Source: Corallococcus carmarthensis
GTDB taxonomy: Bacteria; Myxococcota; Myxococcia; Myxococcales; Myxococcaceae
Reading direction: 5' to 3'
Length of the DNA stretch: 35,150 nt
NCBI RefSeq assembly: GCF_003611695.1
Contig: NZ_RAWE01000090.1
Location: 1 to 35,150 of the forward strand
The notes beneath the pieces were generated by a model. The model searched no databases. It saw only the letters and a list, made by a program, of their open reading frames with translations, and was not told the DNA's origin. Below are positions 1 to 35,150 of the stretch, piece by piece (the first letter of the stretch is position 1; each line of letters begins with the position of its first letter). A program made the translations under genes and the position numbers.

Positions 1-1135
1 GAGGAGGGCGTGGGGCTGCGACGTCGCGCGACTCGGCAGGCCCGCCGGGAACGCTCCTTGACGAGCGCCAGAGGACCGCGGCCATGACGAGCGCGACGAT
101 ACAAATGATGCCTGCGAGCCACCTTCCCGTTCGGAGCGGTCGCTCCATCATGGCCGCATGCCGCTTGAGGGATTGCGGCGTGGAGGGTATCGCCAGTGCC
201 GCAGGTGTCGGACCTCCGTGACGCTGTTCAGCGGGCGGATGGGCCGGCACGTCATACTCAGCGGAGCGCTCGGCGCGGAGATCCGCCAGCTCGCGGCGCA
301 GCGCCTCGGTATCGACCGGACGCCTCCTGGGGTCTCGGGCCAGGAGGTTCTCGACGAGGTCGCTCAGTGCCGCTGGAACCCGCGCATTCGCCAATCGGGG
401 TGACGGCGGTGGGAGGGAAAGACTATTCAAGTCGAAGCGCGGACGAAACTCCGTCGGGCGAGGGTCGGTCAGCAGTTCATGGAGCATGACGCCGACCGCG
501 AAGATTTCGTCGGCGACCTGGAAGGCGTAGCGTGCCCGGTGCTCGTCCTTGTGCTCGCGCAGGAACTGGAACTGCTCGGGCGCGCGATAGCGGTCTGTGC
601 CTGGAGGCAAGCCTCCGCCTGTCAGGTCTTCGGCGAGGGTGTAGCTCGCACAACTGAAGTCGATGATGACCGGCTCGCCGTCGCTCTTGCGGATGAGCAC
701 GTTGGACAGCTTCAGGTCCCGATGCAGGATGCCTCGGCCGTGCATGTATGACAGAGCACCTGCGAGCTTCTCGAAGACTCCCAGGACTTCACGAACGGTC
801 GGGTGCTTACGCTCCGCCCACTCCGCGAGCGTCCAGCCGTCCACGTAGTCGAGCGCGAGGTAGAGGTTCCCACTCTCCGCGAGGCCATACCCTTGCGGCC
901 GGACGATGTTCGGATGGTCCAGCATGAGCAGCGCCGTCAATTCCCGCAGCGTCCGGGCATGAGTCTGCTTGGGGTCGCCGCTGGACTCCCGGTGCTGAGC
1001 CACCTTGATTGCGCGGTGCCTGCCGTTCTTTTCGCCCAGGAAGACAAACGCAAAGCCTCCGTCGCCAAGGGCCTTGGTCACCTGCCAGCCGTCAATGCGA
1101 GAACCGGGCGGAGCATGGAGCAGGGTCGCGTTCAT
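1..1135 (-). CDS. Membrane-anchored Ser/Thr protein kinase (partial, C-terminus beyond left edge)
   Basis: This is a Hanks-type eukaryotic-like kinase. The reverse strand reads open from an ATG at 1135 to the window edge, giving about 378 residues. Visible elements are the glycine loop GDGGFA (about residue 24), the ATP lysine in AIKVA (K44), the catalytic loop HRDLKLSN (138-145) and RAPEQ in the activation segment. The metal-binding DFG is DFS (159-161). A juxtamembrane stretch follows, then one hydrophobic segment around residues 339-356, after which Arg/Pro-rich sequence leaves the window. A cytoplasmic kinase with an extracytoplasmic tail is therefore likely. The ATG overlaps the stop of the upstream DUF2381 gene (ATGA, 1132-1135), so the two are probably co-translated. 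DUF2381 genes next to kinases are a known myxobacterial arrangement. The substrate is unknown. The start is well supported by the coupling. Confidence 0.9.
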   Translation of the reverse strand, partial: MNATLLHAPPGSRIDGWQVTKALGDGGFAFVFLGEKNGRHRAIKVAQHRESSGDPKQTHARTLRELTALLMLDHPNIVRPQGYGLAESGNLYLALDYVDGWTLAEWAERKHPTVREVLGVFEKLAGALSYMHGRGILHRDLKLSNVLIRKSDGEPVIIDFSCASYTLAEDLTGGGLPPGTDRYRAPEQFQFLREHKDEHRARYAFQVADEIFAVGVMLHELLTDPRPTEFRPRFDLNSLSLPPPSPRLANARVPAALSDLVENLLARDPRRRPVDTEALRRELADLRAERSAEYDVPAHPPAEQRHGGPTPAALAIPSTPQSLKRHAAMMERPLRTGRWLAGIICIVALVMAAVLWRSSRSVPGGPAESRDVAAPRPP

Positions 1136-2001
1136 TGGGCGTCTTCCGCGGCGGGCTTCGGGAAGCGCACATCCGGAATCGTGAGACGACGCTCCCCATC
1201 CCCGCGTACCTCCAGGGTGAAGACGAGGTCTGCTTTCGTCTTTGGCACCTCCACGACCGCAAGCACACGTCCATCCTCTCCCGGAAGGATTGCCCCCGGC
1301 TTCTTCGCTACGAGCCGAGCCCGCAGGGGCATGCCGACACGCCCCACAAATGTCGCCTCTCGGGGTGTCCAGGCGGGGCGGTCAAGCCTGTTCGTGATCT
1401 TCACGTCCGCCAGAATCCAACCGTTGCCCCGAAAGGCTACGATTGAATTCAAACCAAGTCCCTGCACAGCATCGAGCCTGTTCTTGATGACGGATGTCGT
1501 GACGCCCTTCTCGTCCACGTACCCCAGCAACACGAAGTCTTCAGGCCTCGGCACCGGGGCTTGGGTGTTTGGCTGGCAGGCCGTACTCAGTGGCTCCGGG
1601 CGTTGCACGTCAATCCGTGAGTCCACTTCGGTCGGATCGGTCACGAGAACGAAGGCGGCCCGCGTCGGCTGATTTCTGTCGATGAAAAAGACCCCGATCT
1701 CCTGTCGCTCACCGTCGCCGAGATTGGCCACGGGCTGAACGATGAAGGAGCGCTCGCCGGCATCCAGGACGCGGATCCGGGACTCATCGAAGGTCAGGGT
1801 CTTCCGCTGGATCGTCGAGGAGAACAGGAACAACGTCGGGGTGTCCGCCGCGACGTGGACGACGGGCAGCGGTTCGGCGGGCGTGCTGGCGACGGTGACG
1901 GGTCGTTCCCGCCTGACGCGCGCCCCCGGTGCCGGCGCAGCCCCCGCAGCAACTCGCGAGAGGAGCACGAGCGCGAGGACCAATCTGAAAGGTTGGAGCA
2001 A
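1132..2001 (-). CDS. DUF2381 (TIGR02268-type) secreted protein
   Basis: A 289-residue protein with an N-terminal hydrophobic signal sequence (residues 1-21, cleavage probably after AAGA). The body is beta-rich: the FLFSSTIQR region, a VFFIDRNQPTRAAFVLVTDP segment and a C-terminal DVKITNRLDRPAW/GRVLAVVEVP part match my memory of the Myxococcus paralogous DUF2381 family, which usually sits beside a Ser/Thr kinase gene. Its biochemical role is unknown; a periplasmic or cell-surface partner or ligand-sensing module for the kinase is an inference. The start is TTG at 2001-1999, with GGGAGG about ten bases upstream. The stop overlaps the kinase start by four bases, implying one operon transcribed leftward. 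Confidence 0.85.
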   Translation of the reverse strand: MLQPFRLVLALVLLSRVAAGAAPAPGARVRRERPVTVASTPAEPLPVVHVAADTPTLFLFSSTIQRKTLTFDESRIRVLDAGERSFIVQPVANLGDGERQEIGVFFIDRNQPTRAAFVLVTDPTEVDSRIDVQRPEPLSTACQPNTQAPVPRPEDFVLLGYVDEKGVTTSVIKNRLDAVQGLGLNSIVAFRGNGWILADVKITNRLDRPAWTPREATFVGRVGMPLRARLVAKKPGAILPGEDGRVLAVVEVPKTKADLVFTLEVRGDGERRLTIPDVRFPKPAAEDAQ

Positions 2002-2101
2002 TGGTGCAGGACCTCCCGGATGGGAAGGCTATCATCGCCGATGCCCGCGCAGTCGGCCTCTTTCCTACAGCCGGAACGGAGTCCCGGGCCTCTGGATCGG
2101 G

Positions 2102-2323
2102 TCAAGACGCTGCGCGTCCGCCTATCTCCGGAAAGCGTTCGTAGGCGCGCTTGAGTGCAGCCAGGTGAGCGAGGTTGTCCAGGTCGAGCGGCGCATCGAT
2201 GAGCTGCACGACCCAGCCGCCCGATGCCGTGCGCCGCGCCCTTGACCGCGTATTGAAGGCTCCGCGCTGCGCCGGTACACGGGAGGGTGCGACCGGCTCA
2301 CGGGCCTGGAGTCCGTGAAGCAC
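2102..2323 (-). pseudogene. Probable remnant or small unknown gene
   Basis: This minus-strand frame ends in TGA at 2102-2104. Its last 40 or so residues (from GGWVVQLIDAP through AALKRAYERFPEIG) look like a genuine protein C-terminus, with strong G/C at third positions. The first 30 residues from the GTG at 2323 look like random high-GC translation, and no good ribosome site precedes them. I read it as the 3' end of a decayed gene that once lay upstream of the DUF2381 gene. I do not recognise the family. It could instead be a short functional gene. Confidence 0.35.
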
Positions 2324-2372
2324 TCAGGCTGGATGATGCCTCGCTGGGAATCCGTGGCGGCATGACTCGCCT

Positions 2373-2389
2373 GTCAGCAATCCGCTGAC
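2373..2389. promoter_or_regulatory. Candidate activator-binding inverted repeat upstream of sigma-54 promoter
   Basis: A perfect inverted repeat, GTCAGC-AATCC-GCTGAC (six-base arms, five-base spacer). Its centre lies about 78 bases upstream of the start predicted from the -24/-12 element at 2433. This fits the usual position of an enhancer-binding-protein site. The protein that binds it is not known; the activator encoded at 3418 is the nearest candidate. Confidence 0.45.
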
Positions 2390-2432
2390 CGCGGTGGAGC
2401 GCCGCCTCCCCGCGTCCCCAGCAGGGCTTCCC

Positions 2433-2447
2433 TGGCACGGTGGTTGC
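2433..2447 (+). promoter_or_regulatory. Sigma-54 (-24/-12) promoter of the barrel gene
   Basis: TGGCAC (2433-2438), five bases, TTGC (2444-2447). This matches the RpoN consensus TGGCAC-N5-TTGC exactly, with the invariant GG and GC 12 bases apart. The transcript should start near 2459, leaving a 20-base leader that contains the ribosome site of the gene at 2479. The upstream GTG at 2440 is in frame with that gene but falls inside this promoter, so it is not the start. Confidence 0.85.
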
Positions 2448-2478
2448 GTATGGGGCGCGACATCATCAAGGGGGAATC

Positions 2479-3237
2479 ATGGCACCACGTTTCATCTGCT
2501 TGCTCATGTTGTCGCTGGCCCTCCCTGGCGCCTCCGCCAGCGCCGGGGAGCCGGCTCCCGAGCCTCCTCCGGCGTCGGCCCCGGGTTGGTTCGAGAATCC
2601 CACCCGCACGCGCGGACTGCTCGGCTCAAACGCGCTGCCGCTGCATGCGGGAGAGGGCTTCATCGGACAGCAGGCGCTCTTCGCCACCGTCGCGGAGGTG
2701 GGCCTGAGCGAGCGCGTGTCCGTGAACCTGGCCACGGCCATCCCGTTCCAGGTGATGTCCAGAGACACGTCCTTCAGCCTCCTGGGGGGCATCAAGGTGA
2801 GCACACCGCTGACCGAGAAACTTCATCTGGCGTTCGGCGTGCAGGGCGGCTCCTACGACAGCGACTTCGCGGGAGCGTGGGGGCTCCACAACGCCGTCGC
2901 CGCCTACGGCACGCTCACCTATGGGACGGGCGACGCGAACATCTCCCTCACGGTCCAGCCCATCTACGTCTGGGCTCGGGACGAGAATGGGGGCGTGATG
3001 GTGCTGCCCATGGTGGGAGGCTTCCTGCGAGTCGGGGAGCACTGGGGCTTCGCGGGGGAAGTCGCCATCTCACCGGTGCGCGCCATCGCCGACGCGTTCG
3101 CATTCGCGACGGCGGGCGCGCGGTTCATGGGACAGCGGTGGTCCGTGGACCTGGGGGTCCTCGCTGGAACGCAATTGCAGGGACAGGACACCCCCGCCTT
3201 CGCTCCCGGAGCTTCCTTCCTGTATCACTGGCGCTGA
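2479..3237 (+). CDS. Outer-membrane beta-barrel-like protein
   Basis: A 252-residue protein with a clear signal peptide (residues 1-22, ending ASASAG). A Pro/Ala-rich linker follows, then alternating amphipathic strands typical of a small outer-membrane barrel: regular segments with aromatic or glycine turns such as YGTLTYGTGDANISL and a repeated WGFAGEVAISP / WSVDLGVLAGTQL pattern. The last residue is Arg rather than Phe, so the classical barrel-assembly end signal is absent. The ATG at 2479 is preceded by AAGGGGGAA (2468-2476). It is driven by the sigma-54 promoter at 2433 and followed by a hairpin at 3251, so it is probably monocistronic. The ligand is unknown; a role in envelope change during development or stress is an inference from the promoter type. 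Confidence 0.75.
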   Translation: MAPRFICLLMLSLALPGASASAGEPAPEPPPASAPGWFENPTRTRGLLGSNALPLHAGEGFIGQQALFATVAEVGLSERVSVNLATAIPFQVMSRDTSFSLLGGIKVSTPLTEKLHLAFGVQGGSYDSDFAGAWGLHNAVAAYGTLTYGTGDANISLTVQPIYVWARDENGGVMVLPMVGGFLRVGEHWGFAGEVAISPVRAIADAFAFATAGARFMGQRWSVDLGVLAGTQLQGQDTPAFAPGASFLYHWR

Positions 3238-3250
3238 GACGCAACGTCCG

Positions 3251-3274
3251 GTGAAACCAGCGCCTGGCTTTCAC
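3251..3274 (+). terminator. Hairpin after barrel gene
   Basis: GTGAAACCAG / CTGGCTTTCAC with a three-base loop and one bulged base, starting 14 bases after the stop codon. There is no T-run, as is common in high-GC genomes. A weak intrinsic terminator is likely. Confidence 0.5.
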
Positions 3275-3417
3275 AGTCGCGGGCACGGGCCTCTACCTTC
3301 TCCTACAGCAGCCTGGGACTGAGGATCCTGCTCGCCGCGAGATGGGGACAATGGCGGGCCCATCTGCATGCCGTTCGAAGTGAGCTCCCCGTGCGGTCAT
3401 GCTAGAAACCGTGACCC

Positions 3418-5031
3418 ATGTCTCGCCAAGGGCCTCGTGATTCCCTGTCCCCCTCGGGGGTGGCCGAGGTGTCGACGGCCGTCGGAGAGAAGCAACGGAG
3501 CGCGGCGTCCGCCGACGAGCGGGTGCCGGCGCTGACCCTCATCTCCCACCCCACCGCGACGCGCGCGGGCGCGCGGCTCCTGCTGGACGCGGTCCTCGGG
3601 GGCCGCACCGTGGAGCTGTCCCGCAACGGCCCGAACTTCACCCGGCCCGGAGAGCCCTTCGGCCATCCGCTGGCGGACCCCTTCGTCAGCCGGATCCCCA
3701 TCGTGTTCTCCCCGGGAGAGACCGGGTTCATCCGGATGCGGGTGGGTGAAGCCGGAACCCGGGTGACGGTGAACGATCAGCTCGTGACCGACTGTGAGTT
3801 CACGCGGGAGGAACTGGCGGCGGGCGTGCCGCTGGACGTGGCCGGCCGGCTGGTGTTGCTGCTGCACCTGGCCTCGCGCCAGACGGACGCGCCCACGCAC
3901 ACGCTGGGCATGCTGGGCGACAGCCAGGGCATCCAGCGCGTGCGCGAGCACATCCAGCGCATCGCCGACCTCCAGGTCCCGGTGCTGGTCCGGGGAGAGA
4001 CGGGCACCGGCAAGGAGTTGGTGGCCCAGGCCATCCACCAGCATGGCCCGCGACAGGGGGGCCCCTTCATCAGCGTGAACCTGGGCGCCATCCCCAAGGA
4101 GCTGGCCGCCGCCGAGCTGTTCGGCGCGCAGCGGGGCGCCTTCACCGGAGCGACCCGCGACCGGGAGGGCTTCTTCCGGGCGGCCCAGGGCGGCACGCTG
4201 TTCCTCGATGAGGTGGGCGAGGCCCCTCCCGAAGTGCAGGTGATGCTGCTGCGAGTACTGGAGACAGGTGAGCTCTATCCGGTGGGCGGCAGCACCCCCA
4301 TCAAGACCGACGTGCGGCTGATCGCCGCGACCGACTCCAACCTGGAGGAACACATCCGGGACGGGCGCTTCAAGGCGCCGCTGCTGCACCGCCTGTCGGG
4401 CTATGAGATCCACCTGCCTCCCCTGCGCGAGCGGCGCGAGGACCTGGGGGAGCTGTTCCGGCACTTCGCCCAGGAGGAGCTGGAAGCGATTGGCGAAGCG
4501 CACCGGCTGACGCCCCGGGACCCCTATGCCGAGCCCTGGCTGCCGGCCTCCATCGCGCTGCGCCTGCTGCGCTTCGCGTGGCCCGGCAACATCCGGCAAC
4601 TGCGCAACCTCGCCCGGCAGCTGGTGATTGGAAGCCGGGGGCAGTCCGTGCTGCGATTGGATCCACGGCTCGCCGGGGAGCTGGAGACCGCCGTCGTGGC
4701 GAGCCCTCCCGTCGCGAAGCCACCGGCGGCGGTCGCCCGGCGCAAGTCCACCGAGGTCACCGGCGAGGAGCTGCTGACGGCGCTCCGGCAGCACCAGTGG
4801 GACCTCAAGCTGACGGCGGACCGGCTGGGCATCCCGCGCTCCTCCATCTACGACGTCATCGACAAGCACCCCCACATCCGCAGGGCGGGGACACTGACCG
4901 CGGAGGAGATCACGTCCTGTCATCACGCATGCGCGGGCGACCTGGACGCGATGGTGCGGCGCCTGGAGGTCTCCAAGCGCGCCCTCAACCGGCGCCTCAA
5001 GGAGCTGGGACTGAGCACCCGGGGCTCCTGA
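3418..5031 (+). CDS. FHA-like sigma-54-dependent transcriptional activator
   Basis: A 537-residue enhancer-binding protein. The N-terminus (about 35-155) reads as a degenerate FHA domain: a VELSRNGPNF strand, VSR (90-92) where the family has SRxH, then strands ending in RVTVND and RLVLLLHL. FHA domains bind phosphothreonine, which suggests a Ser/Thr kinase input. The AAA+ domain carries Walker A GETGTGKE (193-200), the sigma-54 contact loop GAFTGA (240-245), Walker B GGTLFLDEVGE (258-268) and a canonical arginine-finger region (LPPLRERRED). The C-terminus holds a Fis-like helix-turn-helix at about 448-487 and a second helix-turn-helix-like segment at about 492-533. Likely targets are the sigma-54 promoters at 2433 and 5037, and a kinase-TPR gene lies just downstream. 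The start at ATG 3418 has a weak ribosome site. Confidence 0.9.
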   Translation: MSRQGPRDSLSPSGVAEVSTAVGEKQRSAASADERVPALTLISHPTATRAGARLLLDAVLGGRTVELSRNGPNFTRPGEPFGHPLADPFVSRIPIVFSPGETGFIRMRVGEAGTRVTVNDQLVTDCEFTREELAAGVPLDVAGRLVLLLHLASRQTDAPTHTLGMLGDSQGIQRVREHIQRIADLQVPVLVRGETGTGKELVAQAIHQHGPRQGGPFISVNLGAIPKELAAAELFGAQRGAFTGATRDREGFFRAAQGGTLFLDEVGEAPPEVQVMLLRVLETGELYPVGGSTPIKTDVRLIAATDSNLEEHIRDGRFKAPLLHRLSGYEIHLPPLRERREDLGELFRHFAQEELEAIGEAHRLTPRDPYAEPWLPASIALRLLRFAWPGNIRQLRNLARQLVIGSRGQSVLRLDPRLAGELETAVVASPPVAKPPAAVARRKSTEVTGEELLTALRQHQWDLKLTADRLGIPRSSIYDVIDKHPHIRRAGTLTAEEITSCHHACAGDLDAMVRRLEVSKRALNRRLKELGLSTRGS

Positions 5032-5036
5032 CGCCG

Positions 5037-5052
5037 TGGCAGGCCCCATGCA
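5037..5052 (+). promoter_or_regulatory. Sigma-54 promoter of the small gene at 5104
   Basis: TGGCAG (5037-5042), five bases, ATGCA (5048-5052). The GG and GC doublets are 12 bases apart, as required; the sixth base and the first T of TTGC deviate from consensus. It begins six bases after the activator stop codon. The predicted start is near 5063, 41 bases before the next ATG. The deviations match those at 14126, which suggests a local variant rather than chance. Confidence 0.65.
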
Positions 5053-5103
5053 TGAGCAGGGTTGCTCGGGGCCCCGGGGCGTCGGGTCTCAAGGAGTCGT
5101 GCC

Positions 5104-5553
5104 ATGTCGAAGCACCAGTTGATCCTCTCCAAGTACGTCAACAGCCTCCATCCGGTCCGCTCACTCGGGAAACGGCTGGAGCCCGCCCGGCAACTGGTGC
5201 TGAACAGCACTTGGAGTGAAGAGGAGCTGAACAACCCTTCCGTGTGCGTCGTCGCTCCGGGAGACGTGCTGGAGATCGTGGTCGCGTCGGACCCGCGAGA
5301 AGGCGTCGTCCTCTGGATCCTCGAATCCAACGACACCGTGGGCGGCAATTGCATCGACATCCTCGACACGGAGGTGATGTTCCTCGCGGTGGACAGCCTG
5401 TTTCCGCCAGGCCCGGGAGAGCAGCGCCGCAAGCTGTGGATCAGCGAGCAGGGACAGGAGCCGAGGTTCCCTCCGGATGACGGGACGGGCAACGCCGGCA
5501 CCATGGTGGCGATACCGCCCCTGGCGCCGCCCGACTCGCCCACCAACAGCTAA
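5104..5553 (+). CDS. Small unknown protein under sigma-54 control
   Basis: 149 residues with no signal peptide and no membrane segment, so probably cytoplasmic. The centre (about 45-105) is strand-rich with alternating hydrophobics (DVLEIVVASDPREGVVLWIL, then IDILDTEVMFLAVDSLF). The last 40 residues are Pro/Gly-rich and probably disordered. I recognise no family. The start at ATG 5104 is chosen over an in-frame GTG at 5062 because AAGGAG lies at the right distance and 5062 falls at the predicted transcription start. Its position between a phosphopeptide-reading activator and a kinase suggests it is the output of that circuit. Its TAA overlaps the TAG of the convergent kinase gene. Confidence 0.8.
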   Translation: MSKHQLILSKYVNSLHPVRSLGKRLEPARQLVLNSTWSEEELNNPSVCVVAPGDVLEIVVASDPREGVVLWILESNDTVGGNCIDILDTEVMFLAVDSLFPPGPGEQRRKLWISEQGQEPRFPPDDGTGNAGTMVAIPPLAPPDSPTNS

Positions 5554-8500
5554 CGCGGACTGGAGGCGAGACCCTGCAGGGTGCTTCCCCACTCCCGCCG
5601 GAAGCCCGGGTTGGCGGCGAGCGCGCGCGACAGCTCTTCCAAAGCCTGTCCTCGCCACGCCTGTCGCTGCTCGGAAGCGGCGGAGGGAAGCGCGGACCGG
5701 AGCGCGAGCAGGGCGCCTCGCAGCAGGTGGGCATCCGGCCAGTCGGGGCGTGCCGCGATGAGCGGATCGACCAGGGCCAGCCCTTGTTCCAGCAGGGGGC
5801 CCGCGTCCTGCTTCGCCTGCATGGCGCGAATGGCCTGACGGCGCAGGAAGTGTCCGAAGCCCAGGCTGAAGTCCTGCCGCTCCGGATCCAGCGCGATGCC
5901 CTTCCGGAACGCCTGGGCCGCGGCATCGAGGTCCCCGGCGCGTGCTCCGGCGTACAGCGCCCGGGCGCCAAGCGCCTCGCCCAGGAAGAACCAGGCATCG
6001 GCCTGGTTCGGCTTGCGCGCGAGGGCCAGGCGCAAGGACTCCTCGGCGCGCGCGATGCTCGGGCGCGGATCGCGTCCGTGGTCGAGCTCGAAGGTGGCCA
6101 GGATGGCGTGGACCATGCCCCGGTTGGCCAGCGTCCCCGCGTCCTCCGGAAGCCACTGGAGCGCCTGCCGGAGGGCCGCGTCGGCCGCGTGCACGCTCGC
6201 GCGGGGATCCTCTCCGCGCGCACGCTGGTACAGGGCGCGCTGGGCGAACACCTCTCCCAGGTTGATGTAGCCGTAGCCGCTCTTCGGCGCGACGGTCACG
6301 GACCGTTCGCAGGCCTCCTGGGCACGGGCCAGCGCGGGCGTGGGGTCTGCCCCCTGGTCCCAGCGCGTCTGCGCCTGCTGGAGCAGCGTCAGGCACAGGC
6401 CATTGTGGAGCTGGGGAATGCCGGGGCCCAGCTCCAGCCCCTTCCGGTACAGCTCCGCCGAGCGCTCCAGCGCCGCGGTGGGCTCACCGCCCCGCACGCG
6501 GAGCCTCCGGGCCACGAGTGCATGCGCCAGCCCCCCGTAGAAGTAGGACACCACGTGCCCGGGGTTGAGCGTGCGGGCCTGCTCCAGCGCCGCCACGGCC
6601 TGGGAGAGGTCCGCGTCCGCGTCCGGCGCGCGGGGATGGGTGGCTCGGGTGTAGAGCGCGATGCCCAGGTTGAGCCAGGCCTCTGGCATCCGGTCGTCGA
6701 GCCGCGCCGTGGCGCGAAACGAGTCGATGGCCTTGCCGTAGCGAGGCAGCGGATCCGCGCCCACCTGCTCCTCGTGGTCGGCCCAGGTCTTGTAGACGAG
6801 GCCCAGGTCGAGGAAGAAGCCCGCGTCCCGGTCCGCCGGAGCCAGGCCCTCGAAGGTCTCGGCCGCGTGGCTCAGCTGCTCGCGCGGGTCCTGGGCGCGA
6901 AGCTGGCGCAGGTGCCCCCAGATCCACCAGGCCTGCCCCAGCTCGCGCCGGACCTCCGGCCGCGAGGGGTCGAACGCCATCGCGCGCTGGGCCGCGCTCA
7001 CGGCCTTCTGGGGCAGCGACGCGTCGTCGCCGCCCAGGTTGCCCTGGTACTCGGCGAGCCGGCGGTGGAGGCGGGACTCCAGCACCCGGGCTTCGGACTG
7101 GTCGGGCATCGCCGTGAGCGCGTGCGCGACGGCCTCGAGCCCTCGCGTGTACGGCGGCATGACCGCGCCCTTGCCGTAGACCTCCAGGATGAGCGCGCCG
7201 TATTCGAGCTCGCCCTGGGCGATGTAGAGGGCCGCCACGCTCTCCCCGCTCGCGACCGCTTCGGCATAGGCCTTCCGGCCCGCCTCGAAGTCCGCCGCCG
7301 CGGCCTCGCGCTCGCCCTGGTTCCAGTGCCGCATGGCGCGGGCCTGGAGGATGTCGCCCCGCAACTTGAGCGCCTCGTGGAACCACGAGAACCCGGGGCC
7401 GAGCGTGGCCAGCCGGGCGAGCGCGTCGTCCCACCGCCCCTCGTAGAAGGCGAGCAGCGCCGAGACATAGGCCGCGGAGGGAACTTCCGCGCCCTCGCTC
7501 TGGCGGAGCCAGGACAGCGCGGGCTCGCGGTAGCGGCGCTCCACCTCGCGCACGCGGGCCTCTCGCCGTCGGGGGTCGCGGAGGCGCTCGGCCTCCAGCA
7601 GCCGCGCCTGGTACTCGTGCCCCGTCACCAGCGCCAGCGCGTAGGCCACGCGGGGTTCGCGGAAGACTCGCGCCCAGGCGGACTGGAGGAACTCGCGGGC
7701 CCGCGCCTCGTCTCCGAGCGCCAGGGAGCCGCGCCCCAGCGCGTAGTGACCCGGTCCCACGGCCGGGTCGCCCGCCTCCGCCACCTCCGCTTCGAGCGCC
7801 GCCATGCGCGCGCGGATGGCGCGCTGCTCCTCACGGGTGTCATGCAGGGGCGCCAGGTCCGAGTAGCGCGCCAGCGCCTCGATGCGCTCCACGGACTCGG
7901 TGAACCGCCGGGCCATCCGCTCCCGGGTGGCGGCCTCGCGGCGGGTCAGCCCCGCCTGGCCCAGGGCCAGCAGCACGAGCAGGGCCGCCACGAAGCCCAC
8001 GGACGCCACCCGCCGGTGCCGGCGCAGCGTCTTGATCAACCGGTACCCGAGGCCGTGCGAGCGGGCCCGCACCGGCTCGCCGGAGAGGAAGCGTCCCAGC
8101 TCGTCCGCCACGGCCCGCGCGGAGTCGTACCGGGCCGAGCGCTCCTTCTCCAGACACTTGAGCGCGATGGCCTCCAGGTCCGTGGGGATGTTGGGATCCA
8201 CCGCGCGCGGAGGCCGGGGCTCCGTGTGGGCGATGTTGTTGAGCACCTCCAGGCCGTTGGCGCCGGGGATGGGCGGCTGACCCGTCAACACGCTGTAGAG
8301 GGTGGCGCCCAGGCTGTAGACGTCCGCGCGGCGGTCCAGGCGGGTGACTTCACCCCGGGCCTGCTCGGGCGACATGTAGTGGGGCGTGCCCAGCACCGCG
8401 CCGGTGGCGGTGACGCCCTCCTTCCAGTCCCGCGCCAGCCCGAAGTCCATCACGTAGGGGCGCAGCGTGCCGTCCTCCGCGCGCTCCACCAGGATGTTGG

Positions 8501-9140
8501 AGGGCTTCAGGTCCCGGTGGATGAGGCCCACGCGGTGCGCCTCGTGCACGCCCTCGCAGGCCGCCTGGAGCACCAGCGCCTTCTGTTCGACGGACAGCTC
8601 GCGGGCGAGCGTGCCCAGCGGCTGGCCCTCGATGAACCGCATGGCGATGTAGACGCGACCCTGGACCTCGCCCACCTCGTACACCGGGCACACCCGCTCG
8701 TGGTTCACCCGCGCCTGGGCCCGGGCCTCGGAGAGGAAGCGCCGGGTGAGCTCCGGGGCATCCCCGCGGACGAACTTCAGGGCCACGTTCCGGTGGAGCC
8801 GGGGATCCCTCGCGAGGAAGACGCGCCCCATGCCCCCCTCCCCGAGGAAGCGCACGCACTGGTAGCGCTCCCAGCCAGGGACCGGGAAGGCGGGGGACTC
8901 GGGTTCGGGCGCGGGCTCGGGCTCGGGCTCGGAGATGGAGCCGGGTGTCGCTTCACCCCGGGCCAGCGCCATCATCGACACGAGTGAGTCCTCGGACAGG
9001 CGGCCCCGCTCACGCAGCAGGGCCAGGGGACCGCATGCCCGGCGCCGGGCCTCCTCCCGCAGCTCCGCGGCTTCCTGCTCGCGGAGCAATCCCTCCGCGA
9101 GGGCCACGCGCAGCTCGGCCTCCTCGAACCCCTGACGCAT
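5550..9140 (-). CDS. Ser/Thr protein kinase with TM segment and long TPR region
   Basis: A 1196-residue kinase. Residues 1-62 are a charged helical N-terminal region common in myxobacterial kinases, followed by an Glu/Pro repeat linker (70-82). The kinase domain has GEGGMG (100-105), the ATP lysine K122, HRDLKPSN (208-215), DFG (232-234) and GTPHYMSPEQ (251-260): all catalytic elements are present, so it should be active. A single transmembrane helix lies at about 379-398. The remaining 800 residues are helical repeats of TPR type, with the pattern A..LG.AL and W..LG.A. recurring, presumably for partner binding outside the membrane. The start is ATG 9140, as the region upstream to the TTG/GTG-type starts reads as noise. 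It converges on the gene at 5104. An FHA-like activator lies 500 bp beyond the stop and is a plausible partner. Confidence 0.9.
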   Translation of the reverse strand: MRQGFEEAELRVALAEGLLREQEAAELREEARRRACGPLALLRERGRLSEDSLVSMMALARGEATPGSISEPEPEPAPEPESPAFPVPGWERYQCVRFLGEGGMGRVFLARDPRLHRNVALKFVRGDAPELTRRFLSEARAQARVNHERVCPVYEVGEVQGRVYIAMRFIEGQPLGTLARELSVEQKALVLQAACEGVHEAHRVGLIHRDLKPSNILVERAEDGTLRPYVMDFGLARDWKEGVTATGAVLGTPHYMSPEQARGEVTRLDRRADVYSLGATLYSVLTGQPPIPGANGLEVLNNIAHTEPRPPRAVDPNIPTDLEAIALKCLEKERSARYDSARAVADELGRFLSGEPVRARSHGLGYRLIKTLRRHRRVASVGFVAALLVLLALGQAGLTRREAATRERMARRFTESVERIEALARYSDLAPLHDTREEQRAIRARMAALEAEVAEAGDPAVGPGHYALGRGSLALGDEARAREFLQSAWARVFREPRVAYALALVTGHEYQARLLEAERLRDPRRREARVREVERRYREPALSWLRQSEGAEVPSAAYVSALLAFYEGRWDDALARLATLGPGFSWFHEALKLRGDILQARAMRHWNQGEREAAAADFEAGRKAYAEAVASGESVAALYIAQGELEYGALILEVYGKGAVMPPYTRGLEAVAHALTAMPDQSEARVLESRLHRRLAEYQGNLGGDDASLPQKAVSAAQRAMAFDPSRPEVRRELGQAWWIWGHLRQLRAQDPREQLSHAAETFEGLAPADRDAGFFLDLGLVYKTWADHEEQVGADPLPRYGKAIDSFRATARLDDRMPEAWLNLGIALYTRATHPRAPDADADLSQAVAALEQARTLNPGHVVSYFYGGLAHALVARRLRVRGGEPTAALERSAELYRKGLELGPGIPQLHNGLCLTLLQQAQTRWDQGADPTPALARAQEACERSVTVAPKSGYGYINLGEVFAQRALYQRARGEDPRASVHAADAALRQALQWLPEDAGTLANRGMVHAILATFELDHGRDPRPSIARAEESLRLALARKPNQADAWFFLGEALGARALYAGARAGDLDAAAQAFRKGIALDPERQDFSLGFGHFLRRQAIRAMQAKQDAGPLLEQGLALVDPLIAARPDWPDAHLLRGALLALRSALPSAASEQRQAWRGQALEELSRALAANPGFRREWGSTLQGLASSPR

Positions 9141-9211
9141 CGAACCACGCCCCCAGGCAAGGCGCCCATCGTACCCGCAACCGGACGGGGCGCTCCCGGG
9201 CCGGGAGGGCA

Positions 9212-9243
9212 CGGCATGTCACCGGCATGTCGACGACATGTCG
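9212..9243. promoter_or_regulatory. Operator-like array of CGGCATGTC half-sites
   Basis: Two direct copies of CGGCATGTC (9212-9220, 9223-9231) are spaced 11 bases apart. An inverted copy, GACATGTCG (9235-9243), forms with the second a 21-base near-palindrome centred on CATGTCGACGACATG. The array lies between divergent genes starting at 9140 (kinase) and 9388 (secreted protein), so one bound regulator could act on both. The regulator is unknown. Confidence 0.5.
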
Positions 9244-9387
9244 GCGCGGAGCGGTGGCGCCGGCCCTTCCGCGTGGCGCTTCTCCTCGGAAGCCCCCGCT
9301 GACGCGGCCCCTGCAATGTCACGCATTCGCGGCGGCATCGCGAAACGAACCGCCCCATCCCACGCATCCCCCCAGGAGAAGACAACC

Positions 9388-9783
9388 ATGAAGCATGTCC
9401 TGACCTTCGCGGCCCTCGCCGTCTCGTTCTTCGCCACCCAGGCTTCCGCCCTGGAGCTGGAGAACGTGCGCGCCATCTTTCCCCGGTCGCTGGCAGCCCA
9501 GCAGTGCCCCACCGGCTCCCAGCCGGCCTATGTGACCATGGCCTATCAGGGCATGACCGGTCAGGAGATCCGCGCCGCGAACCAGAACGCTCCCAAGAGC
9601 TGCGTCGCCACCAGGTTCGTGGCCATCCGCATGGACAACACCTATTCGACCTGGCCGTCGTACGACGTGTCCTGCGCGACGCCGGTCGTCGGTGCCTGGC
9701 CGTGGGGCCGCATGCGGCTGAAGCCGGACGTCCTGGACACCCAGTGGCTCCACCCCGACATGCACGTCATCTGCTGCCAGTAG
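9388..9783 (+). CDS. Small secreted cysteine-containing protein
   Basis: 131 residues. Signal peptide 1-22 (MKHVLTFAALAVSFFATQASA), then a mature protein of about 110 residues with five cysteines (QQCP, KSCV, VSCA and a terminal ICCQ), suggesting disulfides outside the cytoplasm. Trp/Tyr/Pro-rich segments near the middle (TYSTWPSYDV, WPWGRMRLKP) are notable. I recognise no family. The start at ATG 9388 has AGGAGAAG upstream; longer in-frame starts from 9238 add only noise. It is followed by a strong bidirectional hairpin. Confidence 0.8.
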   Translation: MKHVLTFAALAVSFFATQASALELENVRAIFPRSLAAQQCPTGSQPAYVTMAYQGMTGQEIRAANQNAPKSCVATRFVAIRMDNTYSTWPSYDVSCATPVVGAWPWGRMRLKPDVLDTQWLHPDMHVICCQ

Positions 9784-9795
9784 CACCTGGGTGAC

Positions 9796-9821
9796 GGGAG
9801 GGCGTCGCGCGGCGCCCTCCC
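9796..9821. terminator. Bidirectional terminator hairpin
   Basis: GGGAGGGCG / CGCCCTCCC with an eight-base loop, perfectly paired over nine bases. It lies between the convergent ends of the secreted-protein gene (9783) and the amidase gene (9827). Confidence 0.7.
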
Positions 9822-9826
9822 CTTCG

Positions 9827-11485
9827 CTACGCGCCGCGCAGGTCCACGCTCCGGACGAAGGTGGGCTTGCGCCGCGCGTGCGAGGCCTGTTCGTAGGCGT
9901 AGGCGAGCTTGAGCAACACGGGCTCGCTCCAGGCGCGGCCGATGAAGGACATACCCACCGGCAGCCCGTGCACGTCGCCCGCGGGCACCGTGAGGGTCGG
10001 GTAGCCGGACACGGCGGCGGGCGTGGAGCTGCTGCCCAGCCAGTGGTCGCCCAGCACGAGGTCGATGGGGCCCGCCGGTGCCTGGGTCGGAGCCACGAGC
10101 GCATCCAACTGGTGCTTGTTCATCACCGCGTCCAGGCCCTCGGCGCGCGAGTACCGGCGGCACGCCGCGAGCGCCTTCTTGTAGGCGGCGTCGGTGAGCG
10201 GGCCCTTCTTCCGCGCCTGGAGCAGCAGCTCCTGGCCGAACCAGGGCATCTCGCGCTCGCGGTTCTTCTCGTTGAAGGCGATGAGGTCCGCGAGCGTCCG
10301 CACGGGGGCGCCTTCGCCGAGCTGCGCGAGCCAGGCCTCCAGGCCCGCCTTGAACTCATACAGCAGCACTTCCATCTCCGGCCCGTCGAGCTTCGCCGTG
10401 TTGGGCAGCGTCACGGGGTCCACCAGCACGGCCCCTTGCGCCTTCATCACTTCGAGCGCGCGCTCCACCACCGCGTCCGTGGCCGGGTGGTAGCCGAAGA
10501 ACCGCTCGCGCGGCACACCGATGCGCGCACCCGCGAGCCCCTTGGGGTCGAGGAACTTCGTGTAGTCCGGGTGGACGCGGCCCTTGCCCGCGGCGGTGGC
10601 CGCGTCGCGTGGGTCCTCGCCCGCGAGCACGCTCAGCAGCGCCGCGGCGTCCGCCACGGTGCGCGTCATGGGGCCCGCCGTGTCCTGGGTCGAGGAGATG
10701 GGGATGATGCCCGCGCGGCTGACGAGCCCCACCGTGGGCTTCAAGCCCACCAGCGAACACGCGGACGCGGGCGAGACGATGGAGCCGTCCGTCTCCGTGC
10801 CCACCGACACGGCGCAGAAGCTGGCCGCGGTGGCCGCGCCCGAGCCGGAGCTCGAACCGGAAGGGGTCCGGTCGAGCGCGTAGGGATTGCGGCACAGGCC
10901 GCCGCGTCCGCTCCAGCCACTGGTCGAGTGCGTGGAGCGGAAGTTGGCCCACTCGCTGAGGTTCGTCTTGCCCAGGAGGACGGCGCCGGCGGCGCGCAGC
11001 CGCTCCACGATGAAGGCGTCACGCGAGGGGACGGCGCCCACCAGCGCGAGCGAGCCCGCGGTGGTCTGCATCTTGTCGGCCGTGGCGATGTTGTCCTTGA
11101 TGAGCACGGGGATGCCGTGCAGCGGCCCGCGCGCGCCCTTCGCCTTGCGCTCGGCGTCCAGCGCGTCGGCCAGCGTGAGCGCGTCGGGATTCAGTTCGAT
11201 GACCGAGCACAGCGGCAGGTCCCCGGTGCGGTCCAGCGCACGGATGCGCGCGAGGTAGGCCTCCGTCAGCCCGCGCGCGGTGTGCTTGCCGGACTCCAGG
11301 CCCGCGCGCAGCTCCGCGACCGTCGCCTCCTCGAGCGCGAAGGCCCCGGGCGCGGCGGCGGCCGGCGCGGCGGCGCGTGCATCGCGGGCGGCCAGCGCCC
11401 CCGTCACGGCCGCCGCGGCCCCGAGGAGCGTGCGGCGGGAGAGACCCGTCGGGGTCACGTCGGCAGCAGCCGTCTTCTTCGTCAT
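9827..11485 (-). CDS. Tat-exported amidase-signature enzyme
   Basis: A 552-residue amidase-signature hydrolase that cleaves amide bonds. The catalytic triad is visible: lysine in LIKDNI (K130), the cis-serine in SGSSSGS (about 209-215) and the nucleophile in TDGSI (S235). Residues 15-38 form a twin-arginine signal (SRRTLLGA, hydrophobic core, then ARA), so the folded enzyme should reach the periplasm. The signal and the lack of gatB/gatC neighbours argue against a tRNA amidotransferase subunit. A peptide amidase-like role, such as C-terminal deamidation or scavenging of amides, is likely but the substrate cannot be read. The start is ATG 11485, placing the Tat motif at the N-terminus; the ribosome site is weak. 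Confidence 0.9.
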   Translation of the reverse strand: MTKKTAAADVTPTGLSRRTLLGAAAAVTGALAARDARAAAPAAAAPGAFALEEATVAELRAGLESGKHTARGLTEAYLARIRALDRTGDLPLCSVIELNPDALTLADALDAERKAKGARGPLHGIPVLIKDNIATADKMQTTAGSLALVGAVPSRDAFIVERLRAAGAVLLGKTNLSEWANFRSTHSTSGWSGRGGLCRNPYALDRTPSGSSSGSGAATAASFCAVSVGTETDGSIVSPASACSLVGLKPTVGLVSRAGIIPISSTQDTAGPMTRTVADAAALLSVLAGEDPRDAATAAGKGRVHPDYTKFLDPKGLAGARIGVPRERFFGYHPATDAVVERALEVMKAQGAVLVDPVTLPNTAKLDGPEMEVLLYEFKAGLEAWLAQLGEGAPVRTLADLIAFNEKNREREMPWFGQELLLQARKKGPLTDAAYKKALAACRRYSRAEGLDAVMNKHQLDALVAPTQAPAGPIDLVLGDHWLGSSSTPAAVSGYPTLTVPAGDVHGLPVGMSFIGRAWSEPVLLKLAYAYEQASHARRKPTFVRSVDLRGA

Positions 11486-11621
11486 GGAGCAGGCACCCGT
11501 TCGTGGAGGGGCGCCAAGTGGACCCGATTCCGCCACCGGGAGGAAGACCCGTTGCGGGCATCACGCCTCACTCCCTGGCGAGCACCTCCAGCAGCCTCCC
11601 GGTGACACGCTCTGGCCGGCA

Positions 11622-11674
11622 TGTGACAAGGCCGGCACAATCCCAGTCAGAGGGGGTGTCACAGGCGTGTGATA
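11622..11674. promoter_or_regulatory. Possible operator: TGTGACA-type half-sites
   Basis: TGTGACA (11622-11628), TGTCACA (11657-11663) and TGTGATA (11668-11674). The last two form an imperfect palindrome 30 bases before the lipoprotein start. They lie in the divergent space between the amidase and lipoprotein genes. A direct repeat GGCCGGCA overlaps the first. No factor can be named. Confidence 0.3.
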
Positions 11675-11702
11675 AATGGAACTCCTCACCTGGAGACCCC
11701 CC

Positions 11703-12593
11703 ATGCGTCTACGCGCCCTTGCCTTGACCTGCTTCGCCGCGCTCGCGGCCTGTGACAACACCCCCATTGAATCCGAGTCCCCGGAGGAGCTGGGCGTCAG
11801 CACCGCCGCGGAGACGGCGACCCGCCTCTACGCCACGGTGGGCAACAACGAGCTGAGCTTCGAGACGCTCGGCACCTTCGAGCAGCGTGACGGCGTCCGA
11901 GCCCTCGTCATCCACGCCACCGCGAACCGCTACCTCGCGGACGTCCTCAGCTTCGTCCCCGATGACGCCTTCGGCGACGCGAACATCATCAGCGAGCGCC
12001 GGTTCGAGATCGTCCTGCACGACGGCTACGAGCTCAACACGGTGCTCTCCGGCCTGCCGCTCTTCGTCAAGGTCACCACGAACACGGGAACGCCGCGCGC
12101 GTACACCGCGCGCATCGTGGTGGCCCCGCGCTTCTTCGACTTCCGCGGCGACTCGGGCATCTGGATCGACGAGGCGGTCACCCCCCGCTACGTCGTCCAG
12201 CCGAACAACAACCTCCTGTACCGGGGCCACGCCGCGGTCTCCGGGTACACCGACTGGCTCACCGTCACGGCGCCCGACGGCATCCCGTCCGTCTACGGCC
12301 GGCCCAACTACAAGCTCGACTGGGCGTACCCGACGCTCCAGCAGGCCATGGACCCGCACACGATCCCGCTCAACTTCAGCGCGGGGGGCGACAACGGCGC
12401 GACGATGCAGAAGACCGCCCGGCTCGTGGCGCGCGTGACGGAGCTCGCGCTCACCGACGGCGACGCCTACGACGTCTGGCCCAGCCCGGACTGCGACCCC
12501 ACCGTCTACAGCTGCTACCACTCGCAGCCCGCGGGCACGACGGACTTCAGCCAGTGCGGCACCTACCGCCAGGTCCTGCGCTGCACGTACTGA
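11703..12593 (+). CDS. Unknown lipoprotein
   Basis: 296 residues. The N-terminus is a lipoprotein signal (MRLRALALTCFAALAAC, lipobox LAAC), so the mature protein should be lipidated and anchored in the envelope. Asp at +2 (CDN) resembles inner-membrane retention in enterobacteria, but that rule may not hold here. The mature part is strand-rich and Tyr/Asn-rich, with a C-terminal segment carrying four cysteines (DCDPTVYSCYH, FSQCG, LRC). No family is recognised. The start is ATG 11703, with GGAG eight bases upstream; the in-frame ATG at 11676 would bury the lipobox deeper. Confidence 0.8.
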   Translation: MRLRALALTCFAALAACDNTPIESESPEELGVSTAAETATRLYATVGNNELSFETLGTFEQRDGVRALVIHATANRYLADVLSFVPDDAFGDANIISERRFEIVLHDGYELNTVLSGLPLFVKVTTNTGTPRAYTARIVVAPRFFDFRGDSGIWIDEAVTPRYVVQPNNNLLYRGHAAVSGYTDWLTVTAPDGIPSVYGRPNYKLDWAYPTLQQAMDPHTIPLNFSAGGDNGATMQKTARLVARVTELALTDGDAYDVWPSPDCDPTVYSCYHSQPAGTTDFSQCGTYRQVLRCTY

Positions 12594-12633
12594 GCGACCC
12601 GCGGCAGGTGTAACCCGGCGGTTGTCGCGAGCG

Positions 12634-12672
12634 GGCCTGTTCCCCCCGTGGAGTGTCCTGGGGGAGCAGGCC
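12634..12672. terminator. Bidirectional terminator hairpin
   Basis: GGCCTGTTCCCCC / GGGGGAGCAGGCC: 13 pairs, one of them G-U, with a 13-base loop. It sits between the convergent lipoprotein (stop 12593) and sigma-54 activator (stop 12702). Confidence 0.65.
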
Positions 12673-12701
12673 TGTCGTGCTCGTGCCCCCAGCAGCGGGG
12701 T

Positions 12702-14045
12702 TCACGCACCGCCGCGAGGGGACACGCCCAGCCGCTTCATCATCGTGCGCACCGTGCCGCCGGGGTCCTTCGCCGTGCCCCGGCCGACTTCGCCCAGCAG
12801 GCGCGCGGCCTCCGCGGCATTGCCATCCGCGCGCCGAAGCGCGGCCTGGAGTGCCAGCCGCTCCAGCCGCTCCCGCTCCGCGCGCAGGTTCATCGTTCCG
12901 GAGGCCACGCGGCGCTCCACCTCCTGGGCGGAGACCAGCATGGAGGAGTTCGTGCGCTCCTTCTGCCACAGCCGCCGCGGCAGGTCCGACACGAGCAGCT
13001 CGTCCCCGGCACGCTTGGCCACCAGCGCGCCGTAGATGACGTTGCGCAGCTCGCGGATGTTGCCGGGCCAGGGATAGGCCCGAAGCATGTCGAGCGCCTC
13101 GGGGGTGGCACCGCGCACGCGCGGGCCCACGGGCTCCAGCTCCTCCACGGCGTAGTAACGCTCCAGCCAGTGCAGCACGAGCGGCGCCACGTCCTCCTGC
13201 CGCTCGCGCAAGGGCGGCAGGTGGATCTGCACCGTGGAAAGGCGCTCATAGAGGTCCTCGCCAAACATCCCCCGGTCGATGAGCTGCTTCAGGTCCCGGT
13301 TCGTCGCCGCCAGGATGCGGAAGTCCACCTTGCGCCACGCGTTCTCGCCGAGGCGCGAGATGACCCGGTCCTCCAGCACGCGCAGCAACTTGGATTGGAG
13401 CGCGTGCGGCGTGTCGTCGATTTCGTCCAGCAACACCGTGCCCCCTTCCGCCGCGGACACCAGGCCGTCGTAGCCGTGCACGGCGCCGGAGAAGGCCCCC
13501 TTCGCGTAGCCGAAGAGCTCCCCCTCCATGAGCTCGTTGGGAATGGCCGCGCAGTTGATGGGCACGAAGGTGCGCGGGCGCCGCTCGGACCATTCATGGA
13601 TGAGCCGCGCGGCGACCTCCTTGCCCGTCCCCGTCTCTCCCGTGAGCAGCACCGGCATCGACGTGCGGGCCGCCTGCGCCAGCTGGCCGAGCAGCGCCTT
13701 CGCCGCCGCGCTGTGCGCGATGAGCGTCCCCGAAACGCGAGGCGCTGGCGTCTCGACGAGGCTCTCCTCCAGCCGGCGCAAGAGCCGCGCCTCCCAGTCG
13801 TCCGCGCCCGTCCAGACGACGTCCACCGCCCCCTGCTCCACCGCGAGCCGGAGCAGGTCGACCGGCACCGGCTGCTCACACAGCCAGACCCACGGCCCCG
13901 ACTTCGGCGCGGCCGGAAGCCGTGGCCGCGCGGAGCACACCACCACCAACTCCGCGCCGGCGCCTCCCGCCTTCCAGCCCGCGGCATCCAAACGCTGCTG
14001 GAGCGACGGCCTGGGGGCCGGGCCCTTCCACCCGAACGTGCGCAT
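12702..14045 (-). CDS. Sigma-54 activator with GAFSGA loop, divergent from SPFH gene
   Basis: A 447-residue enhancer-binding protein. Residues 1-100 are short and lack the acidic pocket and phospho-Asp of a receiver domain; strands such as ELVVVCSA and VDVVWTG resemble a degenerate receiver fold. The AAA+ core has Walker A GETGTGKE (136-143), GAFSGA (183-188) in place of GAFTGA, Walker B GGTVLLDEID (201-210) and LPPLRERQED. The Fis-like C-terminal helix-turn-helix (from about 405) has a stretched turn (LLGEVGRGTAKDPGGTVRTMMKRLG). Thr-to-Ser in the sigma-54 contact loop is conservative but affects a key residue. Absence of a phosphorylation site suggests control by protein partner, as for PspF. 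The open frame continues upstream across the SPFH gene, but ATG 14045 is the first start that excludes that antisense sequence. Probable target: the promoter at 14126. Confidence 0.88.
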   Translation of the reverse strand: MRTFGWKGPAPRPSLQQRLDAAGWKAGGAGAELVVVCSARPRLPAAPKSGPWVWLCEQPVPVDLLRLAVEQGAVDVVWTGADDWEARLLRRLEESLVETPAPRVSGTLIAHSAAAKALLGQLAQAARTSMPVLLTGETGTGKEVAARLIHEWSERRPRTFVPINCAAIPNELMEGELFGYAKGAFSGAVHGYDGLVSAAEGGTVLLDEIDDTPHALQSKLLRVLEDRVISRLGENAWRKVDFRILAATNRDLKQLIDRGMFGEDLYERLSTVQIHLPPLRERQEDVAPLVLHWLERYYAVEELEPVGPRVRGATPEALDMLRAYPWPGNIRELRNVIYGALVAKRAGDELLVSDLPRRLWQKERTNSSMLVSAQEVERRVASGTMNLRAERERLERLALQAALRRADGNAAEAARLLGEVGRGTAKDPGGTVRTMMKRLGVSPRGGA

Positions 14046-14050
14046 TCCAC

Positions 14051-14083
14051 GAATCAAACACGGATGGGCCCTGATTTGAATCA
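14051..14083. promoter_or_regulatory. Candidate upstream activator sites for the SPFH promoter
   Basis: An AT-rich island in GC-rich DNA holding GAATCA twice (14051-14056, 14078-14083) and the near-palindrome TGATTTGAATCA (14072-14083). It is about 70-100 bases upstream of the predicted SPFH transcription start and immediately upstream of the activator's own start, so binding could activate one gene and repress the other. Confidence 0.4.
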
Positions 14084-14125
14084 CGGCGCGGTGGAGCGGC
14101 CCCAGCAGTTCCAGGCACTTGGCCG

Positions 14126-14141
14126 TGGCAGGGGGCATGCA
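14126..14141 (+). promoter_or_regulatory. Sigma-54 promoter of the SPFH gene
   Basis: TGGCAG (14126-14131), five bases, ATGCA (14137-14141). GG and GC are 12 bases apart. The predicted start is near 14152, and GGAGAAGG (about 14178-14185) serves the ATG at 14190. It shares both deviations from consensus with the element at 5037. Confidence 0.65.
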
Positions 14142-14189
14142 GTGGAGGGGGCACACCCGCAATGACGCGGGCCGCAGGAGAAGGGCCTC

Positions 14190-16082
14190 ATGGATTACAT
14201 CGTGGTTCTCACCGGGGTCGCGTTGCTGCTGGGCTTGGGAGCGCTCTACGTGCTCAGCGGCTTGCAGGTCATCGGAGAGAACGAGTCGGGGCTGATCATC
14301 AAGAAGTTCGGCGCACCGCTGCCGCCCGGGCGGCTGGTCGCGCTGGAGGGCGAGGCCGGCTACCAGGCGGAGCTGCTGCCGCCGGGGTGGCACTTCGGCT
14401 ATCCGTTCTGGCGCTTCAAGGTGACGCGCGTCCCGGTCGTGGTGGTGCGCCAGGGGCACATCGCGCTCGTCGTCGCCAATGGCGGCGCACCCATTCCGCC
14501 CGGCTGCATCCTCGGCCGCGAGGTGGCCTGTGACGGCTTCCAGGACGCGCGTGCGTTCCTCGAGGGCGGTGGGCAGAAGGGCCGCCAGCTCGCCTTCCTC
14601 ACCGCGGGTACCTACCGCATCAACCCCGCGCTGTTCACGGTCATCACGCCGGAGAACGCCAGGCGGTTCGACATGGACGTGGAGGAGCTGGAGATCTTCA
14701 GCGTGGGCCCCGACAAGGTGGGCATCGTGACGACGCTGGACGGCCGTCCCATTCCCGCGGGAGACCTGGCGGGCGTGCCGGTGGAGGGGCATGACTCGTT
14801 CCAGAGCGCCCAGCGGTTCCTGGACGCGGGCGGCTGCCGTGGCCTCCAGGAGCAGGTGCTGCTGTCGGGCTCGTGGAACCTCAACCCCTGGTTCGTGCGC
14901 GTGGAGCAGATCCCCATGACGGAGGTGCCCATCGGCTACGTGGGCGTCGTGGTCAGCTACGTGGGGCGCGAGCACCTGGACGTGTCGGGTGACGAGTTCA
15001 CGCACGGCGACCTCGTGGAGCGCGGACGCAAGGGCGTATGGATTGAGCCGCTGCTGCCGGGCAAGCACCCGCTCAACGCGCGGGTGATGAAGGTGGAGCT
15101 GGTGCCCACGACGAACATCGTCCTCAACTGGGCGCAGCGCACCGAACAGCACAAGTACGACGAGAAGCTCAGCCCCATCACGGTGCGCTCGCGGGACGGC
15201 TTCAGCTTCATGCTCGACGTGTCGCAGATCATCCACATCAGCATGAAGCAGGCCCCGCGAGTCATCTCCCGGGTGGGCTCCATGCAGAACCTGGTGGACC
15301 ACGTGCTGCAACCCACGGTGGCCAACTACTTCCGCAACTCCGCGCAGCAGGTGACGGTGCTGGAGTTCCTCTCCGCGCGCACCGACCGCCAGCGGGAGGC
15401 GTACGAGGCCATCCGAGGCGCGCTGGGGGCGTATGACGTGGAGTGCATCGACACGCTCGTGGGCGACATCCAGCCGCCCGCGGAGCTGATGAAGACGCAG
15501 ACGGACCGGAAGATCGCCGAGGAGCTCCAGCGCACCTACGAGGTGCAGCGCGAGGCCCAGGTCCGCCGCCGCGAGCTGGAGCGCGCCACGGCGGTGGCGA
15601 ACATGCAGCCCGAGGTGGTGCGCAGCGAGCAGATGGTCGCCATCAGCGAGAAGGGCGCGCTCGCGGCCGAGGAGACAGCCAAGGGTGAAGCGGCCCGCAC
15701 GCGGCTGCACGCGGACGCGGAGGCGCATGGCCTGCGGCAGCGCGCGGAGGCGGAGGCCGAATCGAAGCGGCTGCACGGCGGCGCCGAGGCCGAGGCGACA
15801 CGGCTCGTGGGTGAGGCCAAGGCGGAGGCCTACCGCACCGGCGTGGCGGCGCTGGGGGCCCAGGCCTTCACGGCGGTGCAGCTGGCCACGGTGCTGGCGC
15901 AGCATGGGGTGAAGCTCGTGCCGGAGATCGCGCTCGGCCAGGACGGCGGCGGCGGTGGGCAGGGGCTGCTCGGCGCGCTGATGGCGCGGGTGCTCCAGAC
16001 CGAGCAGAAGCCGCAGGTGCTTCAGCGTCCCGTGAAGCCGGCGCCGGCCAACGGCGTGGAGAACGTCCACAAGCAGGCCTGA
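14190..16082 (+). CDS. SPFH/flotillin-like membrane protein with N-terminal tandem repeats
   Basis: A 630-residue protein. A single N-terminal transmembrane helix (about 3-24) is followed by three related strand-rich repeats: a short one at about 34-78 and two clear ones at 91-151 and 178-238, each with a P(I/L)P(P/A)G turn. An SPFH/band-7 domain follows (about 245-430; includes SRDGFSFMLDVSQIIHI). Next is a long Ala/Glu/Arg-rich coiled coil (about 430-560; repeated AEAE/RLHG..AEA units), the hallmark of flotillin-type proteins that form membrane-attached oligomers. The C-terminus has a Gly-rich patch. Flotillins scaffold membrane microdomains and are tied to envelope stress; that role here is an inference. 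A sigma-54 promoter lies at 14126 and an activator is divergent, an arrangement like pspF-pspA. Confidence 0.85.
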   Translation: MDYIVVLTGVALLLGLGALYVLSGLQVIGENESGLIIKKFGAPLPPGRLVALEGEAGYQAELLPPGWHFGYPFWRFKVTRVPVVVVRQGHIALVVANGGAPIPPGCILGREVACDGFQDARAFLEGGGQKGRQLAFLTAGTYRINPALFTVITPENARRFDMDVEELEIFSVGPDKVGIVTTLDGRPIPAGDLAGVPVEGHDSFQSAQRFLDAGGCRGLQEQVLLSGSWNLNPWFVRVEQIPMTEVPIGYVGVVVSYVGREHLDVSGDEFTHGDLVERGRKGVWIEPLLPGKHPLNARVMKVELVPTTNIVLNWAQRTEQHKYDEKLSPITVRSRDGFSFMLDVSQIIHISMKQAPRVISRVGSMQNLVDHVLQPTVANYFRNSAQQVTVLEFLSARTDRQREAYEAIRGALGAYDVECIDTLVGDIQPPAELMKTQTDRKIAEELQRTYEVQREAQVRRRELERATAVANMQPEVVRSEQMVAISEKGALAAEETAKGEAARTRLHADAEAHGLRQRAEAEAESKRLHGGAEAEATRLVGEAKAEAYRTGVAALGAQAFTAVQLATVLAQHGVKLVPEIALGQDGGGGGQGLLGALMARVLQTEQKPQVLQRPVKPAPANGVENVHKQA

Positions 16083-16098
16083 GGGTCCGCGTCATGAA

Positions 16099-16130
16099 GG
16101 CCGTGCACCCATGACGGTGGGTGCACGGCC
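16099..16130 (+). terminator. Strong 12-bp hairpin between SPFH gene and next gene
   Basis: GGCCGTGCACCC / GGGTGCACGGCC, perfectly paired with an eight-base loop, beginning 17 bases after the SPFH stop and ending 21 bases before the next ATG. There is no T-run. It may attenuate read-through into the downstream gene or protect the upstream mRNA end. Confidence 0.6.
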
Positions 16131-16151
16131 GCGCGGTGGCCGGGAGGTCCC

Positions 16152-16940
16152 ATGGTCGAGGCAGCGAGGACAACCCTCTTGCAGGCGCTCCGGGCACTGC
16201 CCCGTGGCGTGGGCCCGGGCGCGCTGCGCGGCCTCACCCCGCAGTTCGAAGCGGCCGTCGCGGAGGACACGGACGTGGACCTCCGCTTCCGGGATGAGCT
16301 GATCCGGGTCCTGGGTCCGGTGATGGGCGAGGACACGCCCGTGACCGTGGAGGATGCGGCGGCGTGCGTAACGGGTGTCGACGCGAAGGTGCTCGTCGCC
16401 ACGCTGCCTGCACTCCGCGCGGTGCTCGCGGAGGTGCGCGGATTGAAGGCCCACCTCACGCGCGAGGCCGTCCGCGTGCTGTCCCGGGCGGACGCCTGCC
16501 TCCACCAATCCCCGCGGCTCACGACCCGTGAGGCGTTGGAGCGGGCGCTGGACGCCGGGCGCGAGCGGCTCGCGGCCGAGCTCTTCCTGCTCCATGCCCC
16601 GGTGCCTGTCCCGGTGGAAGAAGCGCTCGGCGTCGCACGCGGGCTGTTCGGAGACGGTCCGCCGCCCCGGGGCGCGGCGGTGCTGGAGCTGGCGCGCGGC
16701 CTGGACGACTTCTGCCGGCGAGCCCCGCTGTCCACGCCGGACCTCGAAGCCCTTCGGGAGCTCGCCCGCCGGGCGGATGCGGAACGCGAGACGACCGGCT
16801 GGCCCCTGTTGCTGGAGCGGCTGCGCACGGTCCGTCCAAGGCTGCTCCCCCAGAAGCCGCTGCCTCCGCTCTATCGCTCACTGACGGGAGCCCCCGCACG
16901 CGTGCCCCTGGCGGGGTCCCTGGAAGCGCTGCTGCGATGA
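16152..16940 (+). CDS. Unknown helical protein downstream of SPFH gene
   Basis: 262 residues, no signal peptide and no membrane helix, rich in Ala/Leu/Arg and almost entirely helical by composition (for example AVLAEVRGLKAHLTREAVRVL, then LERALDAGRERLAAELFLLH). I recognise no family. GGGAGG lies just upstream of ATG 16152. It is only 69 bases after the SPFH stop and on the same strand, so it is probably co-transcribed at a level set by the hairpin at 16099. A cytoplasmic partner of the SPFH scaffold is possible but unproven. Confidence 0.8.
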   Translation: MVEAARTTLLQALRALPRGVGPGALRGLTPQFEAAVAEDTDVDLRFRDELIRVLGPVMGEDTPVTVEDAAACVTGVDAKVLVATLPALRAVLAEVRGLKAHLTREAVRVLSRADACLHQSPRLTTREALERALDAGRERLAAELFLLHAPVPVPVEEALGVARGLFGDGPPPRGAAVLELARGLDDFCRRAPLSTPDLEALRELARRADAERETTGWPLLLERLRTVRPRLLPQKPLPPLYRSLTGAPARVPLAGSLEALLR

Positions 16941-17163
16941 ATGACCAACACAGCCCGATGTATGGCTGTGAAGTTGGAGCGAGCACCCGCGACGGCACAG
17001 GCCCCGCGCCAAGGTTGATCTCCGCTGAGGAATGACCATCCCAGCCGGCCCGCCTGGCGTTTGCCTTCAGCCCCTGCCGCAATCCCAGGCACCAGGCGGC
17101 ATGGCCTATGCAGTCGTTTTCCCGTGCAGTGCCCCCAACCCCTCCCCCACGGAGAAAACGCCC

Positions 17164-17970
17164 ATGACCCTGCAATGGAAGAACCGCGGCTCACTCATTC
17201 GTAACGCAGTCGGACTCGGATTGGGCGTCGGGCTGCTGTTCGCCGCGACGCCGGGCATCGCCAGGGACGCGCAGGGCGAAGGCTGCGCGTGGTTCTCCGG
17301 CGTGGAGCACTGCCCAGTCGGAGCCGCGGAGCTGTCCGTCACGGACGAGGGGTTGCTCATCAAGAGCGCGGATGGCGGACCGGGTGGCGTGAGCCTTCAT
17401 CTGGAGGGCGCCTCCGGCTGGGATGCCTGGCTGAGCCCGCTGGAGCCGGACTGGAACAGCCGGATGCTGTTGACCTTCATCGGCGCCCGGCCGGACGGCA
17501 CACCGGAGCTGCTGGAGCGGGTGGTCGTGGCACGCTCGAAGGCGGAGAACCTGGGCGCCATCTACGTGGACCCCTCGGTCCACGGGGCCTCCACCTACAC
17601 CGTGAGAGGCTACGTCGGCGGGCAGCTGGCCTTCGAACGCTTCGGCGTCGCGCCCGTCCCAGAGGCTTTCGGTGGCCCGGCGGGTCCAGGGGACGACGCG
17701 AAGTTCTCCCGGCTCGTGGCCTTCCCCGGGAAGTGGGGCAGCGGCCACGGCGTCATCGCCGGCCCCAATGGGGAAACCTGCACGGAGGGCGTGGATTTTC
17801 CGTTCCCCCGGCCCGTCCGTTTCCCCGACCGCAGCCTGTCGGTCGCGGTGGACCTGGTCACCTTCCAGCCCGAGGGCATCAATCCCAAGGCAGCCACGCT
17901 CCGCGAGGTGTCCCTTCAGGGAGTGGGACTGGAAAGCTTCACCCTCCAGAAAGTGGCGCGCACGCCCTGA
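17164..17970 (+). CDS. Unknown secreted protein
   Basis: 268 residues with an N-terminal signal (positively charged MTLQWKNRGSLIRN, hydrophobic core, ending around GIA-RDA). The mature part is strand-rich with few charged helices; a cysteine pair (GCAWFSGVEHC) lies at its start and a lone Cys in GETCTEG. No family is recognised. ATG 17164 follows GGAGAAAA; the in-frame ATG at 17032 would add 44 residues of low-complexity sequence ahead of the signal. The 223 bases before it hold no gene or clear promoter; a TGGC-like near-match there has the wrong spacing. Confidence 0.75.
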   Translation: MTLQWKNRGSLIRNAVGLGLGVGLLFAATPGIARDAQGEGCAWFSGVEHCPVGAAELSVTDEGLLIKSADGGPGGVSLHLEGASGWDAWLSPLEPDWNSRMLLTFIGARPDGTPELLERVVVARSKAENLGAIYVDPSVHGASTYTVRGYVGGQLAFERFGVAPVPEAFGGPAGPGDDAKFSRLVAFPGKWGSGHGVIAGPNGETCTEGVDFPFPRPVRFPDRSLSVAVDLVTFQPEGINPKAATLREVSLQGVGLESFTLQKVARTP

Positions 17971-18009
17971 TGTCTGCCGTTCGATAGGCTTCAGGCTCTT
18001 TCACGTGTA

Positions 18010-18032
18010 GCGGGATGCGCTACGAATCCCGC
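18010..18032 (+). terminator. Hairpin after secreted-protein gene
   Basis: GCGGGAT / ATCCCGC with a nine-base loop, 39 bases after the stop at 17970. Weak candidate terminator. Confidence 0.4.
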
Positions 18033-18129
18033 GATGCGCGTAGCCATTCCTGTCACAGCCGTCCAGGCATTGCCGTGCCTGGCATCCCAGCATCCTGTTC
18101 ACGTCTGCACTTGTCGTTGAACGCAACCC

Positions 18130-18354
18130 TTGCCCCGAGTCGCTCATGAAAATCCAAGCCCTCCCCTCACTCTGGATGGGAACGAAGTGGCTCGGGTTCC
18201 CGTGACGTTCGAAACCACGTCCCTGACCCCTCCCACCCGCCTGGTGTCCATCAGCAAGGCGAGGATCCGGGTGGCCGCCCTGTTCGAGCCCGCCCACGCC
18301 ACCGTCTACTCCGTCGTCATGGCGAATGGCCGGATCACCGTGGTCATCCACTGA
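18130..18354 (+). CDS. Small unknown protein (possible fragment)
   Basis: Up to 74 residues from a TTG at 18130. From about residue 14 the frame has strong coding character (G/C third positions; VARVPVTFETTS, then ATVYSVVMANGRITVVIH), and the last 40 residues look like beta strands. There is no good ribosome site. The stop is followed 23 bases later by a 12-bp hairpin, which supports a real transcript end. It may be a short gene or the 3' remnant of a larger one; function unknown. Confidence 0.4.
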   Translation: MPRVAHENPSPPLTLDGNEVARVPVTFETTSLTPPTRLVSISKARIRVAALFEPAHATVYSVVMANGRITVVIH

Positions 18355-18377
18355 CGTTCCACCCGGCCCCTCCCCCT

Positions 18378-18411
18378 CCGCCGGAGCGGGCACGTTCAGC
18401 CGCTCCGGCGG
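18378..18411 (+). terminator. Strong hairpin after small gene
   Basis: CCGCCGGAGCGG / CCGCTCCGGCGG, 12 perfect pairs with a ten-base loop. Between here and 18770 I see no gene, repeat or regulatory signal I can support. Confidence 0.6.
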
Positions 18412-18770
18412 CACCCGAGCAGGGTGCCGGCAACCGTGTGAATGAGACAATGCCTGTGATGCGCATGCCCCCAAGCTGGAGACGTCCGTCCGGTGACCCA
18501 AGCTTGAGCCTGCGAGGCCCTCTCCGCCAGCGCATCCCGAAGGGCATGCGCCAACACACGCGCTGGACCCGGGCCCTGTATCCGGCAACAGCCGATGCCT
18601 CTATCAATCCGCCTCACGCGGCAGGGCCGGATGCTCCATGCCTGTCGTTCTACCCGCAACACCCGCCTGACGGGCGCTCGAACCCGGGTGGACCGACGCG
18701 GTCCATGAAACCGTCCCTGACGCTGCCGCGGGTCTGCTTCCTCGCGGGCCTCCCGTCATCACAGAGGTGG

Positions 18771-18814
18771 GCCGCCGCGCATCGCGTGGGTGTTCGGCGC
18801 GATGCGATGCGGCG
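18771..18814 (-). terminator. Imperfect hairpin after the gene at 18840
   Basis: GCATCGCG (18779-18786) pairs with CGCGATGC (18798-18805) across an 11-base loop. Flanking GCCGCC/GGCGGC extends the stem after an internal bulge. It lies 26 bases beyond the stop of the minus-strand gene. Confidence 0.45.
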
Positions 18815-18839
18815 GCGCCAGTTCAGCATCATGTGCTGG

Positions 18840-19301
18840 TCAGTCGTCCCGTCGAACCTCGAAGGTCGCGGTGACGTAGCCAGGGTCGGTCTGGACGTAG
18901 GCCAGGGTCTCCCCGTTCTTCGTGACGAAGAAATCGAAGTGATCCGTGACCCCAGTGTTGTCGGTGGTCTTCGCGGTGCCGCGACAGTTGGAGTCGAGGG
19001 TGTAGGTGCCAGAGTAGACGATGCGCGAACTCACCCCATTGGTATTGACGGTCGCCGAACCCGTCAAGGTTCCGTCCCCGCGGAAGACATCACGCCCCGC
19101 CTGTGCGAAGGGAATCCGCTCGGCTCCCGTCACGACGAACCCGGTGTTCGCGTAGACGTAGCTGCCTTTCAGCAGGGACAGCTTGCATTGGGAATGCATT
19201 GAAAGCTCCTCCTCCGGAGCCTCGCCGTAGGCATCGTGCGCAAGCCCCAGGAGACCGGCCGTGAGGACACTCCCCATGACGTACCATTGGAATCGCTTCA
19301 T
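18840..19301 (-). CDS. Unknown small secreted protein
   Basis: 153 residues. The N-terminus is a signal peptide (MKRFQWYVMGSVLTAGLLGLAHDAYG, cleaved near YGEA). The mature part resembles widely scattered bacterial secreted proteins with the pattern LKGSYVY..TGF, a FRGDGTLTGSA turn, then YSGTYTLDSNCRGTA, which suggests a small beta-sandwich or barrel. The two cysteines (QCKL and NCRG) could pair. No family name can be given. The start at ATG 19301 has a near-perfect ribosome site (AGGAGGGGGAGC). Its codon use looks less GC-biased than its neighbours, so transfer is possible. Confidence 0.8.
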   Translation of the reverse strand: MKRFQWYVMGSVLTAGLLGLAHDAYGEAPEEELSMHSQCKLSLLKGSYVYANTGFVVTGAERIPFAQAGRDVFRGDGTLTGSATVNTNGVSSRIVYSGTYTLDSNCRGTAKTTDNTGVTDHFDFFVTKNGETLAYVQTDPGYVTATFEVRRDD

Positions 19302-19452
19302 GCTCCCCCTCCTTCGTTTCGGGCCATCACGGCCCGATGCACTGGAGGCCGGAGAGTGAACGTGGCCCGGTCTTTCTCAAATCAGACGTGGGTCGGTCTG
19401 GGCCATGCAGTGCTGGACTGCGGGCGCCCCCCGAGTGCCTCCGCGCATGCGC

Positions 19453-19703
19453 CCGCTCAGGGCTCGCGGAAGCCGCCGCGCACCCACTCGTTGGCGATGT
19501 CCCGGGTGAACTTGAAGTTCACCGGCACGCGATGCTTCGCGACGGTCGCGCCAGCGTCGTCGATGGCCGCAAGCAGCGCGTGGGGCTCATACTCATCCGC
19601 CACCATCTCCAGCCGCACCTCGTACCAGCGGCCCTCCCAGGCGATGGAGAGCTTCTTGGTCATGGCCTGCTCGCGCTGCCGCGCGGAACGGTCCAGGACC
19701 TCC
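19453..19703. repeat. 251-bp direct repeat, copy 1
   Basis: Identical base for base to 23545-23795 (offset 4092), in the same orientation. The match starts and stops abruptly: 19452/23544 and 19704/23796 differ. It carries the last 80 codons and the stop of the gene seen whole at 23549. Confidence 0.95.
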
Positions 19704-19719
19704 ACAGAGCGGGCCGTCA
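19457..19719 (-). pseudogene. 5'-truncated copy of the gene at 23549
   Basis: The last 80 or so residues (EVLDRSARQ to the terminal GGFREP) are identical to the full gene at 23549-24031, while the first half is missing and replaced by unrelated sequence. A short open frame from an ATG at 19719 (MTARSV fused to the conserved part) could still be translated, but no ribosome site is evident. The identity at DNA level points to a recent duplication. Confidence 0.8.
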
Positions 19720-19763
19720 TCCTCTTCGTAACCCTAGACCTACAGCAACAGCATTGCGCCAAG

Positions 19764-19788
19764 CACCCATCGACCCAGTCGATGGGTG
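19764..19788. repeat. Short perfect inverted repeat
   Basis: CACCCATCGAC / GTCGATGGGTG, 11 pairs with a three-base loop, in the non-coding stretch between the truncated gene copy and the transposase remnant. It could be a terminator or part of a decayed element. Confidence 0.4.
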
Positions 19789-19852
19789 AGCATCCGAAGT
19801 CCTCAAGGAACGGGCCGAACCCTCGAGGCCCCCTTGGGGTACACGCCGTCCC

Positions 19853-19975
19853 TGGAGCGTGTCCGCAAACCAGAGCCAGAGACGAATGGAAGCGATGAGA
19901 ACCATCGCCAGGGAGTTGGCGGAGCGCTTTCGTAGCGCGTCGCTCCCAGCCAATGACCGGCCGACCCGTGCTCAC
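19853..19975 (-). mobile_element. Remnant of an IS5-type transposase C-terminus
   Basis: Read on the minus strand, three frames successively carry pieces of an IS5-like transposase end: GRPVIGWERRAT, RYE, then KRSANSLAMVLIASIRLWLWFADT. These resemble the WER..RYEKR..NYLA..L.A..I.LWLRF end of that family, joined across frameshifts. The rest of the element is gone, and no terminal repeats or target duplication could be identified. It sits between the truncated gene copy and the metallopeptidase-like gene. It is inactive. Confidence 0.5.
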
Positions 19976-20021
19976 GTCCTCCGGCGACGCCACGAAGACC
20001 GGGGTCAGGGGTGCCGGCGGC

Positions 20022-21320
20022 TCACGGGAAGTCCTTGGCCAGCGGGAAGAGGCCGTCCGCGGACGGAGCCTCGTCGCTGCCGACCGTGGCCTGCTCGTCA
20101 CAGAAGGCAGCGGCCTGCTCGATCCGCGCCTGCACCACGCCCTCGTGCTCCGGCCGGGTGCTGTACTGGTACGCCCGGGCGCGGCGCAGCCAGAGCGCCG
20201 CCTGGCGGAACCGGCTGGCGCCGCCGTCCGGCCGTTTGTTGATGTTCTCCAGGTAGCCGTTGGACCGGAACAACGCCAGGTGCCGAACCAGGTAGGTGAT
20301 CACCGCGGTGGCCAGCTCCTCGGGCAACAGCCGGATCTGCGCGAGCGGGTCGCCGTCGAGCTCCTTGCGGACGTGCCAGTGCACGTGCCGGGCGGCGAAC
20401 TCCTCGACGAACATGCTGAGCATCCTCCCGCTGCGCTGCTCCGTGTTGACGCTGAGCGCCACGGATAGCGCCGGGTCGACGTACGTGCCGGGATCGCCGT
20501 CCGGGGTAGCCAGCAGCGCGTCTGCGTTGGGCTGGTTGCGGAAGTGGGTCAGCTCGTGCACCAGCACCTCGGTCAACGAGACCGGTAGCGACGCGTTGGT
20601 GGCCGACAGCGTGATCCGTGCCTTGCCGCGGAACACCGAGTCGGAGACCGCGATCAGCCCGAACGTGGCGCCGGCGGTGTCGTGGAACGAGACCGTGGTG
20701 CCGAGCGTGTCGGACTCGACCGGCCGGCCGGGTGCGGTGGACAGCTGGTCAATCAGCGTGTCGACCATCAGCCTGGCCCCAACGCCGCCGGCCTGCACCG
20801 GTGCCGCCCGGTCCAGTACGAGTTGGCGCAGGTCCCGGATCCGACTGAACGCGACGATGCCGGTCAGCTCGCCGGAGTTCAGCGGCGCGAGCGCGCGCAT
20901 CGCGGTCATGTGCCGCCACGAGTTCAACGGCGCCGAGATCAGCTCGGCAAGCACCGCGGCGATCATCGGGTCCACCCGGCGGTGCAGCACCAGCGGGCTG
21001 AACTCGCGGAACGCTGGGTCCAACTCTGGCGGGTCGACCGCGAACGCCGCGTCCAGCGCACCCATCGTGCCAGGGCCGACGACCGGGTCGGTCGGCTGCA
21101 GTCCCTGGCCGGCCTTGAACTGGCTCACCGCGGTACCGGTGTCGGCGCCGAAGTTGCCGTCCAACCCCTTCAGCCCGACGGGCAGGCCAAGGTCCTGCAG
21201 GGCTGCCTGCACCCGGAGCACCATCAGTCCCTCCTCGGGCGCCCGCAGCCGTCGGCCGGGGTCGGCCAGGCACTGCTCGAGATCGGGGTCGCCGGCAAAC
21301 CGGAGCGCTCGGAGCGGCAT
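20022..21320 (-). CDS. Peptidoglycan-binding-like plus HExxH protein, possibly transferred
   Basis: 432 residues. Residues 28-95 look like a peptidoglycan-binding domain (VLRVQAALQDLG, then LDGNFGADTGTAVSQFKAGQGL, ending VGPGTMGALD). A later segment has HELTH (255-259) with a downstream EEFAARH (306-312) that could supply the third zinc ligand, so a gluzincin-type metallopeptidase is plausible. No signal peptide is seen, so it is cytoplasmic or exported by another route. The start is ATG 21320, preceded by a strong AGGGAGG. Codon style differs by impression from neighbours and recalls actinobacteria, and a transposase scrap adjoins its 3' end, so acquisition by transfer is inferred. An alternative is a non-enzymatic fold with a chance HExxH. 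Confidence 0.7.
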   Translation of the reverse strand: MPLRALRFAGDPDLEQCLADPGRRLRAPEEGLMVLRVQAALQDLGLPVGLKGLDGNFGADTGTAVSQFKAGQGLQPTDPVVGPGTMGALDAAFAVDPPELDPAFREFSPLVLHRRVDPMIAAVLAELISAPLNSWRHMTAMRALAPLNSGELTGIVAFSRIRDLRQLVLDRAAPVQAGGVGARLMVDTLIDQLSTAPGRPVESDTLGTTVSFHDTAGATFGLIAVSDSVFRGKARITLSATNASLPVSLTEVLVHELTHFRNQPNADALLATPDGDPGTYVDPALSVALSVNTEQRSGRMLSMFVEEFAARHVHWHVRKELDGDPLAQIRLLPEELATAVITYLVRHLALFRSNGYLENINKRPDGGASRFRQAALWLRRARAYQYSTRPEHEGVVQARIEQAAAFCDEQATVGSDEAPSADGLFPLAKDFP

Positions 21321-21353
21321 GGTCGTTCCTCCCTGAACGGATGATGGACTCAT

Positions 21354-21747
21354 GATTTATGCACTGCGGACGGTGCTCGCGACGGAGTGCTCAGGGCGGC
21401 CATTGCTCGGACGGCCGCGCCGAGGCTTCAGGCGCTTGACCCATTCAGGCTGGAGTTCAGCACGCGCATCGCGCCCGGACCGCTCAACAAACCGCACGGC
21501 TGACGTCACACCCGGTCCCTGCCGCACTCGAACCCTCGTGGAGAGGCTTGGCTCTCAATCCAAGCTGGGAGCCGAGTCGAAACCCAAACGCTTTACGCCA
21601 GAAAGCACGACCCGGAAACCAGAGACAACGACCCGGTCGCCACGCGAATGGACGTCCTCGAGAGGAAATTCAAATTCACATTCACGCGGAACCCACCATA
21701 CTGCTGGCGTGAGCAGTGCCACGACCGACCATCGAGTCCCTTCCAAC
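21354..21747. other. Intergenic region, no gene seen
   Basis: Divergent spacer between the metallopeptidase-like gene and the lipoprotein. Its composition is less GC-rich toward 21670, where TTCAAATTCACATTCAC lies upstream of a possible -10-like CATACT. No tRNA, repeat or clear sigma-54 site is visible. It may be residual DNA from the insertion of the neighbouring foreign-looking gene. Confidence 0.4.
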
Positions 21748-22542
21748 ATGCCTTCACGTTCCTTTCGCCATACCGTCAGCCTCACCGCCACCCTGGGCCT
21801 CTGCGCTTGCGGTGGTCCTGACAACACCTACCTGCTCGACTTCGTCTACGGCTCGGACACCATCCTGGTGGCCCCGGACAACAGCGGCTCCGAGCTGGCC
21901 CCGGCCACCTTCGTCTCGCTCGACGGACTCTTTTTCAAGGTGGAGACCCTGACCTTCAGGCTGGCGGACCTGCGGATGGACCTGCCGCCCGAAGTGCGCT
22001 GCCAGGACTACGAAGACGTGCTCTCCCCGGAGATGTCCTGTGAGGACTCCGTGGCGGGCCGGCCTGGCGCGCTTCACCTCCCGGACCCCGTGGAGGTGGG
22101 CACCGGCAAGCGCCTGTCCGTGGGGGGCGAGCAGGTGTTCATCCCCCGCGTCTATTATCCCGCCATCGACACGCGATGGGTCCCGGGGACACCGGAGCAC
22201 CCCAGCTTCCAGCTTCGCGCGCGCTTCACCTACCAGGGGGAGCCCCACGTGTTGGAGTTCGCCTTCCAGTCGGACGAGCCCATGCGCTTCGAACGCCGGG
22301 GCATATCGACGGGACTGCCCAAGGAGTTCTCGGATCATCCCGCCGCCTTCGGCGGAAGCCTGGACATGGATGACGGGCTCGCGGGCACCGACATCTCGGG
22401 CTGCCTGGCGACCGGGGACCTGACCCTGGACGGGAACGTGCTGCGGCTGGAGACCGGGCGGGGCGCCTGTGCGGATGCCGCCACGAACATGCGGCTCAGC
22501 ATCCAGCGGAGTGGTGACCTGTTCACCGGGCTGCGCCTGTAG
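21748..22542 (+). CDS. Unknown lipoprotein
   Basis: 264 residues. The signal MPSRSFRHTVSLTATLGLCAC ends in the lipobox LCAC, so the protein is probably lipidated at the second cysteine. The mature region is strand-rich and acidic (FVYGSDTILVAPDNSGSEL, then VSLDGLFFKVETLTFRLADL) with a later SLDMDDGLAGTD stretch. Three further cysteines are scattered through it. I recognise no family. The start is ATG 21748, which puts the signal at the N-terminus; the open frame extends to 21352 but that part reads as non-coding. The ribosome site is weak. Confidence 0.78.
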   Translation: MPSRSFRHTVSLTATLGLCACGGPDNTYLLDFVYGSDTILVAPDNSGSELAPATFVSLDGLFFKVETLTFRLADLRMDLPPEVRCQDYEDVLSPEMSCEDSVAGRPGALHLPDPVEVGTGKRLSVGGEQVFIPRVYYPAIDTRWVPGTPEHPSFQLRARFTYQGEPHVLEFAFQSDEPMRFERRGISTGLPKEFSDHPAAFGGSLDMDDGLAGTDISGCLATGDLTLDGNVLRLETGRGACADAATNMRLSIQRSGDLFTGLRL

Positions 22543-22641
22543 ACACGCTCCCCTGCCGGCCTTCTCGTCACAGCGAGGATCCGTGTTATTGCCCGCACCC
22601 TCCATCACGACGTACCAATGATTTTTGGGATTGTCAGCGCG

Positions 22642-23454
22642 CTACAAGGAATACGTCTCACGGCGCGCGTCGTTGATCACGAAGATCCGGCCGCCCACCG
22701 CGAAGACCAGCTCCTCACCCGGCAGTCCGTCTTGCTGGTAGTGCGACATGTCATTCCACCCACCGACGGTGTATTCGCGGAAGCCTCGATCCAGCAGGGA
22801 GAAAATCCTGACGTTATCGCCCTCGGTGAAGACCAGCTCTTCGCCCGCGTTTCCATCCGTCTCCACCGGCTGCACCGACGTCCAGGGGCCCGCGTCGTAG
22901 GTCCACCAACTCTGGGTGGCATGGCTGATGACCCTCAGCCGCGGTCCATCGATGACGTACAGCTCCCTGCCCGGCTGGCCATCCAGGTCCAGGGCAGCCA
23001 GCACCGACCATGTGCCCACGGGATAGACTTTCGACGTGCGGTCGCGCTGCGTGACCACCGTGATGTTGAACCCCCCGGACACATACAGTTCGTCGCCCGG
23101 CTGGCCATCCAGGTCCGCGAAGCCCGCCCCGTACCAGGCGCCGACGTTGTAGGAGTCCGTCGACAGGGTCCGGTGGGTCACCACTGCCGCGGAGCCGTCC
23201 TGGATGAACAGGAGTTCACAGCCAGGGGCGCCGTCCATCTCCAGGGGCAGCATCAAATTCCAGGCACCGGGCGAATAGACCCGCGTCGTTCCTCCGCCCG
23301 CGATGGTGACGGTGTCGCCGGAGACGACCACGGTGTCCTCCACCCCATCGCCATTCAGGTCCAGACACTCCTCTGTCTGCGCATGCGCGACGGGTGTCAG
23401 AGCTGCCCAGAAACCCACCACGGCGACCGCCCACATGCCTTCCCATCGCTTCAT
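22642..23454 (-). CDS. Secreted six-repeat propeller-like protein
   Basis: 270 residues with a signal peptide (1-26, ending VAHAQ). The mature part consists of about six repeats of 40-43 residues with the consensus (L/D)xDGxPGxEL(Y/V)V, eight or so residues with alternating Val/Ile, then Y.VG.W. Repeats begin near DLNGDGVED, EMDGAPGCEL, DLDGQPGDEL, DLDGQPGREL, ETDGNAGEEL and QQDGLPGEEL. The DxDGxxGxE turn resembles FG-GAP/VCBS-type calcium-binding loops, so a six- or seven-bladed beta-propeller on the cell surface is likely. No enzymatic motif is seen. ATG 23454 has GGGAGG upstream. It lies inside the block bounded by the 251-bp repeats. Confidence 0.82.
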   Translation of the reverse strand: MKRWEGMWAVAVVGFWAALTPVAHAQTEECLDLNGDGVEDTVVVSGDTVTIAGGGTTRVYSPGAWNLMLPLEMDGAPGCELLFIQDGSAAVVTHRTLSTDSYNVGAWYGAGFADLDGQPGDELYVSGGFNITVVTQRDRTSKVYPVGTWSVLAALDLDGQPGRELYVIDGPRLRVISHATQSWWTYDAGPWTSVQPVETDGNAGEELVFTEGDNVRIFSLLDRGFREYTVGGWNDMSHYQQDGLPGEELVFAVGGRIFVINDARRETYSL

Positions 23455-23544
23455 GAATGCCTCCCTTTCGATAGAGGCCAGTCATAGCATCCATGAATGA
23501 TGGGAGAACAAATAAGTCTGCCTTTGCGGTGAAGGTCTGAGAAT

Positions 23545-23795
23545 CCGCTCAGGGCTCGCGGAAGCCGCCGCGCACCCACTCGTTGGCGATGTCCCGGGTG
23601 AACTTGAAGTTCACCGGCACGCGATGCTTCGCGACGGTCGCGCCAGCGTCGTCGATGGCCGCAAGCAGCGCGTGGGGCTCATACTCATCCGCCACCATCT
23701 CCAGCCGCACCTCGTACCAGCGGCCCTCCCAGGCGATGGAGAGCTTCTTGGTCATGGCCTGCTCGCGCTGCCGCGCGGAACGGTCCAGGACCTCC
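23545..23795. repeat. 251-bp direct repeat, copy 2
   Basis: Identical to 19453-19703. This copy lies within the complete gene and is probably the source. Recombination between the two copies would remove 4092 bp. Confidence 0.95.
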
Positions 23796-24031
23796 GAGGC
23801 CGTCTTCACGAACGTCGCGAACGCCGTCGCGTCGAAGGGCTTGGGATTCTTCTTGTCGCGGCCCATCACCCACGGGCTGATGAGGGCGGGCTCGGAGAGG
23901 CCCTGCTTGCGGATTTCCACGGCCCAGCCGTCGTCCTCCTCGTTCTTGATGACCCTGGCCGACCAGCCATTCTTCCGCCAGAACGTGGGCTCCATGACCT
24001 CGGGTTCGGCGGGCGTGCGCTCATTGCTCAT
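23549..24031 (-). CDS. Unknown cytoplasmic protein (complete copy)
   Basis: 160 residues, no signal or membrane segment. It has a Trp-rich start (MEPTFWRKNGWSARVIKNEE), a middle GRDKKNPKPFDATAFATFVKTA and a C-terminal half with WEGRWYEVRLEMVADEYEPHALLAAID then VPVNFKFTRDIANEWVRGGFREP. No family is recognised. Two in-frame ATGs exist at 24037 and 24031; the second is chosen because GAGGA abuts the first but is six bases from the second. It is divergent from the sensor kinase gene with 60 bases between starts. Its 3' half is duplicated at 19457. Confidence 0.82.
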   Translation of the reverse strand: MSNERTPAEPEVMEPTFWRKNGWSARVIKNEEDDGWAVEIRKQGLSEPALISPWVMGRDKKNPKPFDATAFATFVKTASEVLDRSARQREQAMTKKLSIAWEGRWYEVRLEMVADEYEPHALLAAIDDAGATVAKHRVPVNFKFTRDIANEWVRGGFREP

Positions 24032-24091
24032 GGGCATTCCTCATACTCAACACCCCGCATGCCGGGGCCGAAATGTGTTGATGATGGGCGC

Positions 24092-25759
24092 ATGTCGCCG
24101 CCCCCGGCCCATCCCTCCCTGACCTCCCTCGTGCCCCCACCGGGCGAGCTTCTTCGCACGCAGCGAAAAGCGGGCCGGTCCGCCGTGGTCGGTCTGATGC
24201 TCCTCTGGGGCGCCGCCTTCGTGAGCCCCATCGTGACCTACCGGGCGGACGTGAAGGCGGCGGAGGGAGAGCTCCTCGCGCACCTGTCGGACCGCGCGGG
24301 CTTCCAGGCCCAGGCCCTTGGCGCACACCTCGGACTGCTGCACTCGGAGCTGGAGCGGCTCGCGGAGCACCCGTCGCTCAGACCCGAGGATGGCGTCGCG
24401 GGCCCCGAGGTCGCGCTCCTCGAGAATGCCTTCAGCCACACGACCCTCTTCCCGGCGGGAGTCGCGCTGGTGTCATCGGACGGCAAGCGCTTGTGGAGCG
24501 ACCCGGTGGGCATGCCGCTCGGGCGCACACCGCTCGCCTCGCGCATGTGGTTCCGGCGGATGGTGACAGACCGGGTCGCTTCGGTCGGACTGCTGGACGA
24601 GGAAGACGGAGGGCTCGTCGCGGTCGCGGTCCCCATCGTGCGCGACGAGCGTGTCGTGGGCCTCCTCGTGGGCGAGCTCGCGACGGCGAACGAGCTGCTC
24701 CCGACCCCTCGCGGGAAGAGCGAGTCCATGGTCGCCCTGCTCGGCGCGCACGGCCGGATCCTCCTGCCGGCAAAGCCCCCGCCACTGCTGCGCCAGCCGG
24801 AGCTCGCCACACGCCTGCGCCCGCTGGTGGACGCTCCCGGGGCCGTCACGCTCGGAAACACGCGGCTCCTCGGCGCGGCGGCGTTCGTTCCCGGAACCGG
24901 CATGCTGCTCGCCGTGCTCGAGGACGAGGCGCGGGACCGCGAGCTGCTCAAGCGCCGCTACCTCGGCCAGCTCGGCTTTCACACCGCGCTGCTCGGCGGC
25001 GTGCTCCTGCTCTTCACGGTGCTCCTGCGCCGCTCCTACCGTTCGCTGGTGGCCGCCGAAGAACAACTGCGGCGCCAGGAGACGATGGCGGCGCTCGGCA
25101 CGGCCTCCTCGCTCATCGCCCACGAGGTGAAGAACGCGCTCAACAGCATGCAGGCCGCGCTCAGCATGATTCGCGCGAAGGGAGGGGAAACGACCTTGCC
25201 CGTCCAGGCGCTGCGTTCCCAGGCGGACCGGCTGGGCCACCTTGCCCGCTCATTGCTGAGCTTTGCGTCCCCCCAGTCCACGCAGCGGCGCAGCTGCGAG
25301 ATGCACCTGCTGGTCCAGGACGCGCTTCAAGCCGTGCGGCTCCTGCCGGAAGCAGCGGACGTCGCCATCGAAACCACGCTGCAGGAGGGGCTCTTCGTGG
25401 AGGGAGATCCGACGCTGCTGGTCTCCGCTGTCGACAATCTCATGCGCAACGCCGTCGAAGCCGGTGCCGTGGCCCATGATATAGGCCAGCAGCCCACGCC
25501 TCGCGTCGAGGTCCGGCTCCTTCGCGAAGGTGGAGAGGTGGTGCTCGTCGTGGAGGACAACGCAGGAGGAGTTCCCCCCGCCTTCGAGCCGCGCCTCTGG
25601 GAGCCCTTCGCGGTGGGCCGGTCGAAGGGCATCGGGCTCGGGCTTCCCATGGTGCGCACGGCCATCCGTGCGCATGATGGGGGAAGCGTCTCCTACACCC
25701 GTGTGGCCGGAGGCAGCCGCTTCACGGTCCGCCTCCCGCTCGAGAAGATGGCGTCATGA
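24092..25759 (+). CDS. Membrane sensor histidine kinase
   Basis: 555 residues. Two transmembrane segments (about 31-49 and 295-313) enclose a periplasmic sensor region of some 245 residues with a dCache-like pattern (LVAVAVPIVRDERVVGLLVGEL). The cytoplasmic part has the phospho-accepting H344 in AHEVKNALN, an N-box (DNLMRNAVEA), a G1 box (VEDNAGGVPP), LWEPFAVG and a G2 box (KGIGLGL): all needed for autophosphorylation. No HAMP domain is obvious. Its stop overlaps the ATG of the regulator gene (ATGA, 25756-25759), so the two are a coupled pair. The start is ATG 24092, with an alternative in-frame ATG at 24059. The signal is unknown, but the genes downstream suggest inorganic carbon, pH or a related cue. 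Confidence 0.88.
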   Translation: MSPPPAHPSLTSLVPPPGELLRTQRKAGRSAVVGLMLLWGAAFVSPIVTYRADVKAAEGELLAHLSDRAGFQAQALGAHLGLLHSELERLAEHPSLRPEDGVAGPEVALLENAFSHTTLFPAGVALVSSDGKRLWSDPVGMPLGRTPLASRMWFRRMVTDRVASVGLLDEEDGGLVAVAVPIVRDERVVGLLVGELATANELLPTPRGKSESMVALLGAHGRILLPAKPPPLLRQPELATRLRPLVDAPGAVTLGNTRLLGAAAFVPGTGMLLAVLEDEARDRELLKRRYLGQLGFHTALLGGVLLLFTVLLRRSYRSLVAAEEQLRRQETMAALGTASSLIAHEVKNALNSMQAALSMIRAKGGETTLPVQALRSQADRLGHLARSLLSFASPQSTQRRSCEMHLLVQDALQAVRLLPEAADVAIETTLQEGLFVEGDPTLLVSAVDNLMRNAVEAGAVAHDIGQQPTPRVEVRLLREGGEVVLVVEDNAGGVPPAFEPRLWEPFAVGRSKGIGLGLPMVRTAIRAHDGGSVSYTRVAGGSRFTVRLPLEKMAS

Positions 25760-27108
25760 GCACCTCCCTGCTGCTCGTCGATGACGACAGGACCTTCTCC
25801 TCGCTCGCGGCATCCATGCTGAGCCAGGAAGGCTTCCGCGTCCGGGTTGCCCGCTCGCTGCATGAGACCCGCGCCGCGCTCGCCGCCGAGGCGCCGGACC
25901 TCGTCGTGCTGGATCGAAGGCTGCCGGACGGGGATGGGCTCGTCTTCCTGCCCGAGCTGCGTGCCCAGCTTCCGGCGACCGTCGTGCTGATGGTGACCGC
26001 GCACGGCGATATCGAGAGCGCTGTCGAAGCCATCCGCGCGGGCGCGCTCGACTACCTGAGCAAGCCGGTCGAGATTGACGACCTGGTGATGCGCGCGCGC
26101 CGCGCGGCCAGCGACCTCCAGCTCCAGGAACGGCTGCGCCAGGCCGAGAGCGTCCTTGAAGGACAGCATCGGATGGCGGAGCCCCGCTCGCCGTCGATGC
26201 AGCGAACCCTGGAGATGCTGGCGAGGATCGCCACCACTCCGCGGAGCCCCGTCCTGCTGCTCGGGGAGACCGGGACCGGGAAGGCGGTGCTCGCCCGCCA
26301 TCTCCACGCCTTGCGCCAGAAGCAGGGCGCCTTCGTGCAGATCAACTGCGCCGCGCTTCCGGACACGATGATGGAGAGCGAGCTCTTCGGACACGAGCGC
26401 GGCGCCTTCACGGATGCGAAGACGGCCAGGCGCGGGCTCGTGGAGCTCGCGAGCGATGGGCTGCTCTTTCTCGACGAGGTGGGTGAGCTGCCGCTCGCGC
26501 TCCAGGCCAAGCTGCTCACGTTTCTAGACAAGGGGGCCTTCCGAAGACTGGGTGGCACGACCGAGCTCACGAGCACCGCCCGCATCGTGGCGGCCACCAA
26601 CAAGGACCTCGAAGCGGAGGTCGCCGCCGGGCGCTTTCGCGAGGACCTCCTCTTCCGGCTCAGCGTGTTCCGCGTGGACGTGCCCCCCTTGCGCGAGCGT
26701 CGCGAGGACGTGCTGCCACTCGCACGGACGCTCGTGCTGGAGCTCTGCTCGGAGCTTGGCCGGCGCCCGGTCCCCTTCTCTCCCGCCGCGGAGGAGCGCC
26801 TGCTGAGCTACCCCTTCCCCGGCAATGTCCGGGAGCTGCGCAACGTGCTGGAGCGGGCGCTCGTGCTCGAGGGCGGGCCCACGCTCGAGCTGCAGGCGCT
26901 CGCCAAGGGGGGCGGCGCGCCGGCCCCGGTCGACCCCAACGCATTCTCCGTGTCAGGGCCACCCCGGCCGCTCGATGAAGTGGAGCGGCTCTATGTCCGG
27001 CACGTGCTCGAGCAGCTTGGCGGCAGGCGCATGGAGGCGGCCCGCGCACTGGGCCTGTCCTATCCGACCTTCCTCCGCCGCCTGGAGGAGAGCCCACCCT
27101 CGGAGTGA
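25756..27108 (+). CDS. NtrC-family response regulator with GAFTDA loop
   Basis: 450 residues. The receiver domain (1-120) has acidic D9-D11, phospho-acceptor D53 (VVLDRRLPDG), T81 and K103 (LSKPV). The AAA+ domain has Walker A GETGTGKA (170-177), GAFTDA (216-221) instead of GAFTGA, Walker B DGLLFLDEVGE (about 234-244) and LPLRERRED-like PPLRERRED. A Fis-type helix-turn-helix lies at the C-terminus (EAARALGLSYPTFLRRLEE). Gly-to-Asp in the sigma-54 contact loop is a departure from the consensus, though some natural regulators share it. It is the coupled partner of the kinase at 24092. The target is very probably the sigma-54 promoter at 27212, which lies about 100 bases past the stop. Confidence 0.9.
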   Translation: MSTSLLLVDDDRTFSSLAASMLSQEGFRVRVARSLHETRAALAAEAPDLVVLDRRLPDGDGLVFLPELRAQLPATVVLMVTAHGDIESAVEAIRAGALDYLSKPVEIDDLVMRARRAASDLQLQERLRQAESVLEGQHRMAEPRSPSMQRTLEMLARIATTPRSPVLLLGETGTGKAVLARHLHALRQKQGAFVQINCAALPDTMMESELFGHERGAFTDAKTARRGLVELASDGLLFLDEVGELPLALQAKLLTFLDKGAFRRLGGTTELTSTARIVAATNKDLEAEVAAGRFREDLLFRLSVFRVDVPPLRERREDVLPLARTLVLELCSELGRRPVPFSPAAEERLLSYPFPGNVRELRNVLERALVLEGGPTLELQALAKGGGAPAPVDPNAFSVSGPPRPLDEVERLYVRHVLEQLGGRRMEAARALGLSYPTFLRRLEESPPSE

Positions 27109-27162
27109 AGGACTTAAAAAGTCTTTCATCGGCTGAGTCGAGGGCTTCAAGTTTCTTTCATC
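27107..27162 (+). promoter_or_regulatory. Candidate activator-binding sites for the SulP promoter
   Basis: An AT-rich stretch with a near-perfect palindrome GAAGGACTT-AAA-AAGTCTTTC (27107-27127) and two direct copies of TCTTTCATC (27122-27130, 27154-27162) 32 bases apart, about three helical turns. They lie about 76-130 bases upstream of the predicted start, the usual zone for NtrC-type sites. The palindrome overlaps the regulator stop codon and could also act as its terminator. Confidence 0.5.
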
Positions 27163-27211
27163 CCCCGGTCCGGACGCGCCCCGCCCCAGGCGGAAGGGCC
27201 CTGAAACGGTC

Positions 27212-27226
27212 CGGCACGACGCTTGC
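27212..27226 (+). promoter_or_regulatory. Sigma-54 promoter of the SulP-carbonic anhydrase operon
   Basis: CGGCAC (27212-27217), five bases, TTGC (27223-27226). It differs from consensus only in its first base, and GG to GC spacing is 12. The predicted start is near 27238, giving a 51-base leader. Confidence 0.8.
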
Positions 27227-27233
27227 GTAGCAC

Positions 27234-27278
27234 CCCCTGTCACTTCGAGCCGCTGTACGGCTCGGCAGCTGACAGGGG
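27234..27278 (+). promoter_or_regulatory. Nested hairpin covering the ribosome site of the SulP gene
   Basis: Outer arms CCCCTGTCA (27234-27242) and TGACAGGGG (27270-27278) enclose a perfect inner hairpin CGAGCCG-CTGTA-CGGCTCG (27246-27264). The right outer arm contains the Shine-Dalgarno AGGGGAG, so folding would hide it. The predicted start at 27238 truncates the left arm to TGTCA, so the exact start decides how strong the lock is. It may alternatively be a DNA operator. Confidence 0.45.
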
Positions 27279-27288
27279 AGCGCAAGCA

Positions 27289-28851
27289 ATGACTTCGGGT
27301 GGAAAAGCTGCGGAGGAGAGGCCCTCGTTGAAGGGGATCCTCGCCTCGGATTTGCCGGCTTCGCTGGTGGTGTTCCTGGTGGCCCTGCCCCTCTGTATGG
27401 GCATCGCGCTCGCCTCCGGGGCGCCCATCATGGCGGGCCTCATCGCCGGCGTCGTGGGAGGCCTGGTGGTGGGCCTCCTGGGCGGCGTGCCGCTGCTCGT
27501 GAGTGGCCCCGCGGCGGGCCTCGCGGTGATGGTCTTTGGCTTCATCCAGCAGCTGGGCTTCGCCGTGACGTGCGCGGCGGTGGCCGCGGCGGGGCTCGTG
27601 CAGGTGGCGCTCGGCGGGCTGAAGGTGGCGCGTTCGGCGCTGGCCATCTCGCCGGCCGTGATCCACGGCATGCTCGCGGGCATCGGCATCCTCATCGTGC
27701 TGGGGCAGGTCCACATCGTTCTCGGTGGCTCTCCGCAGAGCAATGCCTGGAACAACCTGCGGGAGCTGCCCGGGCAGGTGCTCAACCTTCATGGAACGGC
27801 CACGCTGCTGGGCCTCCTGACGCTGGGAATCCTCATCGCATGGCAGTTCCTGCCGAACGGGCGGATGAAGAAGGTCCCGGGGCCGCTGGTGGCGGTCGTG
27901 GGCGGGACCGTGGTCGCGGCGGTGTTGAACGCGGACGTGGCACGGGTGCAGCTGGCGGCGAATGCGCTGTCGGCCATCCAGCTGCCGGCCCTTCCGGAAG
28001 GGTCCGCGTGGGGCGCCTTCGCCGTGGCCGTGCTGTCCCTCGCGCTCGTGGCGAGCGCCGAATCGCTCTTGAGCGCGGTGGCGACCGACAAGCTCCACAC
28101 GGGCGCGCGGGCGAACCTGGATCGCGAACTGCTGGCGCAGGGCGTGGCGAACACCCTCTCCGGTCTGGTCGGCGGTCTGCCCATCACCGGCGTCATCGTG
28201 CGCAGCGCGGCGAACATCAATGCCGGCGCGAAGACGCGCTGGTCCGCGGTGCTTCATGCGGTGTGGATGCTCGCCTTCGTGACCCTGCTGGGGGGGCTCG
28301 CGTCCTACGTGCCGCTGACGGTGCTCGCCGGCCTGCTCGTGCACGTGGGCCTGAAGCTCGTGAACCTCGCCCACATCCGGGAGCTCCGGCACCGGGGCGA
28401 GCTGCCGGTCTACCTCATCACCGTGGCCGGCGTCGTGGGCATCAACCTGCTCGCGGGCATCGGGCTCGGGCTCGGCGCGGCCATCCTCCGGCTCCTGTGG
28501 CAGTTGGGCCAGGTGCGCGTGGAGAGCCGCGACGCCAATGGCGTTCACCAGGTCTGCATCAGCGGAGCGCTGACGTTCGTCGGCGTGCCGAAGCTGTCGG
28601 CGGCGCTCGCGAAGATTCCCTCGGGCTCAAAGGTGGAGGTGGACGTGGCGGTGAACACGCTCGACCACTCCGGCTTCGAGGCGCTCGAGAGCTGGGCCGA
28701 CACGCATCGCAAGACGGGCGGCACCGTGACCATGGAGCCGCTCGAGGATGTCTGGACGCGGCGCAGCGCGCGTGCGGCTCCCGTTGTTGCTCCCCCCGCT
28801 TCCTCCCCTGTCCATCACGTCTCGTCTCTCGCTTCCGGAGGTGCTCAGTGA
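27289..28851 (+). CDS. SulP-family anion (probably bicarbonate) transporter
   Basis: 520 residues. After a short cytoplasmic N-terminus the protein has 10-12 hydrophobic spans with SulP features: DLPASLVVFLVALPLCMGIA near the start, a GVPLLVSGPAAGLAVMVFG segment and LPITGVIVRSAANINAG. A reduced STAS-like domain follows (about 430-505; ends DHSGFEALESW). SulP proteins carry sulfate, bicarbonate or other anions. Coupling to a carbonic anhydrase gene argues for bicarbonate: the stop overlaps the next start (GTGA, 28848-28851). ATG 27289 is preceded by AGGGGAG at ten bases. The C-terminal 30 residues are Ala/Pro/Ser-rich. Confidence 0.88.
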   Translation: MTSGGKAAEERPSLKGILASDLPASLVVFLVALPLCMGIALASGAPIMAGLIAGVVGGLVVGLLGGVPLLVSGPAAGLAVMVFGFIQQLGFAVTCAAVAAAGLVQVALGGLKVARSALAISPAVIHGMLAGIGILIVLGQVHIVLGGSPQSNAWNNLRELPGQVLNLHGTATLLGLLTLGILIAWQFLPNGRMKKVPGPLVAVVGGTVVAAVLNADVARVQLAANALSAIQLPALPEGSAWGAFAVAVLSLALVASAESLLSAVATDKLHTGARANLDRELLAQGVANTLSGLVGGLPITGVIVRSAANINAGAKTRWSAVLHAVWMLAFVTLLGGLASYVPLTVLAGLLVHVGLKLVNLAHIRELRHRGELPVYLITVAGVVGINLLAGIGLGLGAAILRLLWQLGQVRVESRDANGVHQVCISGALTFVGVPKLSAALAKIPSGSKVEVDVAVNTLDHSGFEALESWADTHRKTGGTVTMEPLEDVWTRRSARAAPVVAPPASSPVHHVSSLASGGAQ

Positions 28852-29543
28852 AGAAGCTCATCAGAGGTCTGCTCGATTTCCAGCGTCACACCCTGCCCTC
28901 CTACCGGGCGACCTTCGCGAGGCTCGCGAAGGGGCAATCCCCTGACTGCCTCTTCATCAGCTGCTCGGACAGCCGCGTGGTGCCCAACCTGCTCGTCTCC
29001 ACGGACCCCGGTGACCTCTTCACCGTGCGCAACGTGGGCAACCTCGTCCCGACGGCCTCGCTCAACGGACAGTCCACGGCGGACCGCTCGGAGGCGGCGG
29101 CGATCGAGTTCTCCCTGGGCTTCCTGCCCATCGAGGACGTCGTCGTCTGCGGACACTCGAGCTGCGGCGCGATGAAGGCGATCCTGGCCGGAGGCGCCGT
29201 GGACGGCGCACCGAACCTCGAGAAGTGGCTCGCGCACGGCAAGCCCTCGCTCAAGGCGTTGCAGGAGAACACCCAGGTGGGCGTGGGGCTGCCCGAGGCG
29301 GATCGCCTCTCCCAGCTGAACGTCCTCGAGCAGCTCGAGCACTTGAAGACCTACCCCATCGTGCGGGAGCGGCTCGCGGCGGGGACGCTGCGGCTGCACG
29401 GGTGGTGGTTCGACATCGGGGCGGCGCAGGTTCACGCCTACCGGTCCGACCTCGGCCGCTTCGTCCCCATCGACGAGACCGAGGGTGATCGGCTCCTGAT
29501 GGAGCTGTCGGACGAGCAGCCCGCGCTCCGCGCCGTCCAGTAG
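28848..29543 (+). CDS. Beta-class carbonic anhydrase
   Basis: 231 residues. It interconverts CO2 and bicarbonate using zinc. The ligands are visible: C39 in CSDSR, H103 and C106 in CGHSSCG, with the D41/R43 dyad present. RNVGNLVP and the LHGWWFDIGAAQVH segment near residue 185 are further family features, and the length is normal. No signal peptide, so cytoplasmic. The start is GTG 28848 with CGGAGG upstream, overlapping the transporter stop by four bases: a translationally coupled pair that would hydrate CO2 or use imported bicarbonate. A strong terminator follows at 29558. Confidence 0.95.
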   Translation: MKKLIRGLLDFQRHTLPSYRATFARLAKGQSPDCLFISCSDSRVVPNLLVSTDPGDLFTVRNVGNLVPTASLNGQSTADRSEAAAIEFSLGFLPIEDVVVCGHSSCGAMKAILAGGAVDGAPNLEKWLAHGKPSLKALQENTQVGVGLPEADRLSQLNVLEQLEHLKTYPIVRERLAAGTLRLHGWWFDIGAAQVHAYRSDLGRFVPIDETEGDRLLMELSDEQPALRAVQ

Positions 29544-29557
29544 GCCGGGCGGCATCG

Positions 29558-29597
29558 GGCCTCGGCGATCCCGCGTCCAGCGCGGATCGCCGAGGCT
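29558..29597 (+). terminator. Terminator after carbonic anhydrase
   Basis: CTCGGCGATCCCGCG (29561-29575) pairs with CGCGGATCGCCGAG (29581-29594) across a five-base loop with one bulged base; outer pairs extend it. It begins about 15 bases after the stop. There is no T-run. Confidence 0.7.
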
Positions 29598-29602
29598 CGG
29601 CT

Positions 29603-29734
29603 TCAGCCCGCGGCCGCAAGGAGGCAAGCCCCAACGTCAGGGACTTCCTGGAGGGGGGCGGTCCGCGGCCGCTGCGTCTGTCGGACGAGGCCGTGCGCTT
29701 CCTGACGGAACGGCTCCCCTTGGAGAAGAGCTGA
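29603..29734 (+). pseudogene. Gene remnant, C-terminal fragment
   Basis: A plus-strand frame without a plausible start ends in TGA at 29732-29734 and reads as a real protein tail (SPNVRDFLEGGG, then LRLSDEAVRFLTERLPLEKS) with coding-type third positions. It begins directly after the terminator hairpin. I take it for the 3' end of a lost gene; the family is unknown. Confidence 0.35.
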
Positions 29735-29790
29735 GCGGCAGGCTTCGGGTAGCGGTCGCGAGGTCCCGGCGCTGATAGCCTTGGCACCTC

Positions 29791-30459
29791 ATGGGAAACG
29801 CATTCAGCTTCTTCCGACTGCCCGTGGCACTGCTGGAACGTCCCGCCTTCCTCCTCCCGGAGTTGAACGAGGCGGTGGACTCCGAACCGGAATGGAAGCC
29901 CGCGCAGGGCGAGAATTCGGGCCGGTATCTGGAGCGGCTCCTGGTCGACCAGTGCGAGGACGCGACGGGCTCCGAGTACCTGCGGGCACTGGGCGCCCGG
30001 ATGACCTTCCACGCTGATTCGGTCGGCGATTTCTTCACGCGGCTCGACGCCATCCTCCAGGCCTATGGAGACCTCGACCTGCTCGGGTTCCAGTGCCAGG
30101 TGCCTTCGCGCGCGGACTTCCTGGCGCATCTGGAGCGCCTTCCGGAGCGAGCACGGCGGTTCGGCCGCGCGAACACCGTGGCCTGCCTGGCACCCTCCGA
30201 AGTGCGCGCGCTGGCGGCGGCGCTGCGGGCCGCGAAGCAGGATGGCTTCGGGAAGATTGCCCCGCGCCTTCGCGGCGAGGAGGTGGGGCTGCTTGAAGCC
30301 TTGGGCTCACCCGAGCCGGAAGCGGGAGACATCGACCTCTGGCTGGTCTCCGGAGCGGATGCGGGGGAACGGAACCTCGACGACCTGCCGGAAAGCCGCG
30401 GTGCCCCGGCCATCCCACGACGCCGGTCATTCCTGGACCGGCTGTTCGGTCGCGCGTAG
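29791..30459 (+). CDS. Unknown cytoplasmic protein, faintly DUF1877-like
   Basis: 222 residues, no signal peptide. The start MGNAFSFFRLPVALLERP and the segment NTVACLAPSEVRALAAALRAA (about 131-151) recall the general plan of DUF1877 proteins, in which a short N-terminal strand and a (Y/F)LxPxEV..LA..L helix are conserved. The characteristic Trp-His segment of that family is missing, so the link is weak. The C-terminal 30 residues are Arg/Pro-rich. ATG 29791 has a poor ribosome site. There is no clear operon partner; the next gene starts 72 bases on. Confidence 0.75.
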   Translation: MGNAFSFFRLPVALLERPAFLLPELNEAVDSEPEWKPAQGENSGRYLERLLVDQCEDATGSEYLRALGARMTFHADSVGDFFTRLDAILQAYGDLDLLGFQCQVPSRADFLAHLERLPERARRFGRANTVACLAPSEVRALAAALRAAKQDGFGKIAPRLRGEEVGLLEALGSPEPEAGDIDLWLVSGADAGERNLDDLPESRGAPAIPRRRSFLDRLFGRA

Positions 30460-30530
30460 CGGGCAAGAGCGATGCCTTGCTGGGATTGCGATAATAACTC
30501 GTTTTCCCGGCTGTGCTACGAGTCACACCC

Positions 30531-32075
30531 ATGAATCAACGCCTCGCGCTCGTGCTCCTCCCCGTCCTCTCCGCATTGGCTTGTGTTTCGCCGGACACCG
30601 AACCGGGAGCCGAGGTCGGTGAGTCCGAACAATCAGCCACGACTCCGCTCCGGCAGAAGGCGCTGGGCCGCATGCGGAACGCGGCGACGTACTTCCACGA
30701 CGTGGTCGCGCGCCACGGTGGCTATGCGTGGCACCACAACGCCACGAACCTGAGCGAGCGCTGGGGCGACATCCAGCTCGACGAGGATCAGATCATGATC
30801 CAGTCGCCCGGCACGCCGGACGTGACGATTGCCTTTGTCGAAGCGGCCCTCGCGGACCCGGCGACACCGGCCCTGAAGACGTACGCGCTGGACGCGGCGA
30901 TGGCACTTCGCCAGGGGCAGGTGAAGTCCGGCGGCTGGCGTCTCTACGCGGACTTCAAGCCGGCGCCGACCCTCAAGGCCTGCTACCTCAACACCACGGC
31001 GAGCTGTTCCTGCGGTGGCTGCACGAGTTCGACATACGACGACCAGGTCACGCAGAACGCGCTCATCGCGATGATGCGCACCGACCAGCTCCTCGGGTTC
31101 GCGAACACGTCCATCTCCGGTTCCTCGTCGTACGCCCGCGCCCGGGTGGAGACGTCCCAGTTCCCGACGAACGGCGGCTTCCCCCAGGTCTTCGCCGGCC
31201 CCGTCGCCGCGCGGCCCGCGCTCTCCGCGAGCTATCCGCCGTCGATTGGAACCTCGTGTGGCCTCGCGAACTGCTACGCGAATACATACACGAACGAGTA
31301 CTGGGACGACCCGACGCTGAACGACAACCTCGCGACGGCCTTCGTGGAGATGCTGTCCTGGGCGAAGGAGCTCTATCCCTCGCAGGCCGCGACGTATCAG
31401 TCCATGCGCACCGCGTTCGGCGACTTCCTTCGCCGGGCGCAGATGCCGCAGCCCCAGCCCGCCTGGGCGCAGCAGTATGACCTCCAGATGCAGCCTCGGT
31501 GGGCTCGCAACTGGGAGACACCGGCGATCGCGGGTCAGGAGAGCCAGGACGTCATGTGGGCGCTGCTGCGTCTCTACCAGCTCGACCCCAGCGTGACAGC
31601 GAACCGCGCCGCGGTCGGGACGGCGCTCGCGTATCTGGAGACCGTTGATTACGCCAATGACACACTTCTCTCCCGTTACATCGAACTCGATGACACGTCG
31701 CCGTCGAACATCGGCTTCTACACGGTGAAGCCCGGCGGCTACCCGGTCCGGTTCTCCACCGCGCCGCCGACGTATCAGAACTATGGCTGGGAGGGTCCGT
31801 CGCAGCTCGCCGCCCTCCGTGCGGAGTACAACCGGCTGGCGACCGACACGACCGTGATGAAGCGCTCGTGCCAGCAACTGCGCGCCGACACGGCGCAAGC
31901 TGTCGACACGGCGGTGAACAACGAGCGGTGGATCACCCCGTACAGCCCGGGCGGCCCGCGCAGTGGGGCCACTCCGGGGGACTACCTCGACACGAGCACG
32001 TTCGTCCGGAACATGCGCACGCTGGCGGAGTTCGTCACGCGCACGACGACCGACTGCACCGCCTGGAACTACTGA
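30531..32075 (+). CDS. Pectate lyase lipoprotein (PL10 family)
   Basis: 514 residues. A lipoprotein-type signal (MNQRLALVLLPVLSALAC) is followed by a Glu/Ser-rich linker and the catalytic region. Conserved PL10 features are visible: YFHDVVARHGGYAWHH, MIQSPGTPDVT, GQVKSGGWRLYADF, PTNGGFPQVF, DNLATAF, MPQPQPAWAQQYDLQMQPRWARNWETP and RYIELDDTSPS. The family cleaves polygalacturonate by calcium-dependent beta-elimination and has a toroid of helices. A cysteine-rich insert (CYLNTTASCSCGGC) is unusual. The enzyme is probably on the cell surface and feeds on pectin. The start is ATG 30531, with an in-frame 30513 alternative. GATAAT at 30489-30494 might be a -10 element. Confidence 0.88.
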   Translation: MNQRLALVLLPVLSALACVSPDTEPGAEVGESEQSATTPLRQKALGRMRNAATYFHDVVARHGGYAWHHNATNLSERWGDIQLDEDQIMIQSPGTPDVTIAFVEAALADPATPALKTYALDAAMALRQGQVKSGGWRLYADFKPAPTLKACYLNTTASCSCGGCTSSTYDDQVTQNALIAMMRTDQLLGFANTSISGSSSYARARVETSQFPTNGGFPQVFAGPVAARPALSASYPPSIGTSCGLANCYANTYTNEYWDDPTLNDNLATAFVEMLSWAKELYPSQAATYQSMRTAFGDFLRRAQMPQPQPAWAQQYDLQMQPRWARNWETPAIAGQESQDVMWALLRLYQLDPSVTANRAAVGTALAYLETVDYANDTLLSRYIELDDTSPSNIGFYTVKPGGYPVRFSTAPPTYQNYGWEGPSQLAALRAEYNRLATDTTVMKRSCQQLRADTAQAVDTAVNNERWITPYSPGGPRSGATPGDYLDTSTFVRNMRTLAEFVTRTTTDCTAWNY

Positions 32076-32230
32076 TACAGCGCTCTCGCGGCGCCGGGTT
32101 CACTCACGGTGTAACAACCCGCGTGTGTCACCGGGGGCTCACATGTTTTCGTGCTCCCCTGCCTTCGTGCGGCTCGCGCGGGACAGGGCCGGCTGCGTAG
32201 CATGTTCGCACCTTGGACGGATTGACGTGG

Positions 32231-33787
32231 ATGGCGGAGGGTGGCAGGGCCCGGCGTTGGTGGCCCTGGGTGCTGGTGGCGGTGGCGGTGGGCGCCTGGG
32301 TGCTCCGGGCATTGCCGTTCTTCCACCGCGCTGGGGCGCTTGGCTACATCGTGAACTACGACGAGGGCGTCTACGCCGCCGCGTCCGCGCTCCTGTGGAA
32401 GGGGCTGCTGCCCTACCGCGACTACCTCTTCGTGCACCCGCCGGGCGCGCTGCTGCTGGGGGCTCCGGCCGGGGCGGTGGGCGCGTTCGGGGATCCGGCC
32501 TCGGGCTTCGCGCTGGCGCGCTGGATGGCCACCGGGATGGGCGCCGTGAGCACCCTGCTCGTGGGCCGGCTGGCGATGCGGGCCTGGGGACCGGTTGCCG
32601 GAGTGGTGGCCGCGCTGGCCTACGCCACGCATCCGGAGGTCGTCACCATGGAGCGCGGGCCGTTCCTGGATCCGCTGCTCAACCTGTGCGGCCTGGGGCT
32701 CGCGAACGTGTGGCTCCTGCCTTCGGGCCGGGCTCCCCTGCCCCGCCGCGCGTGGCTCGCCGGAGTGCTGGCCGGCTTGATGACGGCCGTGAAGGTGTTG
32801 GGCGGCATCTGGGGCGCGGCGGCGCTCGTGGCCCGGGCGCCCGGGCCCCGCTGGAGCCTGGCGCGGCGCTTCGTGCTGGCCGCCACGTTCACGGTGATGG
32901 CGCTCGTCGGACCCCTGGCCCTGCTGGCCCCGGGCGCCTTCGTGCGCGACGTGTTGTGGTTCCAGTCCGCCCGTCCCGAGGACGGCGTCACGTCACGCTG
33001 GGAGCGGCTCCTGGAGATGACCCACGAGCGGCGCCGCTATGCCCTGCTGCTCGCCGCGGTGGGCCTGTGCGTCGCGCTGGTCCGGGCCGTGCGGCGGAGC
33101 ACCCGCGCGGAGGCCGCCCCCGAGCGCTTCGTCGCCACCGCGTACCTGCTCACGGTGGCCGCGTACATCGCCGCGCACAGCTACTGGTCCAACTACAACG
33201 CGCTGCTCGCGGGGCCGGAGGCGCTGCTCGCCGGACTGGGCGCGGCGGCGCTCGTGGGCTTCGCCTCCGCACGGGCCCGGCCCGTGGGCGCGGTGTCGTT
33301 CGGGCTGGTGCTGCTGGGGCCGCTGTACTCCGTGCAGGAGGCACTGCGCGGTTCGGAGATCCGTCCTCCGGAGCAGGTCCTCCAGGCCCGCTACGTGCGC
33401 GAACAGGTTCCGCCGGACGCGTCGCTGTGCGGCTTCGAACCGGGCTGGGGACTCCTGGCCGGAAGGCTGCCGCCGGTGCTGCCGGGACAGGCCGTGCCCG
33501 TGGACCCCTACGCGCTGATGCTCCACGACGCGCTCACGTCCGGCACCCGCTTCCCGGACGCGGCGGCGGCCTTCGCCAGCGAGGATTCGCAGAGGCGCAT
33601 GGTCGCGCTCCTGGAGCACTGTGACTTCGTGCTCCTGGGCGCGCGCGGCCAATGGCAGTTGTCCACCGACAGCCGCCACTGGTTCGAGGCGAACTACACG
33701 CGAGGCGTGTCGCCGGACTCTCCCGCCGTCCAGCTGTGGCGCCGTCACGAGCCGTTCGCCGGTTCCACGGCGGGCGCGTCGCCGTAG
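32231..33787 (+). CDS. GT-C superfamily glycosyltransferase (membrane)
   Basis: 518 residues. Roughly ten hydrophobic helices in the first 350 residues, then a soluble C-terminal domain (about 375-518). The first loop has NYDEGVYA (an Asp-Glu acid pair after helix 1), typical of dolichyl/undecaprenyl-phosphate sugar-dependent GT-C enzymes such as the ArnT and PMT groups. Further family signs are PYRDYLFVHPPGALLL and ATHPEVVTMERGPFLDPLL. The enzyme would transfer a sugar from a lipid carrier to a periplasmic acceptor that is not identifiable here. The start is uncertain: ATG 32231 is preferred, TTG 32213 is possible; neither has a good ribosome site. No neighbour suggests a pathway. Confidence 0.82.
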   Translation: MAEGGRARRWWPWVLVAVAVGAWVLRALPFFHRAGALGYIVNYDEGVYAAASALLWKGLLPYRDYLFVHPPGALLLGAPAGAVGAFGDPASGFALARWMATGMGAVSTLLVGRLAMRAWGPVAGVVAALAYATHPEVVTMERGPFLDPLLNLCGLGLANVWLLPSGRAPLPRRAWLAGVLAGLMTAVKVLGGIWGAAALVARAPGPRWSLARRFVLAATFTVMALVGPLALLAPGAFVRDVLWFQSARPEDGVTSRWERLLEMTHERRRYALLLAAVGLCVALVRAVRRSTRAEAAPERFVATAYLLTVAAYIAAHSYWSNYNALLAGPEALLAGLGAAALVGFASARARPVGAVSFGLVLLGPLYSVQEALRGSEIRPPEQVLQARYVREQVPPDASLCGFEPGWGLLAGRLPPVLPGQAVPVDPYALMLHDALTSGTRFPDAAAAFASEDSQRRMVALLEHCDFVLLGARGQWQLSTDSRHWFEANYTRGVSPDSPAVQLWRRHEPFAGSTAGASP

Positions 33788-33838
33788 GGGGCCCGCGCCG
33801 CTTGACGCCCCGCCCGAATCAGGGGACGAACCGGGCCC

Positions 33839-34327
33839 ATGCCCTACACCCCCATCGTCGCCACGCTGGGCTACGTGATGTCGCCGGACGGCCAGCAGGT
33901 GCTGCTCATCCACCGGAACGCGCGCCCGGAGGACGCCCACTACGGCAAGTACAACGGCCTGGGCGGCAAGATGGACCGCGACGAGGACATCGCCGCGTGC
34001 ATGCGCCGCGAGATTCGCGAGGAGGCCGGCATCGAGTGCACGCGCATGGTCCTGCGCGGCACCCTGTCCTGGCCCGGCTTCGGCAAGCACGGCGAGGACT
34101 GGCTGGGCTTCATCTTCCGCATCGACGCCTTCACGGGCACGCCCCTGGAGAAGAACCCCGAGGGCTCGCTGTCCTGGGTCCCCGTGTCCTCCATCCTGTC
34201 CCTGTCGCTGTGGGACGGGGACCGGCACTTCCTGCCGCTCGTGTTCGACGCGGACCCGCGCCCCTTCCACGGCGTCATGCCCTACGAAGGCGGCCGCGCG
34301 GTGAGCTGGTCCTTCACCCGACTGTAG
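33839..34327 (+). CDS. Nudix hydrolase (8-oxo-dGTPase-like)
   Basis: 162 residues. The complete Nudix box G-x5-E-x7-REUxEExGU is present: GKMDRDED...REIREEAGI (about 44-66). It is preceded by GKYNGLGGKMD, which resembles MTH1/MutT-like enzymes that cleave oxidised nucleoside triphosphates to monophosphates. It is cytoplasmic. ATG 33839 lies 51 bases after the glycosyltransferase stop; GGGGA is upstream at a somewhat long distance. Substrate preference cannot be read from sequence; other Nudix substrates are possible. Confidence 0.92.
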   Translation: MPYTPIVATLGYVMSPDGQQVLLIHRNARPEDAHYGKYNGLGGKMDRDEDIAACMRREIREEAGIECTRMVLRGTLSWPGFGKHGEDWLGFIFRIDAFTGTPLEKNPEGSLSWVPVSSILSLSLWDGDRHFLPLVFDADPRPFHGVMPYEGGRAVSWSFTRL

Positions 34328-34452
34328 GGCCTCGTCCTGCCGTCCGGCGACCAACGCTCCCGGCGCCCCGTCCTGGTTTTCCAACCCGCGCCCCGCCCGG
34401 ACCGCTACAACCGCCGCCTCCCACTTGGGACTCTCTTGAAGGAGCGCGGCGC

Positions 34453-34986
34453 ATGGACCTCATCGGACAGCTCTCGCAGCAGCTTGGAGTGGATGGCACG
34501 CAGGCACAGGGGCTCGCGGGTTCGCTCCTGAAGATGGTGCAGGGCACGGTGCAGGAGAAGGTCGGCCCGGACGCGGCCCGGCAGATGGAGCAGGCCATCC
34601 CGGAGATGCAGGGCTGGCAGCAGCAGGCGCCGCAGCAGGCCCCGGCGGGCGACGGCGGCGGCTTGATGGGCGCGCTGGGCGGCATGCTCGGCGGCGCGGG
34701 CGGTGGCGGTGGCGGCGGCCTCATGGGCGCGCTGGGCGGCGCGGCGGCGCACGCGGGCGAAGTGGCCGGCGTGGTGGCCATCCTCCAGCGCTTCAACCTG
34801 GACGCGGGCAAGGCCACCCTGGTGGCCCCCCTGCTGCTCAACTTCCTCAAGTCCCGCCTGGACCCGGGCCTGGTGGGGAAGATCCTCGCCGTGGCGCCCA
34901 TGCTCGCGGGCGGCGCTGGTGGCGGCAGCGGTCCCCAGGGCGGCGGCGGACTGGGCGGAATGCTCGGCGGCCTCCTGGGGAAATAG
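34453..34986 (+). CDS. DUF2780-type glycine-rich protein
   Basis: 177 residues. The N-terminus (MDLIGQLSQQLGVDGTQAQGLAGSLLKMVQ) and the helical C-terminal part (VVAILQRFNLDAGKATLVAPLLLNFLKSR) match my memory of DUF2780 proteins. Between and after them are Gly/Leu/Met-rich repeats (GGGLMGALGGMLGG and similar). It has no signal peptide. Function unknown. ATG 34453 has AAGGAG upstream at about ten bases. It follows the Nudix gene by 125 bases, a spacer in which I see nothing else. Confidence 0.82.
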   Translation: MDLIGQLSQQLGVDGTQAQGLAGSLLKMVQGTVQEKVGPDAARQMEQAIPEMQGWQQQAPQQAPAGDGGGLMGALGGMLGGAGGGGGGGLMGALGGAAAHAGEVAGVVAILQRFNLDAGKATLVAPLLLNFLKSRLDPGLVGKILAVAPMLAGGAGGGSGPQGGGGLGGMLGGLLGK

Positions 34987-35003
34987 GAACGGGGTAGCGC
35001 GGC

Positions 35004-35027
35004 AAGCCCCTGGGATTGCAGGGGTTT
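35004..35027 (+). terminator. Terminator after DUF2780 gene
   Basis: AAGCCCCTG / CAGGGGTTT with a six-base loop, 17 bases after the stop. The right arm ends in TTT. Confidence 0.6.
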
Positions 35028-35039
35028 CAGGAAGGCGTC

Positions 35040-35066
35040 GGACGGAAATGCAAAACAATTCCGTCC
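35040..35066. repeat. Second inverted repeat
   Basis: GGACGGAA / TTCCGTCC with an 11-base A-rich loop. It may be a back-up terminator or an operator for the next gene. Confidence 0.4.
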
Positions 35067-35118
35067 CTGGCGGCTTCAAGGGGCACGGCGGGCTCCCACC
35101 CGCCATGGAGCCCCGGTC

Positions 35119-35150
35119 ATGACCTTCCTGTCCCGCATGCAGCCCTCCCC
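35119..35150 (+). CDS. Possible start of a gene leaving the window
   Basis: ATG 35119 with GGAG eight bases upstream opens a frame MTFLSRMQPSP that is cut by the window end. Only 11 residues are visible, so the product is unknown. Confidence 0.3.
   Translation, partial: MTFLSRMQPS

Follow-up and report, generated by a model that had tools for sequence, protein, structure and literature searches.

Insertion with long target duplication was described in Helicobacter pylori by Nobusato et al. (2000), and, as presented in PMC1643837 and PMC3031569, these insertions are often linked to restriction-modification genes. Direct repeats are also associated with variable segments in other bacteria. According to PMC2884548, direct repeats lie at the borders of 10-18% of the variable segments in E. 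coli, S. aureus and S. pyogenes, 66-94% of these repeats are under 30 bp, and homology-assisted illegitimate recombination has been proposed for some of the loci. The target duplications of IS1 and IS5 are given in PMC3031569 as 4-10 bp. In the present study, we describe a locus of Corallococcus in which two identical copies of the 3' part of a gene lie on either side of a 3.8-kb stretch; the window, i.e. the whole stretch of DNA analysed (35,150 bp), is one entire contig of a draft genome. Genomic islands are known to enter the 3' ends of genes via tyrosine recombinases, with an intact gene and a displaced 3' end as the result.

The locus is a real and recent partial gene duplication that flanks the 3.8-kb stretch and most likely belongs to an already known kind of insertion. 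First, it shares with the H. pylori insertions, as these are described in the two papers above, a gene-sized insert and long, variable direct target duplications seen by comparing related genomes; in contrast, the cargo in our cases consists of lipoprotein and other genes (a mazEF pair in one genome), and the window has no empty-site partner. The cases found herein, unlike those of H. pylori, lie at the 3' ends of genes, a position that selection alone could explain. Second, direct repeats are present as at the segments of E. coli, S. aureus and S. pyogenes in PMC2884548, but at a length of 251 bp. Third, an intact gene and a displaced 3' end are observed as in tyrosine-recombinase islands, whereas the main genes contain no integrase and the duplications have no fixed core. 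Fourth, a transposase scrap lies nearby, but neither flanking IS copies nor clear terminal inverted repeats, as expected of an IS or a composite transposon, were seen, and 251 bp is far longer than the 4-10 bp duplicated by IS1 and IS5 (PMC3031569). Our literature search returned no recognised description of such tail-duplicating insertions in myxobacteria.

The repeat and the block between its copies

The initial annotation had described a 4.1-kb block bounded by identical 251-bp direct repeats, and this description proved exact: positions 19453-19703 and 23545-23795 are 100% identical, with a spacing of 4092 bp and 3841 bp (19704-23544) between the copies. This pair is the only exact direct repeat of at least 25 bp in the window, and a search with a 25-bp piece of it, allowing 3 mismatches, gave no match in 100 shuffles. 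Within the source genome (10.79 Mb, 530 contigs), the 251 bp occur at these two places only, and a third place in the assembly that might represent a deletion junction was not found. The identity of the two copies stops exactly at both junctions, and no tandem duplication of the whole segment was encountered, the repeated part being confined to the 251 bp. In a scan of 1.72 Mb, five dispersed direct repeats of at least 60 bp were detected, among which that of the window was the longest and the sole perfect one.

The right copy (23545-23795, minus strand) is, as annotated, the 3' half of an intact gene, hereafter G (23549-24037, minus strand), which encodes a conserved 162-aa protein without an assigned function; the copy comprises the 3' 247 nt of G, with the stop, and 4 bp beyond. 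The left copy (19453-19703, minus strand) is a 3'-end fragment of G from which the 5' half is absent. This isolated fragment had been placed beside a transposase scrap, and while the fragment is confirmed, its direct neighbour is instead the 5'-terminal 107 bp of lipo3 (19704-19810, minus strand), a lipoprotein gene of the beta-lactamase family that is complete in relatives (Pfam Beta-lactamase) and decayed in the window, with two in-frame stops read by eye. The body of lipo3 was not found in the source genome, where nothing was closer than 70% over 155 bp. The scrap lies 147 bp further on (about 19851-19951, minus strand) and corresponds to roughly the last 30 codons, i.e. the C terminus, of a DDE transposase; Pfam gave no match for the scrap itself, DDE_Tnp_1 was matched by a related copy at another place in the genome, and no other transposase trace was seen in the block.

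The three main genes of the block encode a 443-aa protein with a PG_binding_1 domain and a HELTHF motif recognised by eye (20022-21353, minus strand), a lipoprotein (lipo2; 21748-22542, plus strand, start chosen by eye) with homologues over the whole gene in 3 congeners (80-81% DNA identity), and a PA5033 family protein (22642-23454, minus strand; NF052506, 3.6e-82). At E 1e-15, the gene for the 443-aa protein was found in 1 of the 195 genomes of the phylum searched, namely the source genome. No integrase was detected in these three genes with Pfam, NCBIfam or PHROG, and Rfam returned nothing for positions 17500-25000. Outside the block, the fragment is bordered by gene D (18840-19301, minus strand; 153 aa), which is present in 3 congeners on contigs other than that of G, and on its 5' side G adjoins the HK-CA block (24074-29604), with genes for kinase, response regulator, sulfate permease and carbonic anhydrase proteins.

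A repeat of this kind could arise in a draft short-read assembly from a chimeric join or a duplicated stretch. The division of the genome into 530 contigs would be consistent with such an artefact, as would the closeness of 251 bp to the 2 x 250-bp reads reported for 23 Corallococcus strains in PMC6306037, among which the source genome may or may not be included; nevertheless, the four junctions each have their own flanks, the lipo3 stub is decayed, and the lipo3 body was not found elsewhere, so that we regard this explanation as quite improbable.

Age and setting of the duplication in the genus

The genus is represented by 16 genomes, including the source. One full copy of the repeat region is present in all 15 congeners at 90-95% identity, and neither a second long copy nor a tail fragment of comparable length was found in any of them. 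Extra matches to the repeat region, 34-38 bp long, occur in three congeners. Two of these matches look like chance on inspection; the third (38 bp, 89%, in G002) lies 1.7 Mb from the G of that genome. In frame, it reads like the last codons of G with the stop, and it may represent a very small remnant of the tail of G, as judged from its sequence. Moreover, a 74-bp piece of the 5' half of G is present at another locus in G015, with 93% identity to the G of that genome, and a NUDIX control gene had no extra match in the 16 genomes. Taken as a footprint of G, this piece is suggestive only. The many further listed matches to G, of 18-54 bp and with E above 1e-4, were taken as chance.

The stub of lipo3 that adjoins the fragment has 5 changes at 68 sites that do not vary among 8 relatives, and the fragment has none in 251 bp. 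As the stub has decayed and the fragment is unchanged, the duplication either occurred after this decay or was subject to homogenisation. Together with the lack of a second long copy in the congeners, this result bears out the recent event proposed in the initial annotation, and a lineage-specific and recent duplication is supported by these sequence comparisons. The decayed stub beside an unchanged fragment might also be read as an older duplication, the copies of which were kept identical by gene conversion. Against this, the identity reaches exactly both junctions, and a tail fragment of comparable length was found in none of the congeners; such an origin appears improbable.

The surroundings of G vary strongly. 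In 12 of the 15 congeners, the DNA directly adjoining G has no match to the window, and gene D is beside G in none of the 15. The sole left-flank DNA near G in any congener belongs to a dispersed repeat of 200 bp (18464-18665), which occurs in inverted orientation about 1 kb from G in G010 and about 2 kb from it in G008. Other pieces in common with the window are located further off, e.g. the HK-CA block at 7 kb from G in G002. This block is whole or nearly so in all 16 genomes; in the window and G014 it lies directly on the 5' side of G, in G001 and G003 directly on the 3' side. High overall synteny has been described for two Corallococcus genomes (PMC8466578), and the scrambling around G is therefore probably regional. 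A search for the empty site was conducted in the same relatives, for which a comparison of presence and absence of the block had been proposed: each of the 15 congeners has one full G, the left flank of the window lies beside G in none, and the deleted form was found in 0 of 15.

Since there is no empty-site partner, the opposite polarity of events has to be weighed. The genes between the copies might be resident, and a 251-bp piece of G might have been copied into a junction, through template switching or as filler DNA at a break, with most of lipo3 being deleted there as well; the apparent block would then be the mere distance between template and patch. Several observations are consistent with this explanation. 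First, lipo3 and lipo2 stand in the window in an order that is seen, together with the amidase gene and lipo1, in G006 (amidase-lipo1-lipo3-lipo2) and partly in G003, where a 50-bp remnant of lipo2 completes it; from this gene order, part of the block may be resident. Second, the lipo3 body was not found in the genome. Third, in an ungapped test, the 3' flank of intact G resembles that of G015 (8 of 12 bases, p 0.001) and of G007 (5 of 6, p 0.001; 5 of 12, p 0.12), with p values uncorrected over 15 relatives and 3 lengths, and the flank of the fragment resembles no relative, as if intact G had kept the ancestral flank and the fragment were the newcomer. In contrast, a gapped test over 30 bp gives no support (p under 0.05 with the flank of intact G in 1 of 15 relatives and with that of the fragment in 2 of 15), the patch would have to end by chance 4 bp past the stop of G, and inserted cargo is repeatedly found next to a duplicated tail, either of G or of another gene of the window, as described below. 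On account of the missing empty-site partner, the order in common with G006 and the flank resemblance, we consider a copied patch the main alternative, possible although on the less likely side.

Recurrence of tail duplications

The same architecture was observed at the lipoprotein genes of the window. In G003, lipo1 has intact lipo3 on one side and, on the other, a copy of 45-52 bp from the lipo3 3' end, and the empty counterpart is present in G010, G008 and G005, in which the amidase gene and lipo3 are adjacent. In the window, lipo1 (11676-12593, plus strand) follows a probable remnant of the 3' end of lipo3 (11558-11610, minus strand), situated between the amidase gene and lipo1 and apparently a trace of the lipo1 insertion. 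In G001, lipo2 has lipo1 on one side and a 102-bp duplicate of the lipo1 3' end on the other, and the window and G004 run uninterrupted at that place. In both G003 and G001, these genes are on contigs other than that of G. Loss of the insert through recombination in the relatives with the empty form is in principle possible as an alternative. Among colinear pairs, a survey yielded 41 gene-sized insertion clusters, some of which represent the same site. Three have a target duplication of at least 45 bp, including that of the window, which was entered on the fragment alone, without a common left flank, and the remaining clusters range between a 31-bp overlap and a 60-bp gap, the limit of the search. 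Across the events, the lengths of the duplications are about 50, 102, 189, 238 and 251 bp.

Tail copies of G itself were also found in other genomes. Relatives of G number 116 in named genomes, and the best 80 of the 116 constitute the loci examined, each searched with its own G: 35 in myxobacteria or deltaproteobacterial bins, at 67-97% identity, and 45 mostly in Burkholderiales (Pandoraea, Achromobacter, Variovorax), at 44-53%. Direct downstream copies of the 3' end of their own G are present at 3 of 35 other myxobacterial or deltaproteobacterial loci. The first, in an Archangium bin (L183), is a 238-bp copy after a 647-bp insert with an ORF that looks lipoprotein-like by eye; the second, in an Archangium bin as well (L192), is a 189-bp copy separated from G by an insert of 969 bp that encodes MazE and PemK/MazF, i.e. 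a mazEF pair; the third, in a deltaproteobacterial bin (L197), consists of three tandem tail copies of 46-56 bp, one of which ends 3 nt before the stop. The downstream flank is common to L183 and L192 (78-80%, blastn) and the inserts are different, and their duplications may be independent or may descend from one old, converted duplication. No direct copy of the 5' part of G was found at the 80 loci, and the other matches to G are few, short (22-53 bp, 73-91%) and inverted. All three of these other genomes are metagenome bins, and the window is a draft contig.

Enrichment of G among the repeats was assessed over the 35 loci (561 kb), for which 8 direct repeats were listed, 2 of them involving G. 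After three rows of a tandem array (L166) and one repeat with a 73-bp gap (L172) were left out, there remained 4 dispersed direct repeats whose copies are over 500 bp apart, and 2 of the 4 involve G. By chance, this outcome would have a probability of roughly 0.02-0.03, which rises to 0.03-0.04 with L172 retained, on a base rate of about 6-7% of random pairs that is our own estimate; 9 of the 35 loci match congener contigs in length, and the short copies of L197 did not pass the enrichment scan. At the 45 other loci, there were 4 rows of direct repeats, none with G.

If an integrase-mediated island had its attachment site in the 3' end of G, an intact gene would be expected at one border and a displaced 3' end at the opposite border, which matches the locus, and the tandem tail copies of L197 might also be understood in this manner. 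This explanation is nevertheless very unlikely, as the three main genes of the block contain no integrase, the start of the duplication differs in every case, and the inserts of L183 and L192, at 647 and 969 bp, are either too small for an integrase, judging by the usual size of such genes, or filled by other genes.

Gene G, the route of insertion and its meaning

The protein encoded by G had no match in Pfam, NCBIfam or PHROG, and a sequence profile search of the PDB returned nothing. Its structure was predicted with a pLDDT of 85; with this model, the best Foldseek matches were PUR-alpha chains (E 0.006, none at 0.001 or better), and VIA-align gave 9 chains with Z of at least 5 and none with Z of at least 8, the top rows of which, NanA and AcrIF24, probably reflect a common arrangement. 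Flanks of G are shared in 7 of 105 genome pairs, compared with 98 of 105 for a NUDIX gene of the size of G, the pairs being not independent and the controls few. We considered G as a mobile gene itself and rejected this idea, since the amidase gene, with 21 of 105 pairs, and the HK-CA block, with 25 of 120, also have low sharing. Within 120-kb neighbourhoods of G, many pairs still have common pieces at other distances, suggesting a scrambled region rather than a jumping gene.

Herein, we propose, with about even confidence, that the 3841-bp stretch entered the locus at the 3' end of G with a 251-bp target duplication, i.e. as an insertion with long target duplication. The stretch would have arrived as one piece, and the insertion would have duplicated 251 bp of the target, so that G remained whole at one border and its terminal 247 nt, with 4 bp beyond, were present once more at the other. 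A join that is not site-specific would be the most likely route, either the entry, through one homologous crossover, of a circular segment that contained a piece of G, or homology-assisted illegitimate recombination of the type discussed in PMC2884548. The duplications of G begin 247, 224, 119 and 49-56 nt from the stop, with no fixed core, and none of five inserts has clear terminal inverted repeats (best 9 to 13 of 20 matches, 9 of 20 for the insert of the window, with no null computed). These varied starts, the lack of clear terminal inverted repeats and the lack of an integrase make homologous or illegitimate recombination likelier than a site-specific enzyme. The position of the duplications at 3' ends may reflect selection rather than mechanism.

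Subsequently, the two copies should be able to recombine through RecA, which would delete 4092 bp and keep G whole. The initial annotation had suggested that the block can loop out, with the prediction that strains may differ in having it. The geometry of the locus and the length of the repeat, 251 bp against a RecA threshold given as about 30 bp in PMC2884548, agree with this suggestion, as does the intact gene that the deletion would leave; the deleted form itself did not appear among the congeners. Looping-out is therefore plausible from the arrangement of the sequence. A broader proposal is that the 3' end of G serves as a standing docking site in myxobacteria, free of any dedicated enzyme, at which cargo joined to a tail of G would enter and leave by homologous recombination with G always restored; the window would be the freshest case and the tail copies would be footprints. 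We regard this proposal as tentative and rather doubtful.

The recurrence at the 3' end of one gene is the part worth following. Myxobacterial genomes are large and patchwork, and how single genes enter between conserved ones is not settled. If some insertions duplicate the tails of genes, these tails would mark recent arrivals and at the same time provide an exit by homologous recombination, and G would be a concrete, testable site for watching the gain and loss of single genes. If the 3' end of G indeed acts as a docking site, strains could swap single genes, such as those for lipoproteins or toxin-antitoxin pairs, without a transposase or an integrase.

Genes enclosed by a gene and a copy of its tail

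A toxin-antitoxin pair of the mazE and pemK/mazF type was observed in a metagenome bin of Archangium. This pair is flanked by gene G, the conserved 162-aa gene that is located at 23549-24037 on the minus strand in the window, and a 189-bp copy of the gene G tail (L192:10462-11690). The lipoprotein gene lipo2 is flanked in the congener genome G001 by another lipoprotein gene, lipo1, and a 102-bp copy of the lipo1 3' end (L149:10991-12194). Four mismatches separate the two lipo1 3' ends of this genome, all of which lie beyond the stop codon.

A piece and a possible remnant of gene G at second loci

A 74-bp piece from the 5' half of gene G was observed at a second locus of G015 (L306:6658-6730), with 93% identity to the gene G of the same genome. 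In addition, a 38-bp match (89%) to the extreme 3' end of gene G is located 1.7 Mb from that gene in G002 (L018:1491-1538); it keeps the reading frame and includes a stop codon. This match may be a remnant of the gene G tail, or else a chance similarity.

Neighborhood of gene G

The block encoding a histidine kinase, a sigma-54 response regulator, a sulfate permease, and a carbonic anhydrase (24074-29604) is whole or nearly whole in all 16 genus genomes, at 89-93% in the others. The side of gene G adjoined by this block is opposite between species, and in G012 and G013 the block is more than 1 Mb away. A dispersed repeat of about 200 bp (18464-18665) also occurs elsewhere in its own genome (86%) and is carried by several congeners (71-84%); in G010 and G008 its distance from gene G is about 1 and 2 kb, respectively.

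The PG_binding_1 gene

In the PG_binding_1 protein encoded between the repeat copies (20022-21353), an HExxH-like motif, HELTHF, was spotted by eye. A search of 195 genomes from the phylum at E 1e-15 identified this protein in a single genome, the present one, and no match was observed in a plasmid collection searched at 1e-10. This gene is probably foreign and recently acquired.
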